Assembly (NCBI GenBank): GCA_016190485.1
Contig: JACPQN010000134.1
Location: 1-52,465 of the forward strand
Origin: Chloroflexota bacterium
GTDB lineage: Bacteria > Chloroflexota > Dehalococcoidia > SHYD01
Reading direction: 5' to 3'
DNA: 52,465 nucleotides
In this document: positions 1-52,465 of the stretch, piece by piece
How positions within the stretch are numbered: position 1 is the stretch's first letter
Layout of the letters: each line of letters starts with the position of its first letter
The notes under the pieces: model-generated
What the model was told of the DNA's origin: nothing
The model's database searches: none
The model's input: the letters and a program-made list of their open reading frames with translations, nothing else
Made by a program: the position numbers and the translations under genes

Positions 1-37
1 CAGCGTTCGTCCTGAGCCAGGATCAAACTCGCTAATC
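1..37 (-). rRNA. rrs: 16S rRNA 5' end (partial, runs off left edge)
   Basis: Reverse complement reads GAGTTTGATCCTGGCTCAGGACGAACGCTG, the canonical bacterial 16S 5' end (27F region). Confidence 0.97.
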
Positions 38-161
38 GTTTGCTGCTCTTCTACGAGCATCAAAGTCCTTGCGGTGTCCGCCTTGTTCCTTCCGCTATCC
101 AGTTGTTAAGGTGCGCCCCATTCAGAGGCAAGCATTATCATAGCAACCGCTCCCCCCCTTG

Positions 162-596
162 TCAAGGGTTCCCGGCCCGTTCTGACCCCTGGTAGCAGAC
201 CGTTACGGCCGTGTGGAGCCCGCCGCGCACCTGGTAGTCCAGCACCAGGGTCATCTGGAGGGGATCGCAGGCCCGGACCAGGTCCTCCAGGATGCGGTTG
301 GCCGCGTGCTCCTGCACGATCCCTACGGAGCGGTAGGAGAGAAGGTAGAACTTGAGGGACTTGAGCTCCAGCAGCCGGCGGCGGGGGACGTAGCGGAGGG
401 TGAGGGTGCCCTGGTCCGGCAGGCCCGTCCACGGGCAGACTGCAGTGAACTCGTTGGTGTCGATCACCACCTCGGTGTCGCTGCCGGGGTACTCATAGTC
501 AAAGGCCAGCAGGCAATCCGCTCGGATGGCCTCAGGGCCTTGGGCCGGCAGGTGGAACATGGCGTCCAGGTTGCGGTACTGCTCTTGTAGCTCCAT
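162..596 (-). CDS. queF: NADPH-dependent 7-cyano-7-deazaguanine reductase (preQ1 synthase)
   Basis: ELKSLKFYLLSYR and FTAVCPWTGLPD motifs of QueF. Confidence 0.92.
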   Translation of the reverse strand: MELQEQYRNLDAMFHLPAQGPEAIRADCLLAFDYEYPGSDTEVVIDTNEFTAVCPWTGLPDQGTLTLRYVPRRRLLELKSLKFYLLSYRSVGIVQEHAANRILEDLVRACDPLQMTLVLDYQVRGGLHTAVTVCYQGSERAGNP

Positions 597-802
597 TTAC
601 CCCCGTCCTCGCAAGTGGGCCTGTCCTTGTGCCAACTGTATGCCTGGCGCAGCCTGAAGTCAACGCAGCGGGCCCGCTCCTTGCTACGACGGCGACGAGG
701 GGGTAGAGTTAAGGACGTCGCTGGTGCGCCTGATCATCCTGCCGGGCCTTCCCCTTTGGGAAGCGCGCAGGATGTTGCCTGACCTTCTAGAGGAGTTGGC
801 CC

Positions 803-1468
803 TTGAGCGGTTGGTATGTCGCCATTGGGATGGTCTTCGTGACCTGTCTGGTCACGGCGAACATCATCGCCGTGAAGCTGGTGGCCCTGGGGGACCTGGT
901 GGCCCCGGCGGCGCTGATCATCTTCCCGCTCAGCTACGTCTTCGGCGACGTGCTGACGGAGGTGTACGGGTACCAGAACACACGACGTATTATCTGGCTG
1001 GCGTTCGGTTGCAATCTCCTCGCGGTGCTCGCCATCAGCATCGGGCAGGCGCTGCCGGCGGCTGCGCCCTTCCCGGAGGACGCCCAGCGCTCGTACGAGC
1101 GGATCCTGGGCTACACGCCGCGCTTGCTGGCGGGGTCCTTCGTGGCCTACCTGGTGGGCGAGTTCGCCAACGCCATGGTGCTGGCCAGGATGAAGGCGGC
1201 CACCCGGGGGCGCTGGCTCTGGACCCGCACCATCGCTTCCACCATCGTGGGCCAGGGCCTGGATACCGCAGTGTTCAACCTCATTGCCTTTGGCGGGACC
1301 GTGCCCGGCGTGGTGCTGACCAACATCGTGCTCACCGCGTGGACACTCAAGGTGCTCTATGAGGCGCTGGTGACGCCCTTCACCTACCTGGTGGTGAATT
1401 TCCTGAAGAAGCAGGAGGGGATGGACGTGTTCGACATCCACACGGACTTCAACCCCATCGGGCTGTAG
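803..1468 (+). CDS. Queuosine precursor transporter (YhhQ/VUT family)
   Basis: Multi-TM protein with FPLSYVFGDVLTEVYGY motif typical of YhhQ; adjacent to queF. Confidence 0.88.
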   Translation: MSGWYVAIGMVFVTCLVTANIIAVKLVALGDLVAPAALIIFPLSYVFGDVLTEVYGYQNTRRIIWLAFGCNLLAVLAISIGQALPAAAPFPEDAQRSYERILGYTPRLLAGSFVAYLVGEFANAMVLARMKAATRGRWLWTRTIASTIVGQGLDTAVFNLIAFGGTVPGVVLTNIVLTAWTLKVLYEALVTPFTYLVVNFLKKQEGMDVFDIHTDFNPIGL

Positions 1469-1506
1469 CGCGCAGGCGGTGTGCCCGCAGATGGGGAGGG
1501 GATGGA

Positions 1507-1536
1507 AAGCAGGGGTGGCGCCAGCCGCCCCTGCTT
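1507..1536. terminator. Hairpin between convergent genes
   Basis: AAGCAGGGG...CCCCTGCTT perfect 9-bp stem between convergent CDS; no clear T-tract. Confidence 0.5.
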
Positions 1537-1586
1537 AGCACGTTGCGAGTGTTAGCACGCTGAGAGACGTTCTTCGGGGCCTGGCG

Positions 1587-2474
1587 CTACTCCATGGCCC
1601 CGAAGAAGAAGTTGAGAACCTCCTGCAGGTCCGGGAGCTCGGTGCCCTGGCCGGTGATGAAGAAGGCGCCGATGACGAGGCTGAAGACGGCGGCCACGAC
1701 GCCCACGGCCATGTAGATGGTCCGCTTGGCGCCCGAGGAGACGAAGCCGAAGGCCGAGAACACGGCGATGAGGCTGTTGGAGATGACCAGCCCTATCACG
1801 AAGGAGAGCAGGAGCACGGAGCCGGTCAGGGCGGTGGTGGCGCCGGCCGCGCCGGCCAGCAGCAAGGCCTGGGAGCCGGTCTCCGCGCCCACACCGTGGA
1901 TCATGCCGATGCCGAACGCGGTCTTGGGGCCGTAGTTGGTGATCTCGTGGTGGTGGTGGTCCAAAGCATCGTGGGTGCGCATGCTCCGCAGCCGGTTCCA
2001 TGCCCGGCCTGCCAGGGAAAACACCAGCATCCAACGGCTCCTCAGCCGGAAGGAGCTCCCGTAGCGCCACAGGGAATAGATGATCCACACCCCTAGGAGC
2101 AGCAGCGTTGCCCCCACGATGCGTTCCATCAGGGGGTCCAGCCAGTCCGGCAGCAGGGCGCTGGCCCAGATGGCCAGCAACCCCAGCGCCATCACCACGC
2201 TGGCGTGGCCCAAGGCGTAGAGGGTGGCCAGGAAGAAGCCGGCCCGGGCCTCCTGCAACGGGTGGGCGGGGATCTCCACGGCCAGGGCCGCGCCGGGTCC
2301 CAGGGAGCCGCGTGTCACCACCAACTCCGTGTGCTCGGCATGCTCTGCCTCCTCAGTGGTAACCACCGACCCTGTGATGTCCGTTATGGCGGCTATGTGG
2401 TCCCAATCGACGCCGTGGCGCAGCCCCAGGGCAACGCCCAGCATGATCAGCGCGAGCACTTCGTTGTCTGGCAT
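1587..2474 (-). CDS. NiCoT/UreH-like nickel/cobalt permease
   Basis: RHGVDWDHIAAITDITG signature near the N-terminus, multiple TM segments. Confidence 0.75.
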   Translation of the reverse strand: MPDNEVLALIMLGVALGLRHGVDWDHIAAITDITGSVVTTEEAEHAEHTELVVTRGSLGPGAALAVEIPAHPLQEARAGFFLATLYALGHASVVMALGLLAIWASALLPDWLDPLMERIVGATLLLLGVWIIYSLWRYGSSFRLRSRWMLVFSLAGRAWNRLRSMRTHDALDHHHHEITNYGPKTAFGIGMIHGVGAETGSQALLLAGAAGATTALTGSVLLLSFVIGLVISNSLIAVFSAFGFVSSGAKRTIYMAVGVVAAVFSLVIGAFFITGQGTELPDLQEVLNFFFGAME

Positions 2475-2569
2475 ATCCCTCCTCCTTTCGGAAGCCTGCG
2501 CCTCACCAGAACCATCCAGCGACTTCCGGCTTCTCTAGAGGCATCCTGCTTTCGCGTGGCGACCGCTAG

Positions 2570-2600
2570 TATAATCAAAACAGGAGCTTATTGCAAGCCT
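2570..2600 (-). promoter_or_regulatory. Predicted sigma70/sigmaA promoter for the Ni/Co permease
   Basis: Minus strand TTGCAA-N17-TATACT. Confidence 0.5.
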
Positions 2601-2734
2601 TTGCGAAAACTTGCTATTGTAAAAAGCGGTAGGGGCAAAAACGGCCTGAGTATCCCAGGTATGGTGCTTGTCTCTTCCCGAGCCTGCTATGTAGTGTATT
2701 TTGGGAACCAACTGACCCCGTGAAAATTGCGGCA

Positions 2735-2764
2735 CCATGGGCCATGTGGTACTATGGCCCACGG
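2735..2764. promoter_or_regulatory. Inverted repeat directly upstream of the fur-like gene
   Basis: CCATGGGCCAT-N8-ATGGCCCACGG (10/11 matched arms), overlapping the SD region of the ATG at 2774. Confidence 0.5.
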
Positions 2765-2773
2765 GAGCACTTT

Positions 2774-3211
2774 ATGGTGGGAGAAGCGAAAAGCCGGCTG
2801 AATGCGGCTCTGCGAGACCGGGGCTACCGGGTGACCCTGCAGCGCTCGATCATTATGGAGACCCTGGAGGGGTTGGCGGGGCACGTCTCGGTGGAGGACA
2901 TCTACGCCCGAGTGCGGGAGCGGTTCCCCCAGGTCAACATCTCCACCGTGTACCGCACCCTGGAGCTGATGGAGGAGGCCGGCCTGGCGGTGCACACCCA
3001 CTTCGACGACGGAGTGGCGAAGTGGCACCGGGCCGAAGAGGGCGCCCACCAGCACCTGGTCTGCCGCCGCTGCGGCCAGGAGCTGGAGCTGGACCTGGAC
3101 GTGGTGGAGCCCCTCGCGGAGCAGCTCCGCGCCCGCTATGGTTTCCAGCCCGACATCGCCCACTTCGCCATCGTGGGCGTGTGCAGGAGCTGTAGCGAGC
3201 GGGCGCAGTAG
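2774..3211 (+). CDS. Fur-family transcriptional regulator
   Basis: FPQVNISTVYRTLELMEEAGL, HQHLVCRRCGQ and CRSC motifs; ATG at 2774 preferred over 2720 because of the SD. Confidence 0.92.
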   Translation: MVGEAKSRLNAALRDRGYRVTLQRSIIMETLEGLAGHVSVEDIYARVRERFPQVNISTVYRTLELMEEAGLAVHTHFDDGVAKWHRAEEGAHQHLVCRRCGQELELDLDVVEPLAEQLRARYGFQPDIAHFAIVGVCRSCSERAQ

Positions 3212-3222
3212 CCAGCGAGCAG

Positions 3223-3675
3223 CTACATCCCCCGCTCCAGCACGTGGTGAGGCCGGATGCGGAGGATCACCCGCTGCTCCACCCTCCCCCGGTAGTCGTA
3301 GCGCTCCCTGTCCGTGTACTTCTTGGCCAGAAAGTCCAGGTGCTCCGCTGCTCCTTCGTGCCGCCGCTCTGCGATAGCGCCCCTCACAGAGACGAAACGG
3401 ATGGTGTTCTGGCCGTCCACAACGCTCACGGCGACGCGGGCATCCCGGGCCACGTTGCGCGTCTTCAGGCGGCCCTCGGCGGTGTTGATGAGGATATGGC
3501 CGCCCGCCATCCCCGTAAGGACATCCCGGAAGGTGTTGACCATGTCGGAGATGCGCAGGAGGTGGTCGTAGACGTCTCGCAGGTAGTACGGGCGTACGTC
3601 GTAGTCCAAGAAGGCGAGGTCACGTCGGGTCAGGGTGAGCTCGCCCCTATGGAACGGTGTGGCACGGCTATGCAA
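3223..3675 (-). CDS. PPOX-class (pyridoxamine 5'-phosphate oxidase fold) protein
   Basis: DVLTGMAGGHILINTAEGRLKTRNVARDARVAVSVVD split-barrel pattern. Confidence 0.75.
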   Translation of the reverse strand: MHSRATPFHRGELTLTRRDLAFLDYDVRPYYLRDVYDHLLRISDMVNTFRDVLTGMAGGHILINTAEGRLKTRNVARDARVAVSVVDGQNTIRFVSVRGAIAERRHEGAAEHLDFLAKKYTDRERYDYRGRVEQRVILRIRPHHVLERGM

Positions 3676-3781
3676 GACGTTATCGCTGCTACCACCCGCC
3701 CTGACATCGGCTTATGGTACTATAAATCTAAAGGGAATACCCGGTGTCCGGGTAGCTCACCCGCATGCTTAGAGGTGTCTG

Positions 3782-4705
3782 ATGCCCGAGGTCTACGACA
3801 TTGTGATCATCGGCGGTGGCCCGGCTGGCCTGGCCGCAGCCCTGTACGCCTCCCGTGCCCGCCATTCCACCGTTGTGCTGGAGAAGGCGACGCCGGGGGG
3901 ACAGCTCTGCTTCGCGGACCGGGTGGAAGACTACCCCGGGTTTCCGGAGGGCATCGGCGGCGCGGCGCTGGCCGAGGCCATGCATCAGCAGGCCATGCGC
4001 TTCGACGGCGAGACCGTGTACACCGAGGCCACGGGCATTGGGCTGGACGGGCACCTGAAGATCGTTCACACTGCCGAGGGCGACTTCAGGGCCAGGGCCG
4101 TCATCATCGCTACCGGCGGCGAGCCCAACCGGCTAGGCGTGCCGGGTGAGCGGGAGCTGGACGGCAGAGGGGTCTCCTGCTGTGGCCAGTGCAGCGCGGT
4201 GTTCTACGAGGGGAAGCCCGTGGTGGTGGTGGGCGGTGGCGACGCTGCCCTCTCGGATGCGCTGTTCCTCGCCAAGTACGCTTCGAAGGTCACCCTGGTC
4301 CACCGTCGGGACCAGCTCCGGGCCATGGAGATCCTGCAGGAGGAGGCCCGGGCCAACCCCAGAATCGAGTTTATCTGGAACACCGTGGTGGAAGAGGTCC
4401 TGGGCGAGGAGGTGGTGACAGGGGTGCGGGTGCGGAACACCGTCACGGGCGAGGCGTCCACCCTGGAGGTGGAGGGAGTGTTCGTCCACGTGGGGTATCA
4501 CCCGAACACCGCTCTCTTTCAGGGGCTGCTGCCGCTGCAGGCGAGCGGACACATCCCCACCGACGAGTGGATGGAGACGTTGCTACCGGGGGTCTTTGTG
4601 GCCGGAGACGTGCGGGCCGAGGCAGCCCGGCAGGCCATCACTGCCGCCGGTGACGGCGCGACGGCCGCCATAAGGGCCGACCACTATCTGAGCGGCGCCG
4701 AGTAA
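3782..4705 (+). CDS. trxB: Thioredoxin reductase
   Basis: GGGPAGLAAALYASRA, CCGQCSAVFYEGKPVVVVGGGDAA and GVFVAGDVR motifs. Confidence 0.9.
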   Translation: MPEVYDIVIIGGGPAGLAAALYASRARHSTVVLEKATPGGQLCFADRVEDYPGFPEGIGGAALAEAMHQQAMRFDGETVYTEATGIGLDGHLKIVHTAEGDFRARAVIIATGGEPNRLGVPGERELDGRGVSCCGQCSAVFYEGKPVVVVGGGDAALSDALFLAKYASKVTLVHRRDQLRAMEILQEEARANPRIEFIWNTVVEEVLGEEVVTGVRVRNTVTGEASTLEVEGVFVHVGYHPNTALFQGLLPLQASGHIPTDEWMETLLPGVFVAGDVRAEAARQAITAAGDGATAAIRADHYLSGAE

Positions 4706-4708
4706 GCC

Positions 4709-4886
4709 ACTATCTCAATAAACGCAGCGAGGGTTAGTTCGTTCGAGAATGCTAGTCACCCTCTCCCTGCCCCTCTCCCATCGAGGGAGAGGGAACGAAG
4801 TAGCCTCCTCTCCCCTGGTGGGAGAGGATTGAGGAGAGGGGGAGGCCGTGCGAATTATCACCGTCTTACACACATCTTGAGATAGT
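4709..4886. repeat. Palindrome-rich element bounded by 10-bp inverted repeats (MITE/REP-like)
   Basis: ACTATCTCAA (4709-4718) and TTGAGATAGT (4877-4886); inside are CCTCTCCC/GGGAGAGG hairpins. Confidence 0.45.
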
Positions 4887-4901
4887 TTCAAAGTCCCCTA
4901 A

Positions 4902-4956
4902 GACGGCTATGGCAAGAGGCCAGCCCGCACCGGGCTGGCCTCTTGCCATAGCCGTC
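4902..4956. terminator. 26-bp perfect stem-loop with 3-nt loop
   Basis: GACGGCTATGGCAAGAGGCCAGCCCG-CAC-CGGGCTGGCCTCTTGCCATAGCCGTC, 14 bp downstream of the enoyl-CoA hydratase stop. Confidence 0.7.
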
Positions 4957-4969
4957 AGGACAGACAGGC

Positions 4970-5764
4970 CTAGCGCATCTTCCAGACGGGCTTGCGCTTC
5001 TCGGCGAAGGCCTTGGGGCCCTCCATCCGGTCCTCGGTCTTGTTGAGGATGTCGTTCCAGGGGGCGGCGATCTTGATGCTGTATTCCACCGGCATGTTGC
5101 GGCCCTGCATCACGATCCGCTTGATGAACTGCACCGCCAGGGGTGCGCACTCCATGACGTTGTCGGCGATCTCGTCCACCCGGCGCATGAGAGCCTCCCG
5201 GTCGGGCACCACCTCCTGGACGATGCCCCACCTGGCGGCGGTGTCGGCGTCGATGTGGTTGCCGGTGAGCTGGATGTAGAGGGCGTGCCCCAGGGGGATC
5301 ATGCGGGAGAGGTTGTGCAGGCCGTAGCCGGCCAGCAGGCTCCGGCGCGGCTCCGGCAGGCCGAAACGCGACTGCTGGGTGGCGATGCGGATATCGCACT
5401 GCAAAGAGACCTCGAACCCTCCTGCGAGGCAGTAGCCGTCGATGGCGGCGATGATGGGCTTGAACACCCCCAGCTCTGTCCAGCGGCCGTCCCCGGTGAC
5501 GGGCTGGCCGCCCTGGAGCCCGCCGGCCTGGTCGAGCTGGGTGCGCTCCTTCAGGTCCATGCCGGCGGAGAAGGCCCGCCCACCGGCGCCCGTGACGATC
5601 CCCACCAGAACGTCATTGTCATCCCGCAACTCCGAGAGGGCGTCCCGCATGCCCTCCCGGACGGCGGTGTTGAGGGCGTTCATAGCCTCCGGGCGGTTGA
5701 TGGTGATATAGGCCTTTCTGTCCCGCTTCTCGTAGAGGACCGCGCCGTTCCCTGTGAATGCCAT
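4970..5764 (-). CDS. Enoyl-CoA hydratase/isomerase family protein
   Basis: ITINRPEAMNALNTAVREGM, GAGGRAFSAGMDLKER and IAAIDGYCLAGGFEVSLQCDIRIA motifs. Confidence 0.93.
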   Translation of the reverse strand: MAFTGNGAVLYEKRDRKAYITINRPEAMNALNTAVREGMRDALSELRDDNDVLVGIVTGAGGRAFSAGMDLKERTQLDQAGGLQGGQPVTGDGRWTELGVFKPIIAAIDGYCLAGGFEVSLQCDIRIATQQSRFGLPEPRRSLLAGYGLHNLSRMIPLGHALYIQLTGNHIDADTAARWGIVQEVVPDREALMRRVDEIADNVMECAPLAVQFIKRIVMQGRNMPVEYSIKIAAPWNDILNKTEDRMEGPKAFAEKRKPVWKMR

Positions 5765-5900
5765 GGCAGACCTCCCTTTGGTGTTTGGATAGGCTTTCGC
5801 CTGCGGCGGAAAATCGGCCCCATTAAAGCGGAAGGCGCGGGCAATGTCAAGAACGATGGCGAGGGGACCGCCCCGACGGCCCGGGAAGGCGGGGGTGGCG

Positions 5901-6686
5901 CTAGCGCTGGGCTGCCGCTTGCGGCCCGGGGATAAAGCCGGAGTCCTTCCAGGGCCAGTAGGTCAGCCATGCTTTGCCCACGATGTTCTCCATGGGCACC
6001 GGGCCCCAGACGTGGGAGTCGCTGCTGTTGTTCCGGTTGTCACCTAGAACAAAGTAGTTGTCCGGGGGCACCACCGCCGGCTCCCGACTATAGGTGGGGT
6101 TCTCCAGCACATAGGCCTCTTCAAAGCGCTGGTTGTTGATGTATACCACGCCGGCCCTGACCTCCACGGTCTCACCGGGCAGCGCGACGACCCGCTTGAT
6201 GAAGTCCCGGTCCGGGTTTCGGGGGAAGCGGAAGACGACGATGTCGCCCCGGTTGGGGGTGCCGAAGGGGTGAGCGACCATGGCCTCGCTCTGGGCCAGC
6301 ACCGGAAGCACACCGGTGAGGGGAGCGAGATCGATGCCGAGATAGGCTGCCTTGTTCACCAGCAGGTACTGTCCGTGGTGGAGGGTGGGCTCCATGCTGG
6401 AGCCCTCCACCTTGAAGTTCTGAACTACCGCCCGCACGGTGAGAAAGATGAGGAGCGCCAGGAGCAGCGTCTCCGCCATCTCCCGGATGGCGGTCTTGCC
6501 ACGACTGGGCGCGGCTTCCCCGGGGGAGGCAATTTCAGCCTCGCCCAGGGCGGCCAGAGTGTCGCCGGAGAGCCCATAAGGGATGAGCGCCTCCTGGCGC
6601 CCTTCGGGGAGAGGGGCCTGGCGCTCCGGAGGCTCATCAGCGATGGTGACTGGCCTGACGGGTGGTAGTGCGGCGTCTTCGCCCAT
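5901..6686 (-). CDS. lepB: Signal peptidase I
   Basis: VEGSSMEPTLHHGQYLLVNK, GDIVVFRFPRNPDRDFIKRVVALPGE and YFVLGDNRNNSSDSHVWG motifs. Confidence 0.95.
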   Translation of the reverse strand: MGEDAALPPVRPVTIADEPPERQAPLPEGRQEALIPYGLSGDTLAALGEAEIASPGEAAPSRGKTAIREMAETLLLALLIFLTVRAVVQNFKVEGSSMEPTLHHGQYLLVNKAAYLGIDLAPLTGVLPVLAQSEAMVAHPFGTPNRGDIVVFRFPRNPDRDFIKRVVALPGETVEVRAGVVYINNQRFEEAYVLENPTYSREPAVVPPDNYFVLGDNRNNSSDSHVWGPVPMENIVGKAWLTYWPWKDSGFIPGPQAAAQR

Positions 6687-6758
6687 ACCTATCCATTATA
6701 ACGCGGGCACTATGCCCAGCAAAGCGATGTGGGTCACTAAAGCACGGGAGGGCCAGGG

Positions 6759-7613
6759 CTACGCCTTACCACTGGAGCCAAAGAGACGCATCCTGGCCCG
6801 CACGGCTTCCTTCACCTGCTCTCGCGCGGCAGCCAGGGCGGCGCGGGGGTTAGTGGTATCGGGGTGTGCTTGAAGGCTGCGCTGGAACCCCAGGAGAAAG
6901 CCCTGGTTGAGCTGGGTCGCCACATTGAACTTGCAGACACCGCGAGCGATGGCCTCGCGGACGGCCGCGTCGGAGACGCCGGAGCCGCCGTGGATCACCA
7001 GGGGCAGCTCGACCCGCTCCCGCACGGCCGTGATCCGTTTCATGTCCAGCGACCCTGTGGCGGCCCGCATGCCATGCGTGTTCCCAACGGCGATGGCCAG
7101 GGCGTCCACCCCCGTCTCCTCGACGTATTGGAGGGCCTCCTGGGGATCGGTCATGGCGCCGGCGCCCTGCGCCGTGAACACGCCCTCTTCCTCGCCCCCC
7201 ATCTGGCCGATCTCGCCCTCCACTGAGACTCCTACGGCGTGGGCCATCTGGCATACCTGCGTGGTGATCGCGATGTTTTGCTCCAGGGGATAGGGCGTGC
7301 CGTCGTACATGAGGGAGGTGAAGCCCGCGCGCAGGGCCGCCGCCGCCTGGGTAAAGTCGGCTCCGTGGTCCAAGTGCAGCACCACCGGCACCGAGACGGC
7401 TGCTGCCGCCACCCGACCCAGGGCCGCCGCGTAGGCCATGCCCACATGCTGGATGTTAGCCGGGTTGAACTGGAGGATCACGGGGGAGCGCTCTTCCTGA
7501 GCGGTTTCCACCACCGCCTGGACCATCTCCAGGGTCTGGACGTTAAACCCCCCGATAGCGTACCGCGCCGCCAGCGCTCGCCGGAGCAGCGGCGTGGCCG
7601 AGGTCAATTGCAT
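6759..7613 (-). CDS. Class II fructose-bisphosphate aldolase family protein
   Basis: AIGGFNVQTLEM, HLDHGAD, SLMYDGTPYPLEQN and LVIHGGSGVSD motifs; start moved to MQLTSATPLL. Confidence 0.9.
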   Translation of the reverse strand: MQLTSATPLLRRALAARYAIGGFNVQTLEMVQAVVETAQEERSPVILQFNPANIQHVGMAYAAALGRVAAAAVSVPVVLHLDHGADFTQAAAALRAGFTSLMYDGTPYPLEQNIAITTQVCQMAHAVGVSVEGEIGQMGGEEEGVFTAQGAGAMTDPQEALQYVEETGVDALAIAVGNTHGMRAATGSLDMKRITAVRERVELPLVIHGGSGVSDAAVREAIARGVCKFNVATQLNQGFLLGFQRSLQAHPDTTNPRAALAAAREQVKEAVRARMRLFGSSGKA

Positions 7614-7757
7614 GCGTGTCCCCCATGAGGCGCCTTGACTGTCACTGATGGCATCCTTCCACGTTCTGTTGTAGGAGCGATCGTGACAGGCGGGGTGGTG
7701 CTGTACGCATTCTGCCACGGCCTGTCAAGCAGTCTGATCGGAGCACCCTTGACGGGG

Positions 7758-8378
7758 ATGGAGCAGGACGAGATCCTGGTGCAGGCCAGCCGGCAGGGCG
7801 ACCTGGACGGGTTCAACCTGCTGGTGGACCGCTATCAGGGACAGGTCTACAACCTGGCCCTGCGCGTTCTGCACGACCACGCCGCAGCGGAGGACGCCAC
7901 CCAGGAGACCTTTGTGGCCGCCTTTCGAGGCCTCGCGTCCTACCGGGGAGGGAGCTTCCGGGCATGGCTCATGCGTATCGCCGTGAACCGGTGCCATGAT
8001 GAGCTGCGGCGGCAGCGGCGCAGGCCCGCGCAGAGTCTGGACCGACCCCTTGGCCCGGAAGACCAGCCCCCGGAGGTGGCTGACCCTGTAGCGGGGCCCG
8101 AGGACCTGGCGCTCCAGCGGGAGCGCGGGCGCGCCCTGGCCGGTTTACTGCTGGATCTGCCGCCGGACCAGCGGGTTGCGGTGGTGCTCTCCGACGTCCA
8201 GGGGTTCAGCTACGAGGAGATAGCCGCAGCCACGGGCGCCGGCCTGGGCACCGTCAAGTCTCGCCTGAGCCGGGGCCGAGCGCGCCTGAGGGATCTCCTG
8301 GCCGGCCAGGGGGAACTTTTCGCGCTGCCGGAGCGTCCTAAAGCCGAGGGAGGCGCCGCGGGAGGAGGTGAGCGCTGA
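7758..8378 (+). CDS. ECF-type RNA polymerase sigma factor
   Basis: AAEDATQETFVAAFRGLASYRGG (region 2) and GFSYEEIAAATGAGLGTVKSRLSRGRARLRDLL (region 4). Confidence 0.95.
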   Translation: MEQDEILVQASRQGDLDGFNLLVDRYQGQVYNLALRVLHDHAAAEDATQETFVAAFRGLASYRGGSFRAWLMRIAVNRCHDELRRQRRRPAQSLDRPLGPEDQPPEVADPVAGPEDLALQRERGRALAGLLLDLPPDQRVAVVLSDVQGFSYEEIAAATGAGLGTVKSRLSRGRARLRDLLAGQGELFALPERPKAEGGAAGGGER

Positions 8379-9049
8379 TGCCGCCGTGGCCCTTGAAGGA
8401 CACCCACCGGTGGGTGCGACGGGAGCTCTCTGCCTATCTGGACGGCCGGCTGGAGGCCGCGGCGGCGCGGCGGATGGAGGCGCACCTGGTGGGATGCGCC
8501 CGATGCCGGGAGGAGCTGGAGAGTCTTCGAGACACGGTGGCTGCCCTGGCGGCGCTGCCACAGACGCCTGCGCCGCGCTCCTTCCGGCTGACGCCCAAAG
8601 ACGTGGAGCGATCCAAGGCAACGCCGGTCTGGGTGGGCTGGCTGCCGGCGCTGCGCCTGGCCAGCGCCGCCGCCACGGTGCTGTTGTTGATGGTGCTGGG
8701 CGCCGATGCGCTGCTCTATCCGCCGGCGCTGCCGGCGCCAGCAGCCATGGGCCTGGCGGCGCAGGCGCCCAAAGAGGGGATCACGCGGGAGGCCGCACAG
8801 CAGGTCCCCCCTGCCGTGGAGGGGACGCCCGCCCCGACGCTGCGAGATGCCGCGCCCGGCGCGGGCCCTGCCCCGGCGCCGGTCGCTTCGCAGCCCGGCA
8901 CGCCGGCGGTGGCGCCGGACAGGGCGACCGACGGTGGCGCTGGAGCGCCGGCGCTGCGGAGGATAGCGATGTTCCTCGTGGCTCTGGCCTTGATGCTCCT
9001 GGGGGCTACCGCAGGTCTCACCCTGGCGCGCCGCGTAAGGGGCTATTGA
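8378..9049 (+). CDS. Anti-sigma factor (zf-HC2-like, one C-terminal TM)
   Basis: LSAYLDGRLEAAAARRMEAHLVGCARCREEL; TGATG overlap with the sigma gene; C-terminal TM. Confidence 0.85.
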   Translation: MPPWPLKDTHRWVRRELSAYLDGRLEAAAARRMEAHLVGCARCREELESLRDTVAALAALPQTPAPRSFRLTPKDVERSKATPVWVGWLPALRLASAAATVLLLMVLGADALLYPPALPAPAAMGLAAQAPKEGITREAAQQVPPAVEGTPAPTLRDAAPGAGPAPAPVASQPGTPAVAPDRATDGGAGAPALRRIAMFLVALALMLLGATAGLTLARRVRGY

Positions 9050-9052
9050 CTG

Positions 9053-9937
9053 CTATTCCGGGTGGCCTGTCGTGGCCAGCTCCTGGCAGGCCAGGAGCCA
9101 GACCGTTCTCTGAAAGACGCGCAGCACACCCATGCCCAGGGCCACCACCAGCAACAGCCCAAGAGTAGGGAGCAATAGCGCCACACCGAGAGCGGGGTTG
9201 ACCAAGAACCCGATGACCGCTGGTAGGACGGTGACTGCCACAACCAGCGCCACCAGGCAGCCTGCGCCGCAGCCGATGGCCATTTCGTTCACCAGCCACA
9301 CCACCAGCAGCTCCCACCAGTGGCGTGCCAGCAGCTCCCAGCCTGCGTGCAGGGCTTGGAGTGGCCCCGTGTCATGAAGCACCACCTGAACCTGAGATAC
9401 CGTCACCAGGATGCCCAGAGCCAGCAGGCCGAGGAGCACCAGCGGGAACCACAGGCAGATGCCCACTGCCAGCAGTGGTTGGCCCGCCAGCGCTGCGGCG
9501 GCTCCCAGCGCGGCCATAGGCAGCAGAAGCGTCAAGGCTACCGTGCCCGAGATGAGTCCGATGACCAGGATTGGCCAGAAGTGACGCCACCCCAGCGCGG
9601 CTGACCTCCCGAAGGTGGCGTTTCCCTCTTCCGCGGCCTGGTTGGCCCCGGCCAGCAATGCCCCGATGGCCCAGTTGCCCACGAGCACAGAGAGGACCCA
9701 GTAGAGGAGCACCAGCGCCGCCGCGGCGATGAGGATGGTGATGCGGAGGCCGGAGTCCATCCCGCCGAAGAACGCGGCTACATCGCGCCACTCATCACGG
9801 TCGCCGCCGATGTTGCCGGCGGCCCCAAAGCAGTCGCCGCTTACCAACACCAGGAGAAAGCCATAGAGCCACAGCACGCGGTTGGCCACCGCAATGGCCA
9901 GGCCGCGGCGCAGCGTCTCGGCCAGGTTCAGGCGCAT
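9053..9937 (-). CDS. Multi-TM integral membrane protein of unknown function
   Basis: Several hydrophobic helices; no diagnostic motif. Confidence 0.75.
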   Translation of the reverse strand: MRLNLAETLRRGLAIAVANRVLWLYGFLLVLVSGDCFGAAGNIGGDRDEWRDVAAFFGGMDSGLRITILIAAAALVLLYWVLSVLVGNWAIGALLAGANQAAEEGNATFGRSAALGWRHFWPILVIGLISGTVALTLLLPMAALGAAAALAGQPLLAVGICLWFPLVLLGLLALGILVTVSQVQVVLHDTGPLQALHAGWELLARHWWELLVVWLVNEMAIGCGAGCLVALVVAVTVLPAVIGFLVNPALGVALLLPTLGLLLVVALGMGVLRVFQRTVWLLACQELATTGHPE

Positions 9938-9962
9938 GCGTCCTCCGTGCGGCTGCGGCGGG

Positions 9963-11426
9963 TCATGCGCGATGGATGCGCGCGCCAGCGGTGTAGGTGA
10001 CGTGGGCGGCGCGGGCCGCAGTCAGCACTTGTCGCCCTCCGCGAAAGGCGGATGTCTCCTCCAGGGCCGTGGCCTCTGGGGCTTGCACGGGGTCTACCAT
10101 AGCCTCTTGGAGCACCCGGCCCTGCCATGCCGCGGGCAGGGGGAGCCCCAGGCAGCGCAGGACCGTGGGGGCGATGTCTACCACGCCGCAGGGCGCCTGG
10201 GAGTCCACCGCCGCCCGGAAGTGGGGACCGGCAGCCAGGAGGGTGTTGCGCATCTCGAAGGGGCTGATGCCGCCGTGGTTGCCCGCTCCCACGCTGATAT
10301 GCCCGTGATCCAGGGTCAGGCCCGGCACACCGTGGCCATTGTGGCCGTCCTCCCACGCGAGGGCTGCCACCAGGTCGGGCGCGTGGGGGCCTTGGCCACC
10401 CACGGCGCCCAGGGGCAGGGCGCCCGGCATGGGGCCGTCCCGGGAGAAGACCGCAGTCACCCAGGGTTGGCTCAGCAAGAACTGCGCGACTGCCGCGGTG
10501 TCCACCGAGGGCGCCGCGTACAGCAGGAAGGCGCCACCGTCAGCGCAGATGACCAGGTCGTCGGAGACCCGGTCATGCTTCAGCCCGGCTTCCACCAGCG
10601 CCTGCACCACATCCACGTGGCCGGACACCGTGGCGTAGCCGTGGTCGGAGGTGATGATGACGTCCAGGCGGTCTCGCAGGCCCTGCTGGGACAGCCGTGT
10701 CAGCAGCGCGCCGAAGGAGGCGTCGGCAGCCTGGAGGGCCGCCAGCGCCTCCGGCGAGCCGAGGCCGTAGCGGTGGTGGAGGCCATCGGGCACGGTGATC
10801 CAGAAGAAAGCCAGGGCCGGACGAGCCAAGGGCAACAGGACGTCGCTCAGGGCCCGGGCGGCGTACTCCACCCTGGCCACAGCCAGTGCGCCATAGTCGC
10901 CACCGTACGGCGGCGGCCCCAGGGCAGTGGCCACCCGCTCGGCCAGGTCCGGAGGCGTGGTGAAGTCGTGGTGGTAGACCAGGCCGCCCACGGAGGCCGC
11001 CTCGGGGTGCATCAGGTAGCCGCAGCCGGAGCTGCCCGTACCTACTGCGATGGTCTTCCGTCCGGCCGCCGCCAGCACCTCCCCCACGGTTGGCGCCAGC
11101 AGCATGCGTCCGGTGACCTGGCGCAGGCGCCGCAGATCGGCGACGTCGCTGGTATTCAGCGGTCGCAGAGGCTCCACCTGTGGTCGCCACACGGTATTGC
11201 CTTCGATCCCATGTGCGCCAGGGAAGCAGCCGGTGGCCAGGGAGGAGGCGTTGACGCGGGTGACGGAGGGGAAGACGCAGTGGCTCTGGCTGAACCATAC
11301 ACCCTGTTGTCGTAGGCGGTGGAGGTGGGGCGTCCAATCTGGCCGGACCATCTCTGGTCGCAACCCGTCGAAGACACAGACCAGGCACATGGAGTCTGGG
11401 CTTGACATGGCAGTGCGCCCTCTCAC
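9963..11426 (-). CDS. Alkaline phosphatase / type I phosphodiesterase family protein
   Basis: FDGLRPEMVR, FPSVTRVNASSLATGCFPGAHGI, TSDHGYATV and AGNHGG motifs. Confidence 0.88.
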   Translation of the reverse strand: MRGRTAMSSPDSMCLVCVFDGLRPEMVRPDWTPHLHRLRQQGVWFSQSHCVFPSVTRVNASSLATGCFPGAHGIEGNTVWRPQVEPLRPLNTSDVADLRRLRQVTGRMLLAPTVGEVLAAAGRKTIAVGTGSSGCGYLMHPEAASVGGLVYHHDFTTPPDLAERVATALGPPPYGGDYGALAVARVEYAARALSDVLLPLARPALAFFWITVPDGLHHRYGLGSPEALAALQAADASFGALLTRLSQQGLRDRLDVIITSDHGYATVSGHVDVVQALVEAGLKHDRVSDDLVICADGGAFLLYAAPSVDTAAVAQFLLSQPWVTAVFSRDGPMPGALPLGAVGGQGPHAPDLVAALAWEDGHNGHGVPGLTLDHGHISVGAGNHGGISPFEMRNTLLAAGPHFRAAVDSQAPCGVVDIAPTVLRCLGLPLPAAWQGRVLQEAMVDPVQAPEATALEETSAFRGGRQVLTAARAAHVTYTAGARIHRA

Positions 11427-11492
11427 GCCAGGGTCAGGTGGTGGACATGGTAGCAGTGTACCGCCCGGAGAACAAGGGTGACAGGGCGAGGC

Positions 11493-13487
11493 CTAGCCGG
11501 CGTCGGCGGAGCAACTCCCCTTGGCCACCAGCACTTGCCGGTAGGCGTGCAGCAGGCTGGCCGGCGGGGCGTTCTGGGTGATGCCCCGCTCCAGGGCCTC
11601 CCGAGCGGCTGGAAGATCGCCCAGGCCTTCACACCGGGCCACGGCGCTGGCCAGGTGCCACTCGGCATGCCAGGGGTAACGGGTGGTCCACTGGCCGTAG
11701 ACCAGGAGGAGGCCCGCCCAGTCCGGTTGGCCGGAGCTCCTTCCCCAGGCTTCTGCCGGCGCGTAGCGTCGCAGTGGCTCGCGGCTGTCGGCCATCACGC
11801 CCCGGCGGATGGCCGACAGCGCGGCCTCCGCATCGCCCAGGCGACCATACAAGCTACCGAGGAGGTACCAGCTCCTGCTGGCGCTGGGATCGCCCTGGGC
11901 TGCCGGCTCAAGGAGCGTCGCGGCCAGCCGCAGGGCGCCAGGGTCGGCCGGGTTATCTTCTGATCGCAGGAGCTCACGGTATGCCAGGACCCGTCCGGCG
12001 TTGAGGCGGGGCCCATCCCACGTCGCCGGGAGCAGGAGGACAACCACCAGCAACAGCAGCGCACCCCTGTCCAACCGAGTCTGAAGCGCGCCGACGGCTT
12101 CGTCGCCAGGGGCCGCAACCGGCCGCAGCGTTGCTCCCAACCCAAGGATAGCCCAGATGGCCACGCCGGGCTTGGCGCCCAGGGTGACCGCGTCCAGGAT
12201 TCCGAAGATCAGGAAGGCAAACAGACCGGCGGCGAGGGCCAGAGCCAGCGCGCCGGTCTCCTGCGTACCATTCTGGTAGGCATTACAAAGGGTGACCAAA
12301 GAGGAGGCCAGGAGCCACAGGAGCGCGATGAGACCGGGGAGGCCCAGGTCGACGCCAGTCTGCAGCATCCAGTTGTGGGCATGAGGCTCCGGCCCCAGCG
12401 CGAAGGGTGGATAGAAGCGCTCCATGACCCAGGGGAAGGTGTTGAGGCCGATGCCGGTGTAGGGAGTGTCGTGGACCATCTGGAGCGCCCGGGGCCACAG
12501 CTCCAGGCGAGCGGCCATGCCGAAGGAGGCGCGCGCCTCCCCAGCCGCAGGCGCGGGCGCGGTGGTGGTAGACGGCTGGGCAGCCAGGAGAGCACTGGTG
12601 GCGGTCCAGCCTGCGACTGCTGCCAGCACGAGGATTCCGCCTCCGCCCAGCGCCCACCAGCGGGGGCGGGCACGTCCGGCCACCAGCGCAGCAGCTCCCA
12701 GGGCAACGACAACGCCGCCGAGCGCGCTGAGTGTCTGGGTGAGCAGCAACACGACGGCCATGAGCGCCGTGGCTCCGGCCAGCAGAACGCCGCGGGGCCA
12801 GATGGGGCGACGCCATGTCCAGCAGAGCACGGCAGCCACCGGGAGCAGCAGCGCCAGGCTGCCGCCCACCTCCCGGGGGTTGAAGAGGTCGGTGGCCCTG
12901 GGTACACCGCTGCCCGGCAGGCCCCGGATCAGGGTGGGCAGCGCGCCGTACAGCGTCTCCAGCCAGGGCGGTAAGGTCAGGCCGGCGTAGCTCCAGTCTG
13001 TGCCCAGGAGGGCTGCTCCCGCGATGCCGGTTCCCAGCGCGGCGAGGCCGTAGCCGCTCCAGCGCTGCGCCACATCGCTTTCGACCCGGTTGGCCAGGGC
13101 GTAGTAGAGGCAGATGCCCAGGATAATACCCCAGAGCTTGCTGGCGCTGGCCTGAGGGAAGCTCGAGACGGCGGCCCCCACCAGGGTCATGAGGGCCAAA
13201 AGGAGCAGAGGACGGTCCATTGGTGTGGGGTGGGAGGGGCGTCCGGTCTGGGCCCAGCGTCCCAGCCAGGCCAGGGCCAGCAGCCCGGCGCCGAGGGCGG
13301 TCCAGCCGCCCGGAAACAGCAGGGTCGGAGCGGCGGCCAGGGTCAGCGCCAGGTCCCAGGGGGCCAGGCGGGCGGTGGCGCGCCACGGGCGGAGGGCTGG
13401 TATCCCAGGCCCCGTCAGCCGCACCGCCCGGCCTCCTTGGTGCGCAGGAGCGGTTCCGCCGCTGGCCCTGGCGCCTCCGGAAGCCAC
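11493..13487 (-). CDS. O-antigen ligase (Wzy/WaaL)-like protein with C-terminal TPR-like region
   Basis: Many TM segments; GIGLNTFPWVMERFYPPFALGPEPHAHNWMLQTGVDLGLPGL matches the O-antigen-ligase loop; TPR-like tail. Confidence 0.85.
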   Translation of the reverse strand: MASGGARASGGTAPAHQGGRAVRLTGPGIPALRPWRATARLAPWDLALTLAAAPTLLFPGGWTALGAGLLALAWLGRWAQTGRPSHPTPMDRPLLLLALMTLVGAAVSSFPQASASKLWGIILGICLYYALANRVESDVAQRWSGYGLAALGTGIAGAALLGTDWSYAGLTLPPWLETLYGALPTLIRGLPGSGVPRATDLFNPREVGGSLALLLPVAAVLCWTWRRPIWPRGVLLAGATALMAVVLLLTQTLSALGGVVVALGAAALVAGRARPRWWALGGGGILVLAAVAGWTATSALLAAQPSTTTAPAPAAGEARASFGMAARLELWPRALQMVHDTPYTGIGLNTFPWVMERFYPPFALGPEPHAHNWMLQTGVDLGLPGLIALLWLLASSLVTLCNAYQNGTQETGALALALAAGLFAFLIFGILDAVTLGAKPGVAIWAILGLGATLRPVAAPGDEAVGALQTRLDRGALLLLVVVLLLPATWDGPRLNAGRVLAYRELLRSEDNPADPGALRLAATLLEPAAQGDPSASRSWYLLGSLYGRLGDAEAALSAIRRGVMADSREPLRRYAPAEAWGRSSGQPDWAGLLLVYGQWTTRYPWHAEWHLASAVARCEGLGDLPAAREALERGITQNAPPASLLHAYRQVLVAKGSCSADAG

Positions 13488-13520
13488 CGATTTACCATGG
13501 AGGAGAGCTGTCGCCGAAAG

Positions 13521-14360
13521 TCAGCGCGCGACTCCTGGCGGCACCACGTCGATCCAGAGCTGGAGCTGCCGGAAGGGCGCGGGATCCCCTTCTCTGAACA
13601 GCAAGAACCTGACCTCCTGTTCTTTCCCCGTCTCTTTGAGGCTGAAGGTGATGGGAGATTCCCAGGTCTCCCGTGAGCCCACTTCCAGCGGCCCGGCGGT
13701 GGCCAGCGTCGCCGTTCTTGACGCGACCCGAAGGGTAAAGACGGCGGCGCGGGGCTCCCTGTTGGCGATGCCCACCACTACGGTGAGGGGATCGCCGGGC
13801 GCTGCGAGGCGGGGATAGCCCTCGGCGACCTTCTCGGCGCTCAGGACGTAGAACTCCGTAAGGGCCGGCTCCGCCGACAGGGTCAAGGCCAATCCCGCGC
13901 CGCTCAGCAGCCCTCCTGCCAGGAGCACCGCCAGCGCCAGCTTGGTCGCGGGGCGCGCCTCCCGCCAGCGGGCCACCCGCGGCAGGAGCGCCGGCAATTC
14001 GTCCGCCGGCACACCACGGCGGCGCCAGGCCGCTGCCCCGCAGCAAAGCGCAGTCCAGACGGTGAGCGCCCCTACGAGCGAGTTGTAGGTCAGGCCGAGG
14101 CGGCTGTAGTTGACCAGAAGGGACAGGACCGTCACAGCCGCCAGGGACGTGCCCAGGCTCAATGCCATGCGGTCGGCGTCGTCCAGGTCGCTGGAGCGAG
14201 GGAAGAGGGCGAGGCACAGGCTATGGCCGGGGAAGAGGAGCACGGCCAGCATACCCAGGGGCAGCCGCAGCGCAAAAGGCCCTTCCAGCAACGCCAGCAG
14301 CGCCGCGCAGAGGCTGGCTGCAAAGACCAGGAAGAGCTCGCTCCTCAGGAGGTGGGGCAT
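13521..14360 (-). CDS. DUF1616-like membrane protein
   Basis: LLFPGHSLCLALFPRSSDLDDADRMALSLGTSLA followed by an extracytoplasmic beta-domain; start assigned to MPHLLRSE. Confidence 0.8.
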   Translation of the reverse strand: MPHLLRSELFLVFAASLCAALLALLEGPFALRLPLGMLAVLLFPGHSLCLALFPRSSDLDDADRMALSLGTSLAAVTVLSLLVNYSRLGLTYNSLVGALTVWTALCCGAAAWRRRGVPADELPALLPRVARWREARPATKLALAVLLAGGLLSGAGLALTLSAEPALTEFYVLSAEKVAEGYPRLAAPGDPLTVVVGIANREPRAAVFTLRVASRTATLATAGPLEVGSRETWESPITFSLKETGKEQEVRFLLFREGDPAPFRQLQLWIDVVPPGVAR

Positions 14361-14415
14361 GGTGGGTTCCTGGCTCCATACTACCGCGCCCGCGGCTGCT
14401 GCGGCCAGCCTCTGC

Positions 14416-15573
14416 CTACTGGGGGAGCAGCACGCTGCGATACACCGCCACCGTCTCGCGGGCGGTCCGCTGCCAGGTGAACTGGCGGGCCCTGGCGAGG
14501 CCGCCTGCTCGCATCCCTGCACGAAGGTCGGGGTCGGTGAGCACGTGAGCCATGGCCGCCGCCATGTCCTGCACGCTGGCCGGGTCGACCAAGAGGGCGG
14601 CGTCGCCCGCCACCTCCGGCAGCGAGCTGGCGCTGGAGCAGACCACCGGCGTCCCGCAGGCCATGGCCTCCAGCACCGGCAGCCCAAACCCCTCGTAGAG
14701 GGAGGGAAAGACGAAGAGACTTGCCGCGCTGTACAATGCCGGCAACTCCTCCTCCGGCACGTAACCCAGCAGACGCACCGCGTCTCCCAATCCTAAGCGG
14801 CGCACCACGTCGCCCAAGTCCTCGTGCGCCCAGAGGGAAGGCCCGGCGATGGCCAGCCAGTACGCCGGGAGCTGGTGGTGCAACCGGGCGAAGGCTTCCA
14901 GCAACCGGGGCAGGTTCTTGCGGGCCTGCTGCGCCCCCAGGCTCAGGATGAAGGGGCCGTCGCACCCGTAGCGGCTGGCGACCTGCTGGGCCACAGCCTG
15001 TGGGACGGGCGCGAACCGCTCCGAGACGCCATCGGGCGCCACGTGGATTCGCCCCGCGGTGGCTGGCAAGAAGCGCAGCAGGTCCGCCCTGGCATGCTGG
15101 CTAACGGTAATGACGGCGTCCACGTGGCCCAGGGTGGCCGGCACATAGCTGCGATGGAGGAAGTTATTCAGCCAGGGGTAGCCCTCCGGGTGGCGAAAGG
15201 CGATGGCATCGTGGATGGTGACGACGCGCTTGAAACCGCCTGCCCAGCGCCCCAGCAGGAAGGGGCTCACGCCGGAGGGGTCGTGCACCAGGTCGAGCTG
15301 GAGCCGGCGGGCGGCCAGGGCGATCATGGGGCTGCCCAGGGCCATGAGGCCCGGCAGCATGCCACAGCCCGGCAGGAACCAGCAGGGCTCGCCTGCGTCA
15401 TGGAAGGGGCCGCGGCGGTAGGTGGTGAGGTAGACTATCTGGCACTCCGCCTGGTTCTGGAGGGCCCAGCCCAGCTCCAGCGCCACCCGTCCCACGCCGG
15501 AGAGGGGCCGGTCCAGGGCGTAGGCCAGCAGGCCCACCCGGGCCGGCCGGTCGCGGAAGGGGACGGGGCTCAT
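14416..15573 (-). CDS. Glycosyltransferase family 4
   Basis: [43 protein letters not shown]. Confidence 0.93.
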
Positions 15574-15644
15574 CTCGAAGGCAATGGAGCCGAGATCGGA
15601 CCCTCCTCCATGAACATCATGGGATGGGAGTGATCGGTACGCCT

Positions 15645-16553
15645 TTAGCTCGTCGCCGGTTTCCTGTAGTCGATGATTGCTCCTGTCGGAAATACCGACG
15701 CCACGAGCTGCTTGGGTAGGAGCGAGAGGAAACTGCCTGCGATCGCGTAGAAGTGATTCGAATGATAAGGCGCATCCGTGCTTATGATGAGTGTGCTTGA
15801 GGGGAGATTGGCGCTTTCCACTGTTTTCCGCCATTGGCCATAAGATAGGAGACCCTCATGGATTCCTAGGCCGTGTTCACGGGTCGATGCGTCACGATGA
15901 AACAACCAAACGAAATGACCCGGCACCGAAGGTTCGAGAAAGACCATTCGACCCCCCGGCCGGAGAATTCGGGCACTTTCGCTGAGAATGCGGCTCGGCT
16001 CATTGGAGTGGTGTATGAAAAGTTCACCAAAGATGTAATCAACGGTCTCGTCCTTGAACGGCAGGTCTTCGGCAGCTATTGCCGCAAGGAAGTCTGGTTG
16101 TTGCGGAAAAGCCTTGAGGACCGGTCTCGCCTTGTTGCGCAGCGTGTTGACTGCCACGTCTGTGGCGTACACGACCGATTCCGCCCAAGTAGATTTGACG
16201 ATACCCGACGCATAGCAGCTACCGCCTCCCAGTTCTAAGAAGCGTCCTGGACCAAAGCGGGGCAGTATCTCCTTTTCAAAGCGGTGCACGTACGGGAATC
16301 TCGTCAGCCAAAGCCATGGCGCGATCCTGGTGCGCTCAGCCTCGGGAGCTCCATCTGCATACTCGTATTCTTCAGCCAGTCTTGGATCGGCGGGATCAAA
16401 CGGGCGTCGTAGATCGAGAATGCCGTCAACAACAGGAATGGTGTGGCCATTGACGCAGCGAACCTCGCCATCCTCAGTTGTCAGATCGCCGTGACATAGC
16501 ACACAGCGAAGCACTTTTACTTCGACGCGCATCTTATTGCCTTCAAAATCCAA
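15645..16553 (-). CDS. Class I SAM-dependent methyltransferase with N-terminal zinc-ribbon-like segment
   Basis: VLRCVLCHGDLTTEDGEVRCVNGH and FLELGGGSC... SESARILRPGGRMVFLEP; visibly lower GC than its neighbours. Confidence 0.88.
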   Translation of the reverse strand: MDFEGNKMRVEVKVLRCVLCHGDLTTEDGEVRCVNGHTIPVVDGILDLRRPFDPADPRLAEEYEYADGAPEAERTRIAPWLWLTRFPYVHRFEKEILPRFGPGRFLELGGGSCYASGIVKSTWAESVVYATDVAVNTLRNKARPVLKAFPQQPDFLAAIAAEDLPFKDETVDYIFGELFIHHSNEPSRILSESARILRPGGRMVFLEPSVPGHFVWLFHRDASTREHGLGIHEGLLSYGQWRKTVESANLPSSTLIISTDAPYHSNHFYAIAGSFLSLLPKQLVASVFPTGAIIDYRKPATS

Positions 16554-16615
16554 CGCTGTTCGATGGTTGTTGACTGGGATCTGTCACTCACCATGAGCGA
16601 TGCCTCCACAGTCTG

Positions 16616-18277
16616 TTAGCGCTGATAGGGTGTCTGGGCACGCAGGCGATAGAGCTGAGCCGTGCCGCTGTCGTAGACTCTGTTCTCTCCGGCCGTGGGC
16701 GGCAGCGGCTCACCCAGGCGGGAACTCTGCGAGCGAATGACGTCTGTCACCAGGAAGGCGCGGGTCTGGGGCTTTGGCCGATAGACGTCCCAGGTGTTGT
16801 GCCGCGTCGATTCACCTACGGCGATGGCGTAGGCCGTCTTCAGCCGCTCGTCCAGGCCTACCCAGACGCTCTCGCTCTGGTGGCGCTGGTCGGCCCAGCG
16901 GAGGGCCTGCAGCTCCAGCGCGGTGTAGAAGGTCCACTTGTTGCTGAGGATGGGTTCGTTGGTGGCCTTGAGGAGGGCGAGCCCCGCCAGCGCCGCCAGG
17001 GAGAATCTGGCCACCAGGCCCCCAAGGCGGCCAGGGCGCCATTGCGTGATCGCGCCGGCGACCAGCGGGGTGGCCACCATGGCGAAGGAAGGGAAGGAGC
17101 GGTGCTGGAGGTTGCCACCCAGAAGCTCCGTACGGTCGCTCAGGATGGCCAGGCCGCCCTGGAGGGCAAAGGCGCCATACAGGAGCCACAGCAGCCACTG
17201 AGCCAGGGTCTGGGGCTGGCGGTCTCCCCGGATCACCCAGCGCCATCCCAGCCAGAGCCACACGGCCGCGGAGGCCGCGATCAGCAGGTAATCCTCTATG
17301 CTGACCAGGAAGTACACTGGGAGGCTGATCCAGCCCTCTACCAGGTACAGGTAGGGGTTCACCCCCACGTCGGTCTGGGTGGTCAGGTAGAGGGCTGCAA
17401 CCCGCTGCTGGAGAAGCTCAAAGGCCTCCAGCCCGTGGCGTGCGGGGGGGTACAGGAAGAACACAAAGATGAAGCCGAGGCACACCACCGCCAGGGACAC
17501 CGTGGCCAGCCGGGCGGCGGCGTCGCTGCCCAAAGCCCAGAGACCAGCCCAGAGGCGACCAACGGCCCAGGCGGCGCCCATGGCAGTGGCAATGGCCACC
17601 ACGAAGGAGATCCCGAAGAGGGCGTTGGTCGCGATGAGGGCATACGAAGTGAGGTAGAAGAGGCCGGCGTAGACCGCAAAACGTCCCGGGCGCTCCCGAA
17701 AGCGGAAACTGCGCACCAGCAGCCAGAGGCTTACCAGCATGAACAGGCGCAGCTCCCGCTCGTGGCTGCCCCGCAGGATCACGAAGAGGAACTCGGGCTG
17801 GAGGAAGAGCAGCAAAGTGGCGAGGGTCGCGGTGCTGCGGCTGCCCGAGAGCTCCCGGTAGAGCGCCCAGGCGGGGAAGACCAGCAGCACGGAGACCAGG
17901 GGAAACACCGCCTGGAGCAGGAACGAGAAGTCAATGCCGGTAAAGGCCAGCAGGGCGTTGGTGATCACACCGTGAGCATAGCCATGGGGATAGACCTGGC
18001 CAGTGCTGGGCACCAGGTCTGCGCTCTGGGCCATGGACCGGACTGCCAGGGCCTGCAGGGCGCTGTCGGTCTCGGCCCACTGGCCCCAGGAGCGGACGAC
18101 GAAATAGGTGGCGGCCAGCAAGGCATAGGTGAGGAGCAGGATGAGCGGTGTCCATAGGCCCCGCATGCCCGAGGGTGTCGCACCGGCTGGGGGGGCGTCG
18201 CCGCGCTGCTCCGGGTCTTTAGCCAGTCTGACCGTGCCCAACGCGCTATCTCCCGAAGCTGACTTGATCTGGCGCAT
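16616..18277 (-). CDS. GT-C-like multi-TM membrane protein
   Basis: ADTDSALQ-like AETDSALQALAVRSMAQ loop after TM1, more than 8 TM segments, in a glycan cluster. Confidence 0.65.
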   Translation of the reverse strand: MRQIKSASGDSALGTVRLAKDPEQRGDAPPAGATPSGMRGLWTPLILLLTYALLAATYFVVRSWGQWAETDSALQALAVRSMAQSADLVPSTGQVYPHGYAHGVITNALLAFTGIDFSFLLQAVFPLVSVLLVFPAWALYRELSGSRSTATLATLLLFLQPEFLFVILRGSHERELRLFMLVSLWLLVRSFRFRERPGRFAVYAGLFYLTSYALIATNALFGISFVVAIATAMGAAWAVGRLWAGLWALGSDAAARLATVSLAVVCLGFIFVFFLYPPARHGLEAFELLQQRVAALYLTTQTDVGVNPYLYLVEGWISLPVYFLVSIEDYLLIAASAAVWLWLGWRWVIRGDRQPQTLAQWLLWLLYGAFALQGGLAILSDRTELLGGNLQHRSFPSFAMVATPLVAGAITQWRPGRLGGLVARFSLAALAGLALLKATNEPILSNKWTFYTALELQALRWADQRHQSESVWVGLDERLKTAYAIAVGESTRHNTWDVYRPKPQTRAFLVTDVIRSQSSRLGEPLPPTAGENRVYDSGTAQLYRLRAQTPYQR

Positions 18278-21200
18278 TGTCGTCGGTCTGTTCGAGGCGC
18301 ACCTGCGCCCATAATGCGCCCGCGAGAGCCACGGCTGCCAGAAACACCAGACCTATCGCGATCCAGACCGTGGTGGCCAGGCCCTGGGCCGCCAACAGGA
18401 CATCAGCGCCGCTGGAGGGCGCTGCCGCCACCGTGAGTTGCAGCGGCGGAGAGACCGCATCGCTCTCCCCCAGAGCTGCCCGGAGCGCCCAGTCTCCGCT
18501 CTGGCGAGGCGTCCACAGCCATGTAACCTCGGCCGTCTCTCCGCCCAGGACGGCCAGGCTCACCTTTCCCAGGGCGGGCGCGACGGCGCTGCCGCCGGCT
18601 CGCAGAGCGCTGGCGATCAGGGGGTACGCCTGGCCCACGACTCTGGCCGCGTAGAGGTCCACCGTCACCCCTTCCGCATCGGCGTCGCCCAGGTTGTGCA
18701 GGGTGGTCCGCACCTGCACCGGGCGGAGGGCGGCCAGCTCGTCAGCTATTACCTCCAGGGGCCCCAGCTCCAACCGCGCTGGACGGTGGGGTTGAGCGGT
18801 GTAGCCTCCAGCGGGGTGGTAGGAGACGGTGTAGGTCCCGGGGGCCAGCCCGGCGGCCCAGGGGACGGTAGCAGGCCCGGCCTCCGCCAGGGTGAGCACA
18901 AAGCGGAAGCCCTGCGCGGTGCGGCGGAGCTTGCTGAGGCTCGCCCGAGGGATCAGCACCTCTGGCCCGGAGAGCTGCCGGAACATGGCGGAGAGGTCCT
19001 CGGGAGCGAAGGCGGGTCGGTGCGCCCGCAGGGCCGCTCCCAGGCGGGACCACTCCTCCCGGCCGGTGGGTGGCGCTGTGACCAGCAGCGGTTCCTGTGA
19101 GACAACCTGCTTGACGCGGACACCTTGCGCATCGGCCAGGACCATCTGGTCCGCCGCCAGCGCCAGCGCCGAGATTTCCTGCCCGTCCTCCAGCACGCTC
19201 CAGTGGTTGATATAGTCGCCGCCGAGATTGCTATAGCGCAGCTCCTTGCCTCCGGGCAGACGCCACGCGCCTCGCTGTGCCTTGAGGAGGTGCAGCTTGC
19301 GATCCACCGGGCTGAGGTACAGGTAAGGCTGCCCCACGAGGCTCGTAGTGTACTGGGCGCGATATCCCACGGGTAGGTCGGGGGTGCTCACGTCGGGCTG
19401 CCCGGTTGAGAGCCCCGTGAGGTAGGTGCGCCAGATGCTCAGCACGTCGACCGGGCTCTCGTAGATGCCCTCTGAGGTCCACACGCCAGGCTCGGGCGCG
19501 ACGAAGCCCGCGATATCCCACCGGTTGTCTACGACCCACCTGGGAAACTCCTGGTAGGGGACCGTCGCCACCGTCAGCGCGCCCAGGCGCACGGTGGTGG
19601 TGATGGGGTTGCGCCCGATGAGGTCCAGCTTGAAGTCCCAGGTGTGGTCGTGATCCTGGTCCCAGGAGTAGCGGATGAGCTGGGTGGCGCCATCATACCG
19701 GCCGCTGTTGAAGAAGGGATCGGAAGGGCCGTAGAACTCCTGCCGGATGGCCAGGTCGGGGTAGCCATCGCCGGCGCCGGCCAGGTCGTAGAAGGCGAAG
19801 GGGTTCTCGAAGTTGGCATAGGCGCTGGCGGCGCCAAAGGGCGAGAGGGAGTAGATGAACCAGTTGTTGGCGCCGCCCCGTGACGACACAACTTCCCCGA
19901 TGAAGCTGATTCTGCCGGTTTCCCAGTTCACCTGGATGGGCGGGTCCGTGGCGTTGTAGTCCTTGACGACGCCGAAGACGCGCGCGCCCAGGTGGGGCCA
20001 GAAGAGGAAGCCGGTGGCGGGAGGCTCTCCCTTGGGGTTGACCATGACCAGAGAGCGTATCACCGCGGAGCTGCTGGGCAGCGGGGGAAAAGCGTTGATC
20101 ACCTGATAGTCGGCGCGGCCGTCCCGGTTGTCGTCCCGCACCTGGAGCTCGAAGTCCAGGGTGCGGTCGTTGCGCAGCGTCTGCAGGAAGACGCTGGAGC
20201 CGAAGCTGGCCTGTACCGGGCCGTTGACGGAGATGTCTAGATTGTAGTTCACCGTGTCGCCCCGGAGCCACCAGCCCTCGGGCGCTCGCACCTGAACGGT
20301 GGGGAACCGCCCCTCGTTGGGAGCAGGCAAGCGGTCCTTAAGAATAAACGCGACCTGGCCGTCACCGTCCTGGTCGTCGTAGAGATCGGCCACCAGGCCG
20401 GCGCCCCGAGCATCGGGGTGAAAGTCGATGATCAGGCTGGCCCGCCCGCTGGCGCCCGCGTCGAAAAGCCAGAGGGCGTTGGCCATGTTGAGGTGCGTGC
20501 GCCAGTCGGTGGTCTGAGGCTCCTGGGACCGGGGAAACACCAGCAAGCGGTCGCGGGCCGATGCGAAGCCGGGCGCACAGTCGATGGTGAGCTGGCCGTG
20601 GCTCCCGCCGCTCGGCTGCCATGTCCCGGCGCAGGCCGCCGTGGAGTCAGCGTAGGCGGCAGCGCGCAGCCTCTCTGGAGGGACGGCGAGGGCAGTGGCT
20701 GCCACCAGCAGCGCCGCAAGGGCCAGGCGCAGCGGCTGGAGCGCCCCTTCGGAGGTCGCTCGCCTGACCCCGAAGGCCCAGACCACCAGGGCGGCCAGGG
20801 ACCCCAGGGTGTGCCCGGCGCCCAGAATCCATAGCGGCAGGTCCGGCATTGTGATGGTGATACCCACCGCCGCGCCCAGCAGCGCCAGTTGCACTCCGGC
20901 GCCCAGGAGCGCGAGGCGGCCCTTGCCCAGGGGCACCAGCGTCCACGCCAGAAGCTGGCCCATGGTCAGGAGCCCCGCCGCCGGCGCCATGCTCACCAGG
21001 GGCGCAGCGCCGGGCAGGTACTTGGAGGTGTACAGGAGATCGATGAGCGTGGCCGCTCCCAGCCCCAGCACTAGCGATGACGTCACGCTGGCCAGAGCCA
21101 GCGGGCGGGCAAAGGCGCCCAGCCAGAGACGCACTCCGTTGGGAGCGCCTCCCGCAGCCAGGCGGCACAGCTCCGGATAGTACTGGTAAGCCACGACGGT

Positions 21201-22004
21201 GCTGGAGGCCGTGGCGGGCAGCAGCACCAGGGACAGCGCGACGGATATAGAGGCAGCGTCCTCGAAGCGGTCCAGCCCCCCCAGGGCCAGGAGGGCCAGC
21301 GCTCCGTAGGGGGCAAGCAGGAGGCTGAGGGCGTAGACCTGCCCGGAGGCCGCAGTAACGGTCTTCCAGTACTGCCGGCCAAAGCTCCAGGGCCGGTCGG
21401 GGTTCACGAGGTACTTCAGCGTCTGGGGGAGCGCGCCGATGAACGGGAGCGTCGCCGTTGCGGCCATGGCGAGGTACACGCGCTCTGGCGCTTCTCTTGC
21501 CCAGAGCGCCACCACCAGCAGGTAGAGCAAGGCCTGTCCCGCCAGAAGCCCAGCGGCCAAGCGCGCTCGTCCCAGGCCCTGGAGGATCCCGAGGGCAAAG
21601 CTGCCGAGCAGCGCGATGGCCGCCGCCAGGCCGGCCGCCGCTCCGATGAGGTTTCCCAGGGCCAGGGCCGCCCCGGCCAGGGCGAGCAGTACCACCAGGG
21701 CGCTCAAGCGCAGCGTCACCAGCGCGGAGACGCGTCCGGCCGTATCGCCGGCGTGCTCAGCGGCCTGGGCGCGCGCTACCTCCGCGCTGACCTGGGTCGA
21801 GAGGCCCAGGCTGCCCAGGAGCACGACCAGCCCATACACGGAGAAGAAATAGGCAACCTGCCCAAAGTGGGTAGGGTCGAGGGTGCGGGCCACCACCAGT
21901 CCCGAGAGGGCCATGGCGGCCTGGGCCACCACACTGGCGCCGCCTACCAGCGCCATGGTGGTGCGGGCGCCTCGGCCCAGGGTCTCGGCAGGGCTCAGGG
22001 TCAT
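18246..22004 (-). CDS. Flippase (Wzx/MATE-like polysaccharide exporter) fused to a large extracytoplasmic domain
   Basis: N-terminal ~430 aa with oligosaccharide-flippase TM pattern (VVARTLDPTHFGQVAYFFSVYGLVVLLGSLGLSTQVSAEVARA); then ~800 aa beta-rich region and a terminal TM. Confidence 0.8.
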   Translation of the reverse strand: MTLSPAETLGRGARTTMALVGGASVVAQAAMALSGLVVARTLDPTHFGQVAYFFSVYGLVVLLGSLGLSTQVSAEVARAQAAEHAGDTAGRVSALVTLRLSALVVLLALAGAALALGNLIGAAAGLAAAIALLGSFALGILQGLGRARLAAGLLAGQALLYLLVVALWAREAPERVYLAMAATATLPFIGALPQTLKYLVNPDRPWSFGRQYWKTVTAASGQVYALSLLLAPYGALALLALGGLDRFEDAASISVALSLVLLPATASSTVVAYQYYPELCRLAAGGAPNGVRLWLGAFARPLALASVTSSLVLGLGAATLIDLLYTSKYLPGAAPLVSMAPAAGLLTMGQLLAWTLVPLGKGRLALLGAGVQLALLGAAVGITITMPDLPLWILGAGHTLGSLAALVVWAFGVRRATSEGALQPLRLALAALLVAATALAVPPERLRAAAYADSTAACAGTWQPSGGSHGQLTIDCAPGFASARDRLLVFPRSQEPQTTDWRTHLNMANALWLFDAGASGRASLIIDFHPDARGAGLVADLYDDQDGDGQVAFILKDRLPAPNEGRFPTVQVRAPEGWWLRGDTVNYNLDISVNGPVQASFGSSVFLQTLRNDRTLDFELQVRDDNRDGRADYQVINAFPPLPSSSAVIRSLVMVNPKGEPPATGFLFWPHLGARVFGVVKDYNATDPPIQVNWETGRISFIGEVVSSRGGANNWFIYSLSPFGAASAYANFENPFAFYDLAGAGDGYPDLAIRQEFYGPSDPFFNSGRYDGATQLIRYSWDQDHDHTWDFKLDLIGRNPITTTVRLGALTVATVPYQEFPRWVVDNRWDIAGFVAPEPGVWTSEGIYESPVDVLSIWRTYLTGLSTGQPDVSTPDLPVGYRAQYTTSLVGQPYLYLSPVDRKLHLLKAQRGAWRLPGGKELRYSNLGGDYINHWSVLEDGQEISALALAADQMVLADAQGVRVKQVVSQEPLLVTAPPTGREEWSRLGAALRAHRPAFAPEDLSAMFRQLSGPEVLIPRASLSKLRRTAQGFRFVLTLAEAGPATVPWAAGLAPGTYTVSYHPAGGYTAQPHRPARLELGPLEVIADELAALRPVQVRTTLHNLGDADAEGVTVDLYAARVVGQAYPLIASALRAGGSAVAPALGKVSLAVLGGETAEVTWLWTPRQSGDWALRAALGESDAVSPPLQLTVAAAPSSGADVLLAAQGLATTVWIAIGLVFLAAVALAGALWAQVRLEQTDDNAPDQVSFGR

Positions 22005-22834
22005 GGCGCAGTACAGACGAACATGAGACGATACTTGAGCCAGGGCGGCGCTACCAGGCCCATGCTGCCCTCAAGCACCCGCTGGAGGGCTCGCATCCAG
22101 GGCACGCCTGGCACCCACAGCATGGGCAGCACCTGGGCGCCGTGGACGCCAACGATCCGGAACCCCGCCTTGGCCAGCATGCTGCGGGCGTCTCTGGGCG
22201 TGTACATCGCCTCATAGGGCCAATCGCCGCGCCGCAGTGCCAGGGGCGTGGTCAACTGGAGGAGCCAGTGGCGGGCCCGCGGCAATCGCTCCAAGGAGCC
22301 AGCCAGCCCGCGCAGGTGGTACCAGGGGAAATAGGCCCACAGGTTGCGGATGGTCACAAAGAACAGGCCCCCCGGCCGCAGTGTGGCCCGGACGTTTGCC
22401 AGGGCCGGATGGGGGCTCGCAAGAAAATCCATCACGGTGGTCATGAGCACCACGTCCTGGGTCTCGGGCAGCGGCGCTTCCTCGATGTCATGCAAGAGCA
22501 GGCGTGCGCCAGGCGCCCGGGGCGCCGCCAGCTTCAGGGAAGCCTGTGAGAAGTCTGTCCCCAGGAGTCGCCCATACCCCAGGCCGGCGAGTCGCTCCAG
22601 GAGCGCGCCGGGGCCGCAGCCTACGTCGGCGATAGAGGCATCTTTGGCGAGATGATAGTGGGAGAACACGCCAACTACCCAGTCGTAGAAGTCGGGCAGG
22701 TTCTCCATGGCGGGCGCCATGCGATCAAAACGGGCGATCAGGGGAGACTTTCGGCGCATGGTGATGCTCTCAGTCTCACCCGAGAGCGCCGTAGCCGGCT
22801 CGTGCGGATGCGCTACTTGCCTGTCGGCCTGCAT
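22001..22834 (-). CDS. SAM-dependent methyltransferase
   Basis: ASIADVGCGPGALLERLAGLGYGRLLGTDFS; ATGA overlap with the flippase gene. Confidence 0.9.
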   Translation of the reverse strand: MQADRQVAHPHEPATALSGETESITMRRKSPLIARFDRMAPAMENLPDFYDWVVGVFSHYHLAKDASIADVGCGPGALLERLAGLGYGRLLGTDFSQASLKLAAPRAPGARLLLHDIEEAPLPETQDVVLMTTVMDFLASPHPALANVRATLRPGGLFFVTIRNLWAYFPWYHLRGLAGSLERLPRARHWLLQLTTPLALRRGDWPYEAMYTPRDARSMLAKAGFRIVGVHGAQVLPMLWVPGVPWMRALQRVLEGSMGLVAPPWLKYRLMFVCTAP

Positions 22835-23619
22835 ATCAGCATGTACCTATAACACAGCCGCTTCGGCAGAACGGGGGCCAGATGACGGTCCACCCAGTCC
22901 ATTAGCAGCTCCGTCCACCTGAGCCCGCTGATCCGCAGCATCGGCCACAGCCGCATGCCGTCTTCCTGGATGACCTGGAAGCCCGCATGGCCTAAGAACC
23001 TGCGCACGTCCTTCACCGAGTAGGCGTGATCGATGGGCTGGGTCGAGCGCATCTCGTAGGGCAGGGTAAACCAGGTGAACCAGTGGCGTAGCCGTCCGTT
23101 CTTCGGCAGGTAGGGCAGCAGGAGCCTGCCCAGATAGTACCAAGGCCAGAAGGCGTCTTGGTTGGGGAAGGTGAGTAGCAGGTGGCCACCATCTGCCAGG
23201 GAGGCCGCTACGTTCTGGAGGGCGAGGACGGGGTCTGTCACGTGCTCAATAACCTCGGTGAGCAGCGCCACATCGAAGCGGCCTGCAGGGCCCTCCAGCA
23301 CATTGTGCCGCCAGATGGTCGCGTGAGGAGCGGCCTTCTTGGATAGCTCCACACAGGCGGTGGAGAAGTCCGTTCCCGAGAGGTTCTTGAACCCGGCTGC
23401 CGCAAGCTCACGGAGCATCCGGCCCGTCCCGCAGCCTATGTCTATGATAGTCGCATCCGGCGCAACGTCCATCCCTGTCAGATGCTGTGCGACCCAGGCA
23501 TAGAACGCTGGGTAGAGCGCGGTATGCTCTGCCACGCTATCATATGCCTGGCTCAGCGCGTTCTGCAGGGCTGCTCGCTCCTCATTCTCAATGGACCCTA
23601 CGGATTGGTTACGCTGCAA
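22813..23619 (-). CDS. SAM-dependent methyltransferase
   Basis: TIIDIGCGTGRMLRELAAAGFKNLSGTDFS, LTEVIEHVTDPV. Confidence 0.92.
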   Translation of the reverse strand: MQRNQSVGSIENEERAALQNALSQAYDSVAEHTALYPAFYAWVAQHLTGMDVAPDATIIDIGCGTGRMLRELAAAGFKNLSGTDFSTACVELSKKAAPHATIWRHNVLEGPAGRFDVALLTEVIEHVTDPVLALQNVAASLADGGHLLLTFPNQDAFWPWYYLGRLLLPYLPKNGRLRHWFTWFTLPYEMRSTQPIDHAYSVKDVRRFLGHAGFQVIQEDGMRLWPMLRISGLRWTELLMDWVDRHLAPVLPKRLCYRYMLICRPTGK

Positions 23620-23648
23620 AGCGTTTTCTCCTTTTGCCGGGTCACACC

Positions 23649-24830
23649 CTAATGGGCCTGGCCTCCGGCAGGGGCCTGTACTTCTTTGCCGCGTACGACG
23701 GTCCGGTACACATCCCGTACTTGCTCCACCAGCCGATCCCAGTCCACGTTCTGGCGGGCGTAGGCGGCCGCTGCCTGGCCGAGGCGCTCCCCCAGGTGGG
23801 GGTCCACCAGCAGCCGCCCGAGCTGCTCCGCCAGCTCCCGGCTGGAGCCGGGGGCAAAGAGCAGCCCGGTGCGCCCGTGGTCCACGTGGTCCACGATCCC
23901 GCCGATGGCCGAGCCCACCACTGGCGCGCCACAGCCCATGGCCTGGAGCACCACCCGCGGGGAGCCGCCGCTGAGCCCCGAGAAGACAAAGATGTCCGCT
24001 GCCGAGTAATAGCGTGGCAGCTCCTTCAGGTCCACCCAGCCGTGCCAGGTGACCTGATCCCCGATGCCCAGCGCGCTGGCGAGGGCCTCCAGGCTGCCCC
24101 GCTCTGGGCCGTCACCCAGCACGTGGAGCTGGGCCGGTGTCCCCTGCTCCCGGAGCCGCGCCAGGGCCCGCAGGGTGATGTCCAGGCCGTTTTCCCTGGA
24201 GAGGCGGGCCGCAAAGAGGAGGACGGGCGGGTCTGCGGGCCAACCCAGGGCGGCCCTGGCGTCGGGCAGCCGGGCAAAGAGGGCGGTGTCGATCCCCAGG
24301 GACACCCGGCTGATGCGCTCGGGGCGGAACCCCGTGCGCTGCCACCACCAGGCCATCTCATCGCTGGTGGCGATGAGCCGGGCGCAGGTGGCGGCGGCCC
24401 GGCGGGCCGCCAGCTTATAGACCAGCGTGGTCACCGGGTCGTAGGGGTTGCCGCGGGCCACCCGCTGGTAGATGTTGCCGGGCTCGGTGAGGACCACCGG
24501 GGTGTCTTTCAGGAGCGTGCCCAGCACGGCGGCGGTCAGGTACTCGGGCACGTGGACGACGTCTAGTTGGCCGAGGCCCCGCAGCCGCCGGTAGGCGGAC
24601 AGGGCCAGCAGCAGGTGCCCAGCGATGTTCCGGTAGTTAATGGGAGGCAGCGGAAAGGTGTGCACCTGCACAGCCGGGTCGGGGAAGGTGGAAGCCCGGT
24701 AGGGCGCGACGACATGGACGTCCTCTCCCAGGCGGGCCAGGCGGCCCGCCATGTCCCATACCACGTCGCTGAGCCCGGTGGCGCCCGGCCTGGCGGGATC
24801 GCAGATGATGTCTACGAACGAGATGCGCAT
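23649..24830 (-). CDS. Glycosyltransferase family 4
   Basis: FVFSGLSGGSPRVVLQAMGCGAPVVGSAIGGIVDHVDHGRTGLLF. Confidence 0.93.
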   Translation of the reverse strand: MRISFVDIICDPARPGATGLSDVVWDMAGRLARLGEDVHVVAPYRASTFPDPAVQVHTFPLPPINYRNIAGHLLLALSAYRRLRGLGQLDVVHVPEYLTAAVLGTLLKDTPVVLTEPGNIYQRVARGNPYDPVTTLVYKLAARRAAATCARLIATSDEMAWWWQRTGFRPERISRVSLGIDTALFARLPDARAALGWPADPPVLLFAARLSRENGLDITLRALARLREQGTPAQLHVLGDGPERGSLEALASALGIGDQVTWHGWVDLKELPRYYSAADIFVFSGLSGGSPRVVLQAMGCGAPVVGSAIGGIVDHVDHGRTGLLFAPGSSRELAEQLGRLLVDPHLGERLGQAAAAYARQNVDWDRLVEQVRDVYRTVVRGKEVQAPAGGQAH

Positions 24831-26026
24831 CAGCGGCTGGCTCCGCCGGGGCGCGCCGCAGTCACGCGGTCATACACGGCGCGCGCCTCCCGCGCGGCAC
24901 GCTCCCAGGTGAACTGTCCCGCCCACTGAATGCGTGCGTCCCGCGCGCCTGGCGAGGGATCCGGGGCCAGGGCGGCGGCTATGGCCTGGGCCAGCGCGCC
25001 GGGCACGGGCGGGCAAAGCCTGCTGTCTGCGCCCGCGACCTCAGGCAGAGCGGCAGCGTTGGCGCAGACCACCGGTGTCCCGCAGGCCAGCGCCTCCAGC
25101 ACCGGCAGCCCGAAGCCCTCGTAGAGGGAGGGGAGAACGAAGACGCGCGCGGCGTTGTAGAAGAGCGGGAGGTCGTCTTCTGGCACCGCGTCCAGCCAGT
25201 GGAGCATCCCCTGGACGCCCAGCCGCTGTGCCAGCGCCTGGAGGCGGGCACGCTCGGCCAGGTGGTAGGGCGCGCCGACTTTGAGCAGCCGGAGGTCCGG
25301 ATGCGACGCCTGCACCAGCGGCAGCGCCCGCAGCAGCGCCTCCAGGTTTTTCCTGGGGTCCTCCGACCCCACGTAGAGGAGGTAGCGCGCGTCAGGTCGC
25401 AGGCCGTAGCGCGCCCAGAAGGAGTCGGGCACCAGGCAGGGCCGGAAACGTTCCCGGTCCACTCCCAGCGGCGCCACCTGGATGCGGCCGGCCGGAATAT
25501 CCAGGCGCTCCACCAGCGTGCCCTTGGTCCAGTGCGAGTCCGCGAGCAGAGCATCGGCCCGCGTGAGTCCGTGCATGGCCAGGCGGTCGAACCACCGGTG
25601 CACGGGATGGCGGTAGGAGCAGAGCCTGGGGTCGTCTCTGAGGAGATAGGGGATGATGTCATGCACGGTGACCACAACCGGGGGGCGGGGGCGTCGCCAC
25701 GCTAGGGCGGAGGCCAGATTCTGGGAGGAGAGATGGTACACGTCGGCGTCGTGCCGGGGAAGCGTCAGCGGGTAGTGAGCGAAGAACGCGCCCAGGTCAA
25801 CGCCGGGCAGCCGGCGGGACAGGGGCGCTAGGGCAGGCCCACCACGGCGGGCAGGCTCTTCAGCCTGAGCGTCCAGGCCCAGGCCGCGCAAGGCCGGCAG
25901 CAGGCTGGCGGCATAGCGGGAGGTGCCCGTCACGCCCACCTCCCGTCGGGCAAGCAGCAGCACCTTCAGGGCGGTTGCCCCTTCTGCGCTCGTACCTGGC
26001 GCGTTGGACTGACCAGCCGCCTGCAT
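24830..26026 (-). CDS. Glycosyltransferase family 4
   Basis: [36 protein letters not shown]; start at MQAAGQSN. Confidence 0.92.
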   Translation of the reverse strand: MQAAGQSNAPGTSAEGATALKVLLLARREVGVTGTSRYAASLLPALRGLGLDAQAEEPARRGGPALAPLSRRLPGVDLGAFFAHYPLTLPRHDADVYHLSSQNLASALAWRRPRPPVVVTVHDIIPYLLRDDPRLCSYRHPVHRWFDRLAMHGLTRADALLADSHWTKGTLVERLDIPAGRIQVAPLGVDRERFRPCLVPDSFWARYGLRPDARYLLYVGSEDPRKNLEALLRALPLVQASHPDLRLLKVGAPYHLAERARLQALAQRLGVQGMLHWLDAVPEDDLPLFYNAARVFVLPSLYEGFGLPVLEALACGTPVVCANAAALPEVAGADSRLCPPVPGALAQAIAAALAPDPSPGARDARIQWAGQFTWERAAREARAVYDRVTAARPGGASR

Positions 26027-26037
26027 CGAGCGTGTCC

Positions 26038-27183
26038 TTACCACGAGGTCCTGCGCCGGGCGCTGAGATAGTCCCAGAGGGGCGCAGCCCACGCTGCAAA
26101 CTCCAGGAGGGTAAAGGGGACCGCGGCGGCCGCCTCGGTTGCCGTAACACGCCTGTCCAGTGTGGGGCTTACCCGGTAGGCGAAGGCCAGGTAGCGCAGT
26201 TTGCTCAGAGCGCTGTGGGCCACGGCCGCCACCCACAGGGCCAGCAGCCAGGGCCCGGCCCAGAGGGCGGCCAGCGGAGCCAGGAGCATAGCCAGCCCCA
26301 GGAGGGACGTCCGTAGCGCAGTCCACGCCTCCTGGCGCGCGCCGAAGCTGCCGCCGTGCAGGGCCACGTTGCGCAACCAGCGGCGCTGCTGCCGGACGTA
26401 GGCAGAGATATCCTCCGGGTAGTGGGAGGCCACCTCGCTGGCGTGCACCTGCCGCACCAGCACGCCGGTGCGCTCCAAGGTTTTGGCCAAGTGGTAGTCG
26501 GTGCCGGTAGGAGCTGGGGCAGCAAAGCCTCCCGCCCGCTCCAGCGCCTGCCGGGTGATCGCGGCGTTGCGCCCGAGGAGGCCGGCGCTGTCCCGCGGCC
26601 CGCTGGCCCAGGCGTAGATGTCCGCGGCCCACCGGAAGCGCGGCAGCAGCGAGGCCGACCACTGCTCCGGCAAAGGGCGCGATCCGCCCGTGGCCGCTTG
26701 GGCCTCGCCCTGGAGCAGGGGCGCCAGGGTGCGCTGGAAGCTGAGGTCGTCCAGCAGGCAGTCGGCGTCGGTAAGATAAACGATGTCGCCGCTGGCCCGC
26801 TGGAAGCAGCGGCGCAGGGCCCGCTGCTTCCCTTCTCCAGGCTGCTGCCGGAGGAGGATAAAGCCGGGCCTCCGATAGCGTTTGGCCAGCGCGAAGGTGC
26901 CGTCGCTGCCGCCGGCGCAGAGCACGTACTCCAGGGTGGGATACTGTAAGGCCTGGACACTCTCCAGATGGCGGGCAAGGATGGGAGCTTCGTTCCAGGC
27001 GGCCACCAGAATACTCACCCGGGGCGTGCCTGCCGGCTCTGGGAGGGGCTGCTGGCGCGCCCGGCGCAGAGCCTCCGCCGCTGGGCGGTCCCGGCGCCTG
27101 CGGGCCAGGTTGCGTCCAGCAGCCAGAGTCAACCCTCCAAGCAAGAGGATAGGGGTGAAGTCGCGATCCATGGTAGGCAGCAT
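26038..27183 (-). CDS. Glycosyltransferase family 2, membrane-associated
   Basis: VSILVAAWNEAPILARHLESV, DIVYLTDADCLLDD and QQRRWLRN motifs with C-terminal TM segments. Confidence 0.9.
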   Translation of the reverse strand: MLPTMDRDFTPILLLGGLTLAAGRNLARRRRDRPAAEALRRARQQPLPEPAGTPRVSILVAAWNEAPILARHLESVQALQYPTLEYVLCAGGSDGTFALAKRYRRPGFILLRQQPGEGKQRALRRCFQRASGDIVYLTDADCLLDDLSFQRTLAPLLQGEAQAATGGSRPLPEQWSASLLPRFRWAADIYAWASGPRDSAGLLGRNAAITRQALERAGGFAAPAPTGTDYHLAKTLERTGVLVRQVHASEVASHYPEDISAYVRQQRRWLRNVALHGGSFGARQEAWTALRTSLLGLAMLLAPLAALWAGPWLLALWVAAVAHSALSKLRYLAFAYRVSPTLDRRVTATEAAAAVPFTLLEFAAWAAPLWDYLSARRRTSW

Positions 27184-27196
27184 CCCTCTCCCGACA

Positions 27197-28489
27197 TCAT
27201 ACCGAAGCCACCCAGGGCTCCACCACCTGCGCCCAGGGGGTTCCCTTGCGCCAGCGGTAGGCCAGGCGCCCCTGGGAGGTCAGTGCCAGTTCCTGGCTGT
27301 CCTCCCGGTACTCGCCCTGCCGGCCGCGATGGGCGCAGGCCAGGGCCACCGATAGCGGTGGGGAGTCGTCATCATCGGGTAGGGCAGTGACCAGGCCCGC
27401 CAGGTACCGGAAGGCCTTATCGGCCCAGCCGCAGGCCGGCAGCAGGTCCCTGAACTCCGGCATCGTGGGTGGCGCCTCCTGACTGACCAGGGAGCCGAAG
27501 CCGTGCGCCGTGGCGAACCCACCGCTGGCCAACTGCCCAGCCAGCAGCCAGCGCCGCGTCGGCTCGGGAGGAAAGCTCAGTCCCCACGGATGCAGCAGCT
27601 CCGCCGCCCGGAGGATGTCGCCCGTGGCGGCAATCCAGCGGGGGTAGCGGTTGACCTTGGGGCCAGGATACACCACCTGGGGAAAGGCGCCGTCGCCGTC
27701 TCGCCACCGCAGCACAAAGGCCATGGCCGCCAGCGCCCCCTCCAGGTAGCGCTGATCGCGCAGGCGGTGGTAGGCCGCCAGCAGTCCTGGGGCGCAGCGG
27801 GCGCAGTAGAAGGGAAAATACTTCTCCAGCCGGACGCGCCCCAGGGTGTTCTGGGCGATGGCCCCATCCAGGGGACTCCCTCCGGCCCTGCGCTGGTGCG
27901 CCAAGATCGCGTCGGCAGTGGGGCGCACATAGCCCTCCAGGAGATCCTCTCGTCCGGTCAGGTCGGCCAGCAGGCACAGCGCCTCTACCAGGGTAGCCGC
28001 TTTGTTGGGCACGAAGGACGGCGTCTGGGGATCATCCCAGAAGCGCCGCTCTTGCGGGCGCCACAGGCGGCCCAGGTAAAAACCCAGGAGGTTGCGCTGG
28101 GCCGCCTGTAAGTAGGGCTCCCACGACTCCTGGCCCACGCTCCGGAGCGCCTGGGCCAGGAGCAGCAGCCCCACGTCTGCGGCTGCCTCATGGGGGGTGC
28201 CGCCCGAGCCGGGGTTTTGCTCGAAGCGGGAGTTGCGGAAGCTGCCGCTGGCCGACTGGTTCCGGAGCAGGTCGTCGGCGGCCCGGCGCGCCTTCTCCAG
28301 CCAGCGCGACTGGCTGGTGCGCTGAAAGAGGGTGAGATAGCCAGCGATGATGCCCTCGTAGCGCCAGTCCAGGCCCGCTCCGCAGTAGACCAGGTTGTCC
28401 CGCCACCAGTGCGCCACAGGCCCCCCGTAGCCGTCAGGTCCCCGCATGGTGTCCAGCCAGCGGTCCAGGCGCCAGACCGCCCGCTCCAC
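27197..28489 (-). CDS. Hypothetical protein, (alpha/alpha)-barrel-like
   Basis: Repeated helical pattern with aromatic/Gly motifs, in glycan cluster. Confidence 0.65.
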   Translation of the reverse strand: MERAVWRLDRWLDTMRGPDGYGGPVAHWWRDNLVYCGAGLDWRYEGIIAGYLTLFQRTSQSRWLEKARRAADDLLRNQSASGSFRNSRFEQNPGSGGTPHEAAADVGLLLLAQALRSVGQESWEPYLQAAQRNLLGFYLGRLWRPQERRFWDDPQTPSFVPNKAATLVEALCLLADLTGREDLLEGYVRPTADAILAHQRRAGGSPLDGAIAQNTLGRVRLEKYFPFYCARCAPGLLAAYHRLRDQRYLEGALAAMAFVLRWRDGDGAFPQVVYPGPKVNRYPRWIAATGDILRAAELLHPWGLSFPPEPTRRWLLAGQLASGGFATAHGFGSLVSQEAPPTMPEFRDLLPACGWADKAFRYLAGLVTALPDDDDSPPLSVALACAHRGRQGEYREDSQELALTSQGRLAYRWRKGTPWAQVVEPWVASV

Positions 28490-28512
28490 CGCCGTGCCCG
28501 TCTGCGCGAGCG

Positions 28513-29358
28513 TCAGGACGCTCCTCCTTCGGCAGGCCCTTCGACGTTGCTCAGGACAGGCTCAGGACAGCGCCCTTTTCGGGCCAGGATCAGGGTGCAG
28601 CGGGAAGGTCCCTTCCTGGAGGCGGGCGCCAGCGCCGCGCGATACCCAGCCTCGCACCGGTCCGCCTGGCCGGGCTCGCCGAGGGCGAGGGCCAGCCGTG
28701 CCCGTGCCGCCCAGAGAAGGGCGCTGAGGCTACCCAGCTTGATCTGCTGTAGCGAGGTGTACCCGGCGGCCACCAGCTCCCGGCCCAGCGTTGCCGCCGC
28801 CGGGGGGGAGCCGAAGGGGTGTCTACCGAGCAGTGGGGTCAGCAGCCGCCCGAGGAGGCCTGGCGTCACTATCGCCAAGACGCCGCCGTCGGTCATGGCT
28901 GCATGGATGGCTGCCAACCGTTCTCGCCAGGTCTCCCGGAGGGGCGTCGTCCATAGGACGAGGGGGTAGACGCCGGGAAGAGGAGCGGTTCCGGCCAGGG
29001 GGAGCTGCGCCACGGACGCGGCTGAGCCTGAGAGCGGGCCGTGGGCCAGCCCTTCGGCTCCGCTCAGGACAAGCCCTTCGGCTCCGCTCAGGACAAGCCC
29101 TTCGGCTCCGCTCAGGACAAGCAGGCCGGCTACTGCCGCCGCGGTACCGCTATCTTCGGGCCAGAGCGCGGTGGAGGCGCCGGCCCGCAGCAGCCCCTCG
29201 TAGGCACAGGTGGGAGTCGAGGCCAGCAGGAGCAGCGGCTCCTCCGGGCTGCGCGCCGCGTACAGATGGGCACAGGCCAGGTCCAAGGCCAGACGATACT
29301 CCAAAGACACGCCTTGGGGGAAAACCGCTGTGGGCGTCCAGGGGGCTGCCGTGCTCAT
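28513..29358 (-). CDS. Methyltransferase-like protein containing a translated tandem DNA repeat
   Basis: ORF in operon orientation; weak SAM-MTase C-terminal pattern; (LVLSGAEG)x3 insertion. Confidence 0.55.
   Translation of the reverse strand: MSTAAPWTPTAVFPQGVSLEYRLALDLACAHLYAARSPEEPLLLLASTPTCAYEGLLRAGASTALWPEDSGTAAAVAGLLVLSGAEGLVLSGAEGLVLSGAEGLAHGPLSGSAASVAQLPLAGTAPLPGVYPLVLWTTPLRETWRERLAAIHAAMTDGGVLAIVTPGLLGRLLTPLLGRHPFGSPPAAATLGRELVAAGYTSLQQIKLGSLSALLWAARARLALALGEPGQADRCEAGYRAALAPASRKGPSRCTLILARKGRCPEPVLSNVEGPAEGGAS
29048..29119. repeat. Three exact tandem copies of a 24-bp REP-like unit
   Basis: AGCCCTTCGGCTCCGCTCAGGACA x3. Confidence 0.97.
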
Positions 29359-30563
29359 CTCGTCAGGGTCTCCTGCGCCAGCGGGTGAGCTGTTGGCTCC
29401 AGGGCCTTGCGGTAGACTTCTTCCAGCCGGGCGCCCACCTGGCGCGCGTCATAGCGTGCCTCCGCTTTCCGGCGGCCAGACTCGCCCATGCGCGCGCGCA
29501 GCGCCGGGTCCGCCAGGAGCCCGCGCAGCCGCGCGGCCAGCGCCGCCGCGTTTCCCGGCGGCGCCAGGTAGCCGTTGAGGCCATGATCCACCACTGCCTG
29601 GACGCCGGGGAGGTCGCTGGCCACCACAGGCGTGCCGCAGGCCATGGCCTCGATGAGCACGACCCCGAAAGCCTCGCCCCGAGTGGTGGAAGGCAGCACG
29701 GCCACGTCCGCCAGGGCGTAGTAGAGCGGTAGCTCGGTGGGGACGACCGGTCCCACAAAGCGAACGCGTGCCCCGAGACCTGCTTCCTGGGCCGCCTGCT
29801 GGTAGCGAGGGCGCAGATCGCCATCGCCCACCACCACCAGCGCCGCGCCGGGGAGGCTGCTCAGCGCCTGGAGGAGCACCGGCACGCCCTTGAAGTAGTG
29901 GGCACGGTCCAGCGCCCCAACAAAGAGGGCCACCGGCTGCTCCTCGCCGACGGCGAGGGATTGCCGGAGCCCACGCGCGTCCAGCCCCGGCCGGAAGATC
30001 TGGGTGTCTACGCTGTTGGGCAGCTCCTGGACGAGCTGAGGGGGAAGGGAAGCCAGGCGAGACCGGGCGGCGTAGTCCAGGGTGGTGGCCAGGACCAGCC
30101 GGGCGCTCCGGAGCACCCCCTCTCCTGCCAGCCGGTGGTGCGCCTCCGCCAGCCAGGAGAGGGGCCAGGGCAGCACTACGTCCTGGTGGTAGGTAGCCAC
30201 GTAGGGCACGCCGTAGCGAGCGCTGGCCCACCAGACCTGCTCGCCGCCGAAGTAGAAAGGGTAGTGCAGGTGGACCAGGTCGAAGGGCCGCAGCGCAGGC
30301 GCCAGCCCCCTGAGCAGGGGCGCGTTGCCGAAGCGGATGCGAGGCTGCAGCCGGCGCACGGTAACGCCGGGCGGATCATCCGTCTCGCCGTCTGGGCCTA
30401 GCCCTCCGTCCGGCGGGCCTGCAGCGGTGAAGACGTGGACATCGTGGCCCAGGAGTGCCAGTTGAAAGGCGTTCTGATAGGCCACGGCGCCGGTGCCACC
30501 CCGGTAGGGGGGGAAGGTGGCCGTCACGTGGGCTATACGAAGGGGACTGTGTGGGTGACCCAC
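29355..30563 (-). CDS. Glycosyltransferase family 4
   Basis: [53 protein letters not shown]. Confidence 0.94.
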   Translation of the reverse strand: MGHPHSPLRIAHVTATFPPYRGGTGAVAYQNAFQLALLGHDVHVFTAAGPPDGGLGPDGETDDPPGVTVRRLQPRIRFGNAPLLRGLAPALRPFDLVHLHYPFYFGGEQVWWASARYGVPYVATYHQDVVLPWPLSWLAEAHHRLAGEGVLRSARLVLATTLDYAARSRLASLPPQLVQELPNSVDTQIFRPGLDARGLRQSLAVGEEQPVALFVGALDRAHYFKGVPVLLQALSSLPGAALVVVGDGDLRPRYQQAAQEAGLGARVRFVGPVVPTELPLYYALADVAVLPSTTRGEAFGVVLIEAMACGTPVVASDLPGVQAVVDHGLNGYLAPPGNAAALAARLRGLLADPALRARMGESGRRKAEARYDARQVGARLEEVYRKALEPTAHPLAQETLTR

Positions 30564-30594
30564 CCGGTTGTCCTGCCTTTCGGCGGGCGGAACT

Positions 30595-31695
30595 TTACCA
30601 GTGGACAGCCCAGCGTACCACGCGGTGCCAGGTCTCGAACAGCGGGTTCACCATAGTCTTGGCGAGCCTGGCCAAGGGATGCTGCAGCTCCTCCAGGAGG
30701 AGTTGACCGTCGCAGCCCGCCAGCAGCGCCGCGTCGGAGGCCCGACGGGAGGCCTGGGTGTGCCGCCTTGCCGCGAGAATGTCGGGGAGGTGAGCGAGGA
30801 CCCACCCGTAGGTCTGGAGCTTGCCCCAGAAGGCCCGGGGGCCGCGCAGCAGACAGTAGCCCAGCACCAGCAGCTCCACGGCCAGGAGCGCGGGCGCCAG
30901 CAGCGCCAGGGTGCGCCACTGGTAGAGCTTCAGGAGCATTGCCGGGCGGTTGCGCTCCAGGAGCTGGAGCTTCTCCGGTGTGAAGCGTGGCTGGAAGTCG
31001 TGGAGCACCACCGACCGGGGCACGCACAGGCTGCGGTAGCCCGCCAGCGCAGCCCGCAGGGAGAGGTCGGTATCCTCCAGGTAGAGGAAAAACGAAGGGT
31101 CGAAGCCTCGCAGCCGGTGAAAAAGCTCTCTCCGTGTCAGGAAGGCGGCCCCCGACACCGCGGGCACGCTCTCGACCAGGGTCCACGCTTCAGCGGGATC
31201 GTTGTAACCCCGGCAGGGGGTGATGCCCGTGTAGTGGGCCGCGTTGCCGCAGGTGTTGACCCTGGCGGGGTTGTGGCGCAGCAGGATCTTGGGTGTCACG
31301 AGGCCGGCCGCGGGGTTCGCGTCAAGGGCCGCTACCAGCGGCTCCAGCCATCCCGGAGTAAAGACCAGGTCCTGGTTGGCCACGGCCAGGAACTCCCGGT
31401 GCGCTGCCTGCAAGCCCGCGTTGGCCGCCGCACCGTAGCCGGTGTTCTGGCCCTGCTGGAGCAGGCGGACTGCGGGAAACTCCCTCCGCACCAGGTCGGG
31501 CGTACCGTCGGTGGAGGCGTTGTCAACCACCACCACTTCCAGCCCATCGCCGCTGCTCTCCAGCAGGGAGCGCAGGCAGTCCCGGATGTAGCCCGCGCCG
31601 TTGTAGGTCACCACCGCCACCGTGACCCGCTGGGCCGCGGCGACGTGAGGAGACGTCGTGGCGTGGGACCTGGGAGCGATGGCGCTAATGGTCAC
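30595..31695 (-). CDS. Glycosyltransferase family 2
   Basis: VTVAVVTYNGAGYIRDCLRSLL, VVVVDNASTDGT and FDPSFFLYLEDTDLSLRAALAGY motifs. Confidence 0.94.
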   Translation of the reverse strand: MTISAIAPRSHATTSPHVAAAQRVTVAVVTYNGAGYIRDCLRSLLESSGDGLEVVVVDNASTDGTPDLVRREFPAVRLLQQGQNTGYGAAANAGLQAAHREFLAVANQDLVFTPGWLEPLVAALDANPAAGLVTPKILLRHNPARVNTCGNAAHYTGITPCRGYNDPAEAWTLVESVPAVSGAAFLTRRELFHRLRGFDPSFFLYLEDTDLSLRAALAGYRSLCVPRSVVLHDFQPRFTPEKLQLLERNRPAMLLKLYQWRTLALLAPALLAVELLVLGYCLLRGPRAFWGKLQTYGWVLAHLPDILAARRHTQASRRASDAALLAGCDGQLLLEELQHPLARLAKTMVNPLFETWHRVVRWAVHW

Positions 31696-32905
31696 GATGA
31701 CCTCCTAGAGGTCGCTCCTCCAGGGAGAGCATGCGCCGCTCCAGGTCCAGGAAGGTGCTCCGGAGGACATGGAGGAGAATGCCCGTGAAGAGGGTGATCA
31801 GGCCCACCGAGACGCTCATGATGGTGATCAGGGCGTAGCCTACCGCCAGCTCGCTGGTGCGCTGGTAGATGTCGGTGACCAGGGCGCCCAGGAGCAGGCC
31901 CGCCAGGAAGAGGGCTGCTCCGGGCACGCCGAAGAAGAGGAGCGGGCGGTGCCGGCCCACCAACTGGAGGACGCCGTTGAGGACGTGCAACCCCTGGCGC
32001 AGGACGTTCCGCTTGGGGGGATCGGGGTAGAGGGCGGTGATGGGCATCTCGACGATCTGCAGCCCGAAGTCCCTGGCGGCGAACTGCATCTCCGACTCCA
32101 CGCTCAGCCCCTTGCTGCCGAAGACCAGCGCGTCGATGGCCTTCCTGGAGAAGGCCCGGAAGCCGCTCTGGGAGTCGGTGACGGCCGTGCCTGAGCCGGC
32201 GTTGGTGGCCAGGGTGATGGCCTGCTGCCCGAAGCGCCGCATGCCGGGGATAGCCCCGTCGGAACTCGCGAGGAAGCGGGAGCCGATGACGATATCCGCC
32301 TGGCCCGAGAGGATGGGGCCCAGCAGGGAGTGCAGCTCCTCCGGGCGGTGCTGGCCGTCGCCGTCCAGCAGCACCAGGACATCCGCCTCGGCGGTGCGGG
32401 CGAAGCGAAACGCGGTGTTCAGGGCCTCTGCCTTGCCCTGGTTCACCTCGTGCTGGAGGACGGTGGCGCCTGCCGCGCGGGCGATCTCCGCCGTGCGGTC
32501 CTGGGAGCCGTCGTCCACTACCACCACGGGCAGGCCCAGGAGGCGGGTGGCCAGCACCACGCTGCCGATGAAACGCTCCTCGTTGTAGGCAGGGATGGCC
32601 ACGAACGTCTTGGCCGCGACGGCGCCGGGCGCCGGCTCCACGGGCGCCAGGGCGGGAGCGCCGGGCCTTCGGGTCCGCTGGCCGGTCTCCGGTGGTTTCT
32701 GAGGGGATGCGTCTTCTGGCATGGTAGCCTCCTCGCCGCCGCCCTGGGCCAGCGCCCAGAGGTGTCCAGCCTGGGCGGAGGTTCTGGCGGTTGGCCTTAA
32801 GCGCAGTGTCCAGCGCCCTTCGGCAGGCTCAGGACGGCGCCCTTCGGCAGGCCCGTCGAGGGCCTCAGGACGCGGCTCAGGACGAGGGGCGGCGGCGCTG
32901 GTCAT
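31685..32905 (-). CDS. Glycosyltransferase family 2, polyprenol-phosphate type, two C-terminal TM segments
   Basis: FVAIPAYNEERFIGSVVLATR, VVVVDDGSQDRTAEIARAAGATVLQHEVNQGKAEALNTAF; REP-derived N-terminal tail. Confidence 0.92.
   Translation of the reverse strand: MTSAAAPRPEPRPEALDGPAEGRRPEPAEGRWTLRLRPTARTSAQAGHLWALAQGGGEEATMPEDASPQKPPETGQRTRRPGAPALAPVEPAPGAVAAKTFVAIPAYNEERFIGSVVLATRLLGLPVVVVDDGSQDRTAEIARAAGATVLQHEVNQGKAEALNTAFRFARTAEADVLVLLDGDGQHRPEELHSLLGPILSGQADIVIGSRFLASSDGAIPGMRRFGQQAITLATNAGSGTAVTDSQSGFRAFSRKAIDALVFGSKGLSVESEMQFAARDFGLQIVEMPITALYPDPPKRNVLRQGLHVLNGVLQLVGRHRPLLFFGVPGAALFLAGLLLGALVTDIYQRTSELAVGYALITIMSVSVGLITLFTGILLHVLRSTFLDLERRMLSLEERPLGGHRDH
32811..32884. repeat. REP-like repeat cluster in the 5' coding end
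   Basis: CGCCCTTCGGCAGGCTCAGGACGGCGCCCTTCGGCAGGCCCGTCGAGGGCCTCAGGACG. Confidence 0.85.
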
Positions 32906-32908
32906 GGC

Positions 32909-33757
32909 CTAGAACCTCAGTACGATTACAGTGTAGCAGATGCCCAGGAAAATCAGCCCCAAAATGACCACCAGCTCCCGGAACTGCCGGTTCAGCCGGC
33001 CCAAGAGCGAGTTGGGCATCAGGCGGCTCAGCGGGCCGGTCATGTCCTGGAAGACCACCAGCACCAGGAGGGTCAGGATCAGCAGGAAGCCCGCGTTCAT
33101 GCCCTCGGCCGAGACGAAATGCTCCTTGTAGTAGGCGACAGCAGAGATGGACCCCATCATCGAAGTGGAGAAGGTCGCGAAAGAGACGAAGCTGGACCAC
33201 ACCTGGGGTGGGTAAGGTGGCAGCGACAGGGTCCGCTCCCAGGACTCCCGTTCCGTGGTGACCCTGGCCACGAAGTTGAGCTGCCGCCCAGCCGCGAGGT
33301 CCACCTTGTGGACGTACTTGTAGATCCGGCTGCCCTGAGACGGCAGCGTGCTGGCGCCACTTTGCAGCATCGTGTTGCCCAGGAACAGCTCGTGGCGGAA
33401 GGTCTCCTCCTGGTCTCGAGGGTTGGTCACCTCCAGGGCCACCACCACGGGCTGGCCGTCCTTGGGCACCTCCGGTACCACCGTCAGGCCCAGCGGCCCC
33501 GACGCGGGCCGGGAGGAGAGCCACAGCACTCCCCAGAGGAGGATGATGGACCAGAGAACGGCCAGCTTGAGCCAGGGGTCTCGATGGCCCTGCCCTTCGA
33601 GAGCCTCAGGGCGGCGCCCTTCGGCAGGCCCTTCGTGAGCCTCAGGACGCGGCTCAGGGCGGCGCCCTTCGACAGGCCTGCCTGTCCGGCGGCCAGGCTC
33701 AGGACAGCGGGTTGCAGGCGTCGTCTCAGCGCGGTCCTTCGGTGACAGGGTGGTCAC
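32909..33757 (-). CDS. DUF1616-like extracytoplasmic/TM protein of unknown function
   Basis: N-terminal TM, beta-type domain (VVVALEVTNPRDQEETFRHELFLG...), C-terminal TM segments; REP-derived N-terminus. Confidence 0.65.
   Translation of the reverse strand: MTTLSPKDRAETTPATRCPEPGRRTGRPVEGRRPEPRPEAHEGPAEGRRPEALEGQGHRDPWLKLAVLWSIILLWGVLWLSSRPASGPLGLTVVPEVPKDGQPVVVALEVTNPRDQEETFRHELFLGNTMLQSGASTLPSQGSRIYKYVHKVDLAAGRQLNFVARVTTERESWERTLSLPPYPPQVWSSFVSFATFSTSMMGSISAVAYYKEHFVSAEGMNAGFLLILTLLVLVVFQDMTGPLSRLMPNSLLGRLNRQFRELVVILGLIFLGICYTVIVLRF
33590..33712. repeat. REP-like repeat cluster in the 5' coding end
   Basis: Several diverged CCCTTCGrCAGGC...CTCAGGAC units. Confidence 0.85.
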
Positions 33758-34734
33758 GGGCGCTCACTCCTCGCCGACGCCAGGCGTGGCCTGGCGATGT
33801 TGTTACTATCGGCAGCGGTCACGGAGCCTCCAATCCAGAGATAGAGGCCCACGAAGGCCAGGTACCACAGGGGAAAGAGGACGTAGGCCAGGTACTCGTG
33901 GGTGAACCAGAGGCTCTCGGCGCCGCCGTGATAGCCGGCCACCATGAGGGCCGTGATCCGCAGCACGTTCTGGAGCCAGGTGCCGGCCACGCCCGCCAGC
34001 AGCAGGCTGGCCGAGGGGCCCAGGGGCAGCGGCCGCTCGTAGGCCATCAGCCCGAAGAGTCCCAGGAAGAGGGCCATAGTGGTGGGGCCGGCGCAGTCCG
34101 TGCTCACCGTCGCCTGGAAGGGCGCGCCTGCGGCGGTGGTCAGGGTCAGGTCCATGCCCGCGGCGCCAACAGGATACCCCAGGAGCTGACTGAGCCAGAC
34201 CACGGGATAGAGCACCGTCCGGGCATAGGGCTCGGCGACCCACTGGGTCACCACACCGGGATAGAGCACCACCAGGACGTTCACGGCCAGCACCAGCACC
34301 ACCACCGGAGCTGCCCGGCCAAAGAGGGCCACGAAGAGACCGCCCCAGCCAGCCACCAGGGCTGCCTGGGCCGGCAGCAACGTCGCGCTGGCCAGGAGCG
34401 AACCGCCCACCAGGATGGCCCCCGGGCTGGTGGGGGCTTCCATCAGTCGCCAGGTCTGGGAGCGCCGCCGCCACAGCACCAGCCCGCCCAGGGCCAGCAC
34501 CATCCAGGGGGCAAGCCGCTCCTGGAGCAGCGCTTCGGGATTGGCCAGCGGCGCCGTCAGCGGCGCTCCCCTGAGGGCCAATTGCGCCAGCGCCCAGTAC
34601 GCAGCCAGCGCAGCCAGCAGCGCTATCCTCGTCTGGCGCTCGTCAAGCCACCAGAGCAACGCCTTGCCCTGGTAACCGCTCATCGCCTGCTCCGCCATGC
34701 TCATCGTCTCTAGCCTATCCTGTCGCGAAGCCAC
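33754..34734 (-). CDS. Exosortase/archaeosortase family protein
   Basis: Multi-TM with conserved Cys/Arg/His context: STDCAGPTTMALFLGLFGL ... NVLRITALMVAGYHGG ... FTHEYLAYVLFPLWYLAF. Confidence 0.85.
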   Translation of the reverse strand: MASRQDRLETMSMAEQAMSGYQGKALLWWLDERQTRIALLAALAAYWALAQLALRGAPLTAPLANPEALLQERLAPWMVLALGGLVLWRRRSQTWRLMEAPTSPGAILVGGSLLASATLLPAQAALVAGWGGLFVALFGRAAPVVVLVLAVNVLVVLYPGVVTQWVAEPYARTVLYPVVWLSQLLGYPVGAAGMDLTLTTAAGAPFQATVSTDCAGPTTMALFLGLFGLMAYERPLPLGPSASLLLAGVAGTWLQNVLRITALMVAGYHGGAESLWFTHEYLAYVLFPLWYLAFVGLYLWIGGSVTAADSNNIARPRLASARSERP

Positions 34735-34755
34735 GTCACTCTGGTCCTAGTCCCG

Positions 34756-35646
34756 CTACCGCAGCAGCAAGCCCGCTGGCACGCCCAGGAGGAAGGGCCA
34801 GGTGCTCACCAGCAGGGTGTTGTTCAGTCCATGCCAGAAGAGGGGCCCGGCCAGGCTCCCGGTCTTCCAGCGCATGTAGCCCAGCAGGGCGCCGGCCATG
34901 AAGGTGAACCCCAGCTCCGGCACGGATCGCCAGCTCATGTGCATCACACCAAAGAGGGCGGCGGTCAGCAGCAGCCCTTGCCACGCGCCCAGGGCCTGGG
35001 TCAGGTCCTGCTGCAGGATGCCGCGAAAGAGCAACTCCTCCGCCACCGCCACAAAGAGGAACATATAGAGCGCGTCCCGCAGCAGCAGGCCCGTACTGAA
35101 GCTGGGGAGCTGCGGGCTGGGCAGCAGGATGATGTACTCCACCAGGGAGGTGGGAACCCCCAGGGCCAGGCCCAGGGCCATGTAGCGCCCCAGTCCGGGT
35201 CGCACCAGACCCAGCTCCCGCAAGCGGGGCAGGCTGTAGCCCCGCCGGTAGAGGTGCCAGAAGACCAGCCCCAGGATCACGGAGTAGACGCCGGGCAGCA
35301 GGTAGGCCTGGTTCACGATGAACCAGGGGAGGCTGGCCGTCAGCAGGATGTAGGTGGGCGCCAGCATCAGGGAGCTGGCGCTGCGGCTGATGGCGTCGCT
35401 CAGGGGCACGATGGTGGTCAGCACGTAGGTGGCGATGACCAGGGCCAGGCAGAGCAGGATCCCGTAGCCCACGTCCTGGTAGGCAAAGATGTACTCCGCT
35501 CCGGCGATGGCCAGCACTAGCCCGTAGGGCAGGAGCCTCTCGTGCCGGGCCAGGGCAACGGGCCAGGCTGTGGCGCCCCCTTCGGCCATGCTCAGGGCAT
35601 GCTTCGAGAGCCTCAGGATGGCACTCTGGCTCCAGGTGGCGATCAT
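34756..35646 (-). CDS. CPBP family intramembrane metalloprotease
   Basis: EELLFRGILQQDL, ALFGVMHMS and HGLNNTLL motifs; REP-derived N-terminus. Confidence 0.88.
   Translation of the reverse strand: MIATWSQSAILRLSKHALSMAEGGATAWPVALARHERLLPYGLVLAIAGAEYIFAYQDVGYGILLCLALVIATYVLTTIVPLSDAISRSASSLMLAPTYILLTASLPWFIVNQAYLLPGVYSVILGLVFWHLYRRGYSLPRLRELGLVRPGLGRYMALGLALGVPTSLVEYIILLPSPQLPSFSTGLLLRDALYMFLFVAVAEELLFRGILQQDLTQALGAWQGLLLTAALFGVMHMSWRSVPELGFTFMAGALLGYMRWKTGSLAGPLFWHGLNNTLLVSTWPFLLGVPAGLLLR
35578..35626. repeat. REP-like repeat
   Basis: CCCTTCGGCCATGCTCAGGGCATGCTTCGAGAGCCTCAGGATGGC inside the 5' end of the CPBP ORF. Confidence 0.75.
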
Positions 35647-36041
35647 TGCGCCCTCCCCTTCAGGTGATAGGTGGTCTCCTCCAGGGGCGTCAGGTTGCGC
35701 GCCTCAAAGACCTGCACCCGCACCGCGCCTTCGCTCAGCTCCGATGGCGCGATCCGCTGGGTGTAGGAGTACCTTCTTCCCCGGGGCACGATGGTCTCGT
35801 CCCCCCTGACGACGCCATCCACGGAGACCTGGACGGTGTATCCCTTGTACTCTTCTTCGTGGTTGGCCAGGACGATGCTCAGCCTCCAGCCGTCCCCCGC
35901 CGGCGTCAGGGCAATGTCCTCCACCGGCCTGGGGGCAGGGGACTCGGTCCGGGGCGCCGGCGCTGGCGGGACCAGGGTGGCGACCACCAGCAGGCCCAGC
36001 ACCAGGAAGGAGAAGACGGACAGCGCCGTCACCTTTTTCAT
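35643..36041 (-). CDS. Small secreted/anchored protein, DUF1616-C-terminal-like
   Basis: N-terminal signal/TM then a beta-type domain; between CPBP and CTERM-substrate genes. Confidence 0.65.
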   Translation of the reverse strand: MKKVTALSVFSFLVLGLLVVATLVPPAPAPRTESPAPRPVEDIALTPAGDGWRLSIVLANHEEEYKGYTVQVSVDGVVRGDETIVPRGRRYSYTQRIAPSELSEGAVRVQVFEARNLTPLEETTYHLKGRAQ

Positions 36042-37237
36042 GACGCTACCCCCTGGGTCGCCAAGGGCGATGTCCTGAGCCTGTCGAAGGGCCGGCGGGT
36101 GGACCAGGTGTAGATGGCGGCGGCCAGGGCCATGACGACGGCCGTGGCCAGCAGGCTGGGCAGCTCCGGCACCAGGGCGCTGGCGTTCACCGTGAAGGTG
36201 TCGTCGGCCAGGGGCTTGTTGACGGTTTCCGAGATGGAGGCGTAGGTGGTGGCCGCCGAACCGGAGGGGTCGAAGACCACCGCGTGCCAGGTGCCCGCGG
36301 CCAGGGTGCTCCCGGCCACCAACCGGCAGGAGCTATCGAGCGTGCCGCTCACGGCGGCCTGGTTGTCGGTGCAGGCCTTGAAGCCGGTGGAGTCGTAGTA
36401 GGCGATGACGTAGGTGCCCCCCAGTTTGAAGCCCGTGCCCCGCATGTAGACGGCCTCCTGGTTGGCGGCGGTGAGGCTGTCGTTCTGCGCCGTGCGCCCG
36501 GAGTCGCTGTAGGAGTCCCACACCGCGGTGAAGGTGGCCGAGAGAGAGGGCTTGCTGGACACTGCCTCGTCGGTGTTGAAAGTGCTGACGGTGGACTGGG
36601 GGTTGGCCTCGGTGCCGTCCTTGATGAGCCAGCCGAAGTTGGAGGAGTTGGTGGCCACGAAGCTGGACACGTCGGTGGTGACGGTCCAAGAGAGGGTACT
36701 GGGGGTCGCCGTGGTAGTGGCGGTGCCCGTGGCGGTGGCGTTAAAGTCGCCGCCTGCGGTGGTCCAGGGACTGCTCCAGGTCGCGGTACCTTCTGCCCAG
36801 CTCGTGGTGACCTTGTGGGCGCCCAGGGTCCTGCCGGTCACGGTAGCGGTCTGGGTGAGGGAGAGGGTCCCCACGGAGACGGTGGCGGTGTCTGGCACCG
36901 CTAAGAGGTCGAACCTGGCCAGGGAGCGCCCGCGCTTGTTGGTGCCGCCTTTGACCACGCTCATGGTGGTCGCGGTGCCGTAGTTGGTGGTCTGGTTGGC
37001 GTCGTCGATCCAGGTATCGTCGCTGGCGGTGAAGGTGCGGGTGACGCTGGTGGCGCCGCCGGCTCGGGCCGGCGTGCTCGGAGCAGCGCCGGGCCACAGG
37101 CCCAGCGCCAGGTTCAGCGCCAGGCTCAGCTCCACCGCCCAGAAGAGCGACCTGACCCAGCGAGCCTGCCGTTCTCGTCGGGGGCCGCTAGCCCCCTCTG
37201 TCGCCCTTGTTCCGCTCGTCATCACTCGCATCAGCAT
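36038..37237 (-). CDS. Secreted DNRLRE-like (CBM96-like) protein with C-terminal sorting signal
   Basis: N-terminal TM/signal; FTASDDTWIDDANQTTNYGTATTMSVVKGGTNKRGRSLARFDLLAVP; C-terminus VPELPSLLATAVVMALAAAIYTWSTRR. Confidence 0.82.
   Translation of the reverse strand: MLMRVMTSGTRATEGASGPRRERQARWVRSLFWAVELSLALNLALGLWPGAAPSTPARAGGATSVTRTFTASDDTWIDDANQTTNYGTATTMSVVKGGTNKRGRSLARFDLLAVPDTATVSVGTLSLTQTATVTGRTLGAHKVTTSWAEGTATWSSPWTTAGGDFNATATGTATTTATPSTLSWTVTTDVSSFVATNSSNFGWLIKDGTEANPQSTVSTFNTDEAVSSKPSLSATFTAVWDSYSDSGRTAQNDSLTAANQEAVYMRGTGFKLGGTYVIAYYDSTGFKACTDNQAAVSGTLDSSCRLVAGSTLAAGTWHAVVFDPSGSAATTYASISETVNKPLADDTFTVNASALVPELPSLLATAVVMALAAAIYTWSTRRPFDRLRTSPLATQGVAS
36068..36092. repeat. REP-like repeat in the 3' coding end
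   Basis: GATGTCCTGAGCCTGTCGAAGGGCC, translated as PFDRLRTS. Confidence 0.8.
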
Positions 37238-37330
37238 CAGTTTCAGTGTGGTACGCCCCTACAGTGTTGCTTATCCGTGCTTCGGGGGATTCGTCCTCCC
37301 CCGTTAGTGTGATCTCCGTCACGCAGGAAT

Positions 37331-37370
37331 AAAAAATCCGGCCACCCTAGCGTGCTGGCTGCCAACACGC
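37331..37370 (-). promoter_or_regulatory. Hairpin followed by a T-run in the leader of the CTERM-substrate gene
   Basis: Minus strand GCGTGTTGG-CAG-CCAGCACGC (9 bp, one G-T), 13 nt, TTTTTT. Confidence 0.35.
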
Positions 37371-37689
37371 CCTGTGGTCGGTTACGCCACTAGCTCCCCA
37401 CCCTCGCCGGCGTCCAAGTCGTGTGAGTGTGGATCAACGCCCCCACAGGTCCCCTGCGCTTCTTATTGCTTCATCCTGCCCCCGTTCGCTCCTTGTGATT
37501 CCATTCTCAAGGTGTTCTGGTTCTGCCGCAATGATCTAGGTCACACTCACCAGTTACGCCAGCACACCTACGGCCCTGCTTCAGGGCCGCTGCCAGTTTA
37601 CCGCGCGTTACATAGTAAACGATAGTTCTGTCATAAGTGACACAAGACGTGATTGTTTCACCGGCGGTGGGTCAGATTTTTCCGCTCCT

Positions 37690-37793
37690 ACTGAGCTTGC
37701 TTGCCCTGAGCTTTGTCGAAGGGTCGAAGCACGAGCCGCTCATAGTTCGACAAGCCCGTCCTGAGCCTGCCGAAGGGCTCACCATGAGCGGCT
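37690..37793. repeat. Intergenic REP-like unit with 10-bp inverted repeats
   Basis: AGCCGCTCAT (37734-37743) / ATGAGCGGCT (37784-37793) enclosing TTCGACAAGCCCGTCCTGAGCCTGCCGAAGGGCTC. Confidence 0.8.
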
Positions 37794-37895
37794 AACCCAG
37801 TGGATCCACCGAGAATGAAATGGTCACCACAAGGCGCCCAGCGGCGCCCCACGTTTCATTATGGCCGCTGCTTCTGGGATTTTCAGATAGATGGG

Positions 37896-37996
37896 GAGGG
37901 TGTTTATCAACCCGCCACCTCAGGCTCAAGCCTGAGGCATGCTGAGCGGCTATGCTGCAGGCTTCAGCCTGCAGTGCGGAGTACATAAGCGCTCTC
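37896..37996 (+). mobile_element. 101-bp MITE, copy 1
   Basis: Imperfect TIRs GAGGGTGTTTAT / ATAAGCGCTCTC; two 20-bp palindromes; flanked by 5-bp direct repeat ATGGG (37891-37895, 37997-38001). Confidence 0.88.
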
Positions 37997-38240
37997 ATGG
38001 GTCGTCTTAGCCCTCTGCCCCGCTACCTTCCGCCTCACTACCAGGGCCTGCTGGTGCGCTCTGACCAGAGCACGCGCTCCGGCACGCTGGGGCCGGCTCG
38101 TGACGGTTTGGCGCTGCCGGGCCTGGTGGCGGAGACCGAAATCCGCCGACTGGCGGCAGAGGACTCCCCCTGCTAGCCGATGCTGCCTGCGCCGTGTGGA
38201 TCGATACTCAGGGTAGACAAGCACGACACGGGAGGGCAGC

Positions 38241-38723
38241 ATGGTCAGGATTTTTTGGAGCAGGGTGAAGGTCCGGAGGGCGGCGGTGGTGCGCCTGCTC
38301 CTGGGACTGGGCCTGGTGAGCGCGCTGGCCCTAAGCAGCGCCACGCTCACCCACGCTGGCAACAACGACGAGCTGGGCAACGCCCGGGACGGCGGCAAGC
38401 CCACCGAGACGTGCCAGTGGGGCACCTGGTTCACGCCGTCGCTGGACGGGTCGGGGGAGTTTGGCGGCTGGACGAGCTGCAAGTATGGCACCACCACTTA
38501 CATCCGGCACAGCCTTACGCTCCAGGCGCAGGACCCCGGCGCTGGGACCTGGGTGACCGTGGACACTGTGGCCAGCGAGTGCTTCTCCTACGCATGCCAG
38601 ACCAGGATCAGCCGGGCCTCGTTGCCCCGTGGCGAATACCGGGTGCAGTACTGTCACGAGATGGAATCACCCCTCTCGGTGTGGCGCTGGCACTGCCACC
38701 AGGAACGGTACACCGTCGCATAG
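38241..38723 (+). CDS. Small secreted cysteine-containing protein of unknown function
   Basis: Signal peptide-like N-terminus (LLLGLGLVSALALSSATLTHAG), six Cys in the mature region. Confidence 0.7.
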   Translation: MVRIFWSRVKVRRAAVVRLLLGLGLVSALALSSATLTHAGNNDELGNARDGGKPTETCQWGTWFTPSLDGSGEFGGWTSCKYGTTTYIRHSLTLQAQDPGAGTWVTVDTVASECFSYACQTRISRASLPRGEYRVQYCHEMESPLSVWRWHCHQERYTVA

Positions 38724-38776
38724 CGTCCCACGCACCTGGAGCCGCAGAGCGGTTCTTGCGTCCCAGGCAACCATCG

Positions 38777-38805
38777 CAAAGCCCCTTCTTCGTAGGGGGC
38801 TTTCC
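38777..38805 (+). terminator. Intrinsic terminator
   Basis: AAAGCCCC-TTCTTCGTA-GGGGGCTTT after the CDS at 38241. Confidence 0.7.
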
Positions 38806-38907
38806 TGTACCCAGTGCCGCTGAAGAGCGTCTCACGGCCATGAGAAGGTGCGCCGCTCGGGGTGAGCGGACCTGTTCAGCGGTCTCGCTGCGCTCGCTTA
38901 CCCTGGG

Positions 38908-39033
38908 CTACAGCCCCTTGCCCGGCGCCACCAGGGGCGCCAGGACCAGGATGATCAGCCCCACGAAGATGGGGATGAGGATGAGGGGCGGGAGAATGCG
39001 GTCCCAGGGGCTGTCGCCGTCGTGCTCTGCCAT
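38908..39033 (-). CDS. 41-aa small membrane protein
   Basis: Read manually: MAEHDGDSPWDRILPPLILIPIFVGLIILVLAPLVAPGKGL*; not in the ORF track. Confidence 0.5.
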   Translation of the reverse strand: MAEHDGDSPWDRILPPLILIPIFVGLIILVLAPLVAPGKGL

Positions 39034-39125
39034 CTTTTGCTCCGACCAGTAGCTGCTGTCCTGAATGAGACTGCTCGCTCTAATGCTAGCAGATTGTTAT
39101 TGCCGTCACAATAGAACATTGTGTG

Positions 39126-39200
39126 GGGGGTGTTTATCAACTCGCCACCTCAGGCTCAAGCCTGAGGCATTCTGACTATGCTACAGGCTTCAGCCTAAGC
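39126..39200 (+). mobile_element. MITE copy 2, right end degenerate
   Basis: GGGTGTTTATCAACTCGCCACCTCAGGCTCAAGCCTGAGGCATTCTGACTATGCTACAGGCTTCAGCCT. Confidence 0.8.
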
Positions 39201-39524
39201 AGAGCGGCCACAGCGGGAGCGTCGCCTCCTGGTTTTTCGAAATCCCCCTCTGGGCTATCCACATGATCCGGACCGAGGATGTGCCTGCCCCGGAGGCGAA
39301 ACCCGGCATCCTCAGTAGCCTGCTGGGGATGAAGGTCCGGACAGTGCCCTCGCTACCCACGGTCTCGCCCGAGGTGCTCCTGGTGGTGGAGGCGAATATG
39401 AAGGAGAGTAGGGAGGCCACCGTGGTGCTGCGGTGGCCACGCCGGGAGTCGAAGCAACTGGAGCAGCAGCTTACCGCCTCCCGTAGGGGGGTGCGCTACC
39501 GGTTTTAGTCGGGCGGAGAGCTGC

Positions 39525-39610
39525 TGGTGCCGGGCGTGGGAGTCGAACCCACACGTCCTTGCGGACAGCGGATTTTAAGTCCGCCGCGTCTGCCAGTCCG
39601 CCAGCCCGGC
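39525..39610 (-). tRNA. tRNA-Leu (TAA)
   Basis: GCCGGGCTGGCGGACTGGCAGACGCGGCGGACTTAAAATCCGC...GCCCGGCACCA; encoded CCA. Confidence 0.95.
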
Positions 39611-39658
39611 AGGTCTGCCATTCATTCCGCCAGCCCGGCGAGGGCTGCTTGATGGGTG

Positions 39659-40630
39659 CTACGACGCGTGGATTGCTCGGAAGCCGTAGTCCACGGTGCC
39701 CATTGGCTGTAGCCTGGTCTGGGGCAGGAAGCCGCGCAGCCACATGAAGCCGAACTTCTCCACGTAATGCTGCATGAACTCCTGGTGGTTGTTCAAGCCG
39801 TAGACCCACTCGTCCAGGTACTCGTCGAACCCTCCCGGCGGCAGCCGGTTCATGGTGGCGTCCTGGCTGTAATAGCCGGGCAGGTCGCCGGGGAATGCCC
39901 CGAAGGGCTCATGCACGACGGCACTCACCTTGGCGCCGGTGATAAACGTGCGGTTGGGGTCACTCCGGATGACTTCGGTGGGCACGATCTCCTCGGCCGA
40001 GATGATCACCCGCTCGGCCGCGCGTACCCCCCACTGGGCATCGGCGAAAGCGCCCCATGCCTGCGCGTTGCCGTGGAGGTCCGCCCGTTGGGCGTGCCAC
40101 AGCGCGACGCCGGGCTTCAGCGCCGGTAGCGCCACTACCGGCTGCCCCGTGAAGGGATCTGCAATCACTTTCAGCTTGTCGCTCCCCAGAAAGCCCCGAG
40201 GGTGGTTGATGTACTCGTCCTTCAGGAAGTCGGTTCCTAGGAACGAGCGGGTGGTAATAAAGGGCATGCCCATGGCCGCTGCCATGAACATGAGCGTCAG
40301 CGTCTGGTTGCTGTAGTCCTCGATCTGGAGCTTGCCCTCCTCTATGAGCTGCCAGGTACGGCCTTTGCCGAGGCTGCCGCGCAGTCCCACGATGGCGCCG
40401 CTGCGGGTCCGATTTGCCACGCCGGCGTGGAACAGCAACTGTTGCAGGTGCGTCCCTGGTGTGCCGCCGACGATGTCGAGGCCACCCTTGCGCTGGCGGA
40501 GCACTTCGTATCCGAGCGCGAAGGGAATGAACGTCCCCCCGAAGCCGATATAGGTGATGTCGCCGTGGTGGACGAACTCAGCCACTGCCTCTGTCGCTGA
40601 CATCAGCTTGCTTGGGGGCTGGCGTGTCAT
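39659..40630 (-). CDS. CoA-transferase subunit A
   Basis: Family I CoA-transferase alpha-type pattern; paired with the upstream beta-type ORF. Confidence 0.85.
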   Translation of the reverse strand: MTRQPPSKLMSATEAVAEFVHHGDITYIGFGGTFIPFALGYEVLRQRKGGLDIVGGTPGTHLQQLLFHAGVANRTRSGAIVGLRGSLGKGRTWQLIEEGKLQIEDYSNQTLTLMFMAAAMGMPFITTRSFLGTDFLKDEYINHPRGFLGSDKLKVIADPFTGQPVVALPALKPGVALWHAQRADLHGNAQAWGAFADAQWGVRAAERVIISAEEIVPTEVIRSDPNRTFITGAKVSAVVHEPFGAFPGDLPGYYSQDATMNRLPPGGFDEYLDEWVYGLNNHQEFMQHYVEKFGFMWLRGFLPQTRLQPMGTVDYGFRAIHAS

Positions 40631-40710
40631 GCGGTCTCTCCTCTGCTGACGGTGGCCGCCTCACACCAGGGCGGCCCTGCCTCACGTTGCTAGCGCGGCG
40701 AGGCCCCAGG

Positions 40711-41541
40711 CTACAGGTCCCCGCGACCCTCCCGTAGATACGAGTGAAGCGGGTCCAGCCGCCGTAGCAGATCAAGCTCCGCCTGGGTTGGCGGGCTCAT
40801 CACTTTGAGGTCGGGCGAGACCTGTAGCGGCCAGCCGGTTTTCGCCACGACTTCCTCTACGGCAACGCCGGTGTAGACAGTGTCCAGGTACGCCTGGCAG
40901 CTCCCGGTCACGCCACCGTCCGGCGTGTGGAAGCGTAGGATGCCCAGCGTGGTTACCACCAGATTCGGCCCCTGGGGAGCAAGACCGGCCCGCCCACGTC
41001 CCCCTGGTCCGTCAATATAGCCAGGGCTGGTGATGAAGTCCACCCGCTCGAGGAACCGCCGCCGCTCGTGGGGGACCACAAACATGACGGCGGGCGCCAG
41101 GCAGGCGCCGTCGGTATTGCCTCCTACGCCGTTAAAGCGCTGGACGGGGTCGTTGTAGTTGCCGATGGTAATCGTGTTGCCGTTGCCGAACCGGTCTACC
41201 TGGGCGATGGGCAGGGCCGCCAGATCGAAAAAGTCGCCTCCCATCAGCGCCATGCAAAGGGTGTCCGTCATGTCACCACAGGAGGCGGCGCCCTGGAGGA
41301 GTACCGGATCGGCCACACCAACCGGTGCCCGTTCGAGGTCGGCCGGCGGCGCCCAATCGATCACGCCCGGCTCTGTGCAGAACTGCAGGTTAGGGTCAAG
41401 ACCGAGCTTGGCAAGGGTTCCGGCCAGCATGGGGTAACTCATGCCCATGAAGATGATCCCTTTGCCGACCATTTCCCGCGCCGCGGCGATGAACATCATC
41501 TCGAGAGCCGAGTAGCCCTGTGCGGCCTGAGACGTGGTCAT
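40711..41541 (-). CDS. CoA-transferase subunit B
   Basis: EMMFIAAAREMVGKGIIFMGMSYPMLAGTLAKL ... CTEPGVIDWAP pattern of beta subunits. Confidence 0.85.
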   Translation of the reverse strand: MTTSQAAQGYSALEMMFIAAAREMVGKGIIFMGMSYPMLAGTLAKLGLDPNLQFCTEPGVIDWAPPADLERAPVGVADPVLLQGAASCGDMTDTLCMALMGGDFFDLAALPIAQVDRFGNGNTITIGNYNDPVQRFNGVGGNTDGACLAPAVMFVVPHERRRFLERVDFITSPGYIDGPGGRGRAGLAPQGPNLVVTTLGILRFHTPDGGVTGSCQAYLDTVYTGVAVEEVVAKTGWPLQVSPDLKVMSPPTQAELDLLRRLDPLHSYLREGRGDL

Positions 41542-41721
41542 GGCCCTCCCCCTTGGCTGTCAGCAGCCTGCTGCGAGATAGGTCGTTGCCTATACTACTA
41601 CCCCAGGCACCTATGTCAACCTTGTGACGGCATGGAGATCCGCTCGTTTCATACTGGGAGCAAAACAAACTCAGAACAGACAGACGCCTGTTCTGAGTGT
41701 TGGGGGTGCTGTTGAGCGGGT

Positions 41722-41796
41722 TGGAGGCGACGAGCGGATTCGAACCGCTGATAGGGGTTTTGCAGACCCCCGCCTTAACCACTTGGCCACGTCGCC
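41722..41796 (-). tRNA. tRNA-Cys (GCA)
   Basis: GGCGACGTGGCCAAGTGGTTAAGGCGGGGGTCTGCAAAACCCC...CGTCGCCTCCA. Confidence 0.95.
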
Positions 41797-41797
41797 C

Positions 41798-41872
41798 TGG
41801 AGCGGAAGACGAGATTCGAACTCGCGACCCTCTCCTTGGCAAGGAGATGCTCTACCACTGAGCCACTTCCGC
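41798..41872 (-). tRNA. tRNA-Gly (GCC)
   Basis: GCGGAAGTGGCTCAGTGGTAGAGCATCTCCTTGCCAAGGAG...CTTCCGCTCCA. Confidence 0.95.
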
Positions 41873-41916
41873 GTGTGAGGGGTGCCGACGCTCTGGTCTC
41901 CCTGGGACCGAGGTGC

Positions 41917-42003
41917 TGGTGCCGAGGAGGAGATTTGAACTCCTACGGGCTTTCGCCCACTGCCCCCTCAAGACAGCGTGTCTACCTATTCCACCACCTC
42001 GGC
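41917..42003 (-). tRNA. tRNA-Leu (GAG)
   Basis: GCCGAGGTGGTGGAATAGGTAGACACGCTGTCTTGAGGGGGCAG...CCTCGGCACCA, long variable arm. Confidence 0.95.
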
Positions 42004-42043
42004 ACGCCGTCAACTTGAACTTCACCGACGAGGATTCGTCTGC

Positions 42044-42119
42044 TGGCAGGAGCGGAGGGACTCGAACCCCCGACCCGCGGTTTTGGAGACCGCCGCTCTC
42101 CCAACTGAGCTACGCTCCT
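42044..42119 (-). tRNA. tRNA-Trp (CCA)
   Basis: AGGAGCGTAGCTCAGTTGGGAGAGCGGCGGTCTCCAAAACCGC...CGCTCCTGCCA. Confidence 0.95.
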
Positions 42120-42206
42120 CTGCGGTACTCGCAGGCTGGATTATAGCAGAGGGGCCACCACCCGTCAATCGGGTTTGAAGAACAGGCGTGCCACCCCTGG
42201 GCTGCG

Positions 42207-43025
42207 CTAGCGGCCCTTGAAAACAGGCTGGCGCTTCTCTACGAAGGCCCTGGCCCCCTCCGCGGCGTCGTCGGAGGCGCTGGCGATCTGCACTGAGAGG
42301 GCTGCCATCTCCAGGGCCGAGTCCAGGTTCATCTCGAAGCCCTTGTACACCATCATCTTGCACAGCTTGAGGGAGATGGGCGGGTTGAGCGCGATCTTGG
42401 TGGCCAGCTCCATGGCGGTGGACTCCAGCTCCTCCGCGGGCACCAGCTTGTTCAGGATGTGGTGCCTAAGGGCCTCCTCGGCCTCGACGAAGTCGGCGGT
42501 GTAGATGTACTCCAGCGCCTTGTTCAGGGGCATGATCTGGGGCATCAGGTAGCAGCCGGCGCTGCCGGGCACCAAGCCCCGGCGGATGTAGGCAACCTGG
42601 AAGCGGGTATTGGGAGAGCCGATGCGCAGGTCGCAGGCGAGGGCCATGTCGAAACCGTGGCCTACCGCCACGCCGTTGACCATGGCGATGGTGGGTTTGT
42701 CCAGGGCGCGCAGCATGCGGACGCTCTTCTGCTGGCCGTAGCGCATGTTCTGGCGCCCTTCCTCGGAGCTGCGCCGCGGCGGTGGCTCGGCGCTGGCCTG
42801 CTGGGCCTGGCCCCCGCCACTCACGTCGGCGCCGGCGCAGAAGCCTCGGCCGGCGCCGGTGAGCACCACCACCCGCACATCCTCGTCCTCGTTGCAACCC
42901 CTGAGACACTCGTATAACTCGTCGTGCATCTGGCGGTTCATGGCGTTGAGCCGCTCCGGCCGGTTAAGGGTGACCCACCCGATGTGGGGCTCACGCTTCT
43001 CGTAGAGAATGGTCTCGAAGGCCAT
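42207..43025 (-). CDS. Enoyl-CoA hydratase/isomerase family protein
   Basis: VTLNRPERLNAMNRQMHDELYE, GAGRGFCAGADVSG, IAMVNGVAVGHGFDMALACDLRIG. Confidence 0.93.
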   Translation of the reverse strand: MAFETILYEKREPHIGWVTLNRPERLNAMNRQMHDELYECLRGCNEDEDVRVVVLTGAGRGFCAGADVSGGGQAQQASAEPPPRRSSEEGRQNMRYGQQKSVRMLRALDKPTIAMVNGVAVGHGFDMALACDLRIGSPNTRFQVAYIRRGLVPGSAGCYLMPQIMPLNKALEYIYTADFVEAEEALRHHILNKLVPAEELESTAMELATKIALNPPISLKLCKMMVYKGFEMNLDSALEMAALSVQIASASDDAAEGARAFVEKRQPVFKGR

Positions 43026-43095
43026 CTGTTCACCTCCAGAGCGGTTTGTGTGGCGAGTATAGGAGTGGGGCGTGGGGGTGTCAACTGATAAGAAC

Positions 43096-43196
43096 GAGAG
43101 TGTTTAGTAACTCCGCGCTGCAGGCTTCAGCCTGCAGCATAGCCACTCAGAATGCCTCAGGCTTGAGCCTGAGGTGGCAGGTTGATAAGCACCCTC
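43096..43196 (-). mobile_element. 101-bp MITE, copy 3 (inverted)
   Basis: Inverted copy of 37896-37996 with the same palindromes, ends and length. Confidence 0.85.
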
Positions 43197-43407
43197 AAGC
43201 AATAACGCCCTTTTCTGAAAGTAGGTACTGGCACAAGCCGTAACGTGGTTGCGTATAAGCGCTTGTATGGATCACCCGCAAGGAGCACAGTGTGGCAAAG
43301 CTAGACGGGGCGTCGCTGAGGAGATACACGGGCATCGCACGGCAGTGGTGTGCTGGGGTCCCTTTGGAAGCAGGTGGGAACGGGAGGCCAGGGAAACAGG
43401 ATAGCCC

Positions 43408-43998
43408 TTGCTCTCGATGATCCCGTTTAGCGGGAGGCGCTGCGCTACGTGCGCCTGGCGGGGTGTGGTCGCGCTCCTGTGGCTGGCCGGGATGCCCGGC
43501 TGCGCCACTGCCGCGGGCGCTCCGCCAGCTCCTGCTACAGCGGCCTCGGCTACGCTTGCCCCGACCGCCACGGCGACCATCTCATCCACGGCCACGCCGG
43601 CGCCCACCGCTACTGTTACTGTTACCATGGTCGTTCCGGCGCCCACCACGGCTCCGCCGTCGCCCCGGCCCACATCTGCGGCCGAGCCCACGACCACGCC
43701 GGTGCCGCCGACGCCCGTTCTCCAGCCAACCCCACCTCCCCCTTCGGCACCTCCACCCACTACGGGTGGTGATGCGGTGAAAGGCCGCTCCCTGTTCCTG
43801 AGTGTAGGCTGCTCAGGGTGCCACCAGCCCGATGGAAGCGGCCTCATCGGCCCTCGCATAGCCAACACGTCGCTGAGCTTTCCGGAGGTGCTGAGGCAGG
43901 TGCGGACACCCCGCCAGAACATGATCCCCTTCGACCCGTCGGTGCTGAGCGACCAGGACGTGCTGGACATCTACGCGTTTCTCAAGAGCCTTCCGTAG
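43408..43998 (+). CDS. c-type cytochrome with Thr/Pro-rich linker, probable lipoprotein or anchored
   Basis: FLSVGCSGCHQPDGSGLIGPRI (CxxCH) and distal MIPFDPSVLSDQDVLDIYAFLKSL. Confidence 0.88.
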   Translation: MLSMIPFSGRRCATCAWRGVVALLWLAGMPGCATAAGAPPAPATAASATLAPTATATISSTATPAPTATVTVTMVVPAPTTAPPSPRPTSAAEPTTTPVPPTPVLQPTPPPPSAPPPTTGGDAVKGRSLFLSVGCSGCHQPDGSGLIGPRIANTSLSFPEVLRQVRTPRQNMIPFDPSVLSDQDVLDIYAFLKSLP

Positions 43999-44133
43999 GC
44001 GCTCTCAGCTCGGAGAAAGCCAGGCGGGCCGTCGGTGCGACGGTCTGAGTTGTATGGCGGGCATGTGCCCGGTACAATGGGGTAGTGGAGACCAACGCGG
44101 CCCTTAGCGAGGCCGCGCTGCCCCCTTTCAGGT

Positions 44134-44208
44134 GCGGGAGTAGCTCAGTGGTAGAGCTCCTGCCTTCCAAGCAGGCTGTCGCGGGTTCGAATCCCGTCTC
44201 CCGCTCCA
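44134..44208 (+). tRNA. tRNA-Gly (TCC), integration target
   Basis: GCGGGAGTAGCTCAGTGGTAGAGCTCCTGCCTTCCAAGCAGG...TCCCGCTCCA. Confidence 0.96.
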
Positions 44209-44254
44209 AACTCGTTTTTGAAGCTAAAATGGTCCGATTTGGGGGTATGTCCGG

Positions 44255-44297
44255 AAAATAATTAGCCCGTAATAACCTGCTTACGAGTAATTATTTT
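44255..44297. promoter_or_regulatory. AT-rich palindrome upstream of integrase
   Basis: AAAATAATTAgccCGTAAtaacctgcTTACGagTAATTATTTT. Confidence 0.6.
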
Positions 44298-44331
44298 GCC
44301 TCCCAGGCAATGAAATCCATGCTTGGGAGGC
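44298..44331 (+). promoter_or_regulatory. Hairpin that sequesters the integrase Shine-Dalgarno
   Basis: GCCTCCCAGGC-N12-GCTTGGGAGGC; SD GGGAGG lies in the 3' arm, 7 nt before ATG 44338. Confidence 0.6.
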
Positions 44332-44337
44332 TTCATA

Positions 44338-45417
44338 ATGCCTGGTAAGAAAGGTTTGCGGTGGCAAGATTTGGACCACTCTCGGGAAGCCCTCTACGAT
44401 GTCGCAATGACATCCCGCGCGTCTCGAGAGAGCGGGCCGGTTCCGGAGTTCCTGGCGAAGAAAGCTGCGGAACAGGAAGCCAAGACATTTCAATGGTACT
44501 CGGAATCGCTGATGCAGTTCTGGAAATACCTGGAGAGCCGGGGGCTCGGACTCGTCGGCGATCTGAACGAGCACAATGTGAACTTGTTCCGCCTGCATCT
44601 CCGCGAGAAGGGGCTAAGCGAGAACACCGTCTCGAACAGGCTTCGTGCTCTTAAGGCGTTCTCTCGGTGGATGGGCAAGCGGGGGTGGACAGACGGGAAC
44701 GCGCTTGAAGATCTCCGTGTACCGCAGTCCTACCGGCCGCAGTTTGACCTGATTCCCGATGACTTGCGCCGAAACCTCTTCGGCCTTTATAAGCCGAATA
44801 CCTTTCTCGGTGCTCGGAACATCGCGATGCTGGCCGTCCTGTCCGACACTGGCATGCGGCGTGAGGAGCTAGCCAATCTCCTCTCGGCCAACGTGGACAT
44901 GGACGCACGCACTATCAAAGTGTTCTCTGACAAGACAGAAGAATGGCGCTACGTGCCAATGACCGACGAAGCTGTAGCGCTTGTTAAGAATTACCTAACC
45001 TGGAAGGCAAGGTATTTCTCTGAGACCTCTCGGCACAGAATCAATGGGGAAGTGAGCCGAAGGACTCGGGTGCCGCGAGTGCTACAGAGCTCGCATGTCT
45101 TCGTTACTGCGGAGGGTAAGGATGTTGCGCCGCAAGCTGTCACCCTGCTGGTGCATAGAGCCGGCAAGAGGCTAGGAACCCGCCTTCATCCCCACCTGTT
45201 CCGGCATGACTGGATAACGAGGAAGGCCATCGACGGCGAGAACCCCTCACTTGTGAAACGCTGGGCTGGCCACAAGTCCTACGCGATGACGGATTACTAC
45301 TTTGGAGTTGCCGAGCAGATGCTTGGTGCCATCAAACCGAAGCGGTCAGTTCTCGCGACTATCCCGCTGCCGGGTGCGCGCAAAAGAGGGCGGCCCCCTA
45401 AAGCCGCCGCAGGGTAA
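44338..45417 (+). CDS. Tyrosine recombinase/integrase
   Basis: DTGMRREELANLL, LHPHLFRHDWIT and WAGHKSYAMTDYYFGV catalytic contexts. Confidence 0.95.
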   Translation: MPGKKGLRWQDLDHSREALYDVAMTSRASRESGPVPEFLAKKAAEQEAKTFQWYSESLMQFWKYLESRGLGLVGDLNEHNVNLFRLHLREKGLSENTVSNRLRALKAFSRWMGKRGWTDGNALEDLRVPQSYRPQFDLIPDDLRRNLFGLYKPNTFLGARNIAMLAVLSDTGMRREELANLLSANVDMDARTIKVFSDKTEEWRYVPMTDEAVALVKNYLTWKARYFSETSRHRINGEVSRRTRVPRVLQSSHVFVTAEGKDVAPQAVTLLVHRAGKRLGTRLHPHLFRHDWITRKAIDGENPSLVKRWAGHKSYAMTDYYFGVAEQMLGAIKPKRSVLATIPLPGARKRGRPPKAAAG

Positions 45418-45649
45418 CAGGCGCGTAATCCGCAGCTACCAATAGCTCATCCAACTCCTCGGGCTCCAGCCGCAGCGCTAGGCCCAGCCGGATAAGCACG
45501 TCTCGGCTCGGATGAGCACGCGCACCTTCCCGGAGCCGCCACAGATATCCGACATCGATCAAGGCGGCTTGCGCAACCTGATTCAGGCTGCGGCCGTCCC
45601 GGTTAATAAGAGCCTGTATCAAGCTAGGCAGTCCTTCATGGTGAGCCAT
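45398..45649 (-). CDS. XRE-family HTH regulator
   Basis: INRDGRSLNQVAQAALIDVGYLWRLREGARAHPSRDVLIRLGLALRL. Confidence 0.8.
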   Translation of the reverse strand: MAHHEGLPSLIQALINRDGRSLNQVAQAALIDVGYLWRLREGARAHPSRDVLIRLGLALRLEPEELDELLVAADYAPVTLRRL

Positions 45650-45736
45650 TGGAAATCCCCGGTAGTTTGGGCCAGTTCTGTTTCGGTTCCAGGTAAACTC
45701 TGCTTTCCTGCCCTTCCCGCTTTAGCGGCACTAACC

Positions 45737-45759
45737 TTCGTTCGACAAATACGAACGAA
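45737..45759. promoter_or_regulatory. Perfect inverted repeat, candidate operator
   Basis: TTCGTTCG-N7-CGAACGAA, upstream of the XRE gene. Confidence 0.45.
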
Positions 45760-45788
45760 CCGCCCGCCGACGCTAGGAGGCGGGCGGT
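45759..45788 (-). terminator. Hairpin at the ATPase 3' end
   Basis: ACCGCCCGCC-N10-GGCGGGCGGT overlapping the ATPase stop. Confidence 0.55.
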
Positions 45789-47923
45789 ATATGTTTCATT
45801 ACCTCACGAACCAACAAATACTGGATTCTTCCTGATTGCTCTTCTACTGCGATCTCAGCAACCTTTTTCTTCACTGATTCCCTAGCCTTTGCGTCTTCCA
45901 CTATCACAAACACCTTGTCCACCATGTCGTTTAACAGCCCAAGAACGACATGCGGTTGAAGACTGCTTATGCAGATTTCATACCCCACTCTCTTGGGACC
46001 GTTAGGCCCAATCTCATCAAGCCGGGTCACCAGGGCGTCGGCCCGAACCCCGGCCTCCTCTGACTCAATGTCCACAATGCACCCAGGGTGCTCCAACTCT
46101 TCTTTTGCCTTTACTGCGGCCGTAACTAGACGATGTAGGCCGCCGCCCCGCCCGGGCAAACGCTTCGGTTCTATACCGTTTGCCCGGGCGACCCGCATGC
46201 CCCATTCCGTAGGGAAGCCAAATAGAGCTTGCCCTGACCGCCCGCCAATGCTCACGCGACTGAAAGTAGCCAGCTCTCTACTACTGAGCCAGTCACGAAA
46301 TCTTTTCCCAGTGGCCTTGGGGATTGCCAGTAGTTGCTCAATTTGCCCTGCCCGCAACCCAGGTTTCTCGCAGAGAATCTTGAAGTACTCTTTGACGCGC
46401 CCCTTTAGCTGGAGTGCTTCGACAGCACCGCTGCTTGTAGCTTTGGCAGCTCCGCTTACGGATGGCCGGATGGAAGCCAGAGTCACCCGCGGCTCCCAGG
46501 GCAGCCGGGCTGCTGCTGCTTTGGCCTTTAGCACAATCTCTTCAATCTCAGCATGGCTTAGTTCCGGAATTTCGAACTCAGGGACCACCATGCGGAAAGG
46601 GAACGGGTAGCTTGGAATCTTGACTATGGCATTTCTATTAGGAAGTGAACCGAGCTCGATAACCTGTTGTTCGGTTAGGCCAAGCGTGGCGGATAAGGTT
46701 CGCTTGGAAAGCGGATCTTCAGCGCGAAACACAATCTTGTTGTTGATCGTGGTTTGAAGTGGAGCAGGAATGGTATAGATAGTTTGACTGATGAGCACTA
46801 TGGTGACAGAGAGGTGCCTACTCCGGCGGCCAAGAGTGTGCAAGAACGGCTCGTGGATGTCGTCCCGTGACTGCGTCGCCACAAAATACTCGTCCGCCTC
46901 ATCTATGATCATCAGAAGTTGCTTATGCGGCCCTGGGTTAAGGCGACGGTATGCGGAAACCGTGTCACTCAGGTAGTGCACCACAGACACGCGAGTTGTT
47001 GTGTCCATGCCACTCAGATCGAAGAGGATGCTACTCTCAGAAAGGGTGGCAATGTCGAATCCCTGAGAGCAGTCAAAAACGTCCCCAGCATAGCGAAGCA
47101 AAGTGCTGATTCCCCTGTCCTCTGACTCGGCGTACTCTGCCCTTCGTCTAAGCGTATGGTGCTGACGGTTGATGATTTCCTTGATGTCGTAGTAGCTAGG
47201 GTAGGGACCCGATTCTGCTGATGTACCAAATGCAGCGAATGCTGATTGCAGCGTTCTGGCGTGCTGCTCACACGTGCCATCTCTCCAGTAGTTATCCGGC
47301 CGCAACTGGTCGACTATGCGACCTACAAGTAGGATTAGGGTCTCGTTTTTTACTGGGCACAGCGGGTTTAGCTTAAGATTAGAATTGTCCAAGTACAGCA
47401 TCTGCCCAGAGCCCAGCGCCTCGTAGAAATGCCCTACCACGTCTAGCGGAAACGGCGTAAAGACCCACGCCGAATAGCCAGCCTTCATAGCCGACTTGCC
47501 AACTTTCTCCATGCTGAAGGTGCTTTTGCCAGTCCCAATGGTTCCCACAACAAGAAAGTTGAGACCGAAGTTGGCACTGCTGAGCCTTGCCTGTGTTGTT
47601 CCGCCGGGAAGGTAGCCCAGAAAAAATTCGCCGTCGGCGATGTCGCGGGGATTAGGGCTGGGGACAAAGTAGCTCTGTGACGGGCGCAGGTGGTTAATCA
47701 GCCGGACGAAATACTGTTCAAGCTGTTGGCAGTAATAAGGGTCGTTTGAAAAGACCGCTCGATGTATCCGTTCGGCCATGCCGCTTTTACCGGCCTGACT
47801 TGCCAGCTTTAGCAACGCCTGCTCTTTCATCAAGAGTTGCTCGTATTTGTCCGGGTTCGCGCTCTGCATAAGCGGTTTCAACAAAAGAAAAAAGGGCAGG
47901 GTCTGCCTAGACCCCGCTGCCAA
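45773..47923 (-). CDS. HerA/FtsK/VirB4-like P-loop ATPase with C-terminal wHTH and nuclease-like domain
   Basis: Walker A GTIGTGKSTF, Walker B QLLMIIDEADEYF, VLISQTI motif; C-terminal VRADALVTRLDEIGPNGPKRVGYEICISS. The TTG start at 47923 is uncertain. Confidence 0.85.
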   Translation of the reverse strand: MAAGSRQTLPFFLLLKPLMQSANPDKYEQLLMKEQALLKLASQAGKSGMAERIHRAVFSNDPYYCQQLEQYFVRLINHLRPSQSYFVPSPNPRDIADGEFFLGYLPGGTTQARLSSANFGLNFLVVGTIGTGKSTFSMEKVGKSAMKAGYSAWVFTPFPLDVVGHFYEALGSGQMLYLDNSNLKLNPLCPVKNETLILLVGRIVDQLRPDNYWRDGTCEQHARTLQSAFAAFGTSAESGPYPSYYDIKEIINRQHHTLRRRAEYAESEDRGISTLLRYAGDVFDCSQGFDIATLSESSILFDLSGMDTTTRVSVVHYLSDTVSAYRRLNPGPHKQLLMIIDEADEYFVATQSRDDIHEPFLHTLGRRSRHLSVTIVLISQTIYTIPAPLQTTINNKIVFRAEDPLSKRTLSATLGLTEQQVIELGSLPNRNAIVKIPSYPFPFRMVVPEFEIPELSHAEIEEIVLKAKAAAARLPWEPRVTLASIRPSVSGAAKATSSGAVEALQLKGRVKEYFKILCEKPGLRAGQIEQLLAIPKATGKRFRDWLSSRELATFSRVSIGGRSGQALFGFPTEWGMRVARANGIEPKRLPGRGGGLHRLVTAAVKAKEELEHPGCIVDIESEEAGVRADALVTRLDEIGPNGPKRVGYEICISSLQPHVVLGLLNDMVDKVFVIVEDAKARESVKKKVAEIAVEEQSGRIQYLLVREVMKHIPPAS

Positions 47924-48029
47924 AATCTCGTGCCTGTGACTCTGTCCAAGCAGCGCACTCGCATGTCAGGCAAAGCTTGCTAATGCATGTCGTTTCCGCG
48001 CCACAGCGTTGGCATGTTGTGAGACTCAT
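47907..48029 (-). CDS. 40-aa Cys-rich small protein (zinc-ribbon-like)
   Basis: Read manually: MSLTTCQRCGAETTCISKLCLTCECAAWTESQARDFGSGV*; ATGA overlap with the upstream ORF. Confidence 0.5.
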   Translation of the reverse strand: MSLTTCQRCGAETTCISKLCLTCECAAWTESQARDFGSGV

Positions 48030-48223
48030 CGCATCTCACCGTCATCGGATTGTCCGTTAGTCTTCAGGCTGAGCTCGTCACGCTCTTTTATCAGGGCGGT
48101 GATTACCTCTGAAGCCTGGGCGATTCCCATTACGCTAAAGCGTGACAAGTCCTCCTCAGAAGGCTCATGCCCCATCTGAGTCTTTAGTTCGGTGTAAAAC
48201 ACCAGTTGCTTGTTCGTACACAT
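48026..48223 (-). CDS. Small protein of unknown function
   Basis: 65-aa ORF in the element's minus-strand gene run; ATGA-coupled to the next ORF. Confidence 0.5.
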   Translation of the reverse strand: MCTNKQLVFYTELKTQMGHEPSEEDLSRFSVMGIAQASEVITALIKERDELSLKTNGQSDDGEMR

Positions 48224-48403
48224 GTTCTATCGACCTCCATCGACTTTTTCCGGCCTCATCGTGCCCCTCGGCCTGTTAGTTTATTCCGGTAGGGAGGAGC
48301 CTCTTTTAGGATTTCAAGCGCCGTAGGAGCGGGTTGCGCAGCAACCGAAATTCATAAATGTGGCTCCGAGCGCAGGAAGGATTGTAAGGAAACCTCGGTT
48401 GCC

Positions 48404-48790
48404 TTACTCCTCTTCACTTGGGTGAAGGTTATTCCGCACCTCAGGACTGCTTAAGGGCAGCCAGACCGAACGGCCGCACTGCGGACACATGCCTGCCCAG
48501 CCTGGGCCAGCAGAGCCGCCAGCCTCCATTGGTGTTTCATAACCGCAGTCTGGGCAGTGGGTCCAACAGGGCCAGTTGTCCCAGCGCTCCTCCCACTCCT
48601 GCCATTCCGCGTCTCTATGCTCCTGAGAGATTCCCAGCCTCCTACGCAACCTACGTGGCCTCGACACCGGCCGACGGGGGATAGGACCAGCCTCTCTGCT
48701 CGTCCAGGTTCTGCCGGATGGTGAAATCTCCATCCAATTAGGTGGCCGTTCGGCCGAATACCTCGCGTCAGGATAGTCCGGGTCGTCCAT
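48404..48790 (-). CDS. Small protein with zinc ribbon
   Basis: CPDCGYET ... GMCPQCGRSVWLPL. Confidence 0.6.
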   Translation of the reverse strand: MDDPDYPDARYSAERPPNWMEISPSGRTWTSREAGPIPRRPVSRPRRLRRRLGISQEHRDAEWQEWEERWDNWPCWTHCPDCGYETPMEAGGSAGPGWAGMCPQCGRSVWLPLSSPEVRNNLHPSEEE

Positions 48791-48794
48791 GCCG

Positions 48795-49139
48795 TCACCT
48801 CTTTGAGATGCTCAGCACAACAGCAACCACGATGGTAAGGAGGATGCAGCACGCTATCGTCACCAGCATTTGACGCTGATCTTCCTCCCAGCATCGCTGG
48901 CACATGATCTCCTCTTCGTTGACCTCGTGGGAATGTTGCTTACACGCACTGCGGCCACATTTCTTACACTGGCCCTTGGAGCATAAGTAGCAAAGCAGGC
49001 CACCGCTAGCACACATCGCCACTAGCATCCTTTCCGACAGGAACAGCCGGCCACATCCATGGCAATAGGTGAGCCGTTTTTGCTTCCTTGAGAGAAGACG
49101 AGACTCGTCGCCATACATCTCGTGTCGGGTTTCAATCAC
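48795..49139 (-). CDS. Cys/His-rich (treble-clef/B-box/AN1-like) tail-anchored protein
   Basis: CHGC...CASGGLLCYLCSKGQCKKCGRSACKQHSH...CQRC then a C-terminal TM; GTG start. Confidence 0.6.
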   Translation of the reverse strand: MIETRHEMYGDESRLLSRKQKRLTYCHGCGRLFLSERMLVAMCASGGLLCYLCSKGQCKKCGRSACKQHSHEVNEEEIMCQRCWEEDQRQMLVTIACCILLTIVVAVVLSISKR

Positions 49140-49284
49140 AGGAATGGCCTCAGTAGCAGGGCCGACGACCAGGACTTCTTCGGCCCGACCTCGGGAATAC
49201 CCGCCTCGCCCGTCCCTTCCTGTACGTCCGTGGGATCTTCGCCACTCTCGGTTACCATAGCGCGAGCTCTAAGAGTGCCTTAAG

Positions 49285-49467
49285 CTAGAAGCGGATGCCG
49301 GCGACATAGAGCGCACCCAGCACCACGACCACCCAGAACAAGAGCCAGCCAAACCAGTTGGAACCCGAGCTCTGCTTCAGCTTGCTATTGTTAGTGCCTC
49401 TGCTCCCTCTGCCTGCCGTTGTCGCCCACTGCTCTAATTCATCTGCCCTCACTACTGGGAATTTCAT
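49285..49467 (-). CDS. 60-aa single-TM protein
   Basis: ATGA overlap with the upstream CDS and AGGAGG SD; C-terminal TM WLLFWVVVVLGALYVAGI. Confidence 0.6.
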   Translation of the reverse strand: MKFPVVRADELEQWATTAGRGSRGTNNSKLKQSSGSNWFGWLLFWVVVVLGALYVAGIRF

Positions 49468-49979
49468 TGCCGCCTCCTAACATCCAGTTTGGCGACGTAA
49501 GCCCCGTGCTGCGAAGCGTCTTGGATAGCCAACCGAAGGCCCCGGGGTATCTCGGTCCGCCAGAAGTCGGGAATGGAGACCTCCTGAGGGTAATAACCCT
49601 CGCATTCGACGCAGAACAGGTTAAACACGCCGTTAGCGTGGTGGCACCAGCCTCTGCTGGAGTCGCCCGACGACCAATAGTACGTACCCGGCATCACCAC
49701 CAGGGTGTGATCGCCGTATCCTGAAAGGCCCTGGGCAACCCGGGAGTTGGGCGCCAGGTGGAGGCACCGGTCATGATCCCCATAGACTGCGTTGCGGTCC
49801 CAACTAAAGGACCGCATGGGAAACTGCAACGACTGGTAGGAATGGGAGACATGCTGCCTGCGCACCATCTCCACCCGCTTTGCAAGGATAGGCGTGAACC
49901 CAATCCTTTCCGTGTTGCTGTCTAACCGCTGCCTGAAGAGCGGGAAAACGTCTGGCTGTTGCAAGAACTGCACGCACAT
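49464..49979 (-). CDS. Hypothetical protein
   Basis: 171-aa ORF in operon context; no recognisable family. Confidence 0.65.
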   Translation of the reverse strand: MCVQFLQQPDVFPLFRQRLDSNTERIGFTPILAKRVEMVRRQHVSHSYQSLQFPMRSFSWDRNAVYGDHDRCLHLAPNSRVAQGLSGYGDHTLVVMPGTYYWSSGDSSRGWCHHANGVFNLFCVECEGYYPQEVSIPDFWRTEIPRGLRLAIQDASQHGAYVAKLDVRRRQ

Positions 49980-50043
49980 TGGAATCCTCCTTTATTCCTA
50001 CTGAGAATTACGGGAATCAGGGGTAAGCGCGCTCTCGGCGGCC

Positions 50044-50259
50044 TCAGACAGGTCCAGGCGTAAACTCGTACTTGGGGCGCTTCTCATCCTCCTTCTCCGC
50101 TACTGGGTCAACAGCGCTATCAGGTACTGCACCTTCGTGGATGCCTTCTGGAGTTGCCGCATCCCACAGTTCTGGATGCGAAGGATCATCAGTTAGCTGT
50201 GAAACTGGTATTTGAATTCCCTGACAACCGGTTCTGCGCTTCACCTCATCATGGACCAT
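50044..50259 (-). CDS. Hypothetical small protein
   Basis: 71-aa ORF in the same run. Confidence 0.45.
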   Translation of the reverse strand: MVHDEVKRRTGCQGIQIPVSQLTDDPSHPELWDAATPEGIHEGAVPDSAVDPVAEKEDEKRPKYEFTPGPV

Positions 50260-50734
50260 TGTTTGCTCCTTTCCGTTTCCCGACGTACCTTCCTTTTGGT
50301 ATGCTGGGCGTGAGGAAGGCGGGCAGGTCTCTGACGTTGCCGCGCTAAAGCATGCTAGGGACCCTTGCCTTCCTCTTCTCGTATTCGATTGTCCGTACCG
50401 TTAAGAGCCGGCGTCACCTCCTCGTGGTTACGTGGTCAGAGACTGAAGTATTTCAGCTAAGATCTCCCGATGGCAGTGGGCGTCAGCGTTATTGAGGTTT
50501 TCGTGGCATAGCAGGGTGACCGTTCCGTGCAAGCGCTCAAGGCGTTTGACCTCCGTTAAGGCGGAGCAGCCTGGCTCCGTTCCGGTAACTTCTTCACGGT
50601 ACCAGAGTCCTGAGAGATTAAGACTCACCTTTCCGGGTTGTCGACCCATAAGCTATAATGGGGGGAGGGCAGTCCCTGGTCATCCCCAAAAACTTGGTCT
50701 GGTACTAAAGAAAACGTTAAGGTCGGCAGCGCAT

Positions 50735-52060
50735 ATGGGTGCAGAACCCTTCTCACCGCTAACCAGCAGACAGATCGAGGTCCTAGAACTCTGGGTCCAG
50801 GGTCTGTCTGCCAAGGAAATTGCGCAACGGCTGGTCGTAGCGGAAGACACCGTGAACAGTCACCTTTTACATGTCCGCAATAACTTGGGGGTGACGACCA
50901 CCAGGCAAGCTGCGTTCAAGGCCGTTGAGTTGGGACTGGTGAATCTTCCGACAGAGACTAGTACGGGTGACGTAGTACCAAAGGCGCCTAACTCAGGACC
51001 ATCAGCCATTCCCTCTAGCCACAGGCTGACTACCGCTCCACCCCCGGTCAGTCACTACTCAGGGATAATACGCCCGGCGGCCACGGAGCTAAGTAAAAGT
51101 GACCGTTTTACGACTCAGTCGTTAGTAAAGTTATCAGGCCAAAGCCTTCGAGATATAGTTGTAGAGGCGATAAAGCTGGTCTGGGAAGATGTCGATGAGA
51201 CGTTAGACTTGTTAATTATGGCAGCATGCCTGGAGAGGGATAGGAAGGCTCTCTCATATGACTCACCGATTGTCGGCGATCCAGTATTCGACCTGCTATG
51301 GAACTTTGTGAGGCAATACAGATGCGTGGCCAACGCCGTACGTTCGTATGATCCGCGGGGATGGGCGGCCGTTGTGAAAGATAAATCGAGCGTGGAGACG
51401 CTGTTGAGTGATGCATCCTTCTTATACGCAGAAGGCCAAATACAAGCCCTTGAGTTATTCATGGCTTTCCAGCGGGAGTTCGCCGTGCGCTCCGAGGGCA
51501 CCATCGTGCCTGCCCCGGAGGACGAGGCGGCGTATGATTGGAACGTAGGGGTTGGAACGCCCGGTGTGATACAGGCTAGAGTAGATATTGAAGCCGCTTT
51601 ATCATTAATCGAAGGATTACTTTTCCCGGATAGTCATGACCCTTATTTTGGCTTCGCTCAATGGAATCTTGAGTTACTGCTAGCGAGGTGCTGGGATCAA
51701 CAGGCTCAGAGAGACGCATTGCCTGTATTATTCTCCAAGTCTATGCGTCTGCTATCGCTGTGCCATGTAGGGATGGTAGTTAGCGAGTTTCGTCCAAGTG
51801 ATCTTGGCGGATTCTTCCTCTCCTGGGCTGATTACATCAATCGGCTGTTCGGGTGGAACAACGAGCTCCAGAGAACCACGAGATGGCTAGCCATCGTTCC
51901 TGACTTTCGGAAATACGAGCAAATTGTCAACAAGATGCCCTTGCCCAGATCAGGCGCGGAAGCCGAAAAGGCGCTTGTGGCTCTCTGTCCTAGTATTCGT
52001 GATCTTAGCTTCGATTGGGTAAGACGGCAGCGCAGAGCCGAGGTAACCTCGCATCGCTAA
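50735..52060 (+). CDS. Regulator with N-terminal LuxR/GerE-type HTH and a large unknown C-terminal domain
   Basis: SPLTSRQIEVLELWVQGLSAKEIAQRLVVAEDTVNSHLLHVRNNLGV; ATG at 50735. Confidence 0.85.
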   Translation: MGAEPFSPLTSRQIEVLELWVQGLSAKEIAQRLVVAEDTVNSHLLHVRNNLGVTTTRQAAFKAVELGLVNLPTETSTGDVVPKAPNSGPSAIPSSHRLTTAPPPVSHYSGIIRPAATELSKSDRFTTQSLVKLSGQSLRDIVVEAIKLVWEDVDETLDLLIMAACLERDRKALSYDSPIVGDPVFDLLWNFVRQYRCVANAVRSYDPRGWAAVVKDKSSVETLLSDASFLYAEGQIQALELFMAFQREFAVRSEGTIVPAPEDEAAYDWNVGVGTPGVIQARVDIEAALSLIEGLLFPDSHDPYFGFAQWNLELLLARCWDQQAQRDALPVLFSKSMRLLSLCHVGMVVSEFRPSDLGGFFLSWADYINRLFGWNNELQRTTRWLAIVPDFRKYEQIVNKMPLPRSGAEAEKALVALCPSIRDLSFDWVRRQRRAEVTSHR

Positions 52061-52104
52061 GTCGAGCGTCCGCAAAATAGCTAACGAAGCACTCCAGTTC
52101 CCAC

Positions 52105-52342
52105 CTACAGATTATGTCTTTCGAGGAAACGTGCTAGGCGAGTCAGCCCCTTTTCGATGCTGTAGGGATGAGAGACCAGATATAAGGCGTAAGCCAGTCG
52201 TCCCAAGTCCGGGCTTGCCTCCGCAATAATATTTCTTCGGGCCCCAGGCAACTGACTGGAGGATTCCTCGGCTTCTGAAACCTGGCTATCAATTTGCCGA
52301 GCGATGTATTTCTGTATATCCAAATGGGCCTGCCCCGATTTT
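52105..52342 (-). pseudogene. ORF with its 5' end replaced by an IS insertion
   Basis: ORF 52105..52350 begins within the IS-end sequence; reading frame interrupted at ~52342. Confidence 0.5.
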
Positions 52343-52465
52343 GTAGACACCTAGCTTTTAGGCGGCCGCCGCCGCGAGCAGGGTCTCCTCGAACGCTGCG
52401 GGACTCTGATACCCGAGGGCAGAATGTCGCCGCTGTCGGTTGTAGAATACCGCAATCCACTCGAA
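52342..52465 (-). mobile_element. IS3-family insertion sequence, 3' end (partial)
   Basis: Minus-strand FEWIAVFYNRQRRHSALGYQSPAAFEETLLAAAAA* (OrfB C-terminus), then an IS end beginning TGTAGACACC. Confidence 0.9.

Follow-up and report, generated by a model that had tools for sequence, protein, structure and literature searches.

Exosortase A/PEP-CTERM systems (XrtA, EpsH) are found in genomes that typically carry many substrates, and in the XrtE/VPEID-CTERM system the exosortase is joined to a protease in one protein. The gene cassette described in this work resembles the former in the TIGR04178/PF09721 membership of its enzyme, in the glycan genes nearby and in the neighboring CPBP-type protease (model TIGR03008 in PEP-CTERM systems), and the latter in combining an exosortase with a protease of the CPBP type; it differs from PEP-CTERM systems in the one to three substrates of its genomes, and from XrtE/VPEID-CTERM in that exosortase and protease are encoded by separate genes and the motif of the window substrate reads VPELPS rather than VPEID. 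Archaeosortase C (ArtC)/PEF-CTERM systems (TIGR03762/TIGR03024) share with the cassette the exosortase fold with a Cys/Arg/His site, a tail whose Pro-Glu-Phe-containing motif stands ahead of a helix and a basic end, and an occurrence in Methanosarcinales relatives; the cassette, however, scores below the cut-offs of these models, falls in a separate clade, includes in addition a CPBP protease and two proteins named p132 and p282, and has few substrates per genome (statements on ArtA to ArtE rest here on PMC5244752 and on NCBIfam models). In the myxosortase/MYXO-CTERM and MrtJ/JDVT-CTERM systems, as in the cassette, a CPBP-family protease adjoins a protein whose C-terminus bears a tripartite tag (PMC11980579), whereas the cassette also has an exosortase, its motif is devoid of Cys, and its CPBP protein stays below all Mrt cut-offs. 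Our literature search found no paper joining an exosortase with Dehalococcoidia.

The window, i.e., the whole stretch of 52,465 nucleotides analyzed in this work, belongs to a metagenome-assembled genome (MAG) of an uncultured Chloroflexota bacterium, probably of the Dehalococcoidia (2.89 Mb, 84% complete). Its positions 32909-37237 hold a row of five genes on the - strand, namely substrate (37237-36038), p132 (36041-35643), CPBP protease (35646-34756), exosortase (34734-33754) and p282 (33757-32909). Neighboring genes overlap by 4 bases except for the CPBP and exosortase genes, which a 21-base gap separates, and the row therefore reads as one operon. Directly downstream of p282, after a gap of 3 bases, two GT2 glycosyltransferase genes begin a glycan locus that extends to about 13521, its last member being a DUF1616 protein. 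The features are as follows; those named in the sequence-only reading of this DNA were confirmed at the positions given there, on the - strand:

30595-32905, - strand: two GT2 glycosyltransferases (31685-32905 and 30595-31695; PF00535 matches)
32909-33757, - strand: p282, with an N-terminal membrane helix, an Ig/CARDB-like extracytoplasmic domain and two C-terminal membrane helices
33754-34734, - strand: exosortase/archaeosortase family protein (TIGR04178 and PF09721 above cut-off, residue conservation, structure model)
33898-33900, - strand: predicted catalytic His279 (FTHEY context; conserved in 20/22 homologues)
33958-33960, - strand: predicted catalytic Arg259 (NVLRI context; invariant in 22/22 homologues)
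34093-34095, - strand: predicted catalytic Cys214 (DCAG context; invariant in 22/22 homologues)
34756-35646, - strand: CPBP (Rce1-like) glutamic intramembrane protease (PF02517, motif alignment)
35643-36041, - strand: p132, single-pass membrane protein with an Ig-like extracytoplasmic domain, conserved in the cassettes
36038-37237, - strand: substrate, a secreted protein with a signal-like N-terminal segment, a DNRLRE/CBM96 domain, a conserved C-terminal domain and a CTERM signal
36092-36172, - strand: CTERM sorting signal, VPELPS-hydrophobic helix-RR (substrate residues 356-382; tail profiles, 19-tail alignment)
about 36173-36526, - strand: conserved C-terminal domain of the substrate, conserved across phyla
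about 36539-37042, - strand: DNRLRE/CBM96 domain of the substrate (NF033679, PF24517)

By its sequence, the 33754-34734 protein is a genuine member of the exosortase/archaeosortase family, as the sequence-only reading of this DNA had proposed: it scored 49.6 bits against TIGR04178 (cut-off 23) and 46.1 bits against PF09721 (cut-off 25.7), and all 22/22 homologues match TIGR04178. The DCAG, NVLRI and FTHEY contexts singled out in that reading proved to hold the right residues, the His position being occupied by Glu in two homologues, both archaeal. The structure model is all-helical and confident (pLDDT 87.6), and places the positions of Cys214, Arg259 and His279 within the predicted helical bundle; a fold search with this model retrieved no PDB structure at E<=0.001, and a profile search of PDB sequences gave no credible match. 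This is the sole exosortase detected in its 84%-complete genome. Regarding named subfamilies, scores were far below the cut-offs (XrtA, G, H, R, S, T, V, X, Y, CrtA, CrtC and others), there was no match to TIGR03109 at E<=1 nor to the XrtE model, and no cassette exosortase examined reaches any named subfamily cut-off. Among the named subfamilies, archaeosortase C comes nearest to the window enzyme, which scores 44.6 bits with that model (cut-off 100).

The substrate had been described as a secreted DNRLRE-like protein with a tripartite tail, a description that holds: it scored 71.4 bits against DNRLRE NF033679 (cut-off 34) and 58.9 bits against CBM96 PF24517, and has one strong late hydrophobic segment (residues 359-377) with VPELPS directly before it and RR after it. 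The N-terminal part differs among homologues, being DNRLRE/CBM96 in the window and other domains elsewhere, and the approximately 120 residues before the signal gave no convincing Pfam match. In the 19 aligned tails (consensus start SAIPEFPT), Pro-Glu is invariant, a Tyr late in the helix is near-invariant and the end is basic, with the consensus A-[IV]-P-E-[FL]-[PS]-[TS], helix with late Tyr, and basic end. Thus, the proposed tail signal is conserved, but VPELPS is a single member's spelling of [IV]PE[FL][PS][TS] rather than its general form; in the window substrate, a repeat element present elsewhere in the locus extends the tail past RR. A leave-one-out profile built without the window tail recovered this tail at E 1.1e-12, and a profile of archaeal and Firmicutes tails only recovered it at E 6.8e-9 among 3,473 ORFs; all matches of the latter profile below 0.01 were cassette or cassette-type substrates, with no false matches. 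A second tail match in the window genome (C142) was rejected as a tail, since it lies N-terminally in a transglutaminase-like protein. None of the tails tested passes any CTERM model.

The cassette could be regarded as a diverged form of the known ArtC/PEF-CTERM system: all 22/22 enzymes match TIGR03762, ArtC ranks first or second among the models for most of them, and the tail motif is often IPEFP. Nevertheless, the cassette exosortases other than that of the window reach about 20-51 bits with this model, and the window tail had no match to TIGR03024 at E<=1, the best cassette tail reaching 13.0 bits (cut-off 23). Two archaeal genomes, Argoarchaeum G397 and Methanoperedens G402, hold a true ArtC (261-275 bits) alongside a cassette-type enzyme (30-45 bits, both with TIGR03762), and the cassette enzyme is therefore not ArtC/PEF-CTERM. 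In the phylogenetic tree, ArtC forms its own 100/100 clade and the cassette enzymes group at 94/93 (the long-branched L023 being left out); p132, p282 and CPBP are absent within about 5 kb of the ArtC loci, and the cassette tail profile gives about 8 bits for two PEF-type proteins adjoining ArtC in G397. On the model scores, the coexistence with ArtC, the tree and the tail profile, we rejected membership in ArtC/PEF-CTERM, a reading that we consider very unlikely. That this is a distinct sortase/CTERM subtype, as advanced earlier, is supported by the missed subfamily and CTERM cut-offs, the clade apart from ArtC and the coexistence of both types in two genomes, and the cassette is a real variant, not catalogued to date, among the exosortase/archaeosortase sorting systems.

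We surveyed 393 genomes of the window's class, seeking the exosortase type by single-sequence search; the genomes compared in this work are almost all MAGs. A cassette-type exosortase was found in 11/393 genomes, most of these loci having the same neighbors. Tail-bearing proteins occur in 9/393, all nine of which carry the cassette-type exosortase; accordingly, the tail is present in 9/11 genomes with this enzyme vs 0/382 without it (Fisher 9.8e-17), and in 9/53 genomes with an exosortase of any type vs 0/340 (7.9e-9), these values overstating independence since the co-occurrence is partly inherited via common descent. The expectation that the C-terminal signal would be conserved alongside the sortase was thus borne out. 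Genome G027 has a weak exosortase relative, with neither tail nor cassette found, and G046 has only a weak tail match on a different contig, both of which may reflect assembly gaps. A natural control is provided by G043, G147, G173, G236 and G239, which have the substrate C-terminal domain without the tail and without any exosortase.

These data also bear on whether the row is simply a cluster of membrane proteins for glycan or envelope assembly, the C-terminal helix of the substrate serving as an uncut membrane anchor. The large adjoining glycosyltransferase locus and the membrane nature of p132 and p282 would fit such a cluster; a plain anchor, however, has no need for an invariant Pro-Glu and a late Tyr, nor would it be restricted to exosortase genomes with the domain tailless where the exosortase is absent, and we regard this explanation as extremely improbable.

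Beyond the class, a scan of GTDB species genomes with the window exosortase alone gave no match, and a scan of these genomes with the p282 alignment yielded 28 loci, spanning Chloroflexota/Dehalococcoidia, Peptococcaceae, Clostridiales, one MAG labelled Bacteroidales, and, among archaea, Methanoperedens and relatives, Methanophagales, Argoarchaeum and Methanosarcinaceae. Most of these loci have CPBP, p132, an exosortase and a Pro-Glu tail protein alongside p282, and five-family cassettes recur with varying gene order in Chloroflexota, Peptococcaceae/Clostridiales and methanotrophic or methanogenic archaea; where a contig end cuts the cassette, the missing parts can usually be found on further contigs of that genome. 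In Methanosarcinaceae and some Methanoperedens, a PEF-tailed protein lies between p282 and p132, and the CPBP gene is divergent. Full-length p282 was found in 8/363 class genomes, each with the cassette-type exosortase, and 18/18 further p282 genomes searched have an exosortase-like match; genomes carry one or few tail proteins. Its conservation in archaea and across phyla shows that the cassette is not a product of chance. It is patchy, given that the exosortase is absent from both other searched genomes of the window's own family. Furthermore, the enzymes of Peptococcaceae, Argoarchaeum/Methanophagales and Chloroflexota fall in one 97/90 group inside the cassette clade, and this mixture of bacterial and archaeal sequences suggests transfer of the cassette between domains.

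In one MAG, G364 (L016, 9209-11221), whose family comprises one genome, the exosortase, a signal-like segment, the conserved substrate domain and the tail form one open frame of 670 residues. If the frame is real, this natural fusion argues strongly for a joint action of enzyme and substrate; since the fusion occurs in a single genome, a stop codon may have been missed.

The CPBP intramembrane protease noted near the exosortase was likewise confirmed, with 72.1 bits against PF02517 (cut-off 22.4), intact EExxxR and HxxxN motifs, and residues EE203-204, R208, H236, H272 and N276 invariant in an alignment of 8 homologues. With 41-50% identity it is the best conserved cassette enzyme, which, together with weak matches to several myxosortase models and the demonstrated cutting of MYXO-CTERM proteins by myxosortase (PMC11980579), would favor CPBP as the true sorting enzyme, the exosortase being a bystander or acting on another target. 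We consider this arrangement unlikely: cutting by myxosortase requires a Cys within the signal motif (PMC11980579), and none of the aligned cassette tails has a Cys in the motif, the window tail containing no Cys at all; CPBP falls widely short of every named myxosortase cut-off (Mrt core 43.7 vs 100, MrtS 50.9 vs 130, MrtX 22.9 vs 180); and the open frame that holds the substrate in G364 includes the exosortase and not CPBP.

The two partner proteins complete the cassette. The gene for p132 overlaps both the substrate and CPBP genes by 4 bases each, and the protein has one hydrophobic segment and, in 7/21 members, a weak DUF1616 resemblance. The p282 and exosortase genes share 4 bases; the alignment of 24 members shows 19 invariant columns, with a strongly conserved PPYPPQVWSSFVSFASFSTS segment, and the window protein has no family match in Pfam and NCBIfam. 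Its structure model places an Ig-like domain between membrane helices, and the fold search returned generic Ig-like domains only. The sequence-only reading had drawn the module at 33754-37237; its core stands, but its extent was too narrow, as 35643-36041 and 32909-33757 also belong to it, giving 32909-37237. Neither p132 and p282 nor the cross-domain distribution formed part of the module as first read.

With the integration of these findings, the cassette is very probably a dedicated, self-contained exosortase/CTERM module for surface anchoring, in which, on grounds of homology, the exosortase would cleave and anchor the substrate. By analogy with archaeosortase A and the exosortases, cutting at Pro-Glu followed by transfer to a membrane acceptor is the most likely course (PMC5244752, PMC11980579). 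After export by Sec, the substrate would stay anchored through its C-terminal helix, the basic end of the tail lying on the inner side of the membrane; the exosortase, through Cys214/Arg259/His279, would cut near the [IV]PE[FL]P motif on the outer face and join the resulting C-terminus to an acceptor, for which a membrane lipid or glycolipid is the likeliest candidate. The membrane-bound, Ig-like partners p132 and p282 probably hold the conserved C-terminal domain of the substrate or dock the substrate to the exosortase, and the CPBP protease probably degrades the freed helix or performs another cleavage step within this pathway. A more elaborate, tentative possibility is a two-protease machine that moved between bacteria and archaea, in which exosortase and then CPBP would act on one substrate over a p132/p282 scaffold; here the acceptor would have to suit both bacterial and archaeal membranes, which would favor a polyprenyl carrier or glycolipid over a lipid specific to one domain.

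The cassette supplies NCBIfam-style rules for a class of proteins now labelled exosortase/archaeosortase family protein or hypothetical. Exosortase chemistry remains poorly understood, one reason being that the genes of PEP-CTERM systems are scattered and their substrates number in the dozens. In the module described here, the enzyme, its substrate, a second protease and two partners travel together in bacteria and archaea, often with one substrate per enzyme, and therefore the target of cleavage, the protease responsible and the acceptor become testable with five genes.

Apart from the cassette type, exosortases accompanied by their own tail protein were found at other loci of the same class, and small EVPEVP-tailed proteins were encoded in its family f4:

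L123 5229-6857, exosortase and own tail protein
L124 5086-7473, exosortase and own tail protein
L125 4335-8312, exosortase and own tail protein
L130 1810-3807, f4 genes for small EVPEVP-tailed proteins
L131 4553-4975, same
L132 5168-7141, same

The tail proteins adjoining the L123, L124 and L125 exosortases carry the signals VPNLPT, IPELPT or VPEWPT, and in L124 and L125 a CPBP protease gene is also close to the exosortase, without the Ig-like membrane proteins p132 or p282. These exosortases apparently represent a second unnamed type, with which an exosortase of the archaeon Argoarchaeum (L137) clusters. The f4 proteins (83-140 aa) end in EVPEVP followed by a helix, and exosortases of ~560 aa lie directly downstream of their genes in L130 and L132, perhaps constituting a third pairing.

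Two cassettes per genome, with differing substrates, were observed in G404 and G405 (Clostridiales/Peptococcaceae; L146 5920-11053, L068 7187-10735, L147 4819-9662, L069 8653-13803). In G364, a putative Fur-family regulator frame, recognized by eye (L016 11225-11672), separates the exosortase-substrate fusion from p282.

Scattered over the window locus is a palindromic, REP-like repeat whose core, CTTCGACAGGCTCAGGA, is matched 6 times where 0.15 would be expected:

28520-29122, repeat
32815-33714, repeat
35573-35618, repeat
36063-36092, repeat
37699-37791, repeat

It is read in frame within the ends of coding sequences, where it extends the tail of the substrate (PFDRLRTSP) and also makes p282, the CPBP protease and one glycosyltransferase longer at their N-termini; the LVLSGAEG repeats of the 28513-29358 protein are likewise its product.

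The far end of the glycan locus encodes a DUF1616 protein (13521-14687, 148.8 bits). Since p132 family members display weak DUF1616 resemblance, they and this protein may belong to a single envelope system as related components.
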